64,000 bases of DNA, from contig NZ_LR962863.1 of assembly GCF_900458895.1 (NCBI RefSeq), forward strand, positions 372,001 to 436,000, read 5' to 3'. A model generated the notes under the pieces. The model ran no database searches and was not told the DNA's origin. It saw only the letters and a program-made list of their open reading frames with translations. Below are positions 1 through 64,000 of this stretch, one piece after another. Numbering within the stretch: the stretch's first letter is position 1; every line of letters begins with the position of its first letter. The stretch comes from Staphylococcus schleiferi. GTDB taxonomy: Bacteria > Bacillota > Bacilli > Staphylococcales > Staphylococcaceae. The translations under genes were made by a program, and so were the position numbers.

Positions 1-1
1 T

Positions 2-238
2 GTCTTTACGAAAGATATCGGAAAAGCACAACGTGTTGCATCAAAAATGAGAATGGGTACAGTCTGGATCAATGATTTCCATCCTTATTTTGCACAAGCA
101 CCATGGGGTGGTTATAAACAATCAGGTATCGGTCGCGAACTTGGACATCACGGTTTAGAAGAATATCTAGAAACAAAACACATCTTAATGAATACAAGCC
201 CTGAGCCAGTTCACTGGTTTGGCCAGTCAGAATCATAA
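2..238 (+). CDS. betB: Betaine-aldehyde dehydrogenase, C-terminal end (partial)
   Basis: The reading frame is open from base 2, so the gene starts upstream of the window. The visible 78 residues are the C-terminus of an NAD-dependent aldehyde dehydrogenase: the stretch APWGGYKQSGIGRELG followed by LEEYLETKHI is the oligomerisation/C-terminal signature of this family. BetB oxidises betaine aldehyde to glycine betaine, a compatible solute. The choline dehydrogenase gene that makes its substrate follows on the same strand, which supports betB over other aldehyde dehydrogenases. The catalytic cysteine and NAD site lie outside the window. Confidence 0.85.
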   Translation, partial: VFTKDIGKAQRVASKMRMGTVWINDFHPYFAQAPWGGYKQSGIGRELGHHGLEEYLETKHILMNTSPEPVHWFGQSES

Positions 239-299
239 ATTGAACCATTGAATGAGCGTTTGTCATTTTATATGACAGACTTCTTTCAAAGTAAAAAGG

Positions 300-350
300 T
301 GTGAAAGATTGACGTAAAAGCAACGATAAGCGCTAAACGTTTCTTTCACA
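300..350 (+). promoter_or_regulatory. Stem-loop between betB and betA
   Basis: A perfect 9-bp inverted repeat, TGTGAAAGA (300-308) and TCTTTCACA (342-350), encloses a 33-base loop whose ends carry AACG and CGTT that could extend the pairing. It has no following T-run, so it does not look like a terminator. It could set relative betB/betA expression by mRNA processing, or be a regulator site. A second small dyad, TGTCAT and ATGACA, lies at about 261-277. Confidence 0.4.
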
Positions 351-406
351 TCTGTACATAGTTTGAAATAGCGCGTCAGTATACAACTACGAGGAGGATT
401 TTTGTT

Positions 407-2101
407 ATGAGTAAAGCGTACGACAAAATGTATGATTATATCATTATCGGTGGTGGGAGTGCTGGATCTGTATTAGGTGCTCGCCTCAGTGAAGATAAAG
501 ACAAAAAAGTCTTAGTACTTGAAGCAGGACGCAGTGATTACCCTTGGGATTTGTTAATTCAAATGCCAGCTGCTTTAATGTATCCATCAGGTAACCGCCT
601 TTACGATTGGAAATATGAAACAGATGGCGAACCGCATATGGGCGGACGTAAAGTTTTCCATACACGTGGTAAAGTGTTAGGTGGATCAAGTTCAATCAAT
701 GGGATGATTTATCAACGTGGTAACCCACTAGACTATGAAAAATGGGGTAAACCTGAAGGCATGGATACTTGGGATTATGCTCACTGTTTACCTTACTTCA
801 AACGTTTAGAAACGACTTTTGGTGCAGAAGCAGATGATCCAATACGTGGTTTAAATGGACCTATCAAATTACGTCGTGGTCCTGCTGATAACCCGTTATT
901 CCACGCATTTTTCGATGCAGCTGTCGAAGCGGGTTATAAAAAGACGAAAGATGTGAATGGTTTCCGTCAAGAAGGATTTGGACCATTTGATAGTCAAATC
1001 CATAATGGCCGCCGTGTTTCTGCTTCACGTGCTTATTTACGTCCAGCAATGAAACGCCAAAACCTAACAGTAAAAACACGTGCATTTGTTGAAAAACTTC
1101 ATTTTGATGGCAATACCGTTACAGGTGTGACTTATAAACGAAATGGTCGTTTACACAAAGTGCTCGCAAAAGAAGTTATCTTATCTGGTGGCGCATTTAA
1201 CACACCACAATTGCTACAATTGTCAGGTATCGGTGATTCTGAACATTTACGTTCATTAGGTATCGAACCTCGTATTCACTTACCGGGTGTCGGTGAAAAC
1301 TTTGAAGACCACTTAGAAGTGTATATTCAACATACTTGTAAAGAGCCTGTCTCATTACAACCTAGCTTAAATATTTTCAAAATGCCATTTATTGGTTTGG
1401 AATGGTTAACACGTCGTACAGGTGCAGCATCAAGTAACCACTTTGAAGGTGGTGGATTCGTTCGCTCAAATAATGATGTGAAATATCCAAACTTAATGTT
1501 CCATTTCTTACCACTTGCAGTACGCTATGATGGACAAAAAGCAGATACAGCACATGGTTACCAAGTTCATGTTGGACCAATGTATTCAAATTCAAGAGGT
1601 AGCTTGAAAATCACATCAACGAACCCATATGTTAAACCAAAATTTGTATTTAACTATTTATCTACAGAGGAAGATAAACGCGAATGGGTTGAAGCTATCC
1701 GCGTCGCACGTAACATTTTAAAACAACCTGCACTTGACCCTTATAATGGTGGAGAAATTTCACCAGGACCTTCTGTTCAAACAGATGAAGAAATTTTAGA
1801 TTGGGTGCGTCGAGACGCTGAAACAGCATTACACCCATCTTGTAGTGCAAAAATGGGTCCTGCTTCAGACCCAATGGCAGTCGTAGATCCATTAACAATG
1901 AAAGTACACGGCATGGAAAACTTACGTGTAGTAGACGCGTCAGTGATGCCAACAACAACAAATGGTAATATTCACGCACCTGTATTAATGCTTGCTGAAA
2001 AAGCAGCAGATATTATTCGTGGTATTCAACCACTTGAGCCTGAACATGTTGATTATTATATTCATGGTAAACATGATGAAAATGCAGGCGCTATTGATTA
2101 A
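407..2101 (+). CDS. betA: Choline dehydrogenase BetA (GMC oxidoreductase)
   Basis: The 564-residue protein is a flavin-dependent GMC-family oxidoreductase that oxidises choline to betaine aldehyde, feeding betB just upstream. The FAD dinucleotide-binding motif [15 protein letters not shown] is at about residues 12-26 and ends in a conserved Glu (VLVLEAG). The GMC signature 1 region [21 protein letters not shown] is near residues 85-105 and signature 2 ([15 protein letters not shown]) near 263-277. The C-terminal HPSCSAKMG and NGNIHAP segments hold the catalytic His region. GAGGAGG lies 10 bases before the ATG. Length is normal. It is convergent with the his operon. Confidence 0.95.
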
Positions 2102-2149
2102 GCTAAAAGTAAACTTAAATACGAGATGATTGAAGTTTACGTCTAATTT

Positions 2150-2197
2150 AAAACAACCCTTTCCGAGTTTAATGTGATACAAGGAGAGGGTTGTTTT
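2150..2197. terminator. Bidirectional terminator between betA and hisIE
   Basis: AAAACAACCCT (2150-2160) pairs perfectly with AGGGTTGTTTT (2187-2197). A T-run follows on the plus strand and a T-rich tract on the minus strand, so it can end both betA and the convergent his operon. Confidence 0.85.
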
Positions 2198-2247
2198 TAA
2201 GTTTGAAATCATAATGCTTGTTTTTATGACGGATCATGTCAAAGGCT

Positions 2248-2877
2248 TCACCATTTTTCAATCTTTTGACGTTCACCTTTAAAATTATTTTGAATACGGT
2301 GCCTTTTTTGTAACTCGTCTTCTATTGTATTGAAAGTGATATTTTGTGATTCGAGTAAAACAAACAGATGATAAAGTAAATCAGCACTTTCAGAAATGAC
2401 TTCAGAAGTGTTTTGTTTCATGGCAGCAATCACGACTTCGAAAGCTTCTTCGCCCAACTTTTTACTGATTTTTTCAATGCCTTCATTGAGAAGGTATTGC
2501 GTATAAGAGTTGGAATCATCTGCTTTCAACCGTTGGCGAATGGTACTTTCAAGTTGTTGAAGTTGAAAAGAGGGAGTCGTATTGAAACAACTTTGTGCAC
2601 CAGTATGACAAGTCGGTCCCATCGGTTCCACAAGCAACAATAACGTATCTTGATCGCAATCTAAATGCATCTCTTTGACTTGTTGTATATTGCCGGATGA
2701 TTCTCCTTTTTTCCAAAGTCGCTGCTTTGATCTTGAGTAAAACCATGTGACTTGTTCTTGCACTGTTCTATGAAAAGCTTCTTCGTTCATATAGCCCAAC
2801 ATGAGCACTTGTTGGGTCTTGCTATCTTGCAAAATGACCGGAAGTAGGCCTTTTGAAAAATCGGGTTTTAAGTCCAT
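2248..2877 (-). CDS. hisI: Bifunctional HisIE: phosphoribosyl-AMP cyclohydrolase / phosphoribosyl-ATP pyrophosphatase
   Basis: 209 residues carrying two consecutive histidine-pathway activities. The N-terminal HisI half (about 1-110) has WFYSRSKQRLWKKGESSGN and the metal-ligand segment DCDQDTLLLL with a later GPTCHTG. The C-terminal HisE half (about 115-209) has KLGEEAFEVVIAA and the helix ESADLLYHLFVLL typical of MazG-like pyrophosphatases. It removes pyrophosphate from PR-ATP and opens the ring. It is the last gene of the operon and its start overlaps the end of hisF by 10 bases, suggesting translational coupling. Confidence 0.95.
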   Translation of the reverse strand: MDLKPDFSKGLLPVILQDSKTQQVLMLGYMNEEAFHRTVQEQVTWFYSRSKQRLWKKGESSGNIQQVKEMHLDCDQDTLLLLVEPMGPTCHTGAQSCFNTTPSFQLQQLESTIRQRLKADDSNSYTQYLLNEGIEKISKKLGEEAFEVVIAAMKQNTSEVISESADLLYHLFVLLESQNITFNTIEDELQKRHRIQNNFKGERQKIEKW

Positions 2878-3632
2878 CTTACAGGGACACCTCCTTGATT
2901 CAGTTCACGCTTGATTGCTGCCACGGTTGTTTCTTTATCGTGTAAAATGCTTGCCGCTAATCCAGCAGAGACAGGAGTTTGTGTGAATAATTCTGTGAAG
3001 TGTTGTGCGTGACCACCACCGCCTGAAGCGATAATGGGGATATTGACTAATTTAGAAATTTGATTCAGATGTGTAATATCGAAGCCTTGTTTCATTCCAT
3101 CATGTGCCATACTTGTGATGAGAAGCTCTCCAGCACCTAATGCCTCTACTTGCCGAACCCAATCGTAGACGTGAACGGGCGTTTGTCGCTTACCTCCATG
3201 GGTACAACAATAATAATCATTCGTACTTTGATCGTATAGACTATCGATTGCGATACATATACACTGTTTTCCAAACTTTTGACTCGCTTGCTGTATGAAA
3301 TCAGGATTTTTGAGTGCTGCTGAATTAAGGGACACTTTATCTGCACCATGTCTTAAAAGTTGAGATATCTCGTCCAAAGATTTAATGCCACCACCCACCG
3401 TTAAGGGGATAAAAAGCTGGGAGGCAGTTTGTTGGATGATATCGAGTGTGAGTGCGTGCCCCTGTTCTGTTTTTGAAATATCTAAAAAGACAAGCTCGTC
3501 CGCGCCAGCTTGATTATAATATAGCGCAAGGTCTACCGGATGACCGATGTCTCTGAGACCTTTAAACTGTATCCCTTTGACAACACGACCGTCTTTAACA
3601 TCTAAGCAAGGAATAATTCTTTTTTTAATCAA
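2868..3632 (-). CDS. hisF: Imidazole glycerol phosphate synthase subunit HisF
   Basis: 254 residues from a TTG start at 3632. The longer frame to 3647 is also a TTG but adds residues not found in homologues. GGGAGGG lies 5 bases upstream of the chosen TTG, and the TTG overlaps the hisA stop as TTGA. The protein is a TIM barrel with the hallmark start [19 protein letters not shown] and phosphate-binding loops LTVGGGI and IIASGGGG. Catalytic Asp residues sit in CLDVKDG and TSMAHDGM. It uses ammonia channelled from HisH to make imidazole glycerol phosphate and AICAR. Confidence 0.95.
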
Positions 3633-4333
3633 GTTAATCCCTCCCAAAATGAGGCTTGATTCGCTGCTTTACCGACGATTGCTGCTGAAACACCGAGCAC
3701 ATCTAACTGCTGTAAGTCTGCTTGATGTCGAATGCCTCCCGAAGCAATAATCGGTAATGTACTATTCTTAGCGAGTTGAGCTGTTGTATCAAAATTAGGA
3801 CCACTCATTTTTCCGTCCTTCGTGATGTCGGTATAGATGATGCCATTTAAAGGAAGGTGTTGGATTTGGGAGACATAATCAAAGACATCGAGGACAGTTT
3901 CTTCCGTCCACCCATTAATTTGAATCGCAGTTTGCTTTGCATCGACAGATACCAATATTTTCCCGGGAAATAAATGACTCATTTCAGTCAGCCAGGCTTG
4001 ATCTATTATGGCTTGAGTGCCGACAATGCAGTAATCCACACCGGATGATAAATAGGCTTGAATCGTCTCTTTGTTACGAATACCGCCGCCCACTTCAATC
4101 GGTTTTTGACTCATTTGAACTAACTGTTGAATCGCGTCCATCTCGATAGAGCGTTGTGATTTGGCACCTATTAAATCGACGATGTGAATACGATCAACGC
4201 TATCGAACTGACTGTAAAATTCGATACTTTTCTCAGCACTGCGCATCATAACTTCAGTTGTTTGATAGTCTCCCTCTGTGAGGCGTACACTTTTACCTCC
4301 TATTAAATCAATCGCAGGCCAAAGTTTAATCAT
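3629..4333 (-). CDS. hisA: Phosphoribosylformimino-5-aminoimidazole carboxamide ribotide isomerase HisA
   Basis: 234-residue TIM-barrel enzyme that performs the Amadori rearrangement of ProFAR to PRFAR. The start [23 protein letters not shown] contains the catalytic Asp8, and the second catalytic Asp is in YTDITKDG. Phosphate loops EVGGGIR and IIASGGI are present. It overlaps hisH by 8 bases upstream and hisF by 4 bases downstream, consistent with tight coupling within the operon. Confidence 0.95.
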
Positions 4334-4904
4334 GTTGCCAACCTCCTTTTAACGCTTGTTCTAAAATCTGTAAACCGTAATCGCCACTTTTTTCTGGATG
4401 AAATTGAATACCAATACAATCATCTTGTTGAACGATGCCCGGAATAGACGTGCCATAGTCACTATAGGCGATGACTGCAGGTGACATTGGCGCTTGATAA
4501 GTATGGACATAATAGACATCTTTGTTTAACGCGGGGATTTCACTTTTTAACTGATTCCAACCAAGATGTGGCACTGTATAGGGGGTCTGAATTTCGTGAA
4601 TTTTCCCTTTGATTAAATCAAGTCCGGACACATGGCCTTCATCGCTATAAGAGTACAGAAGTTGCATACCTAAACAAATACCGATAATGGGTTGCTGGTG
4701 TTGTCTCAATACATCGTATAGCCCGTATTGATGAATGGCTTGCATTGCGTCTTTGAAATGGCCCACGCCTGGCAGAATCAAGACGTCTGCATGTTCTATC
4801 CTTTCTGGTTCGCGCGTTACGATAGACGGATAACCAAGATGGTTCACTGCGCGTTGCACATTAAAAATGTTGCCAAGTCCATAGTCTACGAGTGCAATCA
4901 TCAT
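4326..4904 (-). CDS. hisH: Imidazole glycerol phosphate synthase glutaminase subunit HisH
   Basis: 192-residue class I glutamine amidotransferase. The nucleophile Cys is in GICLGMQLL, and the His/Glu pair of the triad is in QFHPEKSG near the C-terminus. It starts [17 protein letters not shown] as in other HisH proteins. It supplies ammonia to HisF. Its ATG overlaps the hisB stop in the ATGA arrangement. Confidence 0.95.
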
Positions 4905-5479
4905 TCAATCACACCTTTAGATGAAGGGATACGTCGGTCTTCTGAATCGCGTAGCGCTTGTTTTAAAGCATGCGCAAATGCTTTGAAAATGGCTTCAATT
5001 TCGTGGTGCGTATTTCCTTGATGAAGTAAGTCGATGTGAACCGTTAAATAGGCATTAAACACTAAAGCTCTAAAAAATTCTTTGACGAGTTCTGTATCAA
5101 ACTGGCCCACTTTTTCCTTGCTGAAGTCCGCTTGAAAGTTGAGGTAAGGGCGGCCGCTAATATCGACAACAGCACGTGCTAATGTTTCGTCCATTGGAAT
5201 ATATTGGGTACCATAACGGGTGTAATGAACTTTATCTTTAATCAACTGTCGTAACAGTTGTCCAAGAACGATACCGATATCTTCAGTCGTATGATGATCA
5301 TCGACCCACGTATCACCTTCAACGTCAATTTGTAACGCTAAGCCACTATGAAAGCTCCATAATGTGAGCATATGGTCTAAAAATCCGACACCAGTATGAA
5401 TTTGACTCTCTTTTTTCGATACACTGAGTTTAATGTCAATTTTAGTTTCTGTCGTTTCGCGGCGAATTTGATATGTCAT
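4901..5479 (-). CDS. hisB: Imidazoleglycerol-phosphate dehydratase HisB
   Basis: 192-residue monofunctional dehydratase; no phosphatase domain is fused, as is usual in Firmicutes. The two metal-binding motifs HTGVGFLDHML (about residues 29-39) and DDHHTTEDIGI (about 60-70) are intact, and a later HHEIEAIFKAFAHAL segment completes the di-manganese site. It converts imidazole glycerol phosphate to imidazole acetol phosphate. It overlaps hisC and hisH by ATGA junctions. Confidence 0.95.
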   Translation of the reverse strand: MTYQIRRETTETKIDIKLSVSKKESQIHTGVGFLDHMLTLWSFHSGLALQIDVEGDTWVDDHHTTEDIGIVLGQLLRQLIKDKVHYTRYGTQYIPMDETLARAVVDISGRPYLNFQADFSKEKVGQFDTELVKEFFRALVFNAYLTVHIDLLHQGNTHHEIEAIFKAFAHALKQALRDSEDRRIPSSKGVIE

Positions 5480-6477
5480 TGCTGTTCACTCCATTCTTTC
5501 ACGACTTGTTCAAATTGATTTAACTGTGGATAATCAATGATGGAATAACGTACGCATTCAGCTAACATTTTTTCATCTTTCGAATGATAAAAGCGTGGTA
5601 GAAAGCCACGTGCTTTAACGTAATGGCCGAGTGATAAGGCTTGAGAGCCTGATGTTAAAACAAAATTAGTATCACTTGGAAAGATATGCATATGGGAACT
5701 GGCATATTTCATCATGATTTCTTTTAAGCGCTGACTCAATTGTCGTTGGTATTGGACGAACACTTTTGTTTGTTCCATATGTTCAAATAGATAAATACCG
5801 ATAGATAGCGTGAATGCACTTAAAGGATAAGGGTGTTCAATTTGGCGTATAGTTGAAATGGTTTTTTCTGTACTGATTAAGACACCGAGTCGTAACCCCG
5901 CCATAGCAAAAGCTTTGGAAAGTGTACGAATGATTAGGATATGATCTTCCAGTTCGATTTGTAATGGTGTTGAAAAGTCAACATAGGCTTCATCAATGAT
6001 TAAATAGCCTTCTATCGTTTTCATTTGTTTTGCGATAGTGATTAACTCATTTTCAGTAAAACGGTGTCCCGTTGGATTGTGTGGATTACTGAGAATGAAA
6101 AAACGAGGTTGTACTTCATCGATGCGACCAAGTATCGTTTCAAGTGAAAATGTTAAATCAGGTGAGGCATCAACAAAACGAATTTGACGCTTCACCTGCC
6201 GTGCATAATCTTGATACATAAAAAAATCGGGATTGAGCGTTAAACAGGGACCTTCTGGCATAATAAGCATCAATTTTTGTATTAATTCGTCAGAACCATT
6301 TCCACAGCATAGTTGTTGACTGCTGAATTGCTGGCCATAATAATTCGCATAAGCTTGGCGAAAGCGGTCATAATCAGTATCTGGATATAAATGGTAATCA
6401 CAATTTTTGATAAGATTCATTAATGTTTCATCATTAAGCGGCTTTATCGGGCTTTCATTCTTATTCATGCGAATCAT
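5476..6477 (-). CDS. hisC: Histidinol-phosphate aminotransferase HisC
   Basis: 333-residue class I/II PLP aminotransferase. The PLP lysine is in IIRTLSKAFAMAGLRLG, and FILSNPHNPTGH is the conserved PLP/substrate loop. The N-terminal motif MNKNESPIKP contains the family Asn-Glu. The length is slightly short for HisC but matches staphylococcal forms. Its ATG overlaps the hisD stop. The lone histidinol-phosphate phosphatase step is not encoded in the window. Confidence 0.93.
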   Translation of the reverse strand: MIRMNKNESPIKPLNDETLMNLIKNCDYHLYPDTDYDRFRQAYANYYGQQFSSQQLCCGNGSDELIQKLMLIMPEGPCLTLNPDFFMYQDYARQVKRQIRFVDASPDLTFSLETILGRIDEVQPRFFILSNPHNPTGHRFTENELITIAKQMKTIEGYLIIDEAYVDFSTPLQIELEDHILIIRTLSKAFAMAGLRLGVLISTEKTISTIRQIEHPYPLSAFTLSIGIYLFEHMEQTKVFVQYQRQLSQRLKEIMMKYASSHMHIFPSDTNFVLTSGSQALSLGHYVKARGFLPRFYHSKDEKMLAECVRYSIIDYPQLNQFEQVVKEWSEQQ

Positions 6478-7730
6478 TGTGTGTCACCTCTATTTCGAAT
6501 TTCTAGTGATTTTTTATGATTGATTAATTGTTCGTCATCCGCTATTCGAGCGGCATCAGCATAGGTGTGTTGGTACGTTGAAGCATTCAGATGAATGACC
6601 GTATGTTTAGTTAAAAAATCGTTCACAGACAGTCCGTGTTGAAAGCGTGCTGTTCGTTGTGTAGGCAGCACGTGACTCGGCCCAGCGATATAGTCTCCAA
6701 TGGCTTCTGGTGCATAGCGCCCTATAAACAAGCTCCCTACATAATGGATGAAAGGGATGTATCGTTCTGGATGCGCAGTTTGAACTGAAGCATGTTCAGG
6801 TGCAATGGCATTCATAACTTTACAATTATCATTAAAATCTAAAGTGTGAATTAAGTAGTGATGATGCTTTAAACTTTCTGCTAATATTTCTGAGCGCTGT
6901 GCATTTTTAAGTTCAGATTGGATACGCTGTTCAAGCGCCTTAAGGACGGATTTATCGTTTGAAAGGACATAAGTTCTTGCCATTTCATCATGCTCATCTT
7001 GGGCGAAAACATCATAGACAATGGCCTCCATATCGCTATGGGTATCTATAATAAGTGCAATCTCACTCGGTCCTGCAATTTGATCGATGCCTACTTCTCC
7101 GTACAAATATTTTTTCGCATACGCCACATATTGATTGCCTGGACCAACGATTTTATCTACTTTAGGGATAGTTTCTGTGCCATAGGCTAATGCTGCGATA
7201 CTTTGGGCGCCACCGACTTGATACACGCGATCGACACCGGCAATTGCACAAGCAGCAAGAACACTTTGGGCAATGCCATTGGTTTGGGGTGGTGTGACAA
7301 CAATGATATTTTTAACATTTGCCACTTTCGCGAGTGTCGCGGTCATTAAGACAGTAGATGGATAACTTGCTTTACCTCCCGGCACATATATCCCTACACT
7401 TTCGATAGGATAATAGACTTCGTAGAGTTCTTGTGTTGTATTTTGTTGTTGATATTTAATTTGTTGCTGATAATGTTCGATTCTTTGATGACTATGTTGG
7501 AGTGCTGCTTTTAATTCAGGCTCCAAATTTGTCAAAGCTTGTTCCAGCTCTGAACGAGGTATCTCTAGTGATTGCACTTGTACGTGATCAAATTGCTTGT
7601 TGTAGTCGAATAATGCACGGTCACCTTCATTTTTGACACGTTCACAGATGGCGGCCACCTGCTCGTGAAGGTTTTGGTTAAACTGTGCTTCAGATTGTAA
7701 TTGCTGTAAAAATGTTGTGCTGTTAATCAT
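6474..7730 (-). CDS. hisD: Histidinol dehydrogenase HisD
   Basis: 418 residues. This zinc enzyme oxidises histidinol to histidine in two NAD-dependent steps. The family block YVPGGKASYPSTVLMTA and the signature region VDKIVGPGNQYVAYAKKYL, followed by DQIAGPSEIALI, are clear, as are the catalytic EH pair in IAPEHASVQ and the zinc-ligand segment AIGDYIAGPSHVLPT. I prefer the ATG at 7730 to the TTG one codon earlier. It overlaps the hisG stop. Confidence 0.95.
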   Translation of the reverse strand: MINSTTFLQQLQSEAQFNQNLHEQVAAICERVKNEGDRALFDYNKQFDHVQVQSLEIPRSELEQALTNLEPELKAALQHSHQRIEHYQQQIKYQQQNTTQELYEVYYPIESVGIYVPGGKASYPSTVLMTATLAKVANVKNIIVVTPPQTNGIAQSVLAACAIAGVDRVYQVGGAQSIAALAYGTETIPKVDKIVGPGNQYVAYAKKYLYGEVGIDQIAGPSEIALIIDTHSDMEAIVYDVFAQDEHDEMARTYVLSNDKSVLKALEQRIQSELKNAQRSEILAESLKHHHYLIHTLDFNDNCKVMNAIAPEHASVQTAHPERYIPFIHYVGSLFIGRYAPEAIGDYIAGPSHVLPTQRTARFQHGLSVNDFLTKHTVIHLNASTYQHTYADAARIADDEQLINHKKSLEIRNRGDTQ

Positions 7731-8337
7731 CAATGAGTGACACCCCTAACATTTGAATAAATGCATCAATTTCTGATGCGGCAGTGAAAAAACTTTGACG
7801 GTTTGTAATTAATTGCGCTTGTATACTGGAAATCTGTTCCTTTTCGACAAGGCCATTAGAGCGAAGTGTACTACCGGTTTGTACGATATCAACGATGCCA
7901 TCAACCATGCCAATGACACAAGCTAACTCAATAGAGCCCGAAAGTTCGATTAACTCAATGTCACGACCTGTGGATTTAAAATAATCGCGGGCTGTTTTCG
8001 GATAAGAAGTTGCGATTTTGTGACATGCTTCTGTCGTTTCAAAAGCAGCGACAGAAAAATGACATTGTCCAAAAGGGAGGGCAATAAGTTGATTAACGTC
8101 ATATTTCTGCTCGTTTAAAATATCACTTCCTGTAATACCGATGTCCGCAATCCCTTGTTCTACATATATAGGAACGTCATTTCCTTTAACGAAAAGAAAA
8201 CGAAAATTTTCAGTTTTGATTTGAAGTTGACGGGATTGCGACTGAAGCTGTGAAGCCAATTCAATCTGCCCCTGTTGTTCTAAGTAGGCAATCAAACTTT
8301 TCAGTAAACGTCCTTTTGCCAATGCAATAGTTAACAC
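7723..8337 (-). CDS. hisG: ATP phosphoribosyltransferase, short form HisG
   Basis: 204 residues, the short HisG form that lacks the C-terminal regulatory domain and needs HisZ. It starts the pathway by joining ATP and PRPP. LTIALAKGRLLKSL opens the protein, and the PRPP-binding loop is DIVQTGSTLRSNGL. I choose the GTG at 8337 over the GTG at 8346, because the latter overlaps the AAGGAG site, while 8337 sits 8 bases from it and gives the usual N-terminus. hisZ ends just upstream. Confidence 0.93.
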   Translation of the reverse strand: MLTIALAKGRLLKSLIAYLEQQGQIELASQLQSQSRQLQIKTENFRFLFVKGNDVPIYVEQGIADIGITGSDILNEQKYDVNQLIALPFGQCHFSVAAFETTEACHKIATSYPKTARDYFKSTGRDIELIELSGSIELACVIGMVDGIVDIVQTGSTLRSNGLVEKEQISSIQAQLITNRQSFFTAASEIDAFIQMLGVSLIDD

Positions 8338-8355
8338 AATAGTCACTCCTTCTCG

Positions 8356-9168
8356 TTATAATGTGAGTCCTAAACCAAATCCTTCTAAAGTATCTTTGTA
8401 ATAACCGCCTGTTAAAGTCAGATTGCTTTTTTTCAGATGTGCATGAATAAAGGCGCCTTTATAATACGACCGCGGAGGTTGGGGTGTCATATCGAGATGG
8501 ATAGGGGTGATACCTAACGATTTGAAATAGGTATGCCAACGATTCAAACTCCGCAAAATATAGTGATCGCTTGGGAATAAGCTGTTCAGTAAACTGAGTT
8601 GTTGATGTGTCGGTGTTAACAACAATTGAACAATGGGATGACTGAGCCCTAAAGCAGATTTCAATTCAGAAATATTGCGCTGTGCAATCCATGTCAATAG
8701 TTGTGTGTCGTGTTGCACATCGCTTAATAATAAATCCGTTAATTGGTAATGACCGATTACGACATATTGAATTTGATCTTCTAAGCATTGTTCAATGTAC
8801 AACTTAAATGTTTCAAACGTCTCGTGAATCTCTTGAATACTCGGTTGATAATATTCTAGGCCTAGTTGTGTACAGACGTGCTGATTTCGGACAATTGAAC
8901 CAGCATATGCAACTGCGCGATGTTGTAAAGGATAGTCTTGGTAATAGCGCACCAGTTGATCTGTAAAATCATTGCGCAAAGCATAAAGCTGTGAACCAGA
9001 TTGCCAAACACTTCTTTCAGACATTTGTTTAAGATCATCAGAAGAGAGTGTTTCCCAAACTAATGTTTCGATAAAAGGTGTGTCTATGAGCTCGAAGTTA
9101 CGAGATTCAGCAATATTTAAAAACTGAAGCTCTTTTTCTTTGTCTAAAATTAAAGGATGCATCATCAT
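8356..9168 (-). CDS. hisZ: ATP phosphoribosyltransferase regulatory subunit HisZ
   Basis: 270 residues, a shortened histidyl-tRNA-synthetase-like protein that lacks tRNA-charging parts and serves as the allosteric partner of short HisG. Recognisable class II remnants are FELIDTPFIETLVWE near residue 23 and YKGAFIHAHL near the C-terminus. It is the first gene of the operon. GAGG lies 7 bases before three consecutive ATG codons, so the exact start may be any of the three. Sequence divergence is typical for HisZ. Confidence 0.88.
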   Translation of the reverse strand: MMMHPLILDKEKELQFLNIAESRNFELIDTPFIETLVWETLSSDDLKQMSERSVWQSGSQLYALRNDFTDQLVRYYQDYPLQHRAVAYAGSIVRNQHVCTQLGLEYYQPSIQEIHETFETFKLYIEQCLEDQIQYVVIGHYQLTDLLLSDVQHDTQLLTWIAQRNISELKSALGLSHPIVQLLLTPTHQQLSLLNSLFPSDHYILRSLNRWHTYFKSLGITPIHLDMTPQPPRSYYKGAFIHAHLKKSNLTLTGGYYKDTLEGFGLGLTL

Positions 9169-9477
9169 ATCGCCTCGATTTCGTTCTCTACCGAGTTAAA
9201 GTGTTTTGAGAGAATATGAGTATGTTAGCATATGAATATTCAGATTTCAACAAAAAATTCTGAAAAATAAAGAATAGATATTCTGTATAGGTTTTTACGG
9301 TGGGAGAACTAGGAAATAAAGCAATGTGAAAAAAAGACAACTGAAATGTACACGAGAATGGTGTGCAATACTAAACGCTTAGCAATTTTATCTGATATAA
9401 AACAATCGTATTTTGAGCAACCAAATTGTATAATTAAGTAAGATATTAAAAATATATACGATGAGGGAGCATGTTAT
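9169..9477. other. Divergent intergenic region hisZ / deoC
   Basis: This stretch of about 309 bases holds the his promoter on the minus side. On the plus side TATAAT at 9429-9434 is a possible deoC -10 box, but its -35 is poor. A weak dyad CTAA-ACGC-TTAG at about 9371-9382 could be an operator. No gene is visible. Confidence 0.5.
9222..9250 (-). promoter_or_regulatory. Candidate his operon promoter
   Basis: On the minus strand TTGAAA (9250-9245) is separated by 17 bases from TAACAT (9227-9222). The -10 box is preceded by TG one base upstream, an extended -10. The leader to hisZ would be about 45 bases, too short for a T-box. Confidence 0.5.
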
Positions 9478-10140
9478 ATGAAATTTGAAAAATATATCGA
9501 TCATACGTTGTTAAAACCAGAATCAACACGTCAACAAATTGATCAAATCATTGAAGAGGCCAAAACGTATCACTTTAAATCGGTTTGTGTCAATCCGACG
9601 CATGTTCAATACGCTGCCGAACGTCTTGCAGATAGTGACGTGCTTGTGTGTACGGTGATTGGTTTTCCATTGGGTGCATCAACGACAGAAACGAAAGCTT
9701 TCGAAACAGAAGATGCTTTACGTAAAGGTGCAGATGAAATCGATATGGTTATCAACATTGGCGCTTTAAAAGATGGACGTTACGCTGATGTACAACAAGA
9801 TATTGAAGCTGTAGTCAAAGCGGCTCAAGGCCATGCGGTTAAAGTCATTATTGAAACGGTTTTACTGACAGATGAAGAAAAAGTGAAAGCCTCTGAATTA
9901 GCACAAGCAGCAGGTGCACATTTTGTGAAAACATCCACTGGCTTTGCGGGTGGTGGTGCCACACCTGAAGATGTGAAATTAATGAAAGAGACTGTCGGGG
10001 ATGCATTAGAAGTGAAAGCCTCCGGCGGTGTGCGTAGCTTAGAAGATTTTAACGCAATGGTTGAGGCAGGTGCCACACGTGTGGGCGCAAGTGCAGGTGT
10101 TCAAATCATGCAAGGATTAGAATCCGACGCAGACTATTAA
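9478..10140 (+). CDS. deoC: Deoxyribose-phosphate aldolase DeoC
   Basis: 220-residue class I aldolase that splits 2-deoxyribose-5-phosphate into glyceraldehyde-3-phosphate and acetaldehyde. The Schiff-base lysine is in FVKTSTGF and the proton-relay lysine in [13 protein letters not shown]; both motifs are intact, as is the N-terminal [17 protein letters not shown] lies before the ATG. deoB lies 170 bases downstream on the same strand; together they convert deoxyribonucleoside-derived sugars into central metabolites. No nucleoside phosphorylase or deoR-type gene is seen beside them. Confidence 0.95.
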
Positions 10141-10271
10141 ACGATAACAATATTAAATTAATCAATGTAGGAGTGGTTAGCCATACCTATTTTAGAGTCC
10201 TTTCGGTCTATAGGTTCATTATCTAGGAACACCCAAGAATATCCAAATCAAATTTAAATTAGAAAACTAAA

Positions 10272-10297
10272 ACTTATTATACGAACTTATTATACGA
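10272..10297 (+). repeat. Perfect 13-bp tandem duplication before deoB
   Basis: ACTTATTATACGA occurs at 10272-10284 and again at 10285-10297, directly abutting the deoB ribosome-binding site. Upstream, ACCTA (10185-10189) and TAGGT (10210-10214) flank a possible hairpin in the deoC-deoB gap; otherwise the gap is unremarkable. Confidence 0.8.
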
Positions 10298-10309
10298 GGA
10301 GTGATTTAT

Positions 10310-11488
10310 ATGACAGCACCATTTCAACGTGTACATTTGATTGTCATGGATTCTGTTGGGATAGGAGAGGCCCCAGATGCGAAAGATTTTAACGATGAAG
10401 GGTCCCACACACTGAAACATACGTTAGAAGGATTTGACCAAAAATTACCGTATCTCGAACAATTAGGTTTGGGTAATATTGATGCCTTACCTGTCGTAGG
10501 GGCAGTTGCACATCCCAAAGCGTATTATACGAAATTAAGCGAAGCTTCAGTCGGTAAAGATACGATGACAGGTCATTGGGAAATGATGGGCTTGAATATC
10601 ATGCAGCCGTTCAAAGTGTATCCAAACGGTTTTCCACAAGAATTAATTGATGAAATCGAACGAATCACGGGACGTAAAGTCGTTGTGAATCGACCGGCTT
10701 CAGGTACACAAGTGATTGATGAGTGGGGCGAACATCAAATGAAAACAGGCGATCTGATTGTATACACATCCGCAGACCCTGTGCTTCAAATTGCCGCACA
10801 TGAAGAGATTATTCCACTTGAAGAACTCTATGACATTTGTGAAAAAGTACGTGAATTAACAAAAGACCCGAAATATTTAGTCGGTCGCGTGATTGCACGT
10901 CCATATGTTGGTGAACCGGGACACTTCACAAGAACAAGTAATCGTCATGACTATGCCTTAAAACCTTTTGGCCCAACAGTGATGAACACACTTAAAGATC
11001 ATGATTACGATGTCATTGCCATCGGTAAAATTAATGATATTTTCGATGGCGAAGGTGTTACAGAAGCCGTACGTACGAAAAGTAACATGGACGGGATGGA
11101 CCAACTGATGCAAATCGTACAAAAAGACTTTAAAGGTTTAAGTTTCTTAAACTTAGTCGATTTTGATGCATTGTATGGGCATCGTCGTGATAAACCCGGT
11201 TACGCGCAAGCCTTGAAAGACTTTGACAATCGTTTACCGGAATTAATGGCTGCGATGCGTGAAGATGATTTACTCATCATTACAGCTGACCACGGCAATG
11301 ATCCAACGGCAGAAGGCACAGATCACACACGTGAATACATTCCAGTGTTGATGTACAGTCCGAAATTTAAAGAAGGTCAAGCGCTCGATACGGATACAAC
11401 ATTTAGTTCAATTGGGGCAACCATTGCAGATAACTTTGGCGTACCGCTTCCAGAATTCGGTCGCAGTTATCTTCAAGATTTAAAATAA
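10310..11488 (+). CDS. deoB: Phosphopentomutase DeoB
   Basis: 392 residues. It interconverts ribose (or deoxyribose) 1- and 5-phosphates. It is an alkaline-phosphatase-superfamily metalloenzyme: [17 protein letters not shown] carries the first metal-binding Asp, [12 protein letters not shown] holds the phosphorylated Thr, and [11 protein letters not shown] and [19 protein letters not shown] hold metal ligands. I take the ATG at 10310 rather than the GTG at 10301, since the latter forms part of the GAGGAGTG ribosome-binding site and the shorter form matches family N-termini. Confidence 0.95.
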
Positions 11489-11520
11489 CTGAGATAAGTT
11501 ATATCAAACGATTTTAACTT

Positions 11521-11560
11521 AAGGACGGGGTTAGAAATGACATTTCCAACCCTGTCTTTT
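11521..11560 (+). terminator. deoB terminator
   Basis: AAGGACGGGGTTAGAAATG pairs with CATTTCCAACCCTGTCTTTT with a few mismatches/wobbles, giving a long hairpin ending in a T-run just after deoB. Confidence 0.85.
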
Positions 11561-11844
11561 AATGTTTTTAAGTATAGGTGTGATTATATCAGTTTGTTTA
11601 GTAACTAAAAAATATCATAAAAACGACTAATTTTTTATACAAGCAAATATTAAAGTCAAAAGTCCAATCAATAATCTAACTATTAAAGCAAAGGCTTGAA
11701 TGCTATACATAAGGTGAATTTACAACTGATTACTGCTGTAAAATAGGCCACTTCTTTGAATTTCATCCAATTGCACACGTCATTTCTATTTATTATGTTA
11801 AAATATAATAAATTAATAATCAGTTGAAAAAGGAGAAATATTCA
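11561..11844 (+). promoter_or_regulatory. lytS upstream region with candidate promoter
   Basis: The gap between the deoB terminator and lytS is AT-rich. TTGCAC (11771-11776) and TATGTT (11794-11799) at 17-base spacing form a reasonable sigma-A promoter, and a separate TATAAT lies at 11804-11809. No gene is visible. Confidence 0.4.
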
Positions 11845-13596
11845 GTGTTTAATTTGACGATATTACTATTGGAACGTGTGGGTCTCATTATTATCCTTGC
11901 CTATATTTTAATGAATTCCAGTTACTTTAAAAACACGATGCAGCAACGACAAATGTGGCCCTCAAAATGGCAACTCTGCTTGATATTTAGCCTTTTTGCG
12001 CTGATGTCTAACTTTACAGGGATTGTCATTCGCAATGGTGACATCCTATCTGGAAGTATCTATTTTCATTTAGATGATGATGTATCGTTAGCCAATACAC
12101 GTGTTTTAACAATTGGGGTTGCTGGATTAGTGGGAGGTCCATTTGTTGGAGTATTCGTAGGGATTTTTTCAGGGCTCTTCCGGTTATATATGGGAGGCGC
12201 TGAAGCCTATACGTATTTAATTTCCTCATTATTTATCGGTTTGATTTCGGGTTATTTTGGTCAGCAAGCACGTCAAAAAAATCAATATCCTTCAATAGGA
12301 AAAAGTGCATTAATCGGGGCGACAATGGAGATTGTCCAAATGATTTGTATTTTTTCGTTTGCGCAAGATAAACATTATGCGATTGATTTGATTTCGTTAA
12401 TTGCATTACCAATGATTATTGTTAATAGTGCAGGGACTGCTATTTTTATGTCTATTATTAGTTCCACATTAAAGCAAGAAGAGCAAATGAGAGCTGTACA
12501 AACGCATGACGTGTTGCAATTAACCAATCAGACGTTGCCTTACTTCAAAGAAGGGCTGAATGAAGATTCTGCCAAGCATGTGGCAATGATTATTAAAGAG
12601 TTGATGAAAGTTTCTGCCGTAGCGATTACAAATCGACATGATATTTTAGCGCATGTGGGTGCTGGGAGTGATCATCACATTCCGAAAAAAGAAATTATAA
12701 CGGATTTATCAAAAGAAGTTTTACAAACAGGGCAGCTTAAAGAAGTTCATACGAAAGGTGAAATCGGATGTACACACCCGCATTGTCCATTACACGCTGC
12801 CATTGTGATTCCTTTGAAGATGCATGGCAAAGTGACGGGAACTTTAAAAATGTATTTTACGAATCCGAACAATCTTACTTTCGTAGAACGTCAATTGGCG
12901 GAAGGGTTAGCTGAAATATTTAGTAGTCAAATCGAATTGGGTGAGGCTGAAATGCAGAGTAAATTATTGAAAGATGCAGAGATTAAATCATTACAAGCAC
13001 AAGTCAATCCGCATTTCTTTTTTAATGCGATGAACACGATTTCTGCACTTGTTCGAATCGATAGTGAAAAGGCGAGAGAGCTCTTATTAGAACTGAGTCA
13101 TTTCTTCCGTTCAAATTTACAAGGCTCTCGCCAAAATACAATTACTTTAGAAAAAGAGCTAAGCCAAGTGTCTGCTTATCTATCATTAGAACAAGCGCGT
13201 TTCCCAGGCAGATTTGATGTGACTTTTGATGTTCCAGAGGATGTGACACAAGCCCTTGTCCCTCCATTTTTAATTCAAATTTTAGTTGAGAATACGGTAA
13301 AACATGCTTTTCCAAAGCGAAAGAAAGACAATCGTATTCGAGTTGTTGCACGGGTTGAAAATCAACAACAATTAGTGATATCGGTTTGTGATAATGGGCA
13401 AGGTATTCCGAAAGAAAAATTATCTTTACTAGGTCAAACTGCCGTTGAATCAGAATCGGGCACAGGCAGTGCTTTAGAAAATTTAAATTTAAGATTAAAA
13501 GGTTTATTCAGTAATGATGCAGTTTTACATTTTGATACAAGTCACACAGGAACGACGGTATGGTGTACGCTGCCTTATCAACAAAAGGAGGGATAA
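11845..13596 (+). CDS. lytS: Sensor histidine kinase LytS
   Basis: 583 residues from a GTG at 11845, nine bases after AGGAG; the TTG at 11824 precedes that site and is unlikely. The N-terminal half is the 5TM-5TMR-LYT sensor (about residues 1-190) with VLTIGVAGLVGGPFVG. A GAF-like region follows (about 220-360). The kinase part begins LKDAEIKSLQAQVNPHFFFNAMNTISAL, where the phospho-His is in NPHFFFN, and ends in an ATPase with CDNGQGIP and the G2 box. In S. aureus LytS senses membrane potential changes and signals to LytR, which induces lrgAB; both follow here. Confidence 0.95.
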   Translation: MFNLTILLLERVGLIIILAYILMNSSYFKNTMQQRQMWPSKWQLCLIFSLFALMSNFTGIVIRNGDILSGSIYFHLDDDVSLANTRVLTIGVAGLVGGPFVGVFVGIFSGLFRLYMGGAEAYTYLISSLFIGLISGYFGQQARQKNQYPSIGKSALIGATMEIVQMICIFSFAQDKHYAIDLISLIALPMIIVNSAGTAIFMSIISSTLKQEEQMRAVQTHDVLQLTNQTLPYFKEGLNEDSAKHVAMIIKELMKVSAVAITNRHDILAHVGAGSDHHIPKKEIITDLSKEVLQTGQLKEVHTKGEIGCTHPHCPLHAAIVIPLKMHGKVTGTLKMYFTNPNNLTFVERQLAEGLAEIFSSQIELGEAEMQSKLLKDAEIKSLQAQVNPHFFFNAMNTISALVRIDSEKARELLLELSHFFRSNLQGSRQNTITLEKELSQVSAYLSLEQARFPGRFDVTFDVPEDVTQALVPPFLIQILVENTVKHAFPKRKKDNRIRVVARVENQQQLVISVCDNGQGIPKEKLSLLGQTAVESESGTGSALENLNLRLKGLFSNDAVLHFDTSHTGTTVWCTLPYQQKEG

Positions 13597-13599
13597 AGC

Positions 13600-14334
13600 A
13601 TGAGGGCGTTAATAGTTGATGATGAACCTCTTGCGCGTAATGAGTTAATCTATTTATTAAATCGTATCGGTGGCTTCGACGTTTTGAATGAAGCAGAGAA
13701 TGTGAGTGAAACGATCGAGGCATTGTTAGTAGACGACTACGACCTTGTTTTTTTAGATATTAACTTAATGGATGAAAATGGCATTGAGCTAGGACGTAAA
13801 ATTCAAAAAATGAAGTCCCCACCTGCGATTGTGTTTGCCACGGCACATGACCAATTTGCTGTTCAAGCCTTTGAATTAAATGCGACAGATTATATTATGA
13901 AGCCATTCGAACAAAGCCGCGTCGAGCAAGCCGTTCAAAAAGTTCAGGCGCAACTTAAAAAAAGCAAAGCGGCACAGGACATGCCTCCTGTTACGAATGT
14001 GGAAACACTTTTGCCGATTGAGATTGATGACCGTATCCATATGCTGAATCTTTCTGATGTAATCGGTATTTCAGTTAATAAAGGACTCACTACGATTCAT
14101 ACGACACAAGGTACGTTTGAAACAACAGAGCCTTTAAGCGCATATGAAAAAAAGTTGAATACACCGCAGTTTATTAGAATTCATCGTGCAAATATTATTA
14201 ATCGACAGCACATTCAAGCTATAGAACATTGGTTTAATTCGACCTATATGGTCACTTTGACAAATGATGTGAAAATGCAAGTGAGTCGTTCCTATATGAA
14301 AAGTTTTAAGCAAGTGATGGGTCTCACATCATAA
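13600..14334 (+). CDS. lytR: LytTR-family response regulator LytR
   Basis: 244 residues. The receiver domain (about 1-120) has the acidic pair in LIVDDEPLA, the phospho-acceptor Asp53 in [10 protein letters not shown] and the conserved Lys in IMKPFE. The LytTR DNA-binding domain occupies about 135-240, with [15 protein letters not shown] as its core. It begins 3 bases after lytS, so the two are co-translated. Known role in S. aureus: activation of lrgAB, which is the next operon. Confidence 0.95.
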
Positions 14335-14361
14335 ACCAATGATTAATAAGTTTAGAAAATG

Positions 14362-14467
14362 AAAAAGACACTCAAAATTTTGATGGAATGGAGTGACCCC
14401 CAAAAGTTAGACCTAAAATCTAACATTTAGGGTGCACATCAGAATTATGAATTTTGAGTGTCTTTTT
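14362..14467 (+). terminator. lytR terminator interrupted by a palindromic insert
   Basis: The arms AAAAAGACACTCAAAAT (14362-14378) and ATTTTGAGTGTCTTTTT (14451-14467) are perfectly complementary over 17 bases and end in a T-run. They are separated by about 70 bases, most of which is a second palindrome (14391-14440). The outer arms look like a normal terminator whose loop has received an insert. Confidence 0.7.
14391..14440. repeat. Imperfect palindrome resembling paired insertion-sequence ends
   Basis: GTGACCCCCAAAAGTTAGA on the left is the imperfect reverse complement of TCTAACATTTAGGGTGCAC on the right, joined by a short spacer. The motif GACCCCCAAAAGTTAGAC resembles, from memory, terminal repeats of IS3-family elements. 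No transposase is present, so at most this is a miniature or collapsed remnant. Confidence 0.45.
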
Positions 14468-14721
14468 TGTGTTTATCTCACATAACAAATGGTGACAAAG
14501 CAAAGATTGATTTGATTTTGTTCTACCATCTCGGCAAGTAGGATTTCGTGGTACGAGCGCTTGATATAAAGGCTTCTGAAGCGTAGGTAGCACTTGTTAG
14601 TAGAATGATTTAACTATTTTTGTAGATTGAAAAAGAAGATAGAATAGCGTCACGCTGACATTTAAAAGATGTTTTATATTTAATTGAGAAAAATATGTAA
14701 TGTGTGAAAAAATGCACATAA

Positions 14722-14751
14722 TGCATTTCACCCCCTTATTTTTGCATTTCA
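14722..14751 (+). promoter_or_regulatory. Direct repeat before lrgA, candidate LytR operator
   Basis: TGCATTTCA occurs at 14722-14730 and 14743-14751, a start-to-start distance of 21 bases, that is two helical turns. LytTR-type regulators characteristically bind two 9-bp direct repeats at this spacing. The downstream copy ends about 33 bases before the TATAAT at 14785-14790. The rest of the 14335-14824 gap contains the lytR terminator and no gene. Confidence 0.5.
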
Positions 14752-14824
14752 GCGTGAAAACGCAGTGAACCTTTCTTTTCATACTATAATGAAGTCAATC
14801 AGAAGCACACAGGAGGCCGTGAAG

Positions 14825-15259
14825 ATGGAACAAAAAGTTGAAAAAACGTATAGCTTTTTGCATCAAGTTTTAGTGATTTCGTTAGTGTTATTTGTTTCAA
14901 GTATCATTGAATCGTTTATGCCGATTCCAATGCCAGCATCAGTAATAGGACTTGTTTTACTGTTTATCTTATTATGCACAGGTGTTGTGAAATTGGGACA
15001 AGTTGAAAAAGTAGGGACAGCATTAACGAATAACATCGGATTTTTATTCGTACCAGCGGGGATTTCAGTCGTTAATTCATTAGGGATTATTAGTGCAAGC
15101 CCAATTTTGATTATTGGTCTCATTATTATCTCTACAGTGCTGTTGCTTGTATGTACAGGTTTTGCATCACAAATTATTATGCGTGTAACGACTAAAAATA
15201 ACGCACAAAAACCAGAAAAAGCACAATCAGAAATGAAAGGAGCACACTCACATGGTTGA
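14825..15259 (+). CDS. lrgA: Antiholin-like protein LrgA
   Basis: 144 residues from the ATG at 14825, 8 bases after AGGAGG; earlier in-frame codons precede that site. Four hydrophobic segments span about residues 15-120, including [23 protein letters not shown], the CidA/LrgA family signature. With LrgB it forms a membrane system linked in S. aureus to murein hydrolase control and, more recently, pyruvate uptake. It is followed by lrgB with an 8-base overlap and preceded by lytSR. Confidence 0.93.
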
Positions 15260-15953
15260 TCATTTAGGTATTAATACCCCATATTTTGGTATCTTGTTAT
15301 CCGTCATTCCATTCTTAATTGCAACATATTTATTTAAAAAAACAAATGGTTTCTTCTTATTTGCACCATTATTTGTTGCAATGGTTGTAGGTGTGGCATT
15401 CCTACACTTTACAGGCATTCCATATGAAAAATATAAAATAGGTGGCGATGTGATTAATTTCTTCCTTGCACCTGCAACAATTTCATTCGCGATACCTTTA
15501 TATAAAAAGCGTGATGTGCTCTTAAAACACTGGCACCGTATTATAGGTGGTATAGGAATTGGTACGGTCGTCGCATTAGTAGGTATTTTCTTTGTTGCCA
15601 AAGCGTTACAGTTTGGTAATGACATCATTGCATCAATGCTTCCGCAAGCAGCAACGACTGCAATTGCATTACCTGTTTCTGAAGGAATTCATGGTATTAA
15701 AGAACTTACATCTTTAGCTGTTATACTGAATGCAGTTATTATCTATGCTTTAGGAAATAAATTATTAAAATGGTTCCACATCGATAATAAAATTGCACGT
15801 GGTTTAGCATTAGGTACAAGTGGCCACACTTTAGGTGTAGCTGCAGCGAAAGAACTTGGCGAAGTTGAAGAGTCAATGGCGAGCATCGCGATTGTACTCG
15901 TAGGGGTTATTGTTGTTGCGGTAGTCCCAGTTTTAACAGCAATATTCTTCTAA
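15252..15953 (+). CDS. lrgB: LrgB membrane protein
   Basis: 233 residues, strongly hydrophobic with about six to seven membrane segments. The motifs [40 protein letters not shown] and [19 protein letters not shown] are diagnostic of the CidB/LrgB family. It is co-transcribed with lrgA, with overlapping reading frames. Confidence 0.95.
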
Positions 15954-15986
15954 TATACAATTGTAAAATAAAGTCGTAGGGATGTT

Positions 15987-16047
15987 TAAAAGGGGTAGTG
16001 TCGTTTTCTAAGAGGTGGCTTAGATGACGGTGCTACTCTTTTTTTTG
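15987..16047 (+). terminator. lrgAB terminator
   Basis: A long hairpin formed by AAAGGGGTAGTGTCGTTTT and a matching arm around GATGACGGTGCTACTCTTTT, followed by eight T residues. Confidence 0.8.
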
Positions 16048-16075
16048 CATCAATTGCTGTTGAATAATCGTTTGA

Positions 16076-16089
16076 CGTGAACGTTTTCA
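16076..16089 (+). promoter_or_regulatory. cre-like site upstream of dhaK
   Basis: CGTGAACGTTTTCA differs from the 14-base cre consensus TGWNANCGNTNWCA only at its first base. It lies just upstream of the TATAAT at 16101-16106, so CcpA bound here would block the promoter. Carbon catabolite control of dihydroxyacetone use would be expected. Confidence 0.5.
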
Positions 16090-16134
16090 TTGTAGAAAGT
16101 TATAATAGAAGAAAAGATGAGAGCAGGTGACAAC

Positions 16135-17103
16135 ATGAAAAAGTTAATTCAAGAAAAGACACAGTTTTTAAACGACATGTTAGATGGCTTGAAGTATACG
16201 AACCCTAATATTGATGTCATAGCAGAAACGGTTGTCGTTCGGAAAGACAAAAAAACATCTGGCGTTGCGTTAGTATCAGGGGGTGGCAGTGGTCACGAAC
16301 CTGCACATGCTGGCTATGTTGCAGAGGTCATGTTAGATGCAGCAGTATGCGGTGAGGTTTTTACATCTCCAACTCCGGATAAAGTATTAGAGGCAATCAA
16401 AGCAGTAGATAATGGTGATGGCGTTTTATTAATTGTTAAAAATTATGCAGGAGATGTCATGAACTTTGAGATGGCACAAGATATGGCAGCGATGGAAGGC
16501 ATTAACGTCGAAATGGTCATTGTCAAAGATGACATTGCCATTGATGATGCGGACAAAAGAAGAGGCGTTGCCGGCACCGTATGGGTACATAAATATGCGG
16601 GCTATTTAGCTGAACAAGGTACACATCTTAAAGCACTCAAAACAAAAATTGAACAGTTTCTTGAAGGCGTTCGCTCTATTGGTATGGCAATCATGCCACC
16701 TGCAGTACCGACTACAGGCAAATATGGTTTTGATATTGGCGAAGATGAGATGGAAATCGGAATCGGTATTCACGGTGAACGAGGATTAGAACGAACTCAA
16801 ATAGAACCGATTGCCCAAATTGTTCAACGCTTAACCACAAAACTAGAACAAGAAGTCGACAGTGATGCATTGATTGTCATGATTAATGGCATGGGCGGTA
16901 CACCGCTTTCTGAACTCAATATCGTCACAAAATACGTAGCGCAGCAATTAGAAAAAGAAGGTAAAGTTGTCAAAGGATGGTTCGTTGGGGACTATATGAC
17001 TTCATTAGATATGCAAGGTTTTTCACTCACATTTGCGCCATATGATGCCCATGTTTTAGCAGCACTTAATGCGCCTACAACAAGTCGAAATTTTAATTCA
17101 TAG
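16135..17103 (+). CDS. dhaK: Dihydroxyacetone kinase subunit DhaK
   Basis: 322 residues from the ATG at 16135, which gives the usual MKKLI start; the ATG at 16117 precedes the AGGTGA site. DhaK binds dihydroxyacetone covalently through a histidine, here in GIGIHGERGLE, and the substrate loop SGGGSGHEPAHAGYV is at about residues 50-64. It passes the sugar to DhaL for phosphorylation. First gene of a dhaKLM operon with a cre-like site upstream. Confidence 0.93.
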   Translation: MKKLIQEKTQFLNDMLDGLKYTNPNIDVIAETVVVRKDKKTSGVALVSGGGSGHEPAHAGYVAEVMLDAAVCGEVFTSPTPDKVLEAIKAVDNGDGVLLIVKNYAGDVMNFEMAQDMAAMEGINVEMVIVKDDIAIDDADKRRGVAGTVWVHKYAGYLAEQGTHLKALKTKIEQFLEGVRSIGMAIMPPAVPTTGKYGFDIGEDEMEIGIGIHGERGLERTQIEPIAQIVQRLTTKLEQEVDSDALIVMINGMGGTPLSELNIVTKYVAQQLEKEGKVVKGWFVGDYMTSLDMQGFSLTFAPYDAHVLAALNAPTTSRNFNS

Positions 17104-17115
17104 GAGGATGTAACA

Positions 17116-17697
17116 ATGGATGTGACAATTTTAAAGGAACGTTTATTAGCTCTAAAAGATATCTTTGAAAGAGAAGAAGCCCATTTAACTGATCTCGATC
17201 GTGCTATTGGCGATGGAGACCATGGCGTCAATATGAGACGTGGCTTTGAGGCACTACCTGCACAGCTTGATGATCAGTCTATTGCGACATTACTCAAATC
17301 GACAGGGTTGACATTAATGTCTAAAGTCGGTGGCGCTTCAGGTCCTTTATATGGTTTTAGTTTTGTCAAAATGTCACAAGTTGCTAAAGATGACATTGAC
17401 CATGATAATCTAATCGCAATATTAAAGGCATTTGAAGATGCAGTTGCACAACGCGGCAAAGTAACGCGAGAAGAAAAAACGATGTATGATGTCATTTCAC
17501 GCGCGCGAGAAGCGGTGGAAAATGGTGAGCGTGTAGATTTAGAAAAATTACAAGCATTAGCAGATGCGACTCGTGATATAGAAGCCACTAAAGGGCGTGC
17601 ATCTTACTTTAAAAAAGAGAGTTTAGGCTATGTAGATCCAGGTGCACAAAGTAGCGTATATATTTTAAATGCATTAATAGGAGATGAAAAGAAATGA
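17116..17697 (+). CDS. dhaL: Dihydroxyacetone kinase ADP-binding subunit DhaL
   Basis: 193 residues, all-helical DhaL domain that keeps ADP bound and transfers phosphate from DhaM to dihydroxyacetone. The Mg-ADP ligand segment LDRAIGDGDHGVNMRRGF is at about residues 27-44, and GGASGPLYG and GRASYFKKESLGYVDPGAQSS complete the nucleotide pocket. It starts 12 bases after dhaK with GGAGG upstream, and its stop overlaps the dhaM start. Confidence 0.93.
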   Translation: MDVTILKERLLALKDIFEREEAHLTDLDRAIGDGDHGVNMRRGFEALPAQLDDQSIATLLKSTGLTLMSKVGGASGPLYGFSFVKMSQVAKDDIDHDNLIAILKAFEDAVAQRGKVTREEKTMYDVISRAREAVENGERVDLEKLQALADATRDIEATKGRASYFKKESLGYVDPGAQSSVYILNALIGDEKK

Positions 17698-18053
17698 CAA
17701 GTATCGTACTCATTAGTCACAGTGAAAAAATTGCAGAAGGTACAAAAGATTTACTAGAACAAATGGCACAAGGTGTGAGTGTTATTGCCGTGGGTGGTAA
17801 TGATGGTGAAATAGGGACTTCGTTTGAAACAATCTCAGAGGTATTGAATGATTTAGAAGAAGATGCGATTTGTTTCTTTGACATTGGGTCTTCAGAAATG
17901 AATTTAGATATGGCTATTGAAATGTATGTAGGGCATTACCGAATTGAGAAAGTCGATGCGCCTATTGTAGAAGGCAGTTTTATCGCAAGTGTGTCATTAT
18001 CAACTGGACAATCTATGGACGAGGCCATCGCTTCTGTCAGAGATACATTTTAA
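17694..18053 (+). CDS. dhaM: PTS phosphocarrier subunit DhaM
   Basis: 119 residues, a single EIIA-mannose-like domain. The phospho-His is His9 in VLISHSEKIAEG, and AVGGNDGEIGTSFETI and FFDIGSSEMNLDMAIEM follow as in DhaM. It relays phosphate from HPr to the ADP held by DhaL, so dihydroxyacetone kinase here is PTS-driven, not ATP-driven. There is no fused HPr or EI domain, as in other Firmicutes. Confidence 0.92.
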   Translation: MTSIVLISHSEKIAEGTKDLLEQMAQGVSVIAVGGNDGEIGTSFETISEVLNDLEEDAICFFDIGSSEMNLDMAIEMYVGHYRIEKVDAPIVEGSFIASVSLSTGQSMDEAIASVRDTF

Positions 18054-18062
18054 CTTGAAATA

Positions 18063-18112
18063 AAAAAGGATGAAACAATGATAATCCAGAAAAGGTTTAT
18101 TGTTTCATCCTT
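18063..18112. terminator. Bidirectional terminator dhaM / yjdM
   Basis: AAAAAGGATGAAACAAT pairs with ATTGTTTCATCCTTT across a short loop. T-rich tails on both strands fit its place between convergent genes. Confidence 0.85.
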
Positions 18113-18123
18113 TATTTTATATG

Positions 18124-18474
18124 TTAGTTAATTTTTTTTACAACTTCTGATTTTAAGCCCATTTGACCAAAACCGGGGATTTTACAGTCAATATCATGAC
18201 CATCTTCTGGGGCGACGAGTTTAATATTTTTAACTTTTTTACCTTGTTTGATGACGCCTGATGTGCCTTTAATTTTTAAATCACGGATAACTGAAACCGT
18301 GTCACCGTCTTTTAGTTCGTTGCCATTTGCATCACGAATGATTTCTACGGCAGCCGCTTCTTCAACTGCATTTTTTGTCCATTCAAACGCACACATCGGA
18401 CAAACATAAGCAGCCCCATCTTCATAAGTATATTCTGAATCACATTTTGGACAGTTTGGAATTGCGGTTGTCAT
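18124..18474 (-). CDS. yjdM: Zinc-ribbon protein of the YjdM/PhnA family
   Basis: 116 residues. The N-terminus has a zinc ribbon with CPKCDSEYTYEDGAAYVCPMC (Cys pairs at about residues 8/11 and 25/28). The C-terminal domain has DGDTVSVIRDLKIKGTSGVIKQGKKVKNIKL, the PhnA/YjdM fold. The family was historically tied to alkylphosphonate use, but its role is unsettled. It stands alone and is convergent with dhaM. I see no phosphonate genes nearby, so the old functional name should not be taken literally. Confidence 0.88.
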   Translation of the reverse strand: MTTAIPNCPKCDSEYTYEDGAAYVCPMCAFEWTKNAVEEAAAVEIIRDANGNELKDGDTVSVIRDLKIKGTSGVIKQGKKVKNIKLVAPEDGHDIDCKIPGFGQMGLKSEVVKKIN

Positions 18475-18626
18475 TTTCTAATCACTACTTTCCTCAAGTT
18501 ATACTTATAATCTAGCATATTCAGGATGAAAAGTATGTAACAAATTGAAGATAGTGTTACGATAAGCATAACAAAAAAATTGAGCACATTTAAAATCTAT
18601 TCATTGAGAGGAAGCGAGATGGTAAG

Positions 18627-20039
18627 ATGTCAAATTTAGAAGTCAAAAATCCTTCTACAGGTGAAGTCATTGCAACTTATCTTTATACTGACGAGCAAGC
18701 CATTCATTCTAAAATTGAGCGAGCACATCAAGCATTTTTATCGTGGCGTGATGTCGATGCCCATGAACGTTCACGTTTATTATGGGCTTGGTCGGCTTTA
18801 ATTAAAGACAATCGTGAAGCCTTAGCCCGATTAATTACATTAGAAGGGGGCAAACCTTACGCAGAAGCACTCGGAGAAGTAGATTACGCAGTCTCTTATG
18901 TCGATTGGTATGCTGAAGAAGCTAAAAGAACATATGGCAGAACAGTGCCCGCGAATACCCCAGATAAAAAGATTATCATTGATAAGTTTCCAGTAGGGGT
19001 GGTCGCAGCAATTACACCATGGAACTTTCCAGCGGCGATGATTACTAGAAAAATGGCACCTGCACTCGCAGCAGGCTGTACAATTGTTTGTAAACCTGCC
19101 ACTGAGACCCCAATGACGACGATTCGATTAGTTGAACTTGCCCATGAAGCGGGCATACCTGAAGACGCAATTTCATATGTCTTAGCAAGCGGTAAAACAG
19201 CAGGCGAAATCTTTACGACACATCCCGATGTCCAAAAGGTTACATTTACAGGTTCAACACCCGTAGGTAAAAAATTAATTGAACAATCTGCCAGTACAGT
19301 TAAAAATGTCACAATGGAACTCGGGGGCCTTGCTCCGCTCATTGTACATAAAGATGCTGATATTGACCAAGCGGTTGCGCAAACAATTGCGACTAAATTT
19401 AGAAATGCAGGTCAAACTTGTATTTGCGCAAATCGTATTTATGTTCACCACGCGATCGCTGATGAATATGAGCGACAGTTAATTGAACAAGTCCATGCGC
19501 TTAAAGTGGGAGATGGCATGGCAGAAGATGTTAAAGTTGGACCGCTCATTAATGAAAAGGCAGTTGAAAAAGTGATTGATCACTTACAAGATGCTAAACA
19601 ACATGGCGGACAACTATCTAGAAGCTGGGATGAAGTGAAATTAGGCGGTAATTTCATTAATCCAGTCGTTGTCACACAAGCCAACCAAGAGATGAAATGT
19701 ATGCATGAAGAAACGTTTGGTCCAGTGGCGCCAGTTATGCGTTATGAGGATTTAGACGAAGCCATTCGAATGGCTAATGATACAGAATTTGGACTCGCTG
19801 CTTATTTCTTCACGAATGATTATCGTACAGGTTTATATATTTATAATCATTTAGATTACGGTGTGATTGGATGGAATGATGGTGGACCTTCAGCAGCTCA
19901 TGCCCCCTTTGGTGGCATGAAAGAAAGTGGCTACGGCCGTGAAGGTGGCATTGAAGGCGGCATTGAAGGCGGCATTGAAGGCATAGAACCCTATTTAGAA
20001 ACTAAATATTTATCTATCAAAGTAGACGACCCGTCTTAA
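18627..20039 (+). CDS. gabD: NAD(P)-dependent succinate-semialdehyde dehydrogenase
   Basis: 470-residue aldehyde dehydrogenase. Asn of the active site is in ITPWNFPAAM, Glu in MELGGLAPL, and the nucleophile Cys in NAGQTCICANRI. The CIC arrangement and overall match favour succinate-semialdehyde dehydrogenase, which makes succinate for the TCA cycle. GAGAGGAAG lies 12 bases before the ATG. Near the C-terminus the usual GREGGIEGIEPYLETKY is expanded by a repeated Gly-Gly-Ile-Glu unit. The exact substrate is inferred. Confidence 0.85.
   Translation: MSNLEVKNPSTGEVIATYLYTDEQAIHSKIERAHQAFLSWRDVDAHERSRLLWAWSALIKDNREALARLITLEGGKPYAEALGEVDYAVSYVDWYAEEAKRTYGRTVPANTPDKKIIIDKFPVGVVAAITPWNFPAAMITRKMAPALAAGCTIVCKPATETPMTTIRLVELAHEAGIPEDAISYVLASGKTAGEIFTTHPDVQKVTFTGSTPVGKKLIEQSASTVKNVTMELGGLAPLIVHKDADIDQAVAQTIATKFRNAGQTCICANRIYVHHAIADEYERQLIEQVHALKVGDGMAEDVKVGPLINEKAVEKVIDHLQDAKQHGGQLSRSWDEVKLGGNFINPVVVTQANQEMKCMHEETFGPVAPVMRYEDLDEAIRMANDTEFGLAAYFFTNDYRTGLYIYNHLDYGVIGWNDGGPSAAHAPFGGMKESGYGREGGIEGGIEGGIEGIEPYLETKYLSIKVDDPS
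19944..19988 (+). repeat. 12-bp coding tandem repeat in gabD
   Basis: Three copies of GGYGGCATTGAA at 19944-19955, 19956-19967 and 19968-19979, then a partial GGCATAGAA. Each copy encodes Gly-Gly-Ile-Glu. Homologues generally have a single unit here, so two copies appear to have been added in frame. Confidence 0.8.
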
Positions 20040-20076
20040 AATGCGTAAAAAATAGGTCAATGTAAAAGGTAATATA

Positions 20077-20131
20077 AAAAATGGGAGAGGGACTGTGAGA
20101 TGATTCGCAATCCGCTCTCCTTTTCATTTGT
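20077..20131 (+). terminator. Possible gabD terminator
   Basis: AAATGGGAGAG on the left can pair with CTCTCCTTTTCATTT on the right around a 30-base interior. The pairing is imperfect, so the call is moderate. Confidence 0.5.
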
Positions 20132-20168
20132 TACACAGGGTGTTTACTAGAATGGGGATGTTCTATGA

Positions 20169-20184
20169 TGTGATGTTCATCACA
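20169..20184. promoter_or_regulatory. Crp/Fnr-type palindrome upstream of isdI
   Basis: TGTGATGTTCATCACA is a perfect 7-bp dyad and fits TGTGA-N6-TCACA, the Crp-family consensus, also used by the staphylococcal regulator ArcR. It lies between the gabD terminator and the isdI promoter. A Rex site has a similar frame but wants an A/T-only centre, which is absent. Confidence 0.45.
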
Positions 20185-20234
20185 ACTTCAAATCCATTTT
20201 GATATGAAATGAAGACGTGAAATCTGGATTATAG

Positions 20235-20264
20235 TTGATATTGATAATCGTTATCAAATATAAT
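20235..20264 (+). promoter_or_regulatory. isdI promoter with embedded Fur box
   Basis: TTGATA (20235-20240) and TATAAT (20259-20264) are spaced by 18 bases. In the spacer, TGATAATCGTTATCA (20242-20256) matches the 7-1-7 Fur consensus TGATAATNATTATCA at all but one position. Fur with iron would cover the promoter. Confidence 0.75.
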
Positions 20265-20372
20265 AGGGGTGTCAGAAGATAATCAAAGTTTGAGTGCGAT
20301 AGATGATGTTTGACGCGTCTTGGACAATTGATTAAAACTAAAGTGGTTTTTGCCCATGCGTATCAGGAATAA

Positions 20373-20708
<336 letters not shown>

Positions 20709-20747
20709 TGCATGGTGTATCGACAAATTGAATACAAATCCTTTCAC

Positions 20748-20785
20748 GGTTTTGGACGCGCGTATCACGTCCAAAGCCTTTTTTT
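20748..20785 (+). terminator. isdI terminator
   Basis: GGTTTTGGACG (20748-20758) pairs with CGTCCAAAGCC (20768-20778) and is followed by seven T residues. Confidence 0.88.
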
Positions 20786-20861
20786 ATGGTTTTAAGGTGT
20801 TCGCTTACTCTAAAGGATAAGAAATGATTTATAATTGATATGAAAGATTTGAGGTGTAGAG

Positions 20862-21839
20862 ATGAAAACATATATAGAAGCAGATGGCCGCAAAGTGAAG
20901 AAATTATATCTTTCTCTAAATGGACATCGCCAAGGCGTTATTATTGAAACAAAGGATGAACAAAATCCAATTTTATTAGTCGTGCATGGGGGACCAGGTT
21001 TTCCACTTTATCCATTTTTTCGCGCACACCATATTGATTTGACGGATCAGTATACGGTCGTATATTGGGATCAGAGCGGGACGGGGATGTCGTATACACG
21101 TCAAATAGTAGGGATGTGCGACCTCATTGATGATTTATATCAACTTATCCAATTTTTACGTTTACATTTTCATCAAGATAAAGTGTTTTTAATGTGTCAC
21201 TCGTTTGGAACCATTATCGGTACCCATGTAGCGCACCGTTATCCAGAAGTGATTGCAGCTTATATTGGTATGGGGCAACTGGGAAATGTTTTTCATAATG
21301 AACAGCTTATACTTGATCATTTACGCTTTTTAGCTCATGAAGAAAACAATCAAAATGCGGTTAAACGGTTAAACCGTGTACACCTCACGCGTCAGTTTAA
21401 TACAAATCGCTACTATGGTCGCGTACGCCAACGTTACACAGAGCGTTATAAAGTTGGGTTTTCAAGTCATGGCTATTCGTTATGGCGTATGTTTAAAGTG
21501 ATGATGTCGACACCTTACTATAAATTAATAGAGCGGATTAACATTGTGAGAGGGAGTCTCTCAACATTTGAGCACTTAACGAATGAGATGGCCAATGTCG
21601 ATTTAAATGATATTGCCCAGGAAATAACAGTGCCTTTTTACGTTTTGCAAGGTGTCCATGATTTGCAAACGACGTATGAAGATAGTAAAGCCTTTTTTGA
21701 TCGTGTGGCTTCAAAAGATAAGCATTTCTATGCCTTTCAAGATACGGCACATGCACCTTTTATAGACGAACCTCAAAAAATGCTCGCAATTATGCATAAG
21801 ATTGTTGACCATGACGTAAGGTCATCGTGTACAACGTAA
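20862..21839 (+). CDS. Alpha/beta hydrolase, prolyl-aminopeptidase-like
   Basis: 325 residues with an alpha/beta-hydrolase fold. LLVVHGGPGFPLYPF at about residues 42-56 is the oxyanion-hole motif of the proline iminopeptidase group. The nucleophile elbow reads MCHSFGT, so the first glycine of the usual GxSxG is replaced by Cys. Candidate Asp is in GVHDLQTTYED and His in DTAHAPFIDEP. The middle section (about 150-245) is a basic, variable cap. A MerR-family gene follows 17 bases after its stop and probably shares its transcript. Substrate unknown; peptidase or ester hydrolase are both possible. Confidence 0.75.
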   Translation: MKTYIEADGRKVKKLYLSLNGHRQGVIIETKDEQNPILLVVHGGPGFPLYPFFRAHHIDLTDQYTVVYWDQSGTGMSYTRQIVGMCDLIDDLYQLIQFLRLHFHQDKVFLMCHSFGTIIGTHVAHRYPEVIAAYIGMGQLGNVFHNEQLILDHLRFLAHEENNQNAVKRLNRVHLTRQFNTNRYYGRVRQRYTERYKVGFSSHGYSLWRMFKVMMSTPYYKLIERINIVRGSLSTFEHLTNEMANVDLNDIAQEITVPFYVLQGVHDLQTTYEDSKAFFDRVASKDKHFYAFQDTAHAPFIDEPQKMLAIMHKIVDHDVRSSCTT

Positions 21840-21856
21840 ATAAGGAGGTGAGATCA

Positions 21857-22576
21857 ATGTCCCATTATTCGACAGGTGAGCTTGCTGAAAAGTTCAATAT
21901 TTCAAAGCGAACGTTACAATATTATGATCGACAAAAGTTATTAAAGCCAGCCTTTGTTAAAGATAATCAATATCGTATTTATACTGATCGTGAAGCGGAA
22001 CAATTGAACCTGATTTTAATGATGAAGTCTTTAGGTTTAAGTTTGGCTGAAATCCGAAAATTGATTCATGCAGAGGGCACACTTAAGACGGTTCGTTCAA
22101 TTTTAGAACAAAAAATAAGTGCATCAGAAGAAATGATTCAGCAACAACAACTTCAATTAAAGCAGATGAAAACAATTCAAAAAATGATTGCTACGTCATC
22201 AACAGCACCTGTGCATACACTATCGGACATTGAGAAAATAATGAAAAATCAACCTTATTTATCTCAGTTAACACAAAAAACGATGGTCCTGGGTACTACA
22301 GCATCATTCGCTAATGTCATTGGAATCAGTCTTAGTTTGAAAAGCCAAACCGCGTGGCCAACAGCTATAGCATTGACTTATAGTGCTATTGTTGCGTACC
22401 GTATGACAGTCGATTATTATGGCAAGGTAAAATATCAATGTCCAAACTGTCAGACAACGTTCAAACCTGACTTATGGACTTGGGCGTTTGCAAGCCATAC
22501 ATCAACAACACGGAAATTCGAATGTCCCCATTGTCATTTTAATGGATACTGTACTGAAGTTTATGATGAAAGTTAA
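21857..22576 (+). CDS. MerR-family regulator with membrane and zinc-ribbon tail
   Basis: 239 residues from the ATG at 21857, six bases after a perfect AAGGAGGTGA; earlier in-frame codons precede that site. Residues 1-70 are a MerR winged helix (STGELAEKFNISKRTLQYYDRQKLLKP). A glutamine-rich coiled coil follows (about 90-120). Two hydrophobic segments lie at about 145-180, then a zinc ribbon CPNC...CPHC at the end. A membrane-tethered MerR protein is unusual and suggests sensing at the membrane. It probably regulates the preceding hydrolase. Ligand unknown. Confidence 0.75.
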   Translation: MSHYSTGELAEKFNISKRTLQYYDRQKLLKPAFVKDNQYRIYTDREAEQLNLILMMKSLGLSLAEIRKLIHAEGTLKTVRSILEQKISASEEMIQQQQLQLKQMKTIQKMIATSSTAPVHTLSDIEKIMKNQPYLSQLTQKTMVLGTTASFANVIGISLSLKSQTAWPTAIALTYSAIVAYRMTVDYYGKVKYQCPNCQTTFKPDLWTWAFASHTSTTRKFECPHCHFNGYCTEVYDES

Positions 22577-22887
22577 GCATGCAAATCCCACATGGAACAG
22601 AATCCGATTTTTTAAATGCGCATTGTTAAATTGAACAAAAATTTGAAGGGATCACGGTGGTAGGGAAGATTGTTTTTGATGAAAGCTTGATTTAAAGCAA
22701 TGCATCAAATCTGTCATTTGCTACCACTTTTCTTATGATGTGTTTTTTATGGGTTCAAAAATCGCTTTATATATAAGACTTTATCAGACATACTATGTTG
22801 TAAGCGCTTAAAATATTCGTTGAAATACAATCAGCAAGGGGATAATATGGAGGTGTATTTGAATTTTAGAAAGAGGAAGTGTTAGGC
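22577..22887. other. Intergenic region before the fructose-type PTS gene
   Basis: About 310 bases without a gene. GTGGTAG (from about 22658) and CTACCAC (to about 22728) bracket a long, loosely paired structure ending TTTTCTT, perhaps the terminator of the MerR unit. A cre-like site follows at 22798-22812. I found no convincing -35/-10 pair. Confidence 0.45.
22798..22812 (+). promoter_or_regulatory. cre-like site upstream of the PTS gene
   Basis: TTGTAAGCGCTTAAA matches the 15-base consensus WTGNAARCGNWWWCA at 14 positions. It lies 76 bases before the start codon, where CcpA could block initiation or act as a roadblock. Confidence 0.5.
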
Positions 22888-24801
22888 GTGAACATACTTG
22901 CAATCACATCTTGTCCCAATGGTATTGCACATACATATATGGCACAAGAAAAGTTAGAACAAGCTGCAAAAAAGCTAGGTGTCAGCATTAAAGTTGAGAC
23001 ACAAGGCGGTATCGGGGTCGAAAATGAATTGACAGCAGAAGAGATTGAAAAAGCAGACGGTATTATTATTGCATCAGATCGACAAGTTGACTTATCACGT
23101 TTTGATGGAAAACCTTTAATTAGAGAAAGCGTCCGTGCAGGAATTCATCAACCAGAAGCTCTGATACAACGCGTTATTGATGGACATGTGCCAATCTATC
23201 AAGGTGATAAAATGAATGCATCTTCTGAAGGTGTTTCAGAGAACAATACGTCTACGAAGCATCAGGGTGTTCAAGCAGTCTATCAGCACCTTATGAATGG
23301 TGTTTCTTTCATGGTCCCATTTATTGTAGTAGGGGGATTGTTGATTGCCATTGCCTTATCATTAGGAGGCGAAAAGACCGCAACACATGGTTTAGTAATT
23401 CCGGATGACTCGTTTTGGAAGCCTTTTGAAAAAATAGGGGCATTGTCTTTTAGTTTTATGGTTCCTATCTTAGCTGGGTATATCGCGATGAGTATAGCTG
23501 ATAAACCAGGACTCGTTCCAGGTATGATTGGAGGCGCGATAGCGGCGGATGGAAGTTTTTATGGCAGTGATGCAGGTGCAGGCTTTTTAGGAGGAATTGT
23601 CGCAGGATTTTTAGCGGGCTATATCGCTAAGTGGATTAAAAATGTAAAAGTTCCTAAAGCTATGGCGCCGATTATGCCTATTATTGTGATTCCAATCATT
23701 GCTTCTGTTCTGGTAGGCGTAATCTTTATATTTGTGATTGGTGCACCTATTGCCAGTGTGTTCAGCGCTTTGACAGTTTGGTTAAAAGGCATGCAAGGCG
23801 CAAATATCGTCATTTTAGCGATGATTATTGGTGCCATGATTGCTTTTGATATGGGAGGCCCAGTGAATAAAGTGGCATTTTTATTTGGTTCTGCTTTAAT
23901 TGCTGAAGGTAACTATAGTGTAATGGGAATGGTTGCTGTTGCAGTTTGTACACCGCCGATTGGACTCGGACTCGCAACATTTATCAAAAAGAGTAAATTC
24001 AATCAAAATGAAATTGAAATGGGTAAAGCCTCCTTTACGATGGGCTTGTTTGGTATTACAGAAGGGGCCATCCCATTTGCTGCACAAGATCCATTACGCG
24101 TCATACCTGCAAACATGATAGGGGCTATGATTGCTTCAGTGATTGCGGCGCTGGGTCATGTCGGGGATCGTGTTGCACATGGTGGACCTATTGTTGCAGT
24201 TTTAGGCGGCATTGATCACATCCTTATGTTTGCGATTGCGGTCATAGTCGGAAGTTTCGTGACGATGGCAGTCGTGTTAATTTTAAGAAAAAAACCTGTT
24301 GCACGTCGGAGTAGTAACGAACAAGTAGATCAAATGCCAAACGAACGCACAAAGGAAATGCGCGATGATACGCATGTAGCGGTGTCACCCGTAGAGGCTA
24401 AAGATGAGAGTGCTCAAGTTGACGAACTGTTTGATGCGAATGTGATTTTAAACATCAATCAGTCAATCTCACGAGATCATGCGATTGATATATTGGTTGA
24501 TGCGTTGCAAAAGGCTGGCTATGTTAATGATGAAGTCGTACTCAAAAAAGCTATTTTAGCTAGAGAAGCAGAGGCAACGACTGCGCTCGGAATGAACATT
24601 GCGATGCCCCATGCAAAAACAGATGCGATTCGTCAGCCTGTTGTCGCTGTGTTAAAAAATGATACAGGTGTAGAATGGGAGAGTTTAGATGGTACATGGC
24701 CACAATTAATCTTTTTAATTGCAGTGCCACTGCATAGTCATGACACACACTTGAAAGTACTCCAACAATTATCAAAAGCATTAATGCAAGATGACAAATG
24801 A
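22888..24801 (+). CDS. PTS fructose-type EIIB-EIIC-EIIA, truncated in EIIA
   Basis: 637 residues from a GTG at 22888, ten bases after AGAGGA. Domain order is EIIB (about 1-100; phospho-Cys in LAITSCPNGIAHTYMA), EIIC (about 130-480, eight or more membrane segments with FDMGGPVNKVAF), a charged linker, and EIIA (about 515-637; phospho-His in NIAMPHAKTDA). It imports and phosphorylates fructose or a related sugar. The frame stops at TGA after ALMQDDK, but the same frame continues for 20 more codons (VQLLNASDPKALYSDIQRLI) to a TAA at 24862-24864, which is the expected EIIA C-terminus. So the last helix is lost by a nonsense codon. Confidence 0.88.
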   Translation: MNILAITSCPNGIAHTYMAQEKLEQAAKKLGVSIKVETQGGIGVENELTAEEIEKADGIIIASDRQVDLSRFDGKPLIRESVRAGIHQPEALIQRVIDGHVPIYQGDKMNASSEGVSENNTSTKHQGVQAVYQHLMNGVSFMVPFIVVGGLLIAIALSLGGEKTATHGLVIPDDSFWKPFEKIGALSFSFMVPILAGYIAMSIADKPGLVPGMIGGAIAADGSFYGSDAGAGFLGGIVAGFLAGYIAKWIKNVKVPKAMAPIMPIIVIPIIASVLVGVIFIFVIGAPIASVFSALTVWLKGMQGANIVILAMIIGAMIAFDMGGPVNKVAFLFGSALIAEGNYSVMGMVAVAVCTPPIGLGLATFIKKSKFNQNEIEMGKASFTMGLFGITEGAIPFAAQDPLRVIPANMIGAMIASVIAALGHVGDRVAHGGPIVAVLGGIDHILMFAIAVIVGSFVTMAVVLILRKKPVARRSSNEQVDQMPNERTKEMRDDTHVAVSPVEAKDESAQVDELFDANVILNINQSISRDHAIDILVDALQKAGYVNDEVVLKKAILAREAEATTALGMNIAMPHAKTDAIRQPVVAVLKNDTGVEWESLDGTWPQLIFLIAVPLHSHDTHLKVLQQLSKALMQDDK

Positions 24802-25158
24802 GTGCAATTGTTGAATGCTTCAGATCCTAAAGCATTATATAGTGATATACAAAGGTTAATTTAAGTGCTTGTTAAAGAATCTTTGAAAAAAATAGTTTAA
24901 AAGCAACTGAGGGTCCAAATAGGTGGCCATGAGTTGCTTTTTGTTATTATGTAAAAATTTTAAATTTTATTATAGATATAAATAGTAAGCAATTCTAATT
25001 TATTTCTTTGATAATGAAGCGAATATTAAAGGTTTTTCATTCATTATGAACTAGATTTTCACAATTACATTTTGTTTCATACATTTTTAGATAATAAATA
25101 TTTAAAAATTTCAACGAAGGGTCTATAATAGTAACATGAAAAAGAAAGGAAGGATGAC
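24802..25158 (+). other. Gap after the PTS gene: lost EIIA tail, terminator, sasF promoter
   Basis: The first 63 bases are the orphaned end of the EIIA reading frame. AAAAGCAACT (24899-24908) and AGTTGCTTTT (24932-24941) form a terminator. TATAAT at 25124-25129 with a weak TTTAAA 17 bases upstream is the likely sasF promoter. The middle is AT-rich with nothing recognisable. Confidence 0.6.
24899..24943 (+). terminator. Terminator after the PTS gene
   Basis: AAAAGCAACT and AGTTGCTTTT pair perfectly around a 23-base loop that itself contains short GG/CC pairing; a T-run follows. Confidence 0.75.
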
Positions 25159-27162
25159 ATGACTCAGTCAAAATCAACGCGACATGTCAATGTGCGCCAT
25201 CATTTATTAAAAACTGGTACCGCGCTTTGTTTAGTAGGATCATTATTCTATTATCCAATCAGTGCAACCTCCCCTTCTTATGCACATGCATCAACTCAGT
25301 CAGACGATGATATTCAACGATTACTTGACGATGCAGAACATCAAATTAATAAAATGGATTCATTGAATACAGATTATAAAAATGATTTCTTAGAACTTCT
25401 ACGCGCAAATGATGATTCTCAACAAAGTATTAACAAAATCATTGAAGAAGCTGAAGCAGCAAATAAAAAAGCGAAAGATGCAGAGACGAAGGATGACGTT
25501 AGACCGCAACTAGACAGTATCGATCAAAGAATCAAACAGTTAAAAAAAGAAGTTGACAGACATCAACAGGCAACACCTCAAGCCAAAAATAGAACAGATG
25601 CCCCTCAACCATCGCATACGAATACATCGGATGATGATGATTTGTCGAAATTGATAGATACAATCAATGATTTATCGAAAAAAGAGACAGAACAACCAAA
25701 GTCTGAGCCTGAACAAAATAATGATGGTACACAAGGCCAATCGCAAAGTGATAACCGTCCAAAACAGAGTGATGAAACACCCAAAAATGATGCCACTTCT
25801 GACGATCAACCCGATACAAACAATGACATTGCTGAAGAAATGCGCAAACATTTGAGTGGTACAAAAGACCAACTTCATCAAATGGATCGTGATTTAACAG
25901 CAGATAGAAACACATTGCACCAAAAGTTAAATCAACGCGATGAGGCGTTAAAAGATTTGCTTAATGATCGAGACAGCGTTGTATCACAAATTGATGATAT
26001 GGCTTCAAAATCGGTTGCTGATCAATCTGAAGATTACTTAGCGCAAAAACGTCAACATTTAAATGAGCTTCAAAATAAAATTGGTAGCCGCTCAGACCTC
26101 TCACCTAAGCAACAACAAAAGTTGCATGAAAGTGCGAAGACTGTTGCATCACAATTGAACCAACAAAATGATGAAATATTATCTCGTTTAAAAGCAGCCA
26201 ATGATAAACAAGCTGCGGTTAAGTCGATATTAAGTGACTTATATAATGATAAACAAGCAGCAGCAATCGCAAAGCAGATTCATACACATGGTCAAAACAA
26301 TCAACAAATTGCCGACCAATTGCAACGAGCGATTGATGATTTGAAACAAACACATAGTGATACGTTGTTGTTAGGTATGTTGGATAACACAGCGCACACT
26401 AAAGATTTGGTGACAACTTTATTAAGTACGCGTTTTGATGAACAAAAAGCGAAACAATTAGCTCAAAAAATCATGGAAGGGCATCCTTCAAATCAAGAAA
26501 TTTTGAGTAGACTCAAAAAGTATTATAAATCCAATGGTAAAGCAACGAGCGATGATATTTTAAATGCGCTATTAAAACAAGCGCATAATAAAAAAGACGC
26601 GATTGAAGCTATTTTGGATGGTCGTTTAAATCCAGATAATGCGTCATTAATTGCACAACGTATTTCAAAGGATATTCATAATACAAAAGATTTACTAAAA
26701 TTAATTCATGGCGAGTTGGATGCACAAGCAAATCGCTTACTCACACTACAAAAACAAATCAAAGATGTTAGAAATGATTTCCGTACTAATATTAATGACA
26801 TTTTATCGCCATTACGCCATTTGCCAACTTTAGATTTAACAAATCAACGTCATCGTTTATTGTTACCATCTGAAAGTACAAATGATAAATTAAGAAAACT
26901 ACTGAACCAAAGACCTTCTGGTGGCCTAGGTGGATTATTCCAACATGATTTTGCACCGAAACCAACCATTGATCCGTACCAAAAAGTAAATAAACTCGCA
27001 ACAGGTGACAACTTCTTAGATAACTTATTTGATGAAAATGGTAATTTTAAATTACCAGACTCAGGTCAAATGACTAAAAATGCAGCATTACCAATTGGTA
27101 TTATTGTCGTCATTTTAGGTATCGGTTTATTAATTAAATATTTGAAAAAACGTAAACAATAA
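25159..27162 (+). CDS. sasF: SasF-like cell-wall-anchored surface protein
   Basis: 667 residues. A signal peptide spans about 1-44. A highly charged, Asp/Gln-rich coiled-coil region follows (about 45-330), then helical repeats of roughly 70 residues (about 340-560, e.g. KKDAIEAILDGRLNPDNASLIAQRI). The C-terminus is a sortase signal: LPDSG at 632-636, a hydrophobic stretch, and KKRKQ. The motif is a variant of LPXTG; S. aureus SasF, from memory, uses LPKAG. The S. saprophyticus relative SssF protects against unsaturated fatty acids, which is a plausible role. The convergent scaH and the following yhgE gene match the S. aureus neighbourhood. Confidence 0.85.
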   Translation: MTQSKSTRHVNVRHHLLKTGTALCLVGSLFYYPISATSPSYAHASTQSDDDIQRLLDDAEHQINKMDSLNTDYKNDFLELLRANDDSQQSINKIIEEAEAANKKAKDAETKDDVRPQLDSIDQRIKQLKKEVDRHQQATPQAKNRTDAPQPSHTNTSDDDDLSKLIDTINDLSKKETEQPKSEPEQNNDGTQGQSQSDNRPKQSDETPKNDATSDDQPDTNNDIAEEMRKHLSGTKDQLHQMDRDLTADRNTLHQKLNQRDEALKDLLNDRDSVVSQIDDMASKSVADQSEDYLAQKRQHLNELQNKIGSRSDLSPKQQQKLHESAKTVASQLNQQNDEILSRLKAANDKQAAVKSILSDLYNDKQAAAIAKQIHTHGQNNQQIADQLQRAIDDLKQTHSDTLLLGMLDNTAHTKDLVTTLLSTRFDEQKAKQLAQKIMEGHPSNQEILSRLKKYYKSNGKATSDDILNALLKQAHNKKDAIEAILDGRLNPDNASLIAQRISKDIHNTKDLLKLIHGELDAQANRLLTLQKQIKDVRNDFRTNINDILSPLRHLPTLDLTNQRHRLLLPSESTNDKLRKLLNQRPSGGLGGLFQHDFAPKPTIDPYQKVNKLATGDNFLDNLFDENGNFKLPDSGQMTKNAALPIGIIVVILGIGLLIKYLKKRKQ

Positions 27163-27179
27163 AATAACCGAAGATAAAA

Positions 27180-27228
27180 AGAACAGCAACACGCACTGTC
27201 AAATCAGTTTGTGTTGCTGTTCTTTTTT
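27180..27228. terminator. Bidirectional terminator sasF / scaH
   Basis: GAACAGCAACAC (27181-27192) pairs perfectly with GTGTTGCTGTTC (27211-27222) and is followed by six T residues. It separates two convergent genes. Confidence 0.9.
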
Positions 27229-27254
27229 GTATATCAAGTTGTAATGAATAAAGG

Positions 27255-29306
27255 TTATTCGTTTGAAGTGCCACCTTTAATATAGTCTAAAGAGTCAGCA
27301 TCTTCTTTATCGATTGTACGATAAGAAATGACACCTAGCCCTTTGACGTTAGATTCAGAGACAACGATAGAACCATCTTTATTTACCTTTTCAACAAAAG
27401 CAACGTGACCGTAGTAACGGTCCGCACCTAATTGACCAGGTTTGAAGACAACAGCAGTGTGTGCTTCAGGTTCACTTGAAACAGAGAAGCCTTTCGTTAA
27501 TGCTGAGTAAGTCCAGTCACTCGCATTACCCATATCTCCTGCGATATCCTTATCAAATTGTGCCATTCGAGAGTATACATACCAAGTACATTGACCTTGA
27601 GGGTATGGTGAAGCACTTGCCGCTCTGAATGGTTTAAAGTCACCACTTACGGCTTCGCTATTTTGTTTCATTGTATCTTCGTCTAATAATGAACCCATTT
27701 TTTTATGATCGAAGCGTGTTAAATCATAAGTTTTAATCAATGATTTTAATTTTTCGTCGTACTGTGGATCCGTTGCATATGTACCGACAAGCTCTGAAGC
27801 AGCTGTACGATAGCTGGAGCTTTCACTTTTCCATGTTCCTTTATAAATAGAAGGATTGCCATCAATACCATTTTTAATTAAATCTGCATAATCGTTTAAC
27901 GAAGCTTTACGATCTGGGTATTTTCTAAAATCTGCATGAATTTGATACATTGAGTGTCCGTCAGATTCTAATGTGTTAAAACCTACAGATTCTCCTTTAT
28001 AGCTCCCTTTCATACCGAAAAGGTTGAAATTCGGTTCGCGTGATAATGTACTTCGACCCGAATCAGATTCCAAAATCGCTTGCGCAATCATAATCGAAGC
28101 ATAAATATCTTCTTTTTGACCGATGTCATGTGCATCTTTGGCAATATCATTGATAAATTTACGCGTCGATTCTGTTGGTACAACGCGAAATGTATCGGAT
28201 GAAGATGAAGCATCATTACGACTTGGCATTTGTTCAAATAACGTTGTTTGACGTAAATGACTATTTTGAGGCAAATCTTTAAATGTTTGCGCAGGTGCTT
28301 GTTCACGTGAATGTTTCAATGCATCGGGTTCAGGGATTTGCTCATCATGACCGTTTGAATTTTTATGTTTCTGTTTCTGATAATTTTGATGTGTTTTTGT
28401 TGCGTTATCACTGTATTCATCTAAAAGTGAATCAATCATATCATCATTTTTACTTTTTGATGTTGAAGCACTGCTTTGCTCTTGATCTTGCTTGTCTTCT
28501 GAATTTGATTGTTGCGCATCTGTTTGATTGTCATCTTTATTTGAAGTTGTGTCATGTGCACTTGAATGGTCTGTTTCTGAAGATGACTGTGAATCATTCA
28601 TCTGCGGTTGTTCACTGTCTTGATCATCAGATTGTGAAGGGTTATTGTTCTCATCTTTTGTAACTGAATCATCTTTTGCAGTTGAATCGTCTTCAGAAGC
28701 GGATGTGTCTTGGTCATCACGAGATGCTTCTGAGTCAGAAGATGACTGTTGATCATTTGTAGTATGATGAGTGCCTTTTAAAATATCGTTAAGCGCATCG
28801 AAAAAGTCACGATCTTCAGGTTGAGTAGCACTTTGTTCATTATTTGAAGTGTTCTCAGCAGGTGATGCTTCGGATGAAGATGAAGCGTCACTTGACTGCG
28901 GTTCGTTTATGAAGTGACTGTTTTGTGCATCGTCACTTTGATTATTGAAAGAATGGTGGAATAGGTCGCTAAACCAGTCATTACTTTTCTTATACGTTGG
29001 CCAATTCCCAATCGAAGAAAAACTTGATTGAGATGGATGATCAAAAGTATGCGTACTATGGTTGGAACGCTTTTCTTTTGTCTTTTTATCTTGTTTTGAG
29101 TCATCTGATTTTTCAGAGGAACTCTCTTTTGAACTGTCATCATGATTGCGATCTTGTGATGTTTCTTGTTCATCATCTACATCTGAAATTTTATCTTTTA
29201 CAGTTTCTGTCGCTTTAGGTGAGGCAGCATGTGCCAAGTTTGATGTGACAGGGGGAAAGATAAGGGCTGTGGTCAATAAACCTGTGAAAATAAATTTACT
29301 TTTCAA
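27255..29306 (-). CDS. scaH: Secreted glucosaminidase-CHAP autolysin (ScaH-like)
   Basis: 683 residues from a TTG at 29306, seven bases after AAAGGAG; this start places a classic signal peptide (KSKFIFTGLLTTALIFPP) at the very N-terminus, unlike the TTG at 29345. A long Ser/Asp/Gln-rich low-complexity spacer fills about 45-335. A glucosaminidase domain follows (about 365-520) with MIAQAILESDSGRS holding the catalytic Glu. A CHAP amidase/endopeptidase domain ends the protein, with Cys in GQCTWYV and His in YYGHVAFVEKV. It cuts peptidoglycan glycan and peptide bonds during wall growth or separation. Confidence 0.88.
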   Translation of the reverse strand: MKSKFIFTGLLTTALIFPPVTSNLAHAASPKATETVKDKISDVDDEQETSQDRNHDDSSKESSSEKSDDSKQDKKTKEKRSNHSTHTFDHPSQSSFSSIGNWPTYKKSNDWFSDLFHHSFNNQSDDAQNSHFINEPQSSDASSSSEASPAENTSNNEQSATQPEDRDFFDALNDILKGTHHTTNDQQSSSDSEASRDDQDTSASEDDSTAKDDSVTKDENNNPSQSDDQDSEQPQMNDSQSSSETDHSSAHDTTSNKDDNQTDAQQSNSEDKQDQEQSSASTSKSKNDDMIDSLLDEYSDNATKTHQNYQKQKHKNSNGHDEQIPEPDALKHSREQAPAQTFKDLPQNSHLRQTTLFEQMPSRNDASSSSDTFRVVPTESTRKFINDIAKDAHDIGQKEDIYASIMIAQAILESDSGRSTLSREPNFNLFGMKGSYKGESVGFNTLESDGHSMYQIHADFRKYPDRKASLNDYADLIKNGIDGNPSIYKGTWKSESSSYRTAASELVGTYATDPQYDEKLKSLIKTYDLTRFDHKKMGSLLDEDTMKQNSEAVSGDFKPFRAASASPYPQGQCTWYVYSRMAQFDKDIAGDMGNASDWTYSALTKGFSVSSEPEAHTAVVFKPGQLGADRYYGHVAFVEKVNKDGSIVVSESNVKGLGVISYRTIDKEDADSLDYIKGGTSNE

Positions 29307-29345
29307 AGCGTTACTCCTTTTCTCTATATAGTTTTTGTCTTGCAA

Positions 29346-29610
29346 TCAAAAAGGGAGACTCATATCCTAGAAATGTAAGTCATATTTTTGGTTACGAAAC
29401 GACTCAGTTTGTATAAAAAGTGATATATGAAAGACATGATAAATGCTATACAAACTAAGGATGAACTTGTTATACTATGGTGTGTCTTTGTAACTTGTTG
29501 ACATATGTTAACTTTAATTTGAAACAACAAATAAATAAATATTGCACATACTTATATTACATGAATCATCATGATTTATAAAGTGTTTGAGTAGATATTG
29601 AGGTGAGGAA
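29346..29610. promoter_or_regulatory. Divergent promoter region scaH / yhgE with inverted repeat
   Basis: AGTTTGTATA (29406-29415) and TATACAAACT (29447-29456) are perfect 10-bp inverted repeats 31 bases apart, placed between the two divergent genes. I looked for a WalR motif pair and found none with correct spacing. The yhgE ribosome-binding site is GAGGTGAGGA just before 29611. Confidence 0.4.
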
Positions 29611-32472
29611 ATGAAGAACGCCATCAAATTATTTCTGATGGACATTAAGAAGATTGCCAAGACCCCTGGTGCAATCATCATTATCTTAGGATTAGCGATT
29701 TTACCATCCTTTTATGCTTGGTTTAACTTGGAAGCAACATGGGATCCTTATTCAAATACAAACCACATTAAAGTTGCTGTTGTAAATGAAGACAAGGGTG
29801 ATACGGTACGTAATAAAAAATTGAATGTTGGTAATCGCCTTGAGGATACTTTGAAAAAAGATACCCATTTTGATTGGCAATTTGTAAGTCGTGAAAAAGC
29901 AGATCATGATTTACGCATGGGTAAATATTACGCAGCGCTCTATATTCCAGAAGGATTTACACATCAAATTACAGGTACTTTACGTAAAGACCCACAACAA
30001 GCAAAAGTGGAATATAAAGTGAACCAAAAGCTCAACGCCATTGCGCCTAAAATGACTGACGCAGGTTCGAGCGAGATCGTGAAAAAAGCCAATCAGAAAT
30101 TTAATGAAACCGTAACGAAAGTATTGCTTAAAGAAGCAGATCGTTTAGGGATTAAACTTGAAGATGAGCTTCCAGCATATAAAAAAGTTCGTGATGGAAT
30201 TTATGCTGCAAATAACGCATTACCTAAAATTGAACGCTTCCGTGAAGGTTTGATTTACTTAAATGAACATCAAGATCAGCTTGATCAATACGCAGATAAA
30301 TTCAGAGAGTTAGATCGCTATAAAGACGATGCGGTCAATGCAACTGAGCGACTCAACCAGTTGAATGCAAGTATTCCTGCAATCAATGAGCGTGCAAAAT
30401 TAGTGGTTGCATTAGATAATTCACTCCCTGAAATTGAACGTATTTTACAAGCTGCAAGCCAAGTGCCAAACCGTTTTCCAACAATTAACAAAGGGGTGGA
30501 CATAGCGATTGGTGGCACAGATAAAGCATTGAAAGACCTCAACTCAGCACAACAGTTGTTACCTTCTATCGAGCAACGCATTCGAGCTTATGGAGAAGTT
30601 GTTAACAACGCAAGTCAAGCGAATGATCAATTAGCGAATGACGTTTCTCGTGCACAAAATCAACAAGGTCAGCAAGCAAATGTTCAAACAGCGCCACAAA
30701 GTACGCATCAGTCTCATTATCAGACAAGCCAAGTAAGTACGGCGAATGACGCGAGTGGTCAACCATTACCAAATGGACAAGTAATATCGAATGATGATGC
30801 AGCATCTTTAGAGTCTGCCTATTCAAAATCATTGCAAGATGTCAATTCAGCAGCAGCTTCGCAATTAAAAGCGACTCAAGATGATTTGGATGCTGCTAAA
30901 AATATGGGCTATGGTATTATCAGCTCAAATGACGCTTCACAATTTAAAGAACCGTTATCTCATCTTATTGCGCGTATGAACCATGCGAATAAAACAATTA
31001 GAGATTATCGCGACTTTTTATCTGATGTTGAACGTACAGAAGGCGTTAATTTGAGTGAAGCCCAAGCACAATTGAAAACAGCGCAGGATGATATTAAAGA
31101 AGCAACGAAACGCTTGAACAAGTTAAACGATGCTATTGCAGCAGGTAATTCTGGTAAAGCAGAAGCGATGGATATCATCAAACGTGTAGATCATATTCAA
31201 AAACAAATTAAAGCAGCGCAAACGATGTTGAAAAACGATGTTGCGAATAAGTTATTGGATGTTTCACACGCTTTAGGTAAAGCACTAGACAAAGGTGCAG
31301 TGACATTGAATGTTGCACAAGAAAAACTTCAAAAGGTGCAATCGATTATACGTAGCGGCCAAACGATATTATCAGATGCCAATGAGCGTTTGAAACGTTT
31401 GAGTGATACGTTACCTGCTGTTGAAGCAGAGTACATTCGTGCAATGTCAGCAGCGCAAGCTTACTTCCCAGAATTTAAGAAAAAAGTTCACAATGCGTCT
31501 GATTTTGTAAAAAATGATTTACCTGCCCTTGAAAACAAAATTTCTGAAACGACACAAACAGTTAATGAAAATTTACCAACAGCATTCGCAAAATACGACC
31601 GTTTACGTCAAATTCTTGATGCAAACCAACCGAAAGCGAAAGAAGCGCTAAGCAATCTTGCGGACTTTGCTAAAAATGATTTTCCAAGTGTTGAAAAAGA
31701 CTTGAAAAAAGCGAATAAAATATTTAAGCAATTAGATAGAGACAATACGATTGAAGAGTTGATTGATTTATTGCGTAATGACCTCAAAAAACAAGCGGGC
31801 GTCATTTCAAATCCAATCGATTTACAAAAAGAAAATGTGTTCCCAGTTAAAGATTACGGTTCAGCAAGTACACCATTCTATACAGCACTCTCTATTTGGG
31901 TAGGTGCACTGTTGCTTGTCAGCTTGCTTACAACACATAATAAGCATCCTGAATTGAAGCCATATTTAACAATACGTGAGACTTATTTAGGTAAAATGGG
32001 ACTATTTGTCGTTATGAACATGATTCAAGCGCTTATTGTTTCAATAGGGGACATCGTTATTCTGAAAGCATCGGTTGAGTCAGTATGGCTCTTTATTACC
32101 ATTTGTTTATATTCAGCCATCATATTCTCGGTTATTGTTTATACATTGGTTTCTGTATTAGGTAACCCGGGTAAAGCGCTGGCTATCGTATTATTAGTAT
32201 TACAAATTGCCGGCGGCGGTGGGACGTTCCCAATTGAGGTTACACCTCAGTTTTTCCAAACAATCCACCCGTACTTACCGTTCTCATATAGTATTGATGC
32301 ATTGAGAGAAGCAGTAGGTGGCCCTGTACCACAAATTTTAGTTTTTAAATTAACAATGCTCACAGCCTTTGGTGTCGGCTTCTTCCTTGTAGGTCTCATT
32401 GGTAAACCTTATTTAGATCCTTTAGCACAAGGACTTGCAGATAAAGCTGATAAGAGTAACATATTGGAATAA
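29611..32472 (+). CDS. YhgE/Pip family membrane protein
   Basis: 953 residues. One N-terminal membrane segment (about 20-45; APGAIIIILGLAILPSFYAWFNLEATWDPY-type start), a very long extracytoplasmic coiled-coil region rich in Ala/Gln/Lys (about 60-740), then five or six C-terminal membrane segments (about 750-935) with a polytopic ABC-2-permease-like character. The family includes the lactococcal phage infection protein and is related in layout to EsaA of the ESX system. Function in staphylococci is not established. It lies beside scaH and sasF, which points to an envelope role. Confidence 0.88.
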   Translation: MKNAIKLFLMDIKKIAKTPGAIIIILGLAILPSFYAWFNLEATWDPYSNTNHIKVAVVNEDKGDTVRNKKLNVGNRLEDTLKKDTHFDWQFVSREKADHDLRMGKYYAALYIPEGFTHQITGTLRKDPQQAKVEYKVNQKLNAIAPKMTDAGSSEIVKKANQKFNETVTKVLLKEADRLGIKLEDELPAYKKVRDGIYAANNALPKIERFREGLIYLNEHQDQLDQYADKFRELDRYKDDAVNATERLNQLNASIPAINERAKLVVALDNSLPEIERILQAASQVPNRFPTINKGVDIAIGGTDKALKDLNSAQQLLPSIEQRIRAYGEVVNNASQANDQLANDVSRAQNQQGQQANVQTAPQSTHQSHYQTSQVSTANDASGQPLPNGQVISNDDAASLESAYSKSLQDVNSAAASQLKATQDDLDAAKNMGYGIISSNDASQFKEPLSHLIARMNHANKTIRDYRDFLSDVERTEGVNLSEAQAQLKTAQDDIKEATKRLNKLNDAIAAGNSGKAEAMDIIKRVDHIQKQIKAAQTMLKNDVANKLLDVSHALGKALDKGAVTLNVAQEKLQKVQSIIRSGQTILSDANERLKRLSDTLPAVEAEYIRAMSAAQAYFPEFKKKVHNASDFVKNDLPALENKISETTQTVNENLPTAFAKYDRLRQILDANQPKAKEALSNLADFAKNDFPSVEKDLKKANKIFKQLDRDNTIEELIDLLRNDLKKQAGVISNPIDLQKENVFPVKDYGSASTPFYTALSIWVGALLLVSLLTTHNKHPELKPYLTIRETYLGKMGLFVVMNMIQALIVSIGDIVILKASVESVWLFITICLYSAIIFSVIVYTLVSVLGNPGKALAIVLLVLQIAGGGGTFPIEVTPQFFQTIHPYLPFSYSIDALREAVGGPVPQILVFKLTMLTAFGVGFFLVGLIGKPYLDPLAQGLADKADKSNILE

Positions 32473-32525
32473 TATTTTAAACGTATTTTTCGTTTGAGTT
32501 TAAAAATCAAAAGTGAATCAAAATA

Positions 32526-32581
32526 AAAGGTGTAAGTCATAGCGCAAAAATTGCATTGCGCCAAGTGGCTTACACCTTTTT
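32526..32581 (+). terminator. yhgE/pip terminator
   Basis: AAAAGGTGTAAG (32526-32537) pairs with CTTACACCTTTT (from 32569), with inner pairing AGCGCAA / TTGCGCC strengthening the stem, then a T-run. Confidence 0.85.
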
Positions 32582-32756
32582 GTATTCAAATATCTAAACG
32601 AATTGTAAGGAATTTCGTCATGCATCCAATGCTTACGAAAGTCATTTTTAACTAAATGGAGTCAAAGATTGTGACGATAATTTGAAGTGATTGGCAGAGC
32701 GAACTTTTTAGTATATAATACATATCGAATTACTAAGAAATAAAAAGGAGATTGCT

Positions 32757-33392
32757 ATGGAATTCATGGACGTGTTTGAAAAATGGGCAGAAAGATATGA
32801 TGATACGGTATTTAATACGAGCAAAGAAAACGAATATAAAGATGTCTTTGAAGGTTATTCAAAGATGTTAGACCAAATTGCACAATTATCAACAGGTGAA
32901 GTATTAGAAATTGGTGCAGGAACAGGGAATTTAACCCAACATTTAATCAATCAAGGCTTAGACGTGACGGCAATTGACCCATCAGAAGATATGAGAGCCA
33001 TTGCCAACCAAAAAGAAGGCATCCATGTGATAGAAGGTCACTTTTTAAAAATTCCAGTAGAGAAAAAATTCGATACCATCGTGTCGAGTTTTGCCTTTCA
33101 TCATTTAGATCATCAAGGCAAACAAGAAGCACTGAATTATATGAAACAATTTTTAAAACCAAATGGCCATATCGTTTTTATTGATACGTTATTTGAATCG
33201 GAAATGAATAAAAACCAAATCATTCAATACTACACAGATAAAATGTATGTCAATTTAGTCGAGGACTTACAAACCGAATACTATCCATTTAAAGATGAAC
33301 TTGAAAAGATTGTAGAAGCGGCAAATGGCACTGCAGAATTTGAACAACAAAATCGTTTTGCTTGGTTGATTCATATGAAATTTGAGCATTAA
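32757..33392 (+). CDS. Class I SAM-dependent methyltransferase
   Basis: 211 residues with a Rossmann methyltransferase core. The SAM-binding motif I is EVLEIGAGTGNLTQHL (about residues 45-60), motif II acidic residue in VTAIDPSEDM, and motif IV VSSFAFHHLDHQGK. It resembles YrrT-type small-molecule methyltransferases. AAAAGGAG lies before the ATG. A DUF2200 gene follows 27 bases later, so they may be co-transcribed. Substrate unknown. Confidence 0.85.
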   Translation: MEFMDVFEKWAERYDDTVFNTSKENEYKDVFEGYSKMLDQIAQLSTGEVLEIGAGTGNLTQHLINQGLDVTAIDPSEDMRAIANQKEGIHVIEGHFLKIPVEKKFDTIVSSFAFHHLDHQGKQEALNYMKQFLKPNGHIVFIDTLFESEMNKNQIIQYYTDKMYVNLVEDLQTEYYPFKDELEKIVEAANGTAEFEQQNRFAWLIHMKFEH

Positions 33393-33419
33393 AGTGAAAA
33401 CAAAGGTGGCGTGAATGCG

Positions 33420-33770
33420 ATGGCATACCATATTTATCATGTGGAAGTAAATGAAGTTTATCCCTATTATATGCGTAAAATGAATAAAGTAGGGAGTACG
33501 TATCAAGATGTTAATGAAATCATTTGTTGGCTCACAGGTTATTCTCAAGATATGCTTGAATCAAATTTAAAAAATGGAACGACATTTGAGATGTTTTTTA
33601 AGCAAGCGCCACACCTGAATCCACAGCGTAAAAAAATAAAAGGGATAATTTGTGGTGAACGGATTGAAGAAATGGAACCGTCACTCATGAAAGAAATTCG
33701 GTATTTAGACAAAATGATTGATGAGCGGTCACGTGGACGTTCAATGAAGCAAATTTTTCGGGAAGGTTAA
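33420..33770 (+). CDS. DUF2200 family protein
   Basis: 116 residues from the ATG at 33420; the GTG at 33411 is too close to the AGGTGG site. The sequence HIYHVEVNEVYPYYMRKMNKVGST and the later QAPHLNPQRKKIKGIICGERIEEME identify the DUF2200 family. Such proteins are small, soluble and of unknown function. It follows the methyltransferase closely. Confidence 0.8.
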   Translation: MAYHIYHVEVNEVYPYYMRKMNKVGSTYQDVNEIICWLTGYSQDMLESNLKNGTTFEMFFKQAPHLNPQRKKIKGIICGERIEEMEPSLMKEIRYLDKMIDERSRGRSMKQIFREG

Positions 33771-33833
33771 ATCTAATGACAATAGAATAATGAGACAAAA
33801 GGTTACGGGTGATGTTTCTGAGTCACTTAGGAT

Positions 33834-33883
33834 AGCGTCTGGCTAAGATGTATGGATTTACATTGAAGGTCAGGCGCTTTTTA
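33834..33883 (+). terminator. Terminator after the DUF2200 gene
   Basis: AGCGTCTGGC pairs with GTCAGGCGCT (33869-33878), allowing wobble pairs, and is followed by TTTTT. Confidence 0.65.
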
Positions 33884-33918
33884 TTGGCGTCTGATGCTTA
33901 GAGAGAAGTAACTAAATA

Positions 33919-33952
33919 AAAAAGGCGCCTCTTGACTTGAGCGCAAGAGGCG
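33919..33952 (-). terminator. Terminator of the YozE-like gene
   Basis: CGCCTCTTG (33926-33934) pairs perfectly with CAAGAGGCG (33944-33952); the A-run on the plus strand before it is a T-run for minus-strand transcripts. Confidence 0.8.
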
Positions 33953-33999
33953 TTGTTAGAGGTGATACATTCCATATAAAGTGAATGTGAGGTCTTCAT

Positions 34000-34215
34000 T
34001 TAGCTTTGTCCAAATTGCAAATAAATTGCAATCGCTCGTTTAATAACAGCTAAATTCAATTGACCGAGACATGAAGCTTCACGAAAGCATGCTAATATTT
34101 CATCGGACGTATGAAGCTCCTTAGGAAATCTAGCATCTGCATGCATATGTCTCGCCAAATCACCTAATGGGGTATCATCACCAATGTAAATCTGCATATA
34201 TTCATAAAAGCTCAA
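34000..34215 (-). CDS. YozE SAM-like (UPF0346) small protein
   Basis: 71 residues from a TTG at 34215, eight bases after GAGGTGA; the GTG at 34227 is part of that site. The protein begins SFYEYMQIYIGDDTPLGDLARHMHADARFPKEL, typical of the YozE_SAM_like domain, a small helical fold of unknown function common in Firmicutes. An extended -10 (TGTTATAAT) lies upstream at 34249-34257 on the minus strand. It is a short stand-alone gene. Confidence 0.75.
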   Translation of the reverse strand: MSFYEYMQIYIGDDTPLGDLARHMHADARFPKELHTSDEILACFREASCLGQLNLAVIKRAIAIYLQFGQS

Positions 34216-34418
34216 GTATTTAATCACCTCATTTACGAGCTAAAAAGTATTATAACATAAAGGGCGAGTCTGAAGTAAAAAATATATTCTTGAGGTCATC
34301 ATCGGGTCTGTTAACGGCGAATCCTCTTATCATTGAGCTCAAGTGAATCATTCATTGCGTTAGTGATTTATGTTATATTTTATGTATCAATGATATTTTT
34401 TATAAGTGGGGGAGCAAA

Positions 34419-35165
34419 ATGATTCAAGCAGAACAAATACTAGATAAAATGAAAAACCAAAAAATTAATTATGATAAAGTTTTACGAAAAATGATCATGA
34501 ACTGGGAAAGAGAAAACGAGCGCCCATCGATACTACTGCATAGTTGTTGTGCGCCATGTAGTACCTATACACTTGAGTTTTTGACTGAACATGCAGACGT
34601 TGCAATTTACTTTGCGAATCCTAATATTCATCCTAAAAATGAGTATCTTCGTCGTGCGCGTGTACAAGAAAAATTTGTCAATGACTTTAATGAACGTACA
34701 GGCAGTCATGTAAAATATATCGAAGTGCCATATGAACCACACGAATTTATGAAAATGGCTAAATCTCGTGGGCTAACTGAAGAACCTGAAGGCGGCGCAC
34801 GTTGTTCAGCATGTTTTGGTATGCGCCTTGAGATGGTTGCTGAAGCTGCAGTTGAAATGGGATACGATTACTTTGGTAGTGCAATCACATTGTCACCAAA
34901 GAAAAATGCACAATTGATTAATGAAATCGGCTTAGATGTACAACAAATCTATGATGTAAAATATTTACCGAGCGACTTCAAAAAAAATAAAGGATATGAG
35001 CGTTCTATTACGATGTGTCAAGATTATGATATTTTCCGCCAATGTTACTGCGGTTGTGTTTTTGCTGCTCAACAACAAGGTATCGACTTTAAGACAATTA
35101 ACCAACAAGCGAAACGCTTTTTAGATCATTTGGACCAACAAAAACAAACAGTTCCTGAAAGCTAA
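34419..35165 (+). CDS. queH: Epoxyqueuosine reductase QueH
   Basis: 248 residues. QueH carries out the last step of queuosine biosynthesis, reducing epoxyqueuosine in tRNA, with an iron-sulfur cluster. The Cys motif LHSCCAPCSTYTLEF is near residue 43, a second pair is in GGARCSACFGMRL, and QCYCGCVFA lies near the C-terminus. It is the non-orthologous alternative to cobalamin-dependent QueG. GGGGGAG precedes the ATG. The partner que genes are not in the window. Confidence 0.92.
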   Translation: MIQAEQILDKMKNQKINYDKVLRKMIMNWERENERPSILLHSCCAPCSTYTLEFLTEHADVAIYFANPNIHPKNEYLRRARVQEKFVNDFNERTGSHVKYIEVPYEPHEFMKMAKSRGLTEEPEGGARCSACFGMRLEMVAEAAVEMGYDYFGSAITLSPKKNAQLINEIGLDVQQIYDVKYLPSDFKKNKGYERSITMCQDYDIFRQCYCGCVFAAQQQGIDFKTINQQAKRFLDHLDQQKQTVPES

Positions 35166-35166
35166 T

Positions 35167-35199
35167 TTGGTGCTTAAATATTTTTTTGATATAATATCA
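35167..35199 (+). promoter_or_regulatory. nikA promoter with a dyad over the -10 box
   Basis: TTGGTG (35167-35172) and TATAAT (35190-35195) are spaced 17 bases. The -10 is the centre of TGATATAATATCA (35187-35199), a near-perfect 6-1-6 palindrome. A repressor bound here would block transcription; nickel or another metal regulator is plausible. Confidence 0.5.
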
Positions 35200-35244
35200 T
35201 AGTTAATTATTTTATTCTTATATAGAGAAAGAAGGCATTTAACT

Positions 35245-36732
35245 ATGAAATATCAGCGTTCAGTGGCATTATTTACGACGGCCTCATTATTGCTCGCAAG
35301 TTGCGGAACTTCTTCGCATTCTAAAGAGAAGATATTGGATATTGAGCTCCCTTTGAAAACAACTTCAATTGCTCCCTATGAAACGGACGTTCCTGTGCGC
35401 GTAGGTGCGGCAGAAACACTATTTAAGGTTTCAAAAAATGGTGAAATTCAACCTTGGTTAGCACAATCGTATCATTACAATTCGTCAGACCAGTTAGAAA
35501 TTAAACTTAAAGATCATATCCATTTCCAAAATGGGGTCCCACTGACGGGTGAAAAAGTTAAAAAAAGTCTAGAAATAGCATTGAAAAAGAGTCCTTTTGT
35601 TAAATCTACACTACCCATCAAAAATATTAAGGCTCAAGGCCAAAAAGTAACGATTACAACAAAATCATCCTATCCTGAACTCGCCTCTGAATTAGCTAAT
35701 CCTTATGTGGCGATTTTTGACGTGGATGCTAAAACAGATTTAAATACACATCCTGTAGGAACGGGGCCTTATCAAATCAAAAGTTATCAACGTTCACAAA
35801 AAATGAGCCTAGACCGAAATTCAAAATATTGGCATGGACAACCCAAACTTGATGGTGTGAATGTCACTTACCAAGAAGATGGAAATGCGCGTGTCAGTCA
35901 TCTAGAATCTGGACAAGCTGATTTAATCACCGATGTCCCTGTGAATCGTATTCAGCAATTAGCCAAGTCGGAACAAACAAAAATAGCGCGTGTATCAGGT
36001 TATCGAACACAGATGGTCGTTTATAATCAAGAAAGTGAAAAGATGACGCGCCCTGTCCGCCAAGCGCTAGATGCGGTCATTGATAGAAAAGGTATTGCAG
36101 AGAAAATTTCGAAAGGCTTTGCCCAGCCAGCTACAGGTCCTTTTAATGATCATCTTGATTTTATTAAGCATCAAGCAGTGAAAAAACAGAATATACAAGA
36201 TGCAAGGGCAATAATGGAAAAAGAAGGTTATAATGATGCCCGCCCTTTAAAAATTCAACTAATTACATATGAAGGTCGTCCAGAATTACCTAAAATGGCA
36301 CAAGTCATTCAGTCGGATGCCAAAAAAGCCCATATCGATATAGATATCCGAACAGTTGATGATATTGAAGGTTATTTAGCAGATCGTTCCCAGTGGGATG
36401 CAACAATGTACAGCTTTGGAACGATTCCGCGTGGGGATACAGGTTACTTCTTCAATCAAGCCTACCATCAAGATGGTTCGGTCAATAAAGGGGCCTATAA
36501 AAACTCAAAAGTGACGGCAATGATTGAACAATTAAATCATACGGTCAATCAAGGCGAACGTGAGAAACTATCTAATGACATTATTGAAACAGCCGCACGA
36601 GATATACCAGCAAGTTATATTACTTACAATGATACGGTTGATGGTCTTAACCGAAATGTGAGTCACTTTAAAGCAACACCAGAAGGCATCTATTTAGTTG
36701 ATGAAAAGATTGATATGACAAATGCGCATTAA
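35245..36732 (+). CDS. nikA: Nickel-binding lipoprotein NikA of an Opp/Nik ABC transporter
   Basis: 495 residues, SBP family 5. The lipobox LLLASCG places Cys at about residue 20. DIELPLKTTSIAPYETDVPVRVGA and YSFGTIPRGDTGYFFNQAY agree with my memory of S. aureus NikA (Opp5A), which binds nickel with histidine. It delivers the ligand to NikBC. In S. aureus nikA is separate from nikBCDE; here it heads the operon and overlaps nikB by 11 bases. Peptide binding cannot be excluded from sequence alone. Confidence 0.8.
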   Translation: MKYQRSVALFTTASLLLASCGTSSHSKEKILDIELPLKTTSIAPYETDVPVRVGAAETLFKVSKNGEIQPWLAQSYHYNSSDQLEIKLKDHIHFQNGVPLTGEKVKKSLEIALKKSPFVKSTLPIKNIKAQGQKVTITTKSSYPELASELANPYVAIFDVDAKTDLNTHPVGTGPYQIKSYQRSQKMSLDRNSKYWHGQPKLDGVNVTYQEDGNARVSHLESGQADLITDVPVNRIQQLAKSEQTKIARVSGYRTQMVVYNQESEKMTRPVRQALDAVIDRKGIAEKISKGFAQPATGPFNDHLDFIKHQAVKKQNIQDARAIMEKEGYNDARPLKIQLITYEGRPELPKMAQVIQSDAKKAHIDIDIRTVDDIEGYLADRSQWDATMYSFGTIPRGDTGYFFNQAYHQDGSVNKGAYKNSKVTAMIEQLNHTVNQGEREKLSNDIIETAARDIPASYITYNDTVDGLNRNVSHFKATPEGIYLVDEKIDMTNAH

Positions 36733-37711
36733 AAGATTTGTTCGCTTAATCGTTAAAATGATCAGTGTACTGTGGATTTTATCAACGATTACTTTTATTT
36801 TAATGAAGTTGACACCAGGCGATCCAGTGGTTCATATGCTTCATGTTGGAGAAGCGAATGTGTCACAGTCGACTATCAATGCCACGCGCCAAGCGTATGG
36901 TTTAAATGATCAATGGTTTATACAATATGGACGATGGTTGGTAAACGTGATTCATTTTGATTTTGGTGTGAGTTATCAAACGCATGAACCCGTGCTCAAA
37001 GCGCTTATATTTCATGCGCAACCTACAATATTGATTGCCATATTGACGATAATGGTCGTCATGATGACGGCATTACCTCTTGGGATATGGGCTGGGCGTC
37101 ATCCAAATAGTAAAATGGATCGATTGATTCGTACCGCGACATCAATGACAGTGAGTCTTCCGTCGTTCTTTTTAGGTATTGTTCTCATTCATATCTTTGC
37201 AGTCCGTTTAAATATTTTACCTGCATCTGGGTATGCTTCGCCGCTTCACTTGGTGTTACCCGTAATGGCAATGAGTATTGGAATGAGCGCCTATTATATT
37301 CGTTTGATGAGATCTACAGTGATGAACTTGTATCAAAGTCGAGAAGTTGCCGCTTCACGTTTACGCGGTATGTCTGAACGGTACATATTCTTTACAGATA
37401 TATTGAAACCTGCACTGGTACCTGTTGTAACCATATTAGGCTTATCTATAGGAAGTTTAATAGGAGGGACAGTAGTGATAGAGCGCGTATTTAGCATTCC
37501 GGGGTTAGGGCAATTTTTAGTGGATAGTGTGCGTGCGAGAGACTATCCCGTCATTCAAGGTATAGTTTTAATGATGGGTGTGATTGTAGTCTTGGCGAAT
37601 ATGTTAAGCGACATGCTGATTTTGTTTTTAGATCCAAAGCAACGTTTACAATATCAAAAGACAGAGTCTCTACGATTAGAAACAGCTGAATATGAGGTGT
37701 CTTCACAATGA
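36722..37711 (+). CDS. nikB: Nickel ABC transporter permease NikB
   Basis: 329 residues, six membrane segments, BPD_transp_1 permease of the Dpp/Opp/Nik class. N-terminal FVRLIVKMISVLWILSTITFILMKLTPGDP is characteristic, as is the EAA loop region MSERYIFFTDILKPALVPVV and the C-terminal IERVFSIPGLGQFLVDSVRARDYPVIQG. It overlaps nikA upstream and nikC downstream, so all five genes are likely translated from one transcript. Confidence 0.85.
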   Translation: MRIKRFVRLIVKMISVLWILSTITFILMKLTPGDPVVHMLHVGEANVSQSTINATRQAYGLNDQWFIQYGRWLVNVIHFDFGVSYQTHEPVLKALIFHAQPTILIAILTIMVVMMTALPLGIWAGRHPNSKMDRLIRTATSMTVSLPSFFLGIVLIHIFAVRLNILPASGYASPLHLVLPVMAMSIGMSAYYIRLMRSTVMNLYQSREVAASRLRGMSERYIFFTDILKPALVPVVTILGLSIGSLIGGTVVIERVFSIPGLGQFLVDSVRARDYPVIQGIVLMMGVIVVLANMLSDMLILFLDPKQRLQYQKTESLRLETAEYEVSSQ

Positions 37712-38532
37712 TAAAGCAGCGACGTCAGTTACCTTTCATTGTGTGGATATGTATCGGTTATTTATGTTTACTCATTGTTGCTCAAGTGATTGTTTCGAAA
37801 CAGGCTGCCTTTGATGTGAAACTAGATGAAAGTCTTTTACCTATCAGTGCAGCACACTGGTTAGGCACAGATGATTATGGCCGGGATTTGTTAGCAAGTC
37901 TTGTGATAGGCGCTCGGTACACGTTGTTAATTAGCTTGTTAACACTGTTATTAACGATACTGGTGGGTGTGCCAATAGGGATGCTCGCAGGCTATTTCAA
38001 AGGAAAATTAGACCAAATAATCATGCGTATCATTGATATTGGTTTAAGTATTCCTGAATTTGTATTAGTGATTGCAATGGCCAGTCTGTTGAAACCAAGC
38101 ATTTGGAATATTGTATTCGCCATGATTTTGTTAAGATGGATGACTTATGCGCGCTTATCACGGACCATCGTTAAAAGTGTAAGCGGCAAGGATTATATTA
38201 GGATGGCAAAATTTTATAAAGTGCCTACGCCCATCATTATATGGCGACATTGTTTGCCACACGTGTTGCCTTCGATTTTAGTAGTGGCTACTGTTGATTT
38301 TGGTAAAATTATTCTATATATCTCGGCACTTTCATTTCTTGGATTAGGAGCGCAACCGCCTTTACCTGAATGGGGCGCCATGCTGAATGCAGGTCGTGAT
38401 TTTATGACTTCAGCTCCCCTTTTATTGTTTGCACCCGCGGTGATGATTACGGTTACGATTTTAATTTTCCAGCTGACAGGTGATGCCTTACGTGACTATT
38501 TTACAAGAAAGGAGCGTCACGTTAATGGATAA
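37708..38532 (+). CDS. nikC: Nickel ABC transporter permease NikC
   Basis: 274 residues with six membrane segments. HWLGTDDYGRDLLASLVIGARYTLLI is the conserved opening of NikC/DppC permeases; the EAA loop lies around FYKVPTPIIIWRHCLPHVLPSILV, and LGLGAQPPLPEWGAMLN is the family C-terminal block. Its start overlaps the nikB stop (ATGA) and its stop overlaps nikD by 8 bases. Confidence 0.87.
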   Translation: MIKQRRQLPFIVWICIGYLCLLIVAQVIVSKQAAFDVKLDESLLPISAAHWLGTDDYGRDLLASLVIGARYTLLISLLTLLLTILVGVPIGMLAGYFKGKLDQIIMRIIDIGLSIPEFVLVIAMASLLKPSIWNIVFAMILLRWMTYARLSRTIVKSVSGKDYIRMAKFYKVPTPIIIWRHCLPHVLPSILVVATVDFGKIILYISALSFLGLGAQPPLPEWGAMLNAGRDFMTSAPLLLFAPAVMITVTILIFQLTGDALRDYFTRKERHVNG

Positions 38533-39298
38533 ATTACTTGAAATTCGTGATTGGACGATTCATGATGCAGAAAAAACGATTGTTCAAAATGTCGACTTCA
38601 CGCTTTATACTTCACAAGTGAATCTATTAATTGGCGAGAGTGGTGCTGGCAAAAGCATGCTTATTAAAAGTTTGCTCGGTGTCTTGCCAGAGCGATGTCG
38701 TGTTTCTTATAATGCATTTTTATATCGAAACGTATCTGAACGCACACTCAAACCCTACTTAGGGCGACATATTGGCTATATTTCACAAGACTATACGCAT
38801 AGTTTTAATGATCACATGCCCATCAAGAAACAACTCATTGGCATTTATCGTCAACACTATCAAGTTTCACATGAAACGGCTGAAGCCCATGTTCAAGCAG
38901 CTTTAGGGTGGGTAGGACTCGAAGCAATAGATTTGTCAAAGCGCTACCGATTTATGTTATCGGGAGGACAACTGGAGCGTGTCTTAATTGCGAGTGTCAT
39001 GATGCTAAAGCCTTCACTTATTATAGCGGATGAACCGACAGCGGCATTAGATGTCGTTACAGGACATCAAATTATGACCTTACTTTGTGATTTAGCGCAA
39101 TCACATCAAGTCACTTTATTGATTGTGACGCACAACTTAGCCCATGTTTCACGTTTTAGTGATTATATTTACGTCTTGAAACAGGGGCAACTCATCGACA
39201 AAGGGACATGGTCGCATTTTAATTCGGCGACTGTACATCCTTATAGTGCGAAACTTTTAAGCTATCGTCATCCGTTACAGAAGGGACGAGTTGAATGA
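38525..39298 (+). CDS. nikD: Nickel ABC transporter ATPase NikD
   Basis: 257 residues from the ATG at 38525, after AAAGGAG; the longer frame precedes that site. Walker A is GESGAGKSM, the signature is LSGGQLERV and Walker B is LIIADEPTAALD with a downstream switch His in IVTHNLAH. Compared with Opp ATPases it lacks the C-terminal extension, as in NikD. It overlaps nikE by 4 bases. Confidence 0.85.
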   Translation: MDKLLEIRDWTIHDAEKTIVQNVDFTLYTSQVNLLIGESGAGKSMLIKSLLGVLPERCRVSYNAFLYRNVSERTLKPYLGRHIGYISQDYTHSFNDHMPIKKQLIGIYRQHYQVSHETAEAHVQAALGWVGLEAIDLSKRYRFMLSGGQLERVLIASVMMLKPSLIIADEPTAALDVVTGHQIMTLLCDLAQSHQVTLLIVTHNLAHVSRFSDYIYVLKQGQLIDKGTWSHFNSATVHPYSAKLLSYRHPLQKGRVE

Positions 39299-39984
39299 TT
39301 CAATTAGAGCATATCAACGTTAAATATCAAAAACAGCAAGCACTGAAAGATGTTTCATTAAAAATTGAAGCCCATGAAAAAGTAGGGATTCTAGGTGAAA
39401 GTGGTTCGGGGAAGTCAACTTTAGCCAGTGTTATGTTAGGAGAAGTCGTACCACAAAGCGGTCAAGTCATTTCAACTTTTCAACATGTCTTACCTATATA
39501 TCAACATGCCGTACATGCATTTAATCCGAAATTGTCGATTGAAGCTTCTATGAATGAAGCGTGTCATTACAATCAAAAGCAACGCGAGTTTTATTGTCAC
39601 TATCGTGATGAACTCATGCAGCAAATGCAGTTATCTGAAACATTATTAAAGCGCTATCCGGCTGAACTAAGCGGAGGGCAACTTCAACGATTTAATGTGA
39701 TACGGACGTTAATGCTTCAGCCTGAGTTATTAATTTGTGATGAAGTCACTGCCCATTTGGATGTCGTTGCTGAAGATAAAATGGCACAACAATTAAATGC
39801 ACATGCGAAGCGGACACAAAAAGCAATGGTGATTATTTCACATGACATCGCTTTTTTGCAAAAAATTGTTTCACGCATTATCGTATTAAAAGCGGGAGAA
39901 ATTGTAGACGCTTTTCCAATAGAAAATTTATTTCATGAAGAACGCGCACCTTATACAAAATCTTTATTAGCCCTATATCAGTAA
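39295..39984 (+). CDS. nikE: Nickel ABC transporter ATPase NikE
   Basis: 229 residues, unusually short for an Opp-type second ATPase but similar to staphylococcal NikE. Walker A GESGSGKST, signature LSGGQLQRF, Walker B LLICDEVTAHLD and the switch His in IISHDIAF are all intact. It pairs with NikD to energise NikBC. Last gene of the operon; a strong terminator follows. Confidence 0.85.
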   Translation: MIQLEHINVKYQKQQALKDVSLKIEAHEKVGILGESGSGKSTLASVMLGEVVPQSGQVISTFQHVLPIYQHAVHAFNPKLSIEASMNEACHYNQKQREFYCHYRDELMQQMQLSETLLKRYPAELSGGQLQRFNVIRTLMLQPELLICDEVTAHLDVVAEDKMAQQLNAHAKRTQKAMVIISHDIAFLQKIVSRIIVLKAGEIVDAFPIENLFHEERAPYTKSLLALYQ

Positions 39985-40033
39985 TCACTGCGTATATCCT
40001 TGTTATTTTAAATCGAAAAATTTCATATTATAA

Positions 40034-40075
40034 AAAGCCCTTGTTCACATCGTTTGTTTCGTGAACAAGGGCTTT
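40034..40075. terminator. Bidirectional terminator nikE / teichoic-acid transferase
   Basis: AAAGCCCTTGTTCAC (40034-40048) and GTGAACAAGGGCTTT (40061-40075) are perfect 15-bp complements with a 12-base loop, between convergent genes. Confidence 0.9.
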
Positions 40076-40078
40076 CGT

Positions 40079-42253
40079 TTACTGTTTGTGTGTCTGTTGA
40101 ATGGTTTCGTAAATCATATCACCAATATATTGAGCAGCACGTCCATTTTCGATCGCACAGAAGCGGTTATAAAAAGCATTGATTTGCTTATCATACGTTT
40201 GTGCAACATGATCAATATTTTTAAGACCTTCGATTAAATCGCCAGGTTCAGTATGGATAGGACCAGGCAAGTCTTTATGGTAATCAATATAAAAACCACG
40301 GAGATTTTTATCATACTTTTCAATGTCATAAGCAAAGAAAAATTGTGGGCGTTTCAAGATACCATAGTCAAACATTACGGATGAATAATCAGTAATTAAA
40401 CAATCACTAATTAAGTAAAGTCTTGAAATGTCGTTGTAGTTTGATACATCAATAGCAAAGTCTTCATAGCCATTTAAATCCAGTGCATTGGCGATTAAAT
40501 AATGCATACGCAATAAGATAACATAATCGTCGCCGAGTTCTCTTTGTAAACGCGGTAAATCAATTTTGAGTTCAAAAGTGTACTTACCTTTTTTAATATA
40601 CTCATCATCACGCCATGTTGGGGCATACATGATGATTTTTTTACCTTCTGGAATGTTTAATTCTTCTTTAATTTCTTTTTGTAGCGCTACATCGTCAGCG
40701 CGATTCACTAAAATATCATTACGTGGGTAGCCGATTTCTAATATTTTTTCAGGTGGCATCCAAAAAGCGGTACGGAATATTTCCGAAGAGTAGCGGTTAG
40801 GTGAAACTAAATAATCCCAACGTGATGCTTCCTTATGGAAATTCCGTTTATACAGTGCTGTCGTTGTACCAGGCATTCGGACCACTTTCATATCATTCGC
40901 AAGTCGTTTAAGTGGTGTTCCGTGCCAAGTTTGGATATAGACTTGGTTTGGTTTTTTATTTAAAAAGAGTGGCACCCGTGCATTAGATACCCAAAACTTA
41001 GCATCTGAATAAGCTTGATAGTATGCTTTTGAATTTTTCTTAACTTTTTGTGCATTTCCAGGGACTTGATTGACTTCTGGGTCACTGAATACCCACTTAT
41101 AATTAAGTTCTGGATAGTGATCACGCATATATTCATAAATATATTTAGGACTATCACTGTAGTTTTTTCCGCCAAATGATTCAAAAACAACTGTTTTCTC
41201 ATCTACATTTTCAACTTTATCAGTCAAAAAGTATTCAGAGCGTTCTTTGTTTTTTTGCCGTAATACAATACGCTTCATATGACGCGTAATAAAACGTAGT
41301 CGGTTAATTTTTGCAGCTGTTTGTGGCTTTTTAAACGCTAATGCTAACATTTCGAAAAAGAACAGTATCTTTTTCTCAGATAAAATAGCACCATTTAAAT
41401 GACGTGCCACTTGCGCCAATGTATCTTGATGCGCATTGTAGCGCTCAGATGTTTCTTGTAAATTAGGTGAGAACTCATTATGAAGTTTGTTGAGCATCCG
41501 TTGCTTAATAAAAGCACGTGTATCTTTGTTTTTGATACGACTTAGTGCATCGACAAAGCTTTTTGCGTAATCCTCAAAGAGAAAGTCAAAATCCTGCTCA
41601 GATAAAGTATTCGTTTCAAATGGGTCATAGACTTCGCCTTTGAAATAGAATGGGAAGTCTGTAATTCGGACGAAATGCTCGGCATATTGGATGTATTCAA
41701 GAATAAAAGACCAGTCTGCATAGACTTGTAGTGCATCATTAAATTGGATGTTATGTCCTTTAACAATAGCTGTTTTAAAAATAATATTACAAACCGTATT
41801 TTTTCTTAAGAAAGAATTAGGGTTTTGCTTTGTATCTAAGTATTTAATTTGAACACGATCTTGATTGACATATTGTGGCATATTTAATGTAAACTCATGG
41901 ACAGGTGCAATTAAACCATCATAACTTTTCAGATGTTTTAAATAAAAATTAACTGCATATGTAGCAAGTTTATCGTCGGCATCTACAAACATAAAATAAG
42001 GTGTTTCAACTGCATTGATTCCTATATTACGCGCATATGCATGCCCATGATTTTTTTCTAATTTAATATATTTTACTTCTTTATCATAGTCTTCTAAAGC
42101 ATTGTTTAATAATGATTCACTATTGTCTGTTGCACCATCATTAACGAGAATTAAATCAAAATTTTGATTGCGTTGACGTTTAAGATAACTGATGCAATCC
42201 GAGATATATTCTTCTGAGTTGTAAAAAGGCACTATTATCGATAGCGCGTTCAT
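40079..42253 (-). CDS. Fusion of GT2 glycosyltransferase and CDP-glycerol glycerophosphotransferase
   Basis: 724 residues from the ATG at 42253, which AAAGGATG precedes; the longer frame adds an atypical AT-rich leader. Residues 1-250 are a GT-A family 2 domain (ALSIIVPFYNSEEYI, LVNDGATDNS, FVDADDKLATYA). Residues about 350-720 are a TagF/TarF-type polymerase domain with QTWHGTPLKRL, GYPRNDIL, YAPTWRDDEY and TDYSSVMFDYG. It probably adds sugar and glycerol-phosphate units to a wall or lipoteichoic-type polymer at the membrane face. It stands alone, divergent from another cell-wall glycosyltransferase. Confidence 0.82.
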   Translation of the reverse strand: MNALSIIVPFYNSEEYISDCISYLKRQRNQNFDLILVNDGATDNSESLLNNALEDYDKEVKYIKLEKNHGHAYARNIGINAVETPYFMFVDADDKLATYAVNFYLKHLKSYDGLIAPVHEFTLNMPQYVNQDRVQIKYLDTKQNPNSFLRKNTVCNIIFKTAIVKGHNIQFNDALQVYADWSFILEYIQYAEHFVRITDFPFYFKGEVYDPFETNTLSEQDFDFLFEDYAKSFVDALSRIKNKDTRAFIKQRMLNKLHNEFSPNLQETSERYNAHQDTLAQVARHLNGAILSEKKILFFFEMLALAFKKPQTAAKINRLRFITRHMKRIVLRQKNKERSEYFLTDKVENVDEKTVVFESFGGKNYSDSPKYIYEYMRDHYPELNYKWVFSDPEVNQVPGNAQKVKKNSKAYYQAYSDAKFWVSNARVPLFLNKKPNQVYIQTWHGTPLKRLANDMKVVRMPGTTTALYKRNFHKEASRWDYLVSPNRYSSEIFRTAFWMPPEKILEIGYPRNDILVNRADDVALQKEIKEELNIPEGKKIIMYAPTWRDDEYIKKGKYTFELKIDLPRLQRELGDDYVILLRMHYLIANALDLNGYEDFAIDVSNYNDISRLYLISDCLITDYSSVMFDYGILKRPQFFFAYDIEKYDKNLRGFYIDYHKDLPGPIHTEPGDLIEGLKNIDHVAQTYDKQINAFYNRFCAIENGRAAQYIGDMIYETIQQTHKQ

Positions 42254-42492
42254 AAGAATCATCCTTTCAGAATTCAATTTAACATTTGGTATTATAACAT
42301 TAAAATGTAATATAAAATAGCAAAGACAATAATAGTTAGAAACAATTTTCAAAAAATATAGAACTTTAGATATTTAAAAGAAAATTTCGTGTTTTATGAT
42401 ATAATGACAAATTCATACATGTTTAATGAATTAAGAATAAGGGTTTACTGCATAATAACATCTTTTAAGTATTATATGAGGGGGATATATTT

Positions 42493-44367
42493 ATGGGGGA
42501 ATTAGTTTCAATTGTTATATCTGTATATAACAAGGCAGAATTTATTGAGAAATGTTTAGACTCTCTTGTTCGTTTGGATTTTAAAAAAGATGAAATGGAA
42601 GTTATTGTTGTAGATGATTGTTCTACTGATAATTCAGTGGAATTAATTAAAAAGTATGTTGAGCGTTACCACTTTATACATTTAATTGAGTTAGACACGA
42701 ATTCGGGAGGACCGTCAGAACCAAGAAATATAGGCATCAAAGCAGCAAACGGAAAATACATTGCTATTTTGGATGCGGATGATTGGTTAGATGACAAAGG
42801 TTTTCCTTCATTAGTAAAAAGTTTAGATGAAAATCATGATGATATTGGATTTGGACAAATATATAAGCACACAAACAACAAAGTTCAAAAAGTTGCTTTA
42901 TTTGCTTCATATAAAGAAGATCAACACTTAGTACCTTATAGTATAGAAAAGATTTTTCGTTCAGTGGGTCCTCCAGGTAAGGTTTTTAAGAAATCACTCG
43001 TTATAGACCATAATATTGAATTTAAACATAGAAAATATGGAGAAGATAAATTATTTTTCTCTGAATTAATCAGTAAGGCGCAAACCGCAACAATGACGCC
43101 TGTAGGGGTATACCATACAAATCGCTATCAAGAGAACGTATCATTAGTGAAACAAACATCTGTGTATGAGAAAGCTGTAATCAATTTGGAAATATTAAAA
43201 GAAGTCGTAAATTTAGATATCCCTAAAGCAGCTTTAAAAGCAATATGCGCGCGTTTCGTAGAATTGGATTTTATGCGCCGAATGTTTCATACAAAGACAT
43301 TCGTAAAATCATTATCTCGAAAAGATTATTATCAAATATTTGATGAAGCGGTATCGATAATTGAACAAAAAGGGTTCACTATTCCGCAATTGTTGACGAT
43401 GGATGTTTACCGTATGCTTTACGATGCATATAAAACGTACGATAAAGAGATTTTTGAGCAATTGTTAGAAACGCTCGTACACCAATCAAGTCAATCGTTA
43501 TTTATAGAAAATGGACAGGTCTACCAAGCGTTATATGTCAATCAGCATCACTTTAAAAATTTACCGATCGAATGTTATCCAGTCTATTTGGGAACTCGAA
43601 GAATCAATGGGGAAGATTATGAATGGATTCATTTGTTGCGTGGAGAAAAAGTTGAAATTAAAGACGTTTTAGCCGTAGAAATTAATAATGCAGCTCATGC
43701 AAAATCATTAAATTTTCAATTGGATAATGATGTAATAGCAATAAAGACAAAAGATTTAGCAAGTATGGCTAGCTACAATATTAACCTTAAGATTAAATTT
43801 AATGGATATGAAGAGACGCTTGTAAATGCTTCCTATCCAACACATCAACAAGACAGGGTCATGAAGCGTCAAAATTTTAAAGTAGAATTTCAGAATAAAA
43901 AAGGTGCTTCTAGCAGTTCAAATAGCTATTTTAAAGAGAATCCTAAGCGCGTTGTGACAATTAAAAAAATTAAGCGGTATGAAGATAAAGATTTTAAAAA
44001 GCCAATTAGTGATGTCGAACCCGGAACAGCATTTTATATTAGCAAGATTGTGGCTTCATCAAATGATACACCTCGACTTCAAACTGTAGAAGGGGAGGTG
44101 ATTACGGCTAATCAAAAATTTGTAGAACAACTCAATAAAATTGATGAGCAGTATTATACTGAGGTCCCTAAAACTGTTGAAATTATTAAAGCATGTTATT
44201 TATATGATTCAAGATCATTTAAAAAAGAGCCGATCGATAGTTTAAAGCCTGGCGATACTTTAACAATCGAACAAATCATTTATACTGCAAATCAAACACC
44301 GCGGTTAAAAACAACTACGGGTGCATATTTAACAGCGAACAAGCAATTTGTAAAAGCAATCTCTTAA
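42493..44367 (+). CDS. GT2 glycosyltransferase with C-terminal DUF5776-like repeats
   Basis: 624 residues. The N-terminal GT-A domain (about 1-240) has SIVISVYNKAEFIEKCL, VVDDCSTDNS, NSGGPSEPRNIGI and ILDADDWLDD; the NSGGP motif resembles TarS-type transferases that glycosylate wall teichoic acid. A middle region (about 240-480) is unassigned. Two tandem modules of about 60 residues end the protein, each with a core like TPRLQTVEGEVITANQKFV / TPRLKTTTGAYLTANKQFV, resembling DUF5776 wall-associated domains. It is AT-richer than its neighbours. Acceptor and sugar are unknown. Confidence 0.8.
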   Translation: MGELVSIVISVYNKAEFIEKCLDSLVRLDFKKDEMEVIVVDDCSTDNSVELIKKYVERYHFIHLIELDTNSGGPSEPRNIGIKAANGKYIAILDADDWLDDKGFPSLVKSLDENHDDIGFGQIYKHTNNKVQKVALFASYKEDQHLVPYSIEKIFRSVGPPGKVFKKSLVIDHNIEFKHRKYGEDKLFFSELISKAQTATMTPVGVYHTNRYQENVSLVKQTSVYEKAVINLEILKEVVNLDIPKAALKAICARFVELDFMRRMFHTKTFVKSLSRKDYYQIFDEAVSIIEQKGFTIPQLLTMDVYRMLYDAYKTYDKEIFEQLLETLVHQSSQSLFIENGQVYQALYVNQHHFKNLPIECYPVYLGTRRINGEDYEWIHLLRGEKVEIKDVLAVEINNAAHAKSLNFQLDNDVIAIKTKDLASMASYNINLKIKFNGYEETLVNASYPTHQQDRVMKRQNFKVEFQNKKGASSSSNSYFKENPKRVVTIKKIKRYEDKDFKKPISDVEPGTAFYISKIVASSNDTPRLQTVEGEVITANQKFVEQLNKIDEQYYTEVPKTVEIIKACYLYDSRSFKKEPIDSLKPGDTLTIEQIIYTANQTPRLKTTTGAYLTANKQFVKAIS

Positions 44368-44386
44368 ACACAAAAATAGTTGAATT

Positions 44387-44428
44387 AAAAGAACAGCACT
44401 AGCAATGTATAGTTGGTGCTGTTCTTTT
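44387..44428. terminator. Terminator between the GT2 gene and tctA
   Basis: AAAAGAACAGCAC (44387-44399) pairs perfectly with GTGCTGTTCTTTT (44416-44428); works in both directions between convergent genes. Confidence 0.88.
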
Positions 44429-44448
44429 AGGTATGGACATCTTTTTCG

Positions 44449-45948
44449 TTAAGTGTTGCTTCGCTTCGATTTAATGAATTTCATCATGAATGGATAACAT
44501 AGTGAAAGGAGCGTCATAAGTGTTAATACAATCGCAATCGGAGAGCCAAAGAAAATGTCGCTTAAATGATTTTGACTCGTGATTAAACTTTTGCGGAAAT
44601 TTTGTTCCATATCTGAACCGATGATAGCAGCTAAAATTAATGGAGAAATTGGAAAATCGAGCAATTTCAACAATAAACCGACGACGCCAAAAATCAAAAG
44701 GATGTAAAAATCAATGACGCTGTAACTTAACGTATAAGTGCCTAAAAAGGCGAGAACCAAGATGATAGGATACAAAGTTTTTGGAGGTGTCTTTAAAATT
44801 TTCAACAATAAACCGATAAGTGCGATATTCAAAATCACTAAAAAGATGTTACCGATAAACATACTATTAACTAATGTCCAAATCATTTCAGGCTGTTTTT
44901 CAAATAATAGAGGTCCAGGTTGCAAACCTAACATAACAACAGCCCCCAGGATGACAGCTGTCGTACCTGAACCAGGCACACCCATCGTTAGTAATGGAAT
45001 AAGTGAGCCAACAGAAGCAGCATTGTTTGAAGCTTCAGGCGCAGCGACACCTTCGATAGCGCCTTTACCGAATTTTTTACTGTTTTTAGAAATTTGTTTT
45101 TCAGTGGCGTAACTTAATAGGGATGCGACAGATCCACCTGCCCCGGGTAATACACCAATGAGAAATCCAATAGGGCTTTGACGTAACATCGTCCAACGCG
45201 TGCGCTTCCAATCTTCTTTAGTCAATTTCATTGAACCGAGGTCAGCTTTAGGCGGTTCTAACGTATCTAAGTGCATGTAATTATAGAAGACTTCTGCAAC
45301 TGCATAAACACCGATAATGATAACAAGAAAATCAACACCTTCACTTAAATGTGTGATATCAAATGTGAAGCGATACACACTTGTTTGTAAATCAACACCG
45401 ATTGTGCTCATCATTAAGCCGATAGACATTGCGATGAAGCCTTTTACCATTTTGCCAAGTGATAGCGTTACAATCATAGATAAGGTAAATAAAAAGAGCA
45501 CAAAATACTCTCTTGGACCAAAATTGAGTGCAAAGTTAGATAAAGGCTTTGCAAGTAGTATAAAACCAATGACAGAAGTCAAACCGCCAATTAAAGAAGC
45601 CACAGCTGAAATTGTTAAAGCTTTACCGGCTTGGTGATTTTGTGTCATAGGATAGCTATCGAATGTAGCAGCAATTGCTGATCCGTCGCCCGGTGTGTTG
45701 AGTAATATCGAACTTCTCGAACCACCGTACATCGCGCCATAATAGATTGAAATCATCAAAATAAGTGCACTCACAGGATTCATCCCAAACGTGACTGGAA
45801 TAAGAACGGCAACTGCAGTGGCTGGGCCAAGTCCGGGTAACATACCGACAACAGTACCTAAGAATCCACCAACAACAATCCATAATAAGTTCATAGGTTG
45901 GAAGGCGGTTGTTAATCCTTCCCAAAAACTATTTAAATCTATTCCCAT
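44449..45948 (-). CDS. tctA: Tripartite tricarboxylate transporter large permease TctA
   Basis: 499 residues, about twelve membrane segments. LPGLGPATAVAVLIPVTFGM near the N-terminus, YYGAMYGGSRSSILLNTPGDGSAIATFD-type block at about 65-95, and GVLPGAGGSVASLLSYATEKQ near 260 are TctA family hallmarks. With TctB it forms the membrane part of a secondary transporter that takes a carboxylate from TctC. Substrate cannot be told from sequence. It is the last gene of tctCBA. Confidence 0.92.
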   Translation of the reverse strand: MGIDLNSFWEGLTTAFQPMNLLWIVVGGFLGTVVGMLPGLGPATAVAVLIPVTFGMNPVSALILMISIYYGAMYGGSRSSILLNTPGDGSAIAATFDSYPMTQNHQAGKALTISAVASLIGGLTSVIGFILLAKPLSNFALNFGPREYFVLFLFTLSMIVTLSLGKMVKGFIAMSIGLMMSTIGVDLQTSVYRFTFDITHLSEGVDFLVIIIGVYAVAEVFYNYMHLDTLEPPKADLGSMKLTKEDWKRTRWTMLRQSPIGFLIGVLPGAGGSVASLLSYATEKQISKNSKKFGKGAIEGVAAPEASNNAASVGSLIPLLTMGVPGSGTTAVILGAVVMLGLQPGPLLFEKQPEMIWTLVNSMFIGNIFLVILNIALIGLLLKILKTPPKTLYPIILVLAFLGTYTLSYSVIDFYILLIFGVVGLLLKLLDFPISPLILAAIIGSDMEQNFRKSLITSQNHLSDIFFGSPIAIVLTLMTLLSLCYPFMMKFIKSKRSNT

Positions 45949-45961
45949 TGAAAACCCTCCT

Positions 45962-46405
45962 TTATGGTAAGCTGACGTCTAACAGGTGTGAGAAGGTATA
46001 CCATGCCACCCCAGAAAAGACAATTGCGACTACTAAATTTTTTAGCCAATGCTTAAATCCGTTGATTAGGAACATGACTGCAGCTAAAAAGAGTATGGTT
46101 GAAATTAAAAAGCCCACACGTTCAAAAATAAGTGTATAAATCAAAATAAATAAACAAGTTAAACCGATTCTTTTTATGACTAAGGGCGTCCAAAGTTGTT
46201 TGAATGCTTCAAAAGAAACTGCTTTGTCACTATACATTTGAAAGAAATAGATGATACTTGAACTAATGAGTAAAATTGAAATCAAAACTGGAAAATATTT
46301 TGGGCTTTGTGGATCTCCAATTCTAGAAATAGGGAGATGAAGCGAAAGTATCAAATAGATAATGCCTATCATAAGACAGACGAGAGGTGGAATGAATTTT
46401 GCCAT
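45962..46405 (-). CDS. tctB: Tripartite tricarboxylate transporter small subunit TctB
   Basis: 147 residues with four membrane segments, including ILSLHLPISRIGDPQSPKYFPVLISILLI, the common TctB opening. It lies between tctC and tctA with 13 and 18-base gaps. TctB proteins are poorly conserved, and the position in the operon supports the call. Confidence 0.85.
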   Translation of the reverse strand: MAKFIPPLVCLMIGIIYLILSLHLPISRIGDPQSPKYFPVLISILLISSSIIYFFQMYSDKAVSFEAFKQLWTPLVIKRIGLTCLFILIYTLIFERVGFLISTILFLAAVMFLINGFKHWLKNLVVAIVFSGVAWYTFSHLLDVSLP

Positions 46406-46423
46406 ATTTTAAACCCCCTTTGT

Positions 46424-47401
46424 TTAAAATCCAGCATCTTGAATCAGTTGCTGATATTTTTTCTGTTGTGCATTTAAAAAGGCTTCTGTTTCATAACTGT
46501 CTTTATAAAATGCATCCCAATCTTTGTTTTGTCGTATTTTTTTCCACTGGTCAGATTGAACGACTTTTTTCATAGTCTTATTCCAATAGGCACGTTCTGT
46601 TTTGGACATATTTTTAGGTCCCATGACACCACGCCAGTGTGGAAAAACAATATTTAAACCTTGTTCTTTCCAGGTTGGCACATCTTCTAATCCTTGTATT
46701 CGTTTATCTGATGTAGTAGCAAGGACTTTGAGTTTTCCGGCTTGGTGTTGTGTTTTTACTTCAGAGACTGCAGTGGAAGCAACATCAACATGTCCCCCTA
46801 AAAGCGCTGTTTCTAAATCACCGCCACTTTTATAAACAAGGAAATCTAACTTTTTTACATCGACACCGTAAGCTTTTGCAGCCTGTACAAATGCGAGGTG
46901 GTCATTATTTCCTAATCCAGGTGCAACACCAATTGTTAACGATTTCGGATTCTTTTTTAATTTTTCCATGACTTCTTTTCCTGATTTGAGATGAGAATGA
47001 TTAGAAGCGGATAGACTAATCCATTCTGTCGCCAAAATAGCGATAGGTGTAAAGTCGCGTTGACTTAAATCACTTAATCCTAATTCATGGTTAGACAGTA
47101 ATAAGCTGGAGTTGATAGCAATGGAAGAAGCAGGGCGTTCTGTTAGATATTGCCATCCTACTTCACCACCACCGCCAGGCTTGTTAATGACAGTGATATT
47201 TTGATCAGTTAAATTTTGATCTTGCATGATTTTCTGTATGGCACGGGCAGTTGCATCCCAACCGCCTCCTGGTGAAGCGGGTGCAATAATTTCAATTGTA
47301 CGATTTGGAAATGTCTTACTTTTCGACTGCTCATGGTGATCACGGCTACATGCTGTGAGAATAAAAACGACGATAATTAAAAGTGTCACGAAATTACGCA
47401 T
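46424..47401 (-). CDS. tctC: Tripartite tricarboxylate transporter solute-binding lipoprotein TctC
   Basis: 325 residues from the ATG at 47401 after a GGGGG site. The lipobox is ILTACS at about residue 18. The Bug-family motifs FPNRTIEIIAPASPGGGWDATARAIQ and TVINKPGGGGEVGWQYL are clear. It captures a carboxylate outside the membrane for TctAB. First gene of the operon. A GTG two codons earlier is an alternative start. Confidence 0.9.
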   Translation of the reverse strand: MRNFVTLLIIVVFILTACSRDHHEQSKSKTFPNRTIEIIAPASPGGGWDATARAIQKIMQDQNLTDQNITVINKPGGGGEVGWQYLTERPASSIAINSSLLLSNHELGLSDLSQRDFTPIAILATEWISLSASNHSHLKSGKEVMEKLKKNPKSLTIGVAPGLGNNDHLAFVQAAKAYGVDVKKLDFLVYKSGGDLETALLGGHVDVASTAVSEVKTQHQAGKLKVLATTSDKRIQGLEDVPTWKEQGLNIVFPHWRGVMGPKNMSKTERAYWNKTMKKVVQSDQWKKIRQNKDWDAFYKDSYETEAFLNAQQKKYQQLIQDAGF

Positions 47402-47502
47402 AACCACATACCCCCTTTATTTGTGACAGTTTTAATTTTATCATAATATTCAGAAAAATATGAGGCTATTTTAGTGCTACATGACTGTCCATAAACAAAA
47501 AT

Positions 47503-47640
47503 GAGGAGGCTGTGACATCAATCCCAAAATAAATAGCGCTAAGATGAATTTGAATAGAAAATCATCTTAGCGCTTCTTTTTTTATAATAAAATTTTGCTT
47601 ACTAAGGGGACAGCATTAGACTAGAATCTTCTGTCCCAAT
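47503..47640. repeat. Structured intergenic repeat, copy 1
   Basis: Starts GAGGCTGTGACATCAATCCC. Contains a 13-bp perfect stem (AGCGCTAAGATGA 47535-47547, TCATCTTAGCGCT 47562-47574) with a T-run, then a second stem GGGACAG (47607-47613) and CTGTCCC (47631-47637). Similar sequences are at 49579-49740 and 61554-61706. This fills most of the gap of about 330 bases between tctC and the nitroreductase gene; nothing else is recognisable there. Confidence 0.8.
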
Positions 47641-47734
47641 ACAAGCGTGTTCATGAAGACAAGGTTAACAAAGATTTTATGTCTTGAAGTCTCCTCGAAT
47701 CTTCATTGTGTAACATAGATAATATGTTTTCAAC

Positions 47735-48397
47735 CTAAACCCATTTTACAACTTCTGATTGGGTTTGACGTGTTTTTTCACGTTTTGGGTCTTCTTCTCG
47801 ATAACCAAATGCGACCATTACAGATGGCGCAAAGTTTTCATCATCAATGATGCCTTTTTCGCTTAATAATTCAGCCACTTCATCATATTGAAAACCTTCA
47901 ATTGGACATGAATCAATACCTAGGAATGCAGCAGACGTCATCATGTTGCCGAGTGCAATATACGTTTGTTTACTTGCCCAATCCCACAATGCACGCTCAC
48001 TTTCATAAAGATTTAAGTTTTTATCTTGGAATGAAGTCGTTTTTTCACTCATTTGTTGGATCATCGTTTCATCCATGTGTTTGACATCACGTAATAAATG
48101 TTGAACGTAATTGTTTTCTGGACGGACATTTTTACGTGCTAAAATAACAACAAAATGACTCGCTGTATCTAATTGGCCTTGTGCACCCCAACTCATAGGC
48201 TTAAGTGCAGCACGAATGGCTGGATCTTGAATAACGACAAATTGCCAAGGTTCAAAACCAAGCGAACTTGGCGATAATCGACCTGTTTCAAGAATGGTAT
48301 TAAAATCTGCTTCTGATATTTTTTTGCTTGCATCAAAACGTTTTGTCGCAAATCTGTAATTAAATGTATCTAGCAACAATTGACGTCGATCTTCCAT
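47735..48397 (-). CDS. Nitroreductase-family NAD(P)H oxidoreductase
   Basis: 220 residues, FMN-dependent nitroreductase fold. FNYRFATKRFDASKKISEADFNTILETGRLSPSS at the N-terminus, GFEPWQFVVI, and the later CPIEGFQYDEVAELL and VMVAFGYREEDP are family blocks (NfsB-like). Such enzymes reduce quinones or nitro compounds. It stands alone on the minus strand. The natural substrate is unknown. Confidence 0.88.
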   Translation of the reverse strand: MEDRRQLLLDTFNYRFATKRFDASKKISEADFNTILETGRLSPSSLGFEPWQFVVIQDPAIRAALKPMSWGAQGQLDTASHFVVILARKNVRPENNYVQHLLRDVKHMDETMIQQMSEKTTSFQDKNLNLYESERALWDWASKQTYIALGNMMTSAAFLGIDSCPIEGFQYDEVAELLSEKGIIDDENFAPSVMVAFGYREEDPKREKTRQTQSEVVKWV

Positions 48398-48690
48398 AGT
48401 ATTGCAACTCCTTTGTGCATAATTTCATATTATTTAGTATAACGAAGCATATACGGACATTAAAATATTTTGTTTTAACAGGGGGCTCATCAGGGAAATT
48501 AATAAAATGAAAAATATTTAAGCCAGATGTGCGTCGTAACCTATAATCGTATTTTCAATCTGGTAAGGCACCATGATAATTTGGCAATAGTTTCAAGGCC
48601 ATTAACGTGCACAAATGTTGCGAATAGCGAAGTCGTTACGTTGTGATTGTTTAAATGAAAAAGTGCTCATTTAGAAAGGATTGAGGTTTT

Positions 48691-49554
48691 ATGTTGGAAC
48701 AATGGTATCGTGAATTGCCACTTCAAGATATTCAAAATATTACCGCTGTGAGTGGTGGCGATGTCAATCAAGCTTATCGTGTAGAAACAAGCAATGAAAC
48801 ATATTTTTTGTTAGTGCAACAAAATAGAGCGGCCTCATTTTATGATGCAGAAGTGGCAGGTTTAAAAGCTTTTGAGGAAGCGGGGGTGACGGCACCTGTC
48901 GTCATTGATCAAGGTCGAATTGACCAAGATGCCTACTTGTTATTAAGCTATTTGGAAGAAGGGCAAAGTGGCAGTCAACACGAATTAGGACAACTTGTCG
49001 CAAAACTACACCATACCCACGAGCCACAAGGAAGATTTGGGTATCCTTTGCCTTTTGAAGGTGGGGATGTTCAATTTAATAACGAATGGACAAAGACATG
49101 GTCAGAACTATTTATTAACCAACGTATGGATCCTTTAGCGAAAACGATTCGGAATCGTGGATTATGGACGGAAAGTGATGATGCTTTATTTGAAGAGGTC
49201 CGGAAGATTATGATCACGTCTTTAAAGCAACATGATAGTGAACCTTCACTCTTGCATGGCGATTTATGGGCTGGTAATTATATGTTTTTAACAGATGGTC
49301 GTCCAGCGTTATTTGATCCTGCACCATTATACGGGGATCGAGAGTTTGATTTAGGTGCTACAAAAGTTTTCGGAGGCTTTGATGATGCTTTTTATCATGC
49401 CTATAATGAAGCTTATCCATTAAGTGAGGGTGCGAATTTACGTATCCAATTTTATGAACTTTATTTATTGATGGTGCATTTAGTCAAATTTGGCGCTATG
49501 TATGCGCAAAGTGTCAGACGTACAATGAATAATATTGTCGATTCAGCAGCTTAA
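48691..49554 (+). CDS. Fructosamine kinase family protein
   Basis: 287 residues of the FN3K/aminoglycoside phosphotransferase superfamily. VSGGDVNQAYRVET is the nucleotide-binding start, LLHGDLWAGNYMF holds the catalytic Asp, and ALFDPAPLYGDREFDL the metal-binding DP motif. Bacterial relatives phosphorylate ribulosamines or fructosamines to repair glycated proteins. AAAGGA lies before the ATG. The upstream gap (48398-48690) shows no other gene. Confidence 0.87.
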   Translation: MLEQWYRELPLQDIQNITAVSGGDVNQAYRVETSNETYFLLVQQNRAASFYDAEVAGLKAFEEAGVTAPVVIDQGRIDQDAYLLLSYLEEGQSGSQHELGQLVAKLHHTHEPQGRFGYPLPFEGGDVQFNNEWTKTWSELFINQRMDPLAKTIRNRGLWTESDDALFEEVRKIMITSLKQHDSEPSLLHGDLWAGNYMFLTDGRPALFDPAPLYGDREFDLGATKVFGGFDDAFYHAYNEAYPLSEGANLRIQFYELYLLMVHLVKFGAMYAQSVRRTMNNIVDSAA

Positions 49555-49578
49555 TGCACAACCGTTTGTTAATATAGG

Positions 49579-49740
49579 TGACAGGCTGTGGCATCAATTC
49601 CTAAATAAAAAGCGCCCAGATGACTTTCAACAGTAAATCGTCTGAGCGCTTCCTTTTTATGATAAAAGTTCGTATTGTATGACGTCACTTTTCGAGGGGA
49701 CAGCCTCAGCTTATAGTCTTCGGCTCGTCCTGTTCTCTTT
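49579..49740. repeat. Structured intergenic repeat, copy 2
   Basis: Starts GACAGGCTGTGGCATCAATTCC. The stem is AGCGCCCAGATGA (49611-49623) with TCGTCTGAGCGCT (49638-49650). An A-T pair of copy 1 is here a C-G pair, preserving structure. The 3' half (TTTTCGAGGGGACAG onward) is also shared with copy 3. It lies between two convergent genes and may end both. Confidence 0.8.
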
Positions 49741-49752
49741 TACATTTTTCAA

Positions 49753-50355
49753 TTAAGCAAGGCCAGAGAAGACGAACAACACAATGAATACAGCAAGTGC
49801 CCCTATCCATGACCATTTTTGACTGATACGAAAAGAAGAGTGGAGCATAATACCAAAGAACCAAGCTGTAATTATATTTCTTAGGCTGATAGCGCCTAAC
49901 CATTTATTTTTAGGTGCGAAGATGTTTAACGAATCAATACTAACGATGCTTGGATCGATATGGAAAAGCCACTGGATGAAAAGAACAACACAACTTACAG
50001 AAGCCATAATAATCGAGTAACGTAATAATGATGCAAAAACAACTTTAGCTGAGACGTTTGATTTAAAAATCTTTGTTATTACCCAAGTGATTAAGAAGAA
50101 TATCGCTAATAAAAACCAAGAGACAATAAAAGTCCCAATCACACTTGCCACTCTCGTTATTGACAACGCTTGCTCAGCTTCAGTCGGCGAAAGCCCCACC
50201 TGATTGATGAGCACATCATTAAAGTCTATGAGTAAGGTGGTTAATAAACTCATTAAACAAGCGAGAATAGTAAAAACCAGAATTTTAACCAGAACTTTAG
50301 GTTGATGCCTCTCTTTAACAAAAGATTCAATATGTAATAGTTTTGAGTAATTCAT
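49753..50355 (-). CDS. Yip1-domain membrane protein
   Basis: 200 residues with five predicted membrane segments (about 22-45, 75-105, 115-140, 155-175, 180-200). The fold resembles YIP1-type integral membrane proteins, common and uncharacterised in staphylococci. Its N-terminal segment LLHIESFVKERHQPKVLVKIL parallels that of the next, broken gene on the plus strand, so the two are divergent paralogues. Function unknown. Confidence 0.7.
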   Translation of the reverse strand: MNYSKLLHIESFVKERHQPKVLVKILVFTILACLMSLLTTLLIDFNDVLINQVGLSPTEAEQALSITRVASVIGTFIVSWFLLAIFFLITWVITKIFKSNVSAKVVFASLLRYSIIMASVSCVVLFIQWLFHIDPSIVSIDSLNIFAPKNKWLGAISLRNIITAWFFGIMLHSSFRISQKWSWIGALAVFIVLFVFSGLA

Positions 50356-50533
50356 GAATTGCCTCCCTAAATTATATTTATATTAGATTGTATCATTAAA
50401 ATTTATAATTTTATACTTTATATTGTAGTTTTCTCATATGTTATGGCATATTTTAGAATTTTTAACTTTTAATAGTATATTTTACCTTGCAATGTGATAA
50501 TATAATATTAACTTTTTAGAGGAGGATTTAAAG

Positions 50534-51175
50534 TTGGTCAAAACGAAGCTCCCTTTATTCTAACATTTTGAAAACTTACGGGATTATCCAACGTGGAAAG
50601 TCAAGTCGTTTTTACTTATTTTGATTACTGTTATTTATTCTTTAATATTAAAATATGACACAGATAATACCGAGTTGTTAGAAGGCTTTGGCTATTCTAA
50701 ACAAGATATAGAAGAAATTCATCAAATTCATTGGCTAACCGATGTTTCAAGCAGTCTGATGGGTGGCGTGATTAGCTTTCTATTTACATTTGTTGTTTTT
50801 ATGATGATTTCGAAATTTCTAAATTCAGATGTGACACCTAAGACGATATTATCAGCCTCTCTAAGCCATTCGCTTATTGTGACAACTGTTTCATTGGTTG
50901 TTATTGTGATTCAACTTGCATTACATTTACCTGCACCAGCTTACATTATTACAAGTTTGAATATCTTTCTTCCAGGTAACACCTACCTCGCTGCTTTTGA
51001 TGTGCAGACGATATTTAAAGGGTATGTGACATTTATCGTCTATTATGCGACGAGCCGCTTATCATTACGTGCTTCCTTAATTTTAGGCTTATTAACAATT
51101 GTACTCATTGTCTTGCTAGCATTAGGCTCGGCTTTCTTAGAAGATACGATTTTGAGCTTGGCTGCTGAATTATAA
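50534..51175 (+). pseudogene. Yip1-like membrane protein gene with nonsense codon 10
   Basis: A TTG at 50534, 8 bases after AGAGGAGG, opens a frame reading VKTKLPLF, then TAA at 50561-50563, then continues in the same frame as HFENLRDYPTWKVKSFLLIL into 184 further residues with five membrane segments. The restored product is about 213 residues, close to its 200-residue paralogue at 49753-50355. Downstream in-frame start codons have no ribosome-binding site, so the gene is probably silent, or only weakly reinitiated. Confidence 0.65.
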
Positions 51176-51274
51176 AACAATTATTAAATATTTTGAATAC
51201 ATAAAATATGGAGTCCTTTTTAATGTTATAATACAGAAAAATACAAATTATAACATTAAGGAGGATTTTTAATT

Positions 51275-52330
51275 TTGAAGAAGAGGACATTAATCGCATT
51301 GTCAATCATTGGCATTATCTTTTTGACAGGAATTGCTTTTCTCGTTAAAAACTTTAGTCATATCGGTGGAGGCAATGATGGCGAAGGATACAATACATAT
51401 ACAGTAAAAAGCGAAAAACCAATTCGTATTTCTGGGAAAGTCTCTCCAGAAACAATTAAAACATACTTAAACAATGCGCAACTCGGAACATTTCTAAGTA
51501 CACAAGTTGAAGACGGTCAAAGTGTATCTCAAGGCACACCGCTGATTAACTATGATATTGATGGGGCACAACGTCAAAAATTGAATGATCAACTTTTAAA
51601 AGCACAACAAAGTGGTGATCAACAAGCGATTAATACGGCTTGGAAGCAACTTAATCGATATGACGGTCAAGTAAATAATAGTATCAATGCGACATTTGAT
51701 GGCACAATTTCATTAATCAATCGACAACAAGTGGGTGAAGGCGAGCCTATCCTTAAACTGATTTCGAAAGAGCCAATTATTCAAACGACAGTTTCTGAAT
51801 TTGATTTGGATAAAATTAAAGTTGGCGACATGGTTAATATTGAAGTCACAAGTTCTGGTCAAAAAGGTAAAGGTAAAATTAAAAGCATCGCACAACTTCC
51901 AACAAGTTATGATCAAGATAAAGGACAACAAAGTGAAGCGACAGCTGGAAGTCTAGATGAAAATGCACATGGAGATGCGCAAACATTAACGACTAATAAT
52001 CCAGTCGATGCACATCCATCAGGTCAAAATGATAAAGAAACTTCAAAATATAAAATCATCATTGGGGACCTTGATTTTAAAGTTAAAACAGGATTCTCCG
52101 TTGAAGCAAATATTCCTTTAGATACGCTTAAAATACCTAAATCTGTTTTAACTAAAGATAACCATGTATATAAAGTGGATAAAAATAATATTGCACATCG
52201 TACAAAAATTAAGTATGACGAAAAAAATGGTGATTTCATTGTGACGCAAGGTATTGAAAAGGGTGAACATTTAATACAAAATCCAGACTCAAAAATTAAA
52301 GATGGGGAGAAAGTAGAGGTGGCCAAATGA
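51275..52330 (+). CDS. Membrane fusion (HlyD/MacA-like) protein of an ABC efflux system
   Basis: 351 residues from a TTG nine bases after AGGAGG. One N-terminal membrane anchor (about 7-27), then lipoyl/barrel-sandwich and beta-barrel regions: GTFLSTQVEDGQSVSQGTPLINYD and FDGTISLINRQQVGEGEPILKLIS are the paired lipoyl halves. A Gln/Asp-rich insert lies near 215-250. With the next two genes it forms a MacAB/YknXYZ-type system that exports peptides or drugs, or protects against toxic peptides. Substrate unknown. It overlaps the ATPase gene by 4 bases. Confidence 0.82.
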   Translation: MKKRTLIALSIIGIIFLTGIAFLVKNFSHIGGGNDGEGYNTYTVKSEKPIRISGKVSPETIKTYLNNAQLGTFLSTQVEDGQSVSQGTPLINYDIDGAQRQKLNDQLLKAQQSGDQQAINTAWKQLNRYDGQVNNSINATFDGTISLINRQQVGEGEPILKLISKEPIIQTTVSEFDLDKIKVGDMVNIEVTSSGQKGKGKIKSIAQLPTSYDQDKGQQSEATAGSLDENAHGDAQTLTTNNPVDAHPSGQNDKETSKYKIIIGDLDFKVKTGFSVEANIPLDTLKIPKSVLTKDNHVYKVDKNNIAHRTKIKYDEKNGDFIVTQGIEKGEHLIQNPDSKIKDGEKVEVAK

Positions 52331-53010
52331 TTGAGCTTAAAAAGATCAATCGTCACTTCAAAAATGGGAATACGCATAATCATATTTTAAAAGATATCGA
52401 TTTAAAAATTAATGAAGGCGAATTTGTCGCTATCATGGGGCCTTCTGGTTCAGGTAAAAGTACCTTGATTAATATACTTGGTTTTATTGATCGCGGTTAT
52501 GAAGGAGAATACTTATTTGATGGCGAAAATTATCAAAAACGTTCTGATAATGAGTTGGCTGCTATTCGAAATCGAACTGTTGGATTTGTCTTTCAAAATT
52601 TTAAGTTGATTCAAAACAATACGATACTAGAAAATGTTAGTATTCCGTTGCTTTACGCAGGTCTTCGTGCTTCTGAACGTAATGACCGTGTAATTGAGAT
52701 GTTGCATCGAGTTGGTTTATTCGAGAAAGAAAACTTGGTGCCCAACAAGCTTTCAGGCGGACAACAACAACGTGTTGCGATTGCGAGAGCCATAGTAAAT
52801 CAACCGAAGTTTATCATTGCTGACGAGCCAACGGGAGCGCTTGATTCAAAAACTTCAAAAGACATTATGGCATTGTTTTTACAACTCAATAAAGAACAAG
52901 GGACCACAATGATTGTGGTGACGCATGATCCTAAAGTAGCTGAACAAGCGGACCGTGTGATTCATATTCTCGATGGTCGTGTTCAAAAAGAAGAGGTGTT
53001 GAAACGATGA
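52327..53010 (+). CDS. ABC transporter ATPase, MacB/LolD type
   Basis: 227 residues. Walker A GPSGSGKST, Q-loop FVFQNFKLI, signature LSGGQQQRV, Walker B FIIADEPTGALD and switch MIVVTHDPKVA are intact. The NNTILENVSIPLLYAG segment is typical of the MacB-type cluster. It overlaps both neighbours by 4 bases, so fusion protein, ATPase and permease form one operon. Confidence 0.92.
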   Translation: MIELKKINRHFKNGNTHNHILKDIDLKINEGEFVAIMGPSGSGKSTLINILGFIDRGYEGEYLFDGENYQKRSDNELAAIRNRTVGFVFQNFKLIQNNTILENVSIPLLYAGLRASERNDRVIEMLHRVGLFEKENLVPNKLSGGQQQRVAIARAIVNQPKFIIADEPTGALDSKTSKDIMALFLQLNKEQGTTMIVVTHDPKVAEQADRVIHILDGRVQKEEVLKR

Positions 53011-54182
53011 CCTATTTCGGTAATATTATACACGTTGCATTGAAGTCAATTATGAAAAACAAGCGCCGTAATATTTTTACTATGATTGGGATTATTATAG
53101 GTATAGCTGCTGTTATTACCATTATGTCTTTAGGGAATGGTTTTAAAAAGACAGCAAACGAGCAGTTTAGTGATGCGGGGGCTGCAAAAGATACAGCATT
53201 AGTGAGCTTTACGCCTGACGACTTTGAACCGATTAAAGACGCTCCTTTTACTGAAACGGAAATTGATATTGCGCGCCAAGTGAAAGGTGTTCAAGATGCT
53301 AGTATTAAAGAAGATGAAAGCTCAGGTTTAATATCTGAAGCTAAAACGGTTAATAAGAAAACAGATATTGCAGTCGTTAAAAGTGAATCGGTGTCAGGTG
53401 TTTCTGATGGAAAAGGCTTTACAAAAGGTGATAATGCTTTAAAACAACGTGTTGCTGTCATCTCTTCAGAAGTAGCTGACACACTTTTTAAAGGTAACGT
53501 GAAAGGCAAAACCATTTATATAGATGATATGGGATTTGAAGTCGTAGGTGTGAAGGATAAAGCACAGCTCTCAGATGCTGTTCAAATCCCTACAAAGACA
53601 GTTGAAACTTATTTACCTCATCTAAAATCTGCGTTTCCGCAACTTGTGTTAAAAGTTGGAGAAGATGCGAATAAAAAAGAAATTGCAACACGCGTGGCTG
53701 ATCAACTGAACAAAAAGGGTGCAGCTATTGATCAAGGTCAATATGTATACTCAGATACTGAAGAATTAATGAAAGGGATTGGCAAAATATTTGATTCAAT
53801 CACTTACTTTGTTGCTGCTGTCGCAGGGATTTCACTATTTATAGCAGGTATTGGCGTGATGAATGTGATGTACATCTCTGTAACAGAACGGACAGAGGAG
53901 ATTGCAATTCGACGTGCATTTGGTGCAAAAGGCCGTGATATAGAATTACAATTTTTAATTGAAAGTGTCATTCTATGTCTGATTGGCGGTATCATTGGTT
54001 TAATCATTGGAATATTGATTGCAGAGTTAGTCGATGCCGTTACACCGGAATATATACAAAGTGCAGTCAGCTTCGGTTCCATCGTACTTGCGGTAGGAGT
54101 ATCCACATTAATTGGTATTGTGTTTGGTTGGATTCCTGCAAGAGCTGCAGCTAAAAAAGAATTAATTGATATTATCAAATAA
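53007..54182 (+). CDS. FtsX/MacB-type ABC permease
   Basis: 391 residues with the MacB topology: one N-terminal membrane segment (about 20-42), an extracytoplasmic domain (about 45-265), and three C-terminal segments. NKRRNIFTMIGIIIGIAAVITIMSLGNGFK and GIGVMNVMYISVTERTEEIAIRRAFGAKGRDI are family signatures. It works with the ATPase and fusion protein before it. A hairpin at about 54205-54257 follows. Confidence 0.9.
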   Translation: MTYFGNIIHVALKSIMKNKRRNIFTMIGIIIGIAAVITIMSLGNGFKKTANEQFSDAGAAKDTALVSFTPDDFEPIKDAPFTETEIDIARQVKGVQDASIKEDESSGLISEAKTVNKKTDIAVVKSESVSGVSDGKGFTKGDNALKQRVAVISSEVADTLFKGNVKGKTIYIDDMGFEVVGVKDKAQLSDAVQIPTKTVETYLPHLKSAFPQLVLKVGEDANKKEIATRVADQLNKKGAAIDQGQYVYSDTEELMKGIGKIFDSITYFVAAVAGISLFIAGIGVMNVMYISVTERTEEIAIRRAFGAKGRDIELQFLIESVILCLIGGIIGLIIGILIAELVDAVTPEYIQSAVSFGSIVLAVGVSTLIGIVFGWIPARAAAKKELIDIIK

Positions 54183-54204
54183 ATTTCACGGTTTCATTAA
54201 AAAG

Positions 54205-54258
54205 ATGACTAGGGTTATGCAGTGCTTAAAAAGGAGCGCATGTGTGGTCCTAGTCATT
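54205..54258 (+). terminator. Possible terminator of the efflux operon
   Basis: ATGACTAGG (54205-54213) pairs with CCTAGTCAT (54249-54257), with inner pairing ATGC/GCAT. It is followed only by TTTC, so termination is likely but not certain. Confidence 0.6.
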
Positions 54259-54343
54259 TCAATGTTTTTGCACTTTTATAAGATATTGGTTTCTTATGTC
54301 CGCATGATAATATAGAGCTCAGATGATTCAAGCGTATCTCACA

Positions 54344-54378
54344 CAAAAAAACGGTCGATGTGTAGTCACACCAACCGT
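54344..54378 (-). terminator. Terminator of the lipase operon
   Basis: On the minus strand ACGGT and ACCGT with inner GTGT/ACAC form a hairpin followed by seven T residues. It comes 27 bases after the stop of the small peptide gene. Confidence 0.75.
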
Positions 54379-54404
54379 AAAAACCCTAGCGCTTCATTTT
54401 GAGA

Positions 54405-54473
54405 TTAGAATTTAAAGACGTTTCTTAATACTTTAAATAAAGAAAGTAATAACTCTAACGGTGTTCCACTCAC
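54405..54473 (-). CDS. Small amphipathic peptide downstream of the lipase (22 aa)
   Basis: GTG start at 54473, nine bases after a perfect AAGGAGG, TAA at 54405-54407. The 22-residue product begins SGTPLELLLSLFKVL. Polar residues fall at 4, 7, 11, 14, 17/18 and 21, with Leu/Val/Phe elsewhere: a clean amphipathic helix with net charge about +2, as in phenol-soluble modulins. It starts 18 bases after the lipase stop and ends before a terminator, so it is in the lipase transcript. It has no signal peptide. An ATG at 54480 gives a 15-codon non-amphipathic frame too close to the ribosome site. Not similar enough to a known PSM to be named. Confidence 0.6.
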   Translation of the reverse strand: MSGTPLELLLSLFKVLRNVFKF

Positions 54474-54490
54474 TATGCATCGCCTCCTTG

Positions 54491-56392
54491 TTATTTTACA
54501 ACTTCTTCTGTTTTAACTAAATCATCTGCAAGTTTAAGCCAGAAATTTTGAAGTTGTTCTTGTGTATGATTCGTATCGTTCGTATCTTGACCGACAAAGT
54601 CGACATGATCCCAACCTTCAAGGACTGGTGTCACTTGCCAAATGCCTTTTTGGATTTGGTCTGTAGCGTTTGTCCATGCTTGGTTATATGGATGTTGAGA
54701 AGAAACAACAGAGACAAGACCATCATTGACACGCCAATCTTTTTCAGGAGCTTTACCGATAACGTTAGCCGTTAAAGCAAATGTTAAAAATAGATCGCGA
54801 TTTGCTTTTTGTTTACCTGATAGCGTTGCGTGTGTCGCTTCTCCTGTATAAGTTTTATAAACTATATTTGGATTGAGTGAAGTATGTTTATTGATTTCAC
54901 TTGCACCTTCACGTGTTAAATCATAAAAACCAGTATCTTTTGTTTTCCACAGTTTATTATTATTTTTGATGCGTTCAGTATAGGCTTTATCTGTTTCGCC
55001 AGGTTTACGTTTAAGTCCCCATTGGTTAAGACCAAAGTCGACACGCGCATCATTTTTAGCTAATGCAGCTGCGAAATCAAATACAAATTGTCTTACGATA
55101 GGCTCATTACCGAGTGAGTCCGCTGCGTGTGTTCCGTTATGAGGCGTACCTAAAGTCGTAATTGAAGCGACCATGTTATCGTGTCCACCTTCAAATAAAG
55201 GCGAGATTGTGCCACCATGTTTTTTATGGTATTCAATTTCTTCTTGACTACCGTTACGGAGTAATTCTTCTAACACACGAATCGTTTGACCACCCATACT
55301 ATGACCTACAAGATGGATCTTTTTGCCAGGTTCCCAATCTTTATAAATACCTTCATACGTATTACCGTAACGGGCATGTCCATATTTTGCTGCATGCGCT
55401 GCACCGTAATCAACACGACCACCTTTTATGTAGTAATACAGTTCTACAGCGCGGTCATAGTTACTACCAAATGCGCTGACACTTGCTTCATAAGTGTTGT
55501 AGCCATTTTCTTCTAAATATTGACGAATATTGAGCTTTTCTCCACCCCAATAATGTGAGAGGACAGTAGGATTTTTATCATCCACAAAGCCGTTAAAGCC
55601 ATGAACTAAAACAATTGGTTCTTGGTTTTTATAATAGTTTTGTTTCGCTTTTTGACTGGGTTGTTCATTTAACTTTTCAGCTTGACGTTGACGACTTTGC
55701 GTTTGAGTTGTCGCTTTCTCTTGTTCTTTTGTAGAAGTTAAATCCGTTTTGACAGGCTGTCCGACATGGGGTTTCGTCCATTCATTTGATTTGAGTGTTT
55801 GAGGCGCGGCCGTTTTCTCATCTTTTACAGCGTAAGTTGCAGATGATGTAGGTTGAACGGTCTGCTTGCTTTCTGTTTGTTTTTCATCTGATGGTGTCGT
55901 TGAAGGTGTATTTTCATTTGATGCTTTTTGAGTAGGTGCTTTGACAGGAGAATTCAAAGGTTGTTGAGACACTTGAGGTGTTTTGACATGATTTTCAGTT
56001 TGTGTAGCATGCGTCAATGGTGCAGGTGCTGTCGTGTCATGGTTAGATGCATGTTCTTTTTGATTGTTTTGAGCGGTTGCGTTTTCGTCGGTTTGCGTTT
56101 GAGCGTTATATTTCTCGGTTGTACTTCGTTCACTTTGTGCTTGAGATACATCGTTATTTGATTGTGTTTCTGTATCTTTTAAAGATTTTTGTGATTCTTC
56201 ATCAGAAGCTTGCTGTTGTTTTTCTAATTGGGTATGTGCCTGATGAGAAGCGTCACTTGGTTCTTGACCCCCGTATGTAGATTCAGCTGAAACAGGCGTT
56301 TGTAATAGCCCGATGAAAAAGAAAGAAGCAATAACAGCTGATGATGCCCCGATTTTAAATTTACGAATTCTGTAGACATGTTTTTGTTTCAT
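54491..56392 (-). CDS. lip: Secreted triacylglycerol lipase (YSIRK pre-pro-lipase)
   Basis: 633 residues from the ATG at 56392 after GAGGTGGG. The signal peptide carries the YSIRK-type motif (YRIRKFKIGASSAVIASFF). A Thr/Gln/Ser-rich propeptide covers about 38-240. The mature lipase begins near PIVLVHGFNGFVDDK (oxyanion loop); the nucleophile is in LVGHSMGGQTIRV, and the catalytic His in EGWDHVDFVG near residue 600. It hydrolyses host or skin lipids outside the cell. It is flanked on the same transcript by two small amphipathic peptide genes. Length and architecture match staphylococcal lipases of the Geh/Sal family. Confidence 0.92.
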   Translation of the reverse strand: MKQKHVYRIRKFKIGASSAVIASFFFIGLLQTPVSAESTYGGQEPSDASHQAHTQLEKQQQASDEESQKSLKDTETQSNNDVSQAQSERSTTEKYNAQTQTDENATAQNNQKEHASNHDTTAPAPLTHATQTENHVKTPQVSQQPLNSPVKAPTQKASNENTPSTTPSDEKQTESKQTVQPTSSATYAVKDEKTAAPQTLKSNEWTKPHVGQPVKTDLTSTKEQEKATTQTQSRQRQAEKLNEQPSQKAKQNYYKNQEPIVLVHGFNGFVDDKNPTVLSHYWGGEKLNIRQYLEENGYNTYEASVSAFGSNYDRAVELYYYIKGGRVDYGAAHAAKYGHARYGNTYEGIYKDWEPGKKIHLVGHSMGGQTIRVLEELLRNGSQEEIEYHKKHGGTISPLFEGGHDNMVASITTLGTPHNGTHAADSLGNEPIVRQFVFDFAAALAKNDARVDFGLNQWGLKRKPGETDKAYTERIKNNNKLWKTKDTGFYDLTREGASEINKHTSLNPNIVYKTYTGEATHATLSGKQKANRDLFLTFALTANVIGKAPEKDWRVNDGLVSVVSSQHPYNQAWTNATDQIQKGIWQVTPVLEGWDHVDFVGQDTNDTNHTQEQLQNFWLKLADDLVKTEEVVK

Positions 56393-56437
56393 TTTTTCCC
56401 ACCTCATTTGAATATTGTTTGTAAAAGTTAGCCAAAG

Positions 56438-56503
56438 TTAAATAAAGATATTGATCAGTATGCGAGGTAACCACTCAAGTAATTGCGCTAAATAAACCGA
56501 CAT
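56438..56503 (-). CDS. Small amphipathic peptide upstream of the lipase (21 aa)
   Basis: ATG at 56503, seven bases after a perfect AAGGAGG, TAA at 56438-56440. The 21-residue product begins SVYLAQLLEWLPRIL and ends in a run of Ile/Asn/Phe. Polar residues fall at 7, 10, 14 and 18, one per helical turn, with Trp and Pro mid-helix; net charge about zero. This is the pattern of delta-lysin/PSM-like surfactant peptides. It is the first gene after a near-consensus promoter, with the lipase start 46 bases later and no terminator between. It could instead be a translated leader that tunes lipase expression. Confidence 0.6.
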   Translation of the reverse strand: MSVYLAQLLEWLPRILINIFI

Positions 56504-56526
56504 ATAAACGCCTCCTTATAATTTTT

Positions 56527-56550
56527 CTTTTTGAAAGGGTTTTCAAAAAG
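56527..56550 (-). promoter_or_regulatory. Perfect inverted repeat at the start of the lipase operon
   Basis: CTTTTTGAAA (56527-56536) and TTTCAAAAAG (56541-56550) are a perfect 10-bp dyad with a 4-base centre. It lies just downstream of the predicted transcription start, so it is either an operator or a 5' mRNA stem-loop. Confidence 0.6.
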
Positions 56551-56559
56551 GATATATAA

Positions 56560-56588
56560 ATAATACATTAAGTTCAAATAATTGTCAA
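56560..56588 (-). promoter_or_regulatory. Lipase operon promoter
   Basis: On the minus strand TTGACA (56588-56583, exact consensus) is followed after 17 bases by TATTAT (56565-56560). It is the strongest promoter match I found in the window. Confidence 0.8.
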
Positions 56589-56722
56589 ATTTTTTTAATT
56601 AAGTACCTTGAAATATTTGTTGTTTTAAAAATAGATGTTTTTTAAAGAATATATTTCTAAAGCATGTTTGTAGTTGTTGGCACAGTGGTATGTTAGAATA
56701 GAATGAACTGGAGGCTTATATT

Positions 56723-56857
56723 ATGAAACAATGTTATAAATTGTCTGCATACATTTTTGGCGGTATTGCAGTAGCAGTGCTAGCAGGTGTGGCATACTTG
56801 TCATACCAACAATATCAGCAAGATGAAGAAATAATGAATGACAATTTCAAAGCTTAG
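56723..56857 (+). CDS. Small membrane protein, 44 aa
   Basis: ATG at 56723, eight bases after GGAGG, TAG at 56855-56857. The product has a short basic start (MKQCYKL), one membrane span (about residues 8-27, FGGIAVAVLAGVAYLS) and a polar Gln/Asp/Glu-rich tail. I do not recognise it. It lies between the divergent lipase operon and czcD; a hairpin AGGTGAAT/ATTCACCT follows at about 56870-56898. Confidence 0.6.
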   Translation: MKQCYKLSAYIFGGIAVAVLAGVAYLSYQQYQQDEEIMNDNFKA

Positions 56858-56943
56858 TCGAAAAAATTGAGGTGAATGCGGTGAGACCGTATTCACCTCG
56901 TGTCGTTTATGGGCAATGAGAAAAATTATCAAGGAGGGATATG

Positions 56944-57885
56944 ATGTCAAGAGGAAACTATTCTCATCACGTGGAGCATAGAAAAAAACAGACGCATTCC
57001 AAAATGACTTTGTGGTTGTCACTCATTATTACGCTCTTTTTTACAGTTGTTGAATTTTCTGGAGGGATTATTTCCAACTCGCTAGCGTTATTATCAGATT
57101 CGTTCCATATGTTAAGCGATGTCTTTGCACTTGCTTTATCGATGCTTGCTGTCTATTTTGCGAGTCGAAAACCTACTGCACGATATACATTTGGGTATTT
57201 GCGTTTCGAAATTCTCGCTGCTTTTTTAAATGGTTTGGCATTGGCAGTGATTTCGGCATGGATTTTTTATGAAGCGATTGTCCGTATTATTTTTCCAAAG
57301 CCTGTAGAAAGTGGTTTAATGCTTGTCATTGCTACAATTGGCTTAATTGTAAATATAGTACTAACCATCATTTTAGTGCGGTCATTGAAGAGCGAAAATA
57401 ATATTAATATCCAAAGTGCGCTGTGGCATTTTATGGGAGACTTGTTAAATTCAATCGGTGTCATTGTTGCAGTTGTATTAATCTACTTTACAGGTATTCA
57501 GTTAATTGACCCCATTTTGAGTATGGTGATTGCGTTGGTGATTTTGCGTGGCGGGTATAAAATCATGCATAATGCCTGGTTGATTTTAATGGAATCTGTA
57601 CCAGAACATTTAGATACCGATGAAATTATGGAAACGATGAAATCTGTTAATCAAGTGTTAGACGTCCATGAGTTCCATTTATGGTCAATTACGACAGAGC
57701 ATTATTCACTCAGTGCTCACGTCGTTTTGGATAGTCGAAGTAGTGTGGATGCGTATCAAACAATTAATAAGCTTGAAACATTGTTGAAAGAAAAATATGG
57801 TTTGGCACATACGACACTGCAAATTGAACATTTAGTGATCAATCATTTAGATGAAGCTTACTTTGAAGAAGTGAAAAATGAATAG
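56944..57885 (+). CDS. czcD: Cation diffusion facilitator CzcD
   Basis: 313 residues; the ATG at 56944 is six bases after AGGAGG and fits better than the one at 56941. Six membrane segments lie in about 18-215, with paired HxxxD/DxxxD-type metal sites in LLSDSFHMLSDVFAL and ALWHFMGDLLNSIGV. The C-terminal cytoplasmic domain (about 220-313) has the usual ferredoxin-like fold with VHEFHLWSITTEHYSLSAHVVLD. It exports Zn, Co or Cd. The usual regulator czrA is not adjacent. Confidence 0.92.
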   Translation: MSRGNYSHHVEHRKKQTHSKMTLWLSLIITLFFTVVEFSGGIISNSLALLSDSFHMLSDVFALALSMLAVYFASRKPTARYTFGYLRFEILAAFLNGLALAVISAWIFYEAIVRIIFPKPVESGLMLVIATIGLIVNIVLTIILVRSLKSENNINIQSALWHFMGDLLNSIGVIVAVVLIYFTGIQLIDPILSMVIALVILRGGYKIMHNAWLILMESVPEHLDTDEIMETMKSVNQVLDVHEFHLWSITTEHYSLSAHVVLDSRSSVDAYQTINKLETLLKEKYGLAHTTLQIEHLVINHLDEAYFEEVKNE

Positions 57886-57930
57886 ATATCGCGTTTAATT
57901 TAACATAACTAGAGAAATGTATTTGATTTT

Positions 57931-57988
57931 AAAAGCGTCAATACGAGCATGCTGAGTTTTTAACTTAGATGCGGCGATTGACGCTTTT
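57931..57988. terminator. Bidirectional terminator czcD / urea transporter
   Basis: AAAAGCGTCAAT (57931-57942) pairs with ATTGACGCTTTT (57977-57988); T-runs flank it on both strands between convergent genes. Confidence 0.85.
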
Positions 57989-57989
57989 T

Positions 57990-58913
57990 TTATGAGGAGG
58001 TTTTAATTCGATTTGGAGGAGGTGTTTGACCAGCAAGTAACAGTGTCCACGTCACTAAAATAAATGGGAATGTTAACGCAGGAAGTCCGATAGGTTCAAA
58101 GAATGTTGCAGTGGCTGCATACATCATCGGTGTCATTATAACTGCCAATAAAAAGACAAGTATGGGATGAAAATGGCTTTTTGAACGGAATGTAACACCA
58201 ACTGCAATGACGGTTAGCATTAAGTTGAAGCCAAACAGACCTTCATTAAGACTACCGATATCTGCGCCCATAAAGAACTCAAGAAGTAAACCTAATAAAT
58301 TCGCTATGAGGAGATAGAGACCAGCACGTCGAGAAGCAATCCAACAAGCAATGACAATTAAAAGCCCACTTAACACATGTTCAATAAGGAAAATTTGACT
58401 GACATTGTTAAAAAAAGCAAACACTGGATGGAAAGGTGTATTTAAATCAATGTGAATGTGAGAGGTTAATGGTAAGACCGCTACATTCGTTTGGATAAAC
58501 TTAAACTGTTGAGACATTAATAAAACGAGCCATGTTAGAACGACAAATGGCGTTGTCAGCTCTGGCAAATGTAAAGGCTTTAAGAAGTTTTTAATTGCTT
58601 GAGCAATTGGCATTGCAAGTAAAATACAAATTAAAATAATCATCACGTTTTGCCAAGACCATACTAAAAAAAGTGTTAAATCAATAGCAATTAATACAGG
58701 ATTAAAACCAGCCAGGCCTGCTTGGATTTCCGATTCGGTATAATTAAAAAAACGGGCGGTTAATAAACTGAGCAAGCTACCGACCATTGCGGCGAATCCA
58801 ATTTTCCAATTGCCAATCCATAACGCAATTAAAATAATGAGACCTGTCCAAGTATTTTCTAAGAGCACGACTTGGGAGATGTTTTTGAAAAAAGTATGTA
58901 TCCATGTTGGCAT
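57990..58913 (-). CDS. Urea transporter (UT family)
   Basis: 307 residues, about ten membrane segments in two homologous halves. Each half carries the UT signature: LPELTTPFVVLTW at about 120-132 and LPALTFPFILVTW near 280-292. FNPVLIAIDLTLF and FNLMLTVIAVGV are the paired pore helices. It lets urea enter for the urease encoded just downstream on the opposite strand. The locus is therefore a urea-use island even though the urease is damaged. Confidence 0.88.
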   Translation of the reverse strand: MPTWIHTFFKNISQVVLLENTWTGLIILIALWIGNWKIGFAAMVGSLLSLLTARFFNYTESEIQAGLAGFNPVLIAIDLTLFLVWSWQNVMIILICILLAMPIAQAIKNFLKPLHLPELTTPFVVLTWLVLLMSQQFKFIQTNVAVLPLTSHIHIDLNTPFHPVFAFFNNVSQIFLIEHVLSGLLIVIACWIASRRAGLYLLIANLLGLLLEFFMGADIGSLNEGLFGFNLMLTVIAVGVTFRSKSHFHPILVFLLAVIMTPMMYAATATFFEPIGLPALTFPFILVTWTLLLAGQTPPPNRIKTSS

Positions 58914-59079
58914 GTTTTTTCACGCCTTTCTCTCTCGTGATATTGTTTCAGAATATGCTTTAACTTTACCACTTTAACAGCGTATATAACCACTATATTA
59001 CGATAATATTAAAAGTAATGAAAGAAATATATTATAAAATAAAATATAGTTGAAAGCTTTTATAAAATAGCATTATCGT

Positions 59080-59108
59080 TTGAAAGTGATTTTCGAAGAA
59101 TCTATAAT
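59080..59108 (+). promoter_or_regulatory. Urease operon promoter
   Basis: TTGAAA (59080-59085) and TATAAT (59103-59108) are separated by 17 bases, about 47 bases before the ureA ATG. The rest of the 58914-59154 gap is AT-rich with nothing else recognisable. Confidence 0.65.
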
Positions 59109-59154
59109 GAGAGGCGTAATCACTTATTTTTACATTGTTAAGGAGTGGACTGAC

Positions 59155-59457
59155 ATGTATTTTACACAATGAGAGCAAGACAAGTTGATGATTGTCGTCG
59201 CAGCAGATTTAGCGCGTAGACGAAAAGAACGAGGGCTAAAATTAAATCATCCTGAAGCAGTTGCCTTAATTAGTTATGAAATCTTAGAAGGGGCGAGAGA
59301 TGGCAAGTCTGTCGCCGAATTAATGAGTTATGGAAGAGAAATTTTAACAAAAGATGATGTCATGGAGGGTGTTGATGCAATGGTGACTGACATTGAAATA
59401 GAAGCCACATTTCCTGATGGCACAAAGTTGGTAACCATTCATCATCCCATTGTATAG
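59155..59457 (+). pseudogene. ureA: Urease gamma subunit UreA with nonsense codon 6
   Basis: ATG at 59155, after AAGGAGTG, opens MYFTQ, then TGA at 59170-59172, then [25 protein letters not shown] and the rest of UreA in the same frame. Other staphylococcal UreA proteins have Arg here (MHFTQREQ), so CGA to TGA explains it. The full frame would be 100 residues, exactly the family length. Reinitiation at TTG 59185 or ATG 59188 would lack 10-11 N-terminal residues and has no good ribosome site. The signature [19 protein letters not shown] and DVMEGV are intact. Confidence 0.85.
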
Positions 59458-59468
59458 GAGGAATAAAC

Positions 59469-59825
59469 ATGAAACCTGGTGAAATCATTGTTAAAAAGTC
59501 AGAAATTACAATCAATAAAGGCAGAGAAACGACAAAACTCAATGTAAAAAATACGGGTGATCGTCCTATTCAAGTCGGTTCACATTTTCACTTTTATGAA
59601 GTGAACCCCGCACTCGCGTTTGATCGTGACGATGCTTACGGAAAACATTTAGATATTCCTGCAGGGGCTGCTGTGCGTTTTGAACCTGGAGATGAAAAGA
59701 CAATTTACCTTGTACGTTACGCTGGACGTCAACATATTTATGGTTTTCATGGTCTTGTCGATGGCCCGATTGATAGATCAAAGGTGACACCACCAAATGT
59801 CGAAGAGGGAAGTGAAGACAAATGA
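59469..59825 (+). CDS. ureB: Urease beta subunit UreB
   Basis: 118 residues. [48 protein letters not shown] is the conserved core, with [24 protein letters not shown] after it. It is shorter than S. aureus UreB because the variable C-terminal tail is missing, which is tolerated in the family. GGAGG precedes the ATG, and the stop overlaps the ureC ATG (ATGA). Confidence 0.92.
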
Positions 59826-61537
59826 GTTTTAAAATGACAGATGCGCAATATACCAGTTTATATGGGCCGACAGTAGGAGATTCGATTCGTCTTGCAGATA
59901 CAGATTTATTTGCGAAAGTAGAAAAAGATTATGCCAATTATGGTGATGAAGTCACTTTTGGTGGTGGCAAGTCCATTCGTGATGGTATGGGTCAAAATCC
60001 AAATGCTACAAGAGCACATCCACAAGTTGCAGATCTTGTCATTTCCAATGCGGTGGTCATTGATTATAACAAAGTGATTAAATGTGATATTGGTGTGAAA
60101 GATGGTCGTATTATGAAGTTAGGTAAAGCGGGTAATCCAGACATTATGGATGACGTTGATATCATTATTAGCGCTTCAACAGATGTCATCGCAGCAGAAG
60201 GTCGCATTGTAACTACAGGCGGAATTGATACGCATGTGCACTTTATTAGCCCTGAACAAGCAGAGGTTGCATTAGAAAGTGGCATTACGACGCACATTGG
60301 TGGTGGTACAGGAACTTCAGAAGGCACCAATGCTACAACAGTTTCACCAGGTGCTTGGTATATCCATCGAATGCTTCAAGCAGCAGAAGGTTTACCACTG
60401 AATATCGGTTTTACTGGGAAAGGCCAAGCGGTAAACCATGAAGCACTAGAAGAACAAATACGTGCTGGGGTCATTGGCTTGAAAGTTCATGAAGACTGGG
60501 GTGCCACACCGTCTGCATTGCGACATGCATTAGAAGTTGCAGACGAATATGATATTCAAATTGCGTTACATGCCGATACACTAAATGAAGCAGGATTCAT
60601 GGAAAATACGATGAAAGCTATCGGTGATAAAGTCCTCCACATGTATCATACTGAAGGTGCGGGAGGCGGACATGCGCCTGATTTGATAAAGTCAGCATCT
60701 TATCCGAATATTTTGCCGTCTTCTACAAATCCAACCTTACCGTACACACATAATACGATTGATGAGCACTTGGACATGGTAATGATTACACATCATCTCA
60801 ATGCTTCAATTCCTGAAGATGTGGCTTTTGCTGACTCTCGAATTCGTAAAGAAACCATTGCTGCAGAAGATGTCTTACAGGATATGGGCGTTTTTAGTAT
60901 GGTGAGTTCCGACTCCCAAGCAATGGGCCGTGTGGGCGAGGTCATCATACGCACATGGCAAGTGGCGCACAGAATGAAGCAGCAAAGAGGCCCGCTTGAA
61001 GGCGATGGAGAACACAATGATAACCGCCGAATCCAACGTTATATTGCCAAATATACGATAAATCCTGCGATAACACATGGGATTTCTGATTATGTGGGTT
61101 CAGTAGATGAAGGAAAGCTTGCTGATTTAGTGATATGGGATCCGCGTTTCTTCGGCGTCAAACCAGAAATGGTCATTAAAGGCGGCATGATTCATGTCGC
61201 CGCAAATGGAGATGCGAATGGATCCATTCCAACAGCTGAACCGGTAAAATATCGTCGTATGTATGGTCAATATGGCAGTAATATACAAAATACAGCAATC
61301 ACCTTTGTTTCTCAAGCGGCATATCACGATGATATTCGCAGTCAGCTCGATTTAAAACGACAGGTCAAACCTGTACATAACATACGAAATCTTTCTAAAA
61401 AAGATATGATTAATAATAACGCGATGCCACGAATTGATGTCGATCCACAAACGTACGAAGTCTTTGTAGATGGCAATAAAATTACAAGTGAAGCGGCCAC
61501 AGAACTTCCGTTGGCACAACGTTACTTTTTATTTTAA
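59822..61537 (+). CDS. ureC: Urease alpha subunit UreC
   Basis: 571 residues, full length. Nickel ligands are visible: His pair in [10 protein letters not shown], carbamylated Lys in [11 protein letters not shown], and His residues in [11 protein letters not shown] and [12 protein letters not shown]. The active-site flap reads [16 protein letters not shown]: the catalytic His is kept but the usual flap Cys (VCHHL) is Thr. From memory, S. xylosus urease shares this substitution and is active. No ureE, F, G or D follows; a repeat and then tarI come next. Activity would also depend on the broken ureA and on accessory genes elsewhere. Confidence 0.95.
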
Positions 61538-62167
61538 CTAATTTATATTAGGTCGGGCTGAAGACCAAACTCAAAATAATAAGTGCTAAGATGATTTTTA
61601 ATAGATCACCGTCTTAGCGCTTCTTTTTTATTATAAAACTTCATTATGACTTCGCTTTTCGAGGAGACAGGCCCATCTTGTAGACTTCGACTAACCCTGT
61701 TCCCTCACCTATTTCGTCATAAATACTTCTAACGCTACCAAAGTGAGATTTGCAGTGAGACTAACAAACGTTTCACTGCTTTTTTATATTGAAAAAAAGA
61801 CTTTAAGATTATCAAAAAATTTAAGAAACCCTCCATCATCTTAAGTATAAATCTACGTTTTGAATGCTGGCTAACTAAAGTATAGATTGTCAAAATGAGT
61901 TGCTTTAATATAAAAAAATTATTTTTTTATAAAAGTCTATTAGTTATATATTAATATATTAGATTTTTATGATGGATATTCCTATAGATGATTTTGCAAT
62001 ATATTTTTAATAATGTATAATGTGTTATAAACGCGTGTATAGCGTCTAAAATAAGGATTTTAAAAATTCTAATAGTTTTTATATGAAAGCGTTTTAATAA
62101 TAAATATACTTTTACTAATACTATGATAATCATTGAATAAATTTTAAGGTAGGGAGTAGATGTTTAA
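61538..62167. other. Gap between ureC and tarI
   Basis: About 630 bases without a supported gene. Repeat copy 3 fills 61554-61706, where ureE would be expected. From about 61780 to 62160 the sequence becomes very AT-rich, in contrast to the urease genes, and carries only short low-complexity frames. This marks a junction between the urease and teichoic-acid loci. Confidence 0.6.
61554..61706. repeat. Structured intergenic repeat, copy 3
   Basis: Left stem AGTGCTAAGATGA (61582-61594), right stem GTCTTAGCGCT (from 61611), T-run, then CTTTTCGAGGAGACAGGCCC as in copy 2. It directly follows ureC and may serve as its terminator. Confidence 0.75.
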
Positions 62168-62885
62168 ATGATTTATGCAGGAATATTAGCTGGTGGAATA
62201 GGGTCAAGAATGGGAAATGTTCCTTTGCCTAAACAATTTTTAGATTTAGATGGTAAACCTATTCTTATTCATACAGTAGAAAAGTTTCTATTAACATCAA
62301 TGTTTGATGAGATTTTTATTGCAACACCACAAAAATGGATTTCACATACTAAAGATATACTTAAAAAACATCATATTGATGATGAGAGAATCAAAGTTAT
62401 TGAAGGCGGTTCAGATCGTAATGAAACGATTATGAACATTATAAAGACGATAGAAGCAGAAAAAAGTATTACAGATGAAGATGTCATTGTGACACACGAT
62501 GCTGTAAGACCATTTTTAACACACCGAATTATTAAAGAAAATATAGAAGGTGTACTTAAATATGGCGCAGTGGATACAGTTATACCTGCCACAGATACTA
62601 TCATTACGTCAAATGATGGCGATTCAATCAATACAATACCTATTAGAAATGAAATGTATCAAGGACAAACACCACAGTCATTCAATATTAATTTATTGAA
62701 AAATAGCTACAACGATTTATCTAGTGAAGATAAAAAAAATATTAACAGATGCGTGTAAGATACTCGTAGTGAACAATAAGAAAGTTAAATTAGTCATGGG
62801 TGAACTTTATAATATTAAAATTACGACACCTTATGATCTTAAAGTCGCAAATTCAATCATCAAAGGTGGGATGCTAAATGATTAA
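62168..62885 (+). pseudogene. tarI: TarI ribitol-5-phosphate cytidylyltransferase, frameshifted at an A8 run
   Basis: The frame from 62168 encodes [20 protein letters not shown] (CTP-binding GxGxR motif), then [26 protein letters not shown] and [16 protein letters not shown], all standard for TarI. After residue 190 it leaves the family sequence and stops at 62758 (196 residues). Removing one A from the eight at 62732-62739 restores [15 protein letters not shown] and [17 protein letters not shown] to a stop at 62885, giving the usual 238 residues. The enzyme makes CDP-ribitol for wall teichoic acid. The lost part includes the dimer and substrate region near TTPYDL. Confidence 0.85.
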
Positions 62886-63906
62886 CCAAGTATACCAACT
62901 TGTAGCGCCTAGACAATTTGAAGTGACATATAATAATGAAAACATTAAAAGTGACAAAGTAGTTGTACGTCCTTTATATTTATCTATTTGTGCAGCTGAT
63001 CAAAGATATTACACAGGAAGCAGAAATGAAAAGGTATTAAAGAAGAAACTTCCAATGTCTTTGATACATGAAGGTGTAGGTGAAGTCGTATACGACAGTA
63101 AAGGCATCTATAAAATTGGAACTAAAGTCATCATGGTTCCTAATACGCCGATTGAAAAAGATGAAGTAATTGCTGAAAACTATTTACCTAGTAGTAAATT
63201 TAGATCGAGTGGTTTTGATGGTTTCATGCAAGATTATATATTTATGGATCATGACCGAGTCGTGGAAATTGATAAAAGTATTGAGGATTTAAGTACAATT
63301 GCTTACTCAGAACTCGTCAGTGTAAGTTGGCACGCAATACAGAGATTTTCACGAAAATCACATGCTTACAAAAGTAGTTTTGGTATATGGGGCGATGGCA
63401 ACTTAGGTTATATAACAGCTGTTTTACTTCACAAGCTCTATCCCGAAGCTAAGTTATACGTTTTCGGTAAGACTGATTATAAGTTAAGTCATTTTTCATT
63501 CGTTGACCAAGTGTACCATATAGATGAAATACCAAGTGATTTAACATTTGATCATGCTTTTGAGTGTGTAGGTGGCAAAGGGAGTCAATCTGCAGTTGAG
63601 CAAATCATTGATTTAATTTCTCCAGAGGGCACAATCAGTTTATTAGGTGTTAGTGAGTATTCCATAGAAGTAAATACGCGACTAGTGCTAGAGAAAGGTT
63701 TAACAATGTTCGGAAGCAGTAGAAGCGGTGCACAAGATTTTAAAGATATTGCGGAATTATATAAAAATAATCCAGATGTAGTTGAAAAGTTATCTTTATT
63801 AAAAGGTAATGAATTTGATGTGAAGACCATTAATGATGTCGTGGATGCATTCGAAAAAGACTTAGCGACTTCATGGGGCAAGACAGTAATTAAGTGGACG
63901 TTGTAA
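62878..63906 (+). CDS. tarJ: TarJ ribulose-5-phosphate reductase
   Basis: 342-residue zinc-type medium-chain dehydrogenase. It reduces ribulose-5-phosphate to ribitol-5-phosphate for TarI. Zinc site in [14 protein letters not shown] and [10 protein letters not shown]; the Rossmann motif is [38 protein letters not shown] and [21 protein letters not shown] are family blocks. Its ATG lies within the restored tarI frame, overlapping its end by 8 bases, so tarI and tarJ are normally coupled; the frameshift would uncouple them. Confidence 0.93.
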
Positions 63907-63931
63907 TCGTATAGAGGAGTGAAAAAAGGGT

Positions 63932-64000
63932 TTGAGTAATTATAAATTAAAAGTAGATAACATCTATTGGGAACGAGTTCAACTATTTATTGAAGGGCAC
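63932..64000 (+). CDS. tarL: TarL-type ribitol-phosphate polymerase, N-terminal fragment (partial)
   Basis: The frame from a TTG at 63932, after GAGGAG, reads SNYKLKVDNIYWERVQLFIE and runs off the window end. IYWERVQLFxEGH matches the start of staphylococcal TarL/TarK wall-teichoic-acid polymerases. It directly follows tarJ, as in the tarIJL clusters of S. aureus. Only 23 codons are visible, so a TarF-type relative cannot be excluded. Confidence 0.7.
   Translation, partial: MSNYKLKVDNIYWERVQLFIEGH

Follow-up and report, generated by a model that had tools for sequence, protein, structure and literature searches.

Why is a secreted lipase gene of Staphylococcus schleiferi flanked on both sides by an open reading frame of little more than 20 codons, and would the encoded peptides do anything for the enzyme? 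The window that we analysed is a stretch of 64,000 nucleotides (bases 372001-436000 of the 2.52-Mb genome). A preliminary description of its sequence had proposed that, on the minus strand, a near-consensus promoter, a 21-codon peptide gene, a lipase gene, a 22-codon peptide gene and a terminator form one unit, that the peptides resemble phenol-soluble modulins (PSMs) and that they emulsify lipid or membranes for the lipase. We found its interpretation to be partly supported.

A lipase gene between two small peptide genes

The layout proposed for the minus strand, from 56588 to 54351, was confirmed, with a promoter matching the consensus at 11 of 12 positions and a terminator-like stem after the second peptide gene. 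The elements, in the direction of transcription and all on the minus strand, are as follows.

56560-56588, minus strand: sigma-A-type promoter, TTGACA-17-TATTAT, 11/12 consensus match
56527-56550, minus strand: perfect 10-bp leader hairpin, downstream of the promoter and upstream of the Shine-Dalgarno site, found by sequence inspection and a hairpin scan
56511-56517, minus strand: Shine-Dalgarno site of lspU, AAGGAGG
56438-56503, minus strand: lspU, first peptide, 21 amino acids, from the open reading frame list; profile match G000:C1:428441-428503, E 9.5e-11, which is not independent since the window peptide is one row of the profile (A1)
54491-56392, minus strand: YSIRK triacylglycerol lipase, 633 amino acids, of the lsp-bearing (SAL1-type) group by NF047351, PF24708 and the tree
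54483-54489, minus strand: Shine-Dalgarno site of lspD, AAGGAGG
54405-54473, minus strand: lspD, second peptide, 22 amino acids, GTG start, from the open reading frame list; profile match G000:C1:426411-426470, E 4.9e-9, likewise not independent since the window peptide is one row of the profile
54351-54378, minus strand: intrinsic-terminator-like site at the operon end, 12 pairs (6 of them G-C) followed by a T run

Both small genes thus carry the perfect Shine-Dalgarno site ascribed to them. The lspU stop codon lies 45 nt before the lipase start, and the lipase stop codon 17 nt before the lspD start; across the 49 loci in which the lipase start could be set, the first of these gaps measures 23-62 nt. 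The promoter-like site ahead of the genes and the terminator-like site behind them are consistent, on sequence alone, with a single polycistronic mRNA. Weaker promoter-like matches occur inside the operon, in about the number expected by chance. Among the nine rows of the sub-group to which the window's lipase belongs, TTGACA is the top -35 element in each, and the distance from the end of the -10 element to the LspU start is 51-69 nt.

The window's lspD begins with GTG, whereas 60 of 61 LspD loci use ATG. An out-of-frame ATG stands 7 nt upstream of this GTG (54480-54471, minus strand). Because of the GTG start and the upstream ATG, the amount of LspD made may be below that of relatives with an ATG start.

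We also considered the leader hairpin (56550-56527) as a regulatory element. It may be regulatory: a scan of the sub-group relatives (loops of at most 8, longest stem only) reported no such hairpin, but inspection by eye showed an imperfect counterpart of seven pairs in S. coagulans. An Rfam search gave no family at gathering score; its two sub-gathering matches are on the plus strand, and we took them as chance.

The lipase belongs to one lineage

The enzyme matched NF047351, the YSIRK-targeted triacylglycerol lipase family of NCBIfam, with 850.9 bits and Lip_C of Pfam (PF24708) with 666.2 bits, and in a profile search of the PDB its matches included the solved structures 'Lipase 2' and 'Lipase 46 kDa form'. 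S. coagulans is the sister species of S. schleiferi, and the closest named relative of the window lipase that we found is in S. coagulans DSM 6628 (86% identical over the best-matching part of the lipase), the sole locus with the lipase in our scan of genome contigs. Across the genus, 73 of 84 genomes gave a match to the lipase query. The S. schleiferi genome itself has two other lipase genes, L002 and L003/L004, which are 45-46% identical to the query and fall outside the peptide-bearing group of the tree; neither lsp peptide flanks either of them. The second of these (G000:C1:2444347-2446090) occupies two frames, as if broken.

We built a tree of 123 lipases, after dropping 14 duplicate or fragment rows. 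One group of 67 rows (SH-aLRT 96), to which the window lipase belongs, takes in all 63 rows that bear a peptide label, and none of the 56 rows outside carries one; this was a 'quick' tree with long branches, including that of locus L077. The locus survey corrects three of its rows: L036_-2285 had been wrongly marked as lacking LspU, and L036_-4241 and L035_-4857 show L008 and L010 a second time. Our SAL1 label is provisional: it follows PMC12607899, which in its available text links lspU and lspD to SAL1 orthologues in most species.

The peptides recur beside this lipase across the genus

The preliminary description had suggested searching other staphylococcal lipase loci for small frames, and that search proved productive. 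In S. coagulans (L005) we found the same operon, with both peptides in the same positions and each with a Shine-Dalgarno site. For the genus we used profiles A1 (20 rows) and A2 (22 rows), chosen from 39 distinct LspU and 47 distinct LspD peptides. At E <=0.01, LspU was found in 47 of 84 genomes (56 matches) and LspD in 56 of 84 (63 matches). LspU is supported by recurring in 46 further genomes, among them S. coagulans, many of which also supplied profile rows. This survey and the synteny with S. coagulans support the view that the three genes form a conserved unit.

The matches are tied to the lipase. Genome-wide, at the same threshold, each of the 63 LspD matches has a lipase match within 172 nt, and 52 of the 56 LspU matches have one within 1317 nt, with the variable N-terminal part of the lipase in between. 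Of the remaining four LspU matches, three adjoin a YSIRK-type start close to the end of a contig, and the last, on G053:C35, adjoins an N-terminal match (G053:C35:132-434). The 84 genomes showed no orphan lsp copies: every LspU match with a readable neighbour stands beside a YSIRK-type lipase start or match.

We then counted peptides by lipase locus, having skipped four rows and marked nine as fragments. With a border at 530 bits, chosen after inspecting the locus data, and with near-identical species pairs left unmerged, the 67 non-fragment loci at or above the border comprise 46 with both peptides, 14 with LspD only, four with LspU only and three with neither, while the 57 below it comprise one with LspD (L077, still inside the lsp group of the tree) and 56 with neither. 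Four of the 14 loci with LspD only could be explained, leaving ten: L037, L040 and L042 run into the end of a contig and have their LspU on other contigs, and in L056 the lipase frame contains stops and LspU sits farther upstream of it. The lsp peptides are therefore common, yet not universal even within the lsp-bearing lipase group.

Two loci depart from the usual form. At L047 (G011:C78:84500-93500) lipases of the lsp group stand in tandem, one of them split into two parts; each is followed by an LspD, and our searches detected no LspU at the locus. At L028 (G032:C1, near 113820) lspD has an early stop, after 15 codons.

A family-wide search of 108 genomes, including the 84, added two more, G105 and G106, both from one other genus, in which both peptides flank a lipase of about 69-70% identity.

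Both peptides are under purifying selection

Conservation of amino acids over bases had been proposed as the point on which the peptide genes would stand or fall. We compared codons in 20 hand-picked pairs of loci, 17 of them usable for LspU and 18 for LspD. LspU showed 82.8 synonymous and 55.2 nonsynonymous changes, where 101.5 nonsynonymous changes were expected, and LspD showed 90.7 and 55.2, where 104.7 were expected. For each peptide the ratio of nonsynonymous to synonymous change is 0.24 of neutral in these hand-picked pairs, and 16 of 17 LspU pairs and 17 of 18 LspD pairs had a smaller number of nonsynonymous changes than expected. The pairs are not all independent; L041-L058, for one, does not join sister loci, so the p-values (9.4e-17 for LspU and 1.2e-17 for LspD) are too small. 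Between the window and S. coagulans, with start codons excluded, the synonymous and nonsynonymous changes number 6 and 3 in LspU and 6.5 and 5.5 in LspD; by NG86, dN is 0.068 and dS 0.660 for LspU, and dN is 0.128 and dS 0.599 for LspD. We conclude that LspU and LspD are real genes under purifying selection; the outcome that the preliminary description had named as refuting them did not occur.

The reading of the peptides as chance small frames behind good Shine-Dalgarno sites, to which the 154 open reading frames of at least 20 amino acids listed in 50000-60500 lend some plausibility, is already refuted by conservation at a fixed place and the excess of silent changes, and with the Ribo-seq peaks and reporter fusions given for S. 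aureus in the available text of PMC12607899 its probability is negligible.

The description of both peptides as helices with one polar residue per turn was roughly right. For the window peptides, the helical hydrophobic moment exceeds that of shuffled sequences only modestly (p 0.049 for LspU and 0.016 for LspD), and such a moment is not a measured helix. The families are stronger: the mean z is 1.91 for LspU, with values above 0 in all 39 distinct peptides and above 1.64 in 31 of them, and 2.75 for LspD, with all 47 distinct peptides above 1.64. Invariant positions are the central Pro-Arg and the C-terminal Asn and Phe in the 20 aligned rows of LspU and, besides the start, Leu8, Ser11 and Phe20 in the 22 aligned rows of LspD. 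The net charge is 0 for the window LspU, where the family mean is 1.44, and +2 for the window LspD.

Neither peptide matched a Pfam, NCBIfam or PHROGs family at E <=1, queries of 21-22 amino acids scoring poorly in such searches, and profile searches of the PDB gave no match to either, which for queries of this length says little. We also compared the two peptide profiles with each other for a common origin; the probability of 23.5% (E 8.6e-4, from a single comparison) was unconvincing.

The S. aureus counterpart

The preliminary description knew of no described example, but the system is already known, the operon having been in print since September 2025. In the available text of PMC12607899 (Muruzabal-Galarza et al., mBio), the lspU-sal1-lspD operon of S. 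aureus encodes LspU and LspD, two 21-residue amphipathic peptides on the sal1 mRNA, which were detected by Ribo-seq and validated by GFP fusions; LspU and LspD were found there in 26 and 31 Staphylococcus species, respectively, with SAL1 orthologues in most. LspD had been seen earlier by Nikoleit et al., as cited in that text. S. schleiferi is not named in the paper's main text, and a search of the open-licence literature by name found no other paper on LspU.

The operon of the window is almost certainly the lspU-sal1-lspD operon of staphylococci. As far as that text allows comparison, the two are alike in gene order, in peptide lengths to within one residue, in the type of lipase that bears lsp genes and in having amphipathic peptides tied to one lipase type across the genus. 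Besides the host species, they differ in the leader, which is about 50 nt in the window (inferred from the -10 element) and 113 nt in S. aureus, in the gap between lspU and the lipase gene (45 nt against 24 nt), in the gap between the lipase gene and lspD (17 nt against 27 nt) and in the GTG start of the window lspD. Given the uncharged LspU and the shorter leader, regulation may differ from that in S. aureus.

What the analysis adds is modest: a codon-level selection test, the finding that all readable cases are linked to a single lipase lineage, and the occurrence in a second genus. Codon selection, synteny and the lipase tree confirm independently that both peptides, though not represented in family libraries, are genuine genes over much of the genus and go with one lineage of lipases. 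For annotation, loci of the lsp-bearing lipase lineage should be checked for lspU and lspD.

A proposed lipase-retention mechanism

In the S. aureus experiments, as far as the available text of PMC12607899 describes them, LspU is exported through the PSM transporters, and constitutive LspU shifts lipases from the supernatant to cells and aggregates, the lipase being active in the cell pellet. Carried over to S. schleiferi, these results suggest the following. A single mRNA, driven by the promoter at 56588 and ended by the terminator at 54351, would encode LspU, a secreted SAL1-type lipase and LspD. LspU, leaderless and amphipathic, would leave the cell through the PSM transporters and would self-associate at the cell surface and in biofilm, holding the lipase made along with it. 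The enzyme and its fatty-acid products would then be kept near the producing cells, where diffusion would otherwise carry them off. LspD, last on the message, is probably a second lipase-partner helix acting with LspU, a role that is wholly inferred.

The gene order, the signals, the conservation, the purifying selection and the linkage to the lipase are established in the present analysis. Translation, the single mRNA, LspU export and lipase trapping under constitutive expression are established for S. aureus, as given in the available text of PMC12607899, and the same events probably occur in the window species. We regard the identity of the operon and the lipase-retention mechanism, taken jointly, as fairly probable. 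Several points stand against them. The trapping evidence, as the paper's available text presents it, comes from constitutive LspU expression and not from loss of the native lspU. The pair is not obligatory, since the 67 higher-scoring loci include ten with LspD only that are unexplained, four with LspU only and three with neither. The window LspU, moreover, is uncharged and its leader shorter than that of S. aureus.

Alternative roles for the peptides

Given the tie to one lipase lineage, a role as lipase partner is a sharper hypothesis than that of one more PSM. A stricter form of it is conceivable, in which LspU and LspD are a dedicated two-peptide set that binds one lipase lineage and positions or assembles the enzyme extracellularly. 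Such a set would account for the finding that every LspD match and every readable LspU match adjoins a lipase, and for the absence of the peptides from other YSIRK lipases. If it were true, the co-evolved unit would be the lipase with its two helices, and its occurrence in two genomes of a second genus would place its origin before the genus Staphylococcus, unless it was transferred. LspU also trapped SAL2 in S. aureus, according to the available text of PMC12607899, which disfavours strict specificity, and we hold this form to be possible but well on the doubtful side.

The surfactant proposal of the preliminary description, in which the peptides emulsify lipid or disturb membranes to give the lipase access to substrate, draws on two amphipathic, leaderless peptides of 21-22 amino acids co-encoded with a lipase, and PSM surfactant activity is raised in the discussion of PMC12607899. 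In the same paper, within the text available, expression of LspU in S. aureus cut the lipase in the supernatant and kept it with the cells, the authors think that aggregation lowers free PSM surfactant, and activity on lipid is absent from what is reported. A general surfactant would, moreover, be odd given the linkage to one lipase lineage. We therefore think an emulsifying role unlikely, and lipase retention, by carry-over from S. aureus, is the better supported of the two.

The position of lspU between promoter and lipase, the short and bounded distance to the lipase start and the 10-bp leader hairpin, with its imperfect S. coagulans counterpart, would suit a leader peptide or cis-acting regulator of lipase translation, working by attenuation or coupling, whose sequence mattered little. 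The amino-acid sequence is nevertheless conserved, beyond what translation alone would call for, and such a role leaves lspD behind the lipase unexplained. A stop codon in lspU left SAL1-GFP unchanged in S. aureus under the conditions tested (PMC12607899, available text), and the hairpin was not reported in other sub-group relatives and has no Rfam family at gathering score. We consider regulation of this kind improbable.

Alpha-class PSMs are leaderless amphipathic helices of about 20-26 residues. The window peptides match in length, in having no leader and in their predicted amphipathy. The PSM analogy of the preliminary description stands, and it gains from S. aureus LspU using the PSM exporters in the available account of PMC12607899. 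Size and amphipathy would also fit a reading of the peptides as ordinary alpha-class PSMs, expressed from the lipase promoter but functionally unconnected to the enzyme. The authors of PMC12607899, in its available text, class LspU and LspD with the alpha-class PSMs, Bakta names LspD a putative PSM-alpha3, and LspU aggregated with PSMs as well as trapping SAL2. Unlike such PSMs, LspU and LspD occurred only beside one lipase type in the genomes searched; the 84 genomes gave no LspD match, and no LspU match with a readable neighbour, away from a YSIRK-type lipase start or match. Neither peptide matched an NCBIfam or Pfam family at E <=1, although queries so short score poorly. The other staphylococcal YSIRK lipases (SAL2 in the terms of PMC12607899, a provisional label here) belong to the same family and have no flanking lsp peptides, and in the available text of that paper no small-frame Ribo-seq signal is reported around S. 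aureus sal2. We give ordinary PSMs little credence and continue to favour lipase retention.

Neighbouring genes

A MacAB-type cassette on the plus strand (51275-54182), composed of an adaptor-like protein, an ATPase and a permease, is convergent with the lipase operon. The permease is found next to the lsp lipase in L006, L008, L009, L010, L011 and L047 as well, and a 57% relative occurs in L080, a locus without lsp; both observations come from short flanks.

On the other side, beside the lipase promoter, an open reading frame for 44 amino acids of membrane type (56723-56857, plus strand) has a counterpart in S. coagulans (82%) and others at five further lsp loci (L007, L009, L011, L036 and L047) at 48-69%. 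It matched no curated NCBIfam or Pfam family above the cut-off. A strong terminator-like inverted repeat follows it at 56868-56900.
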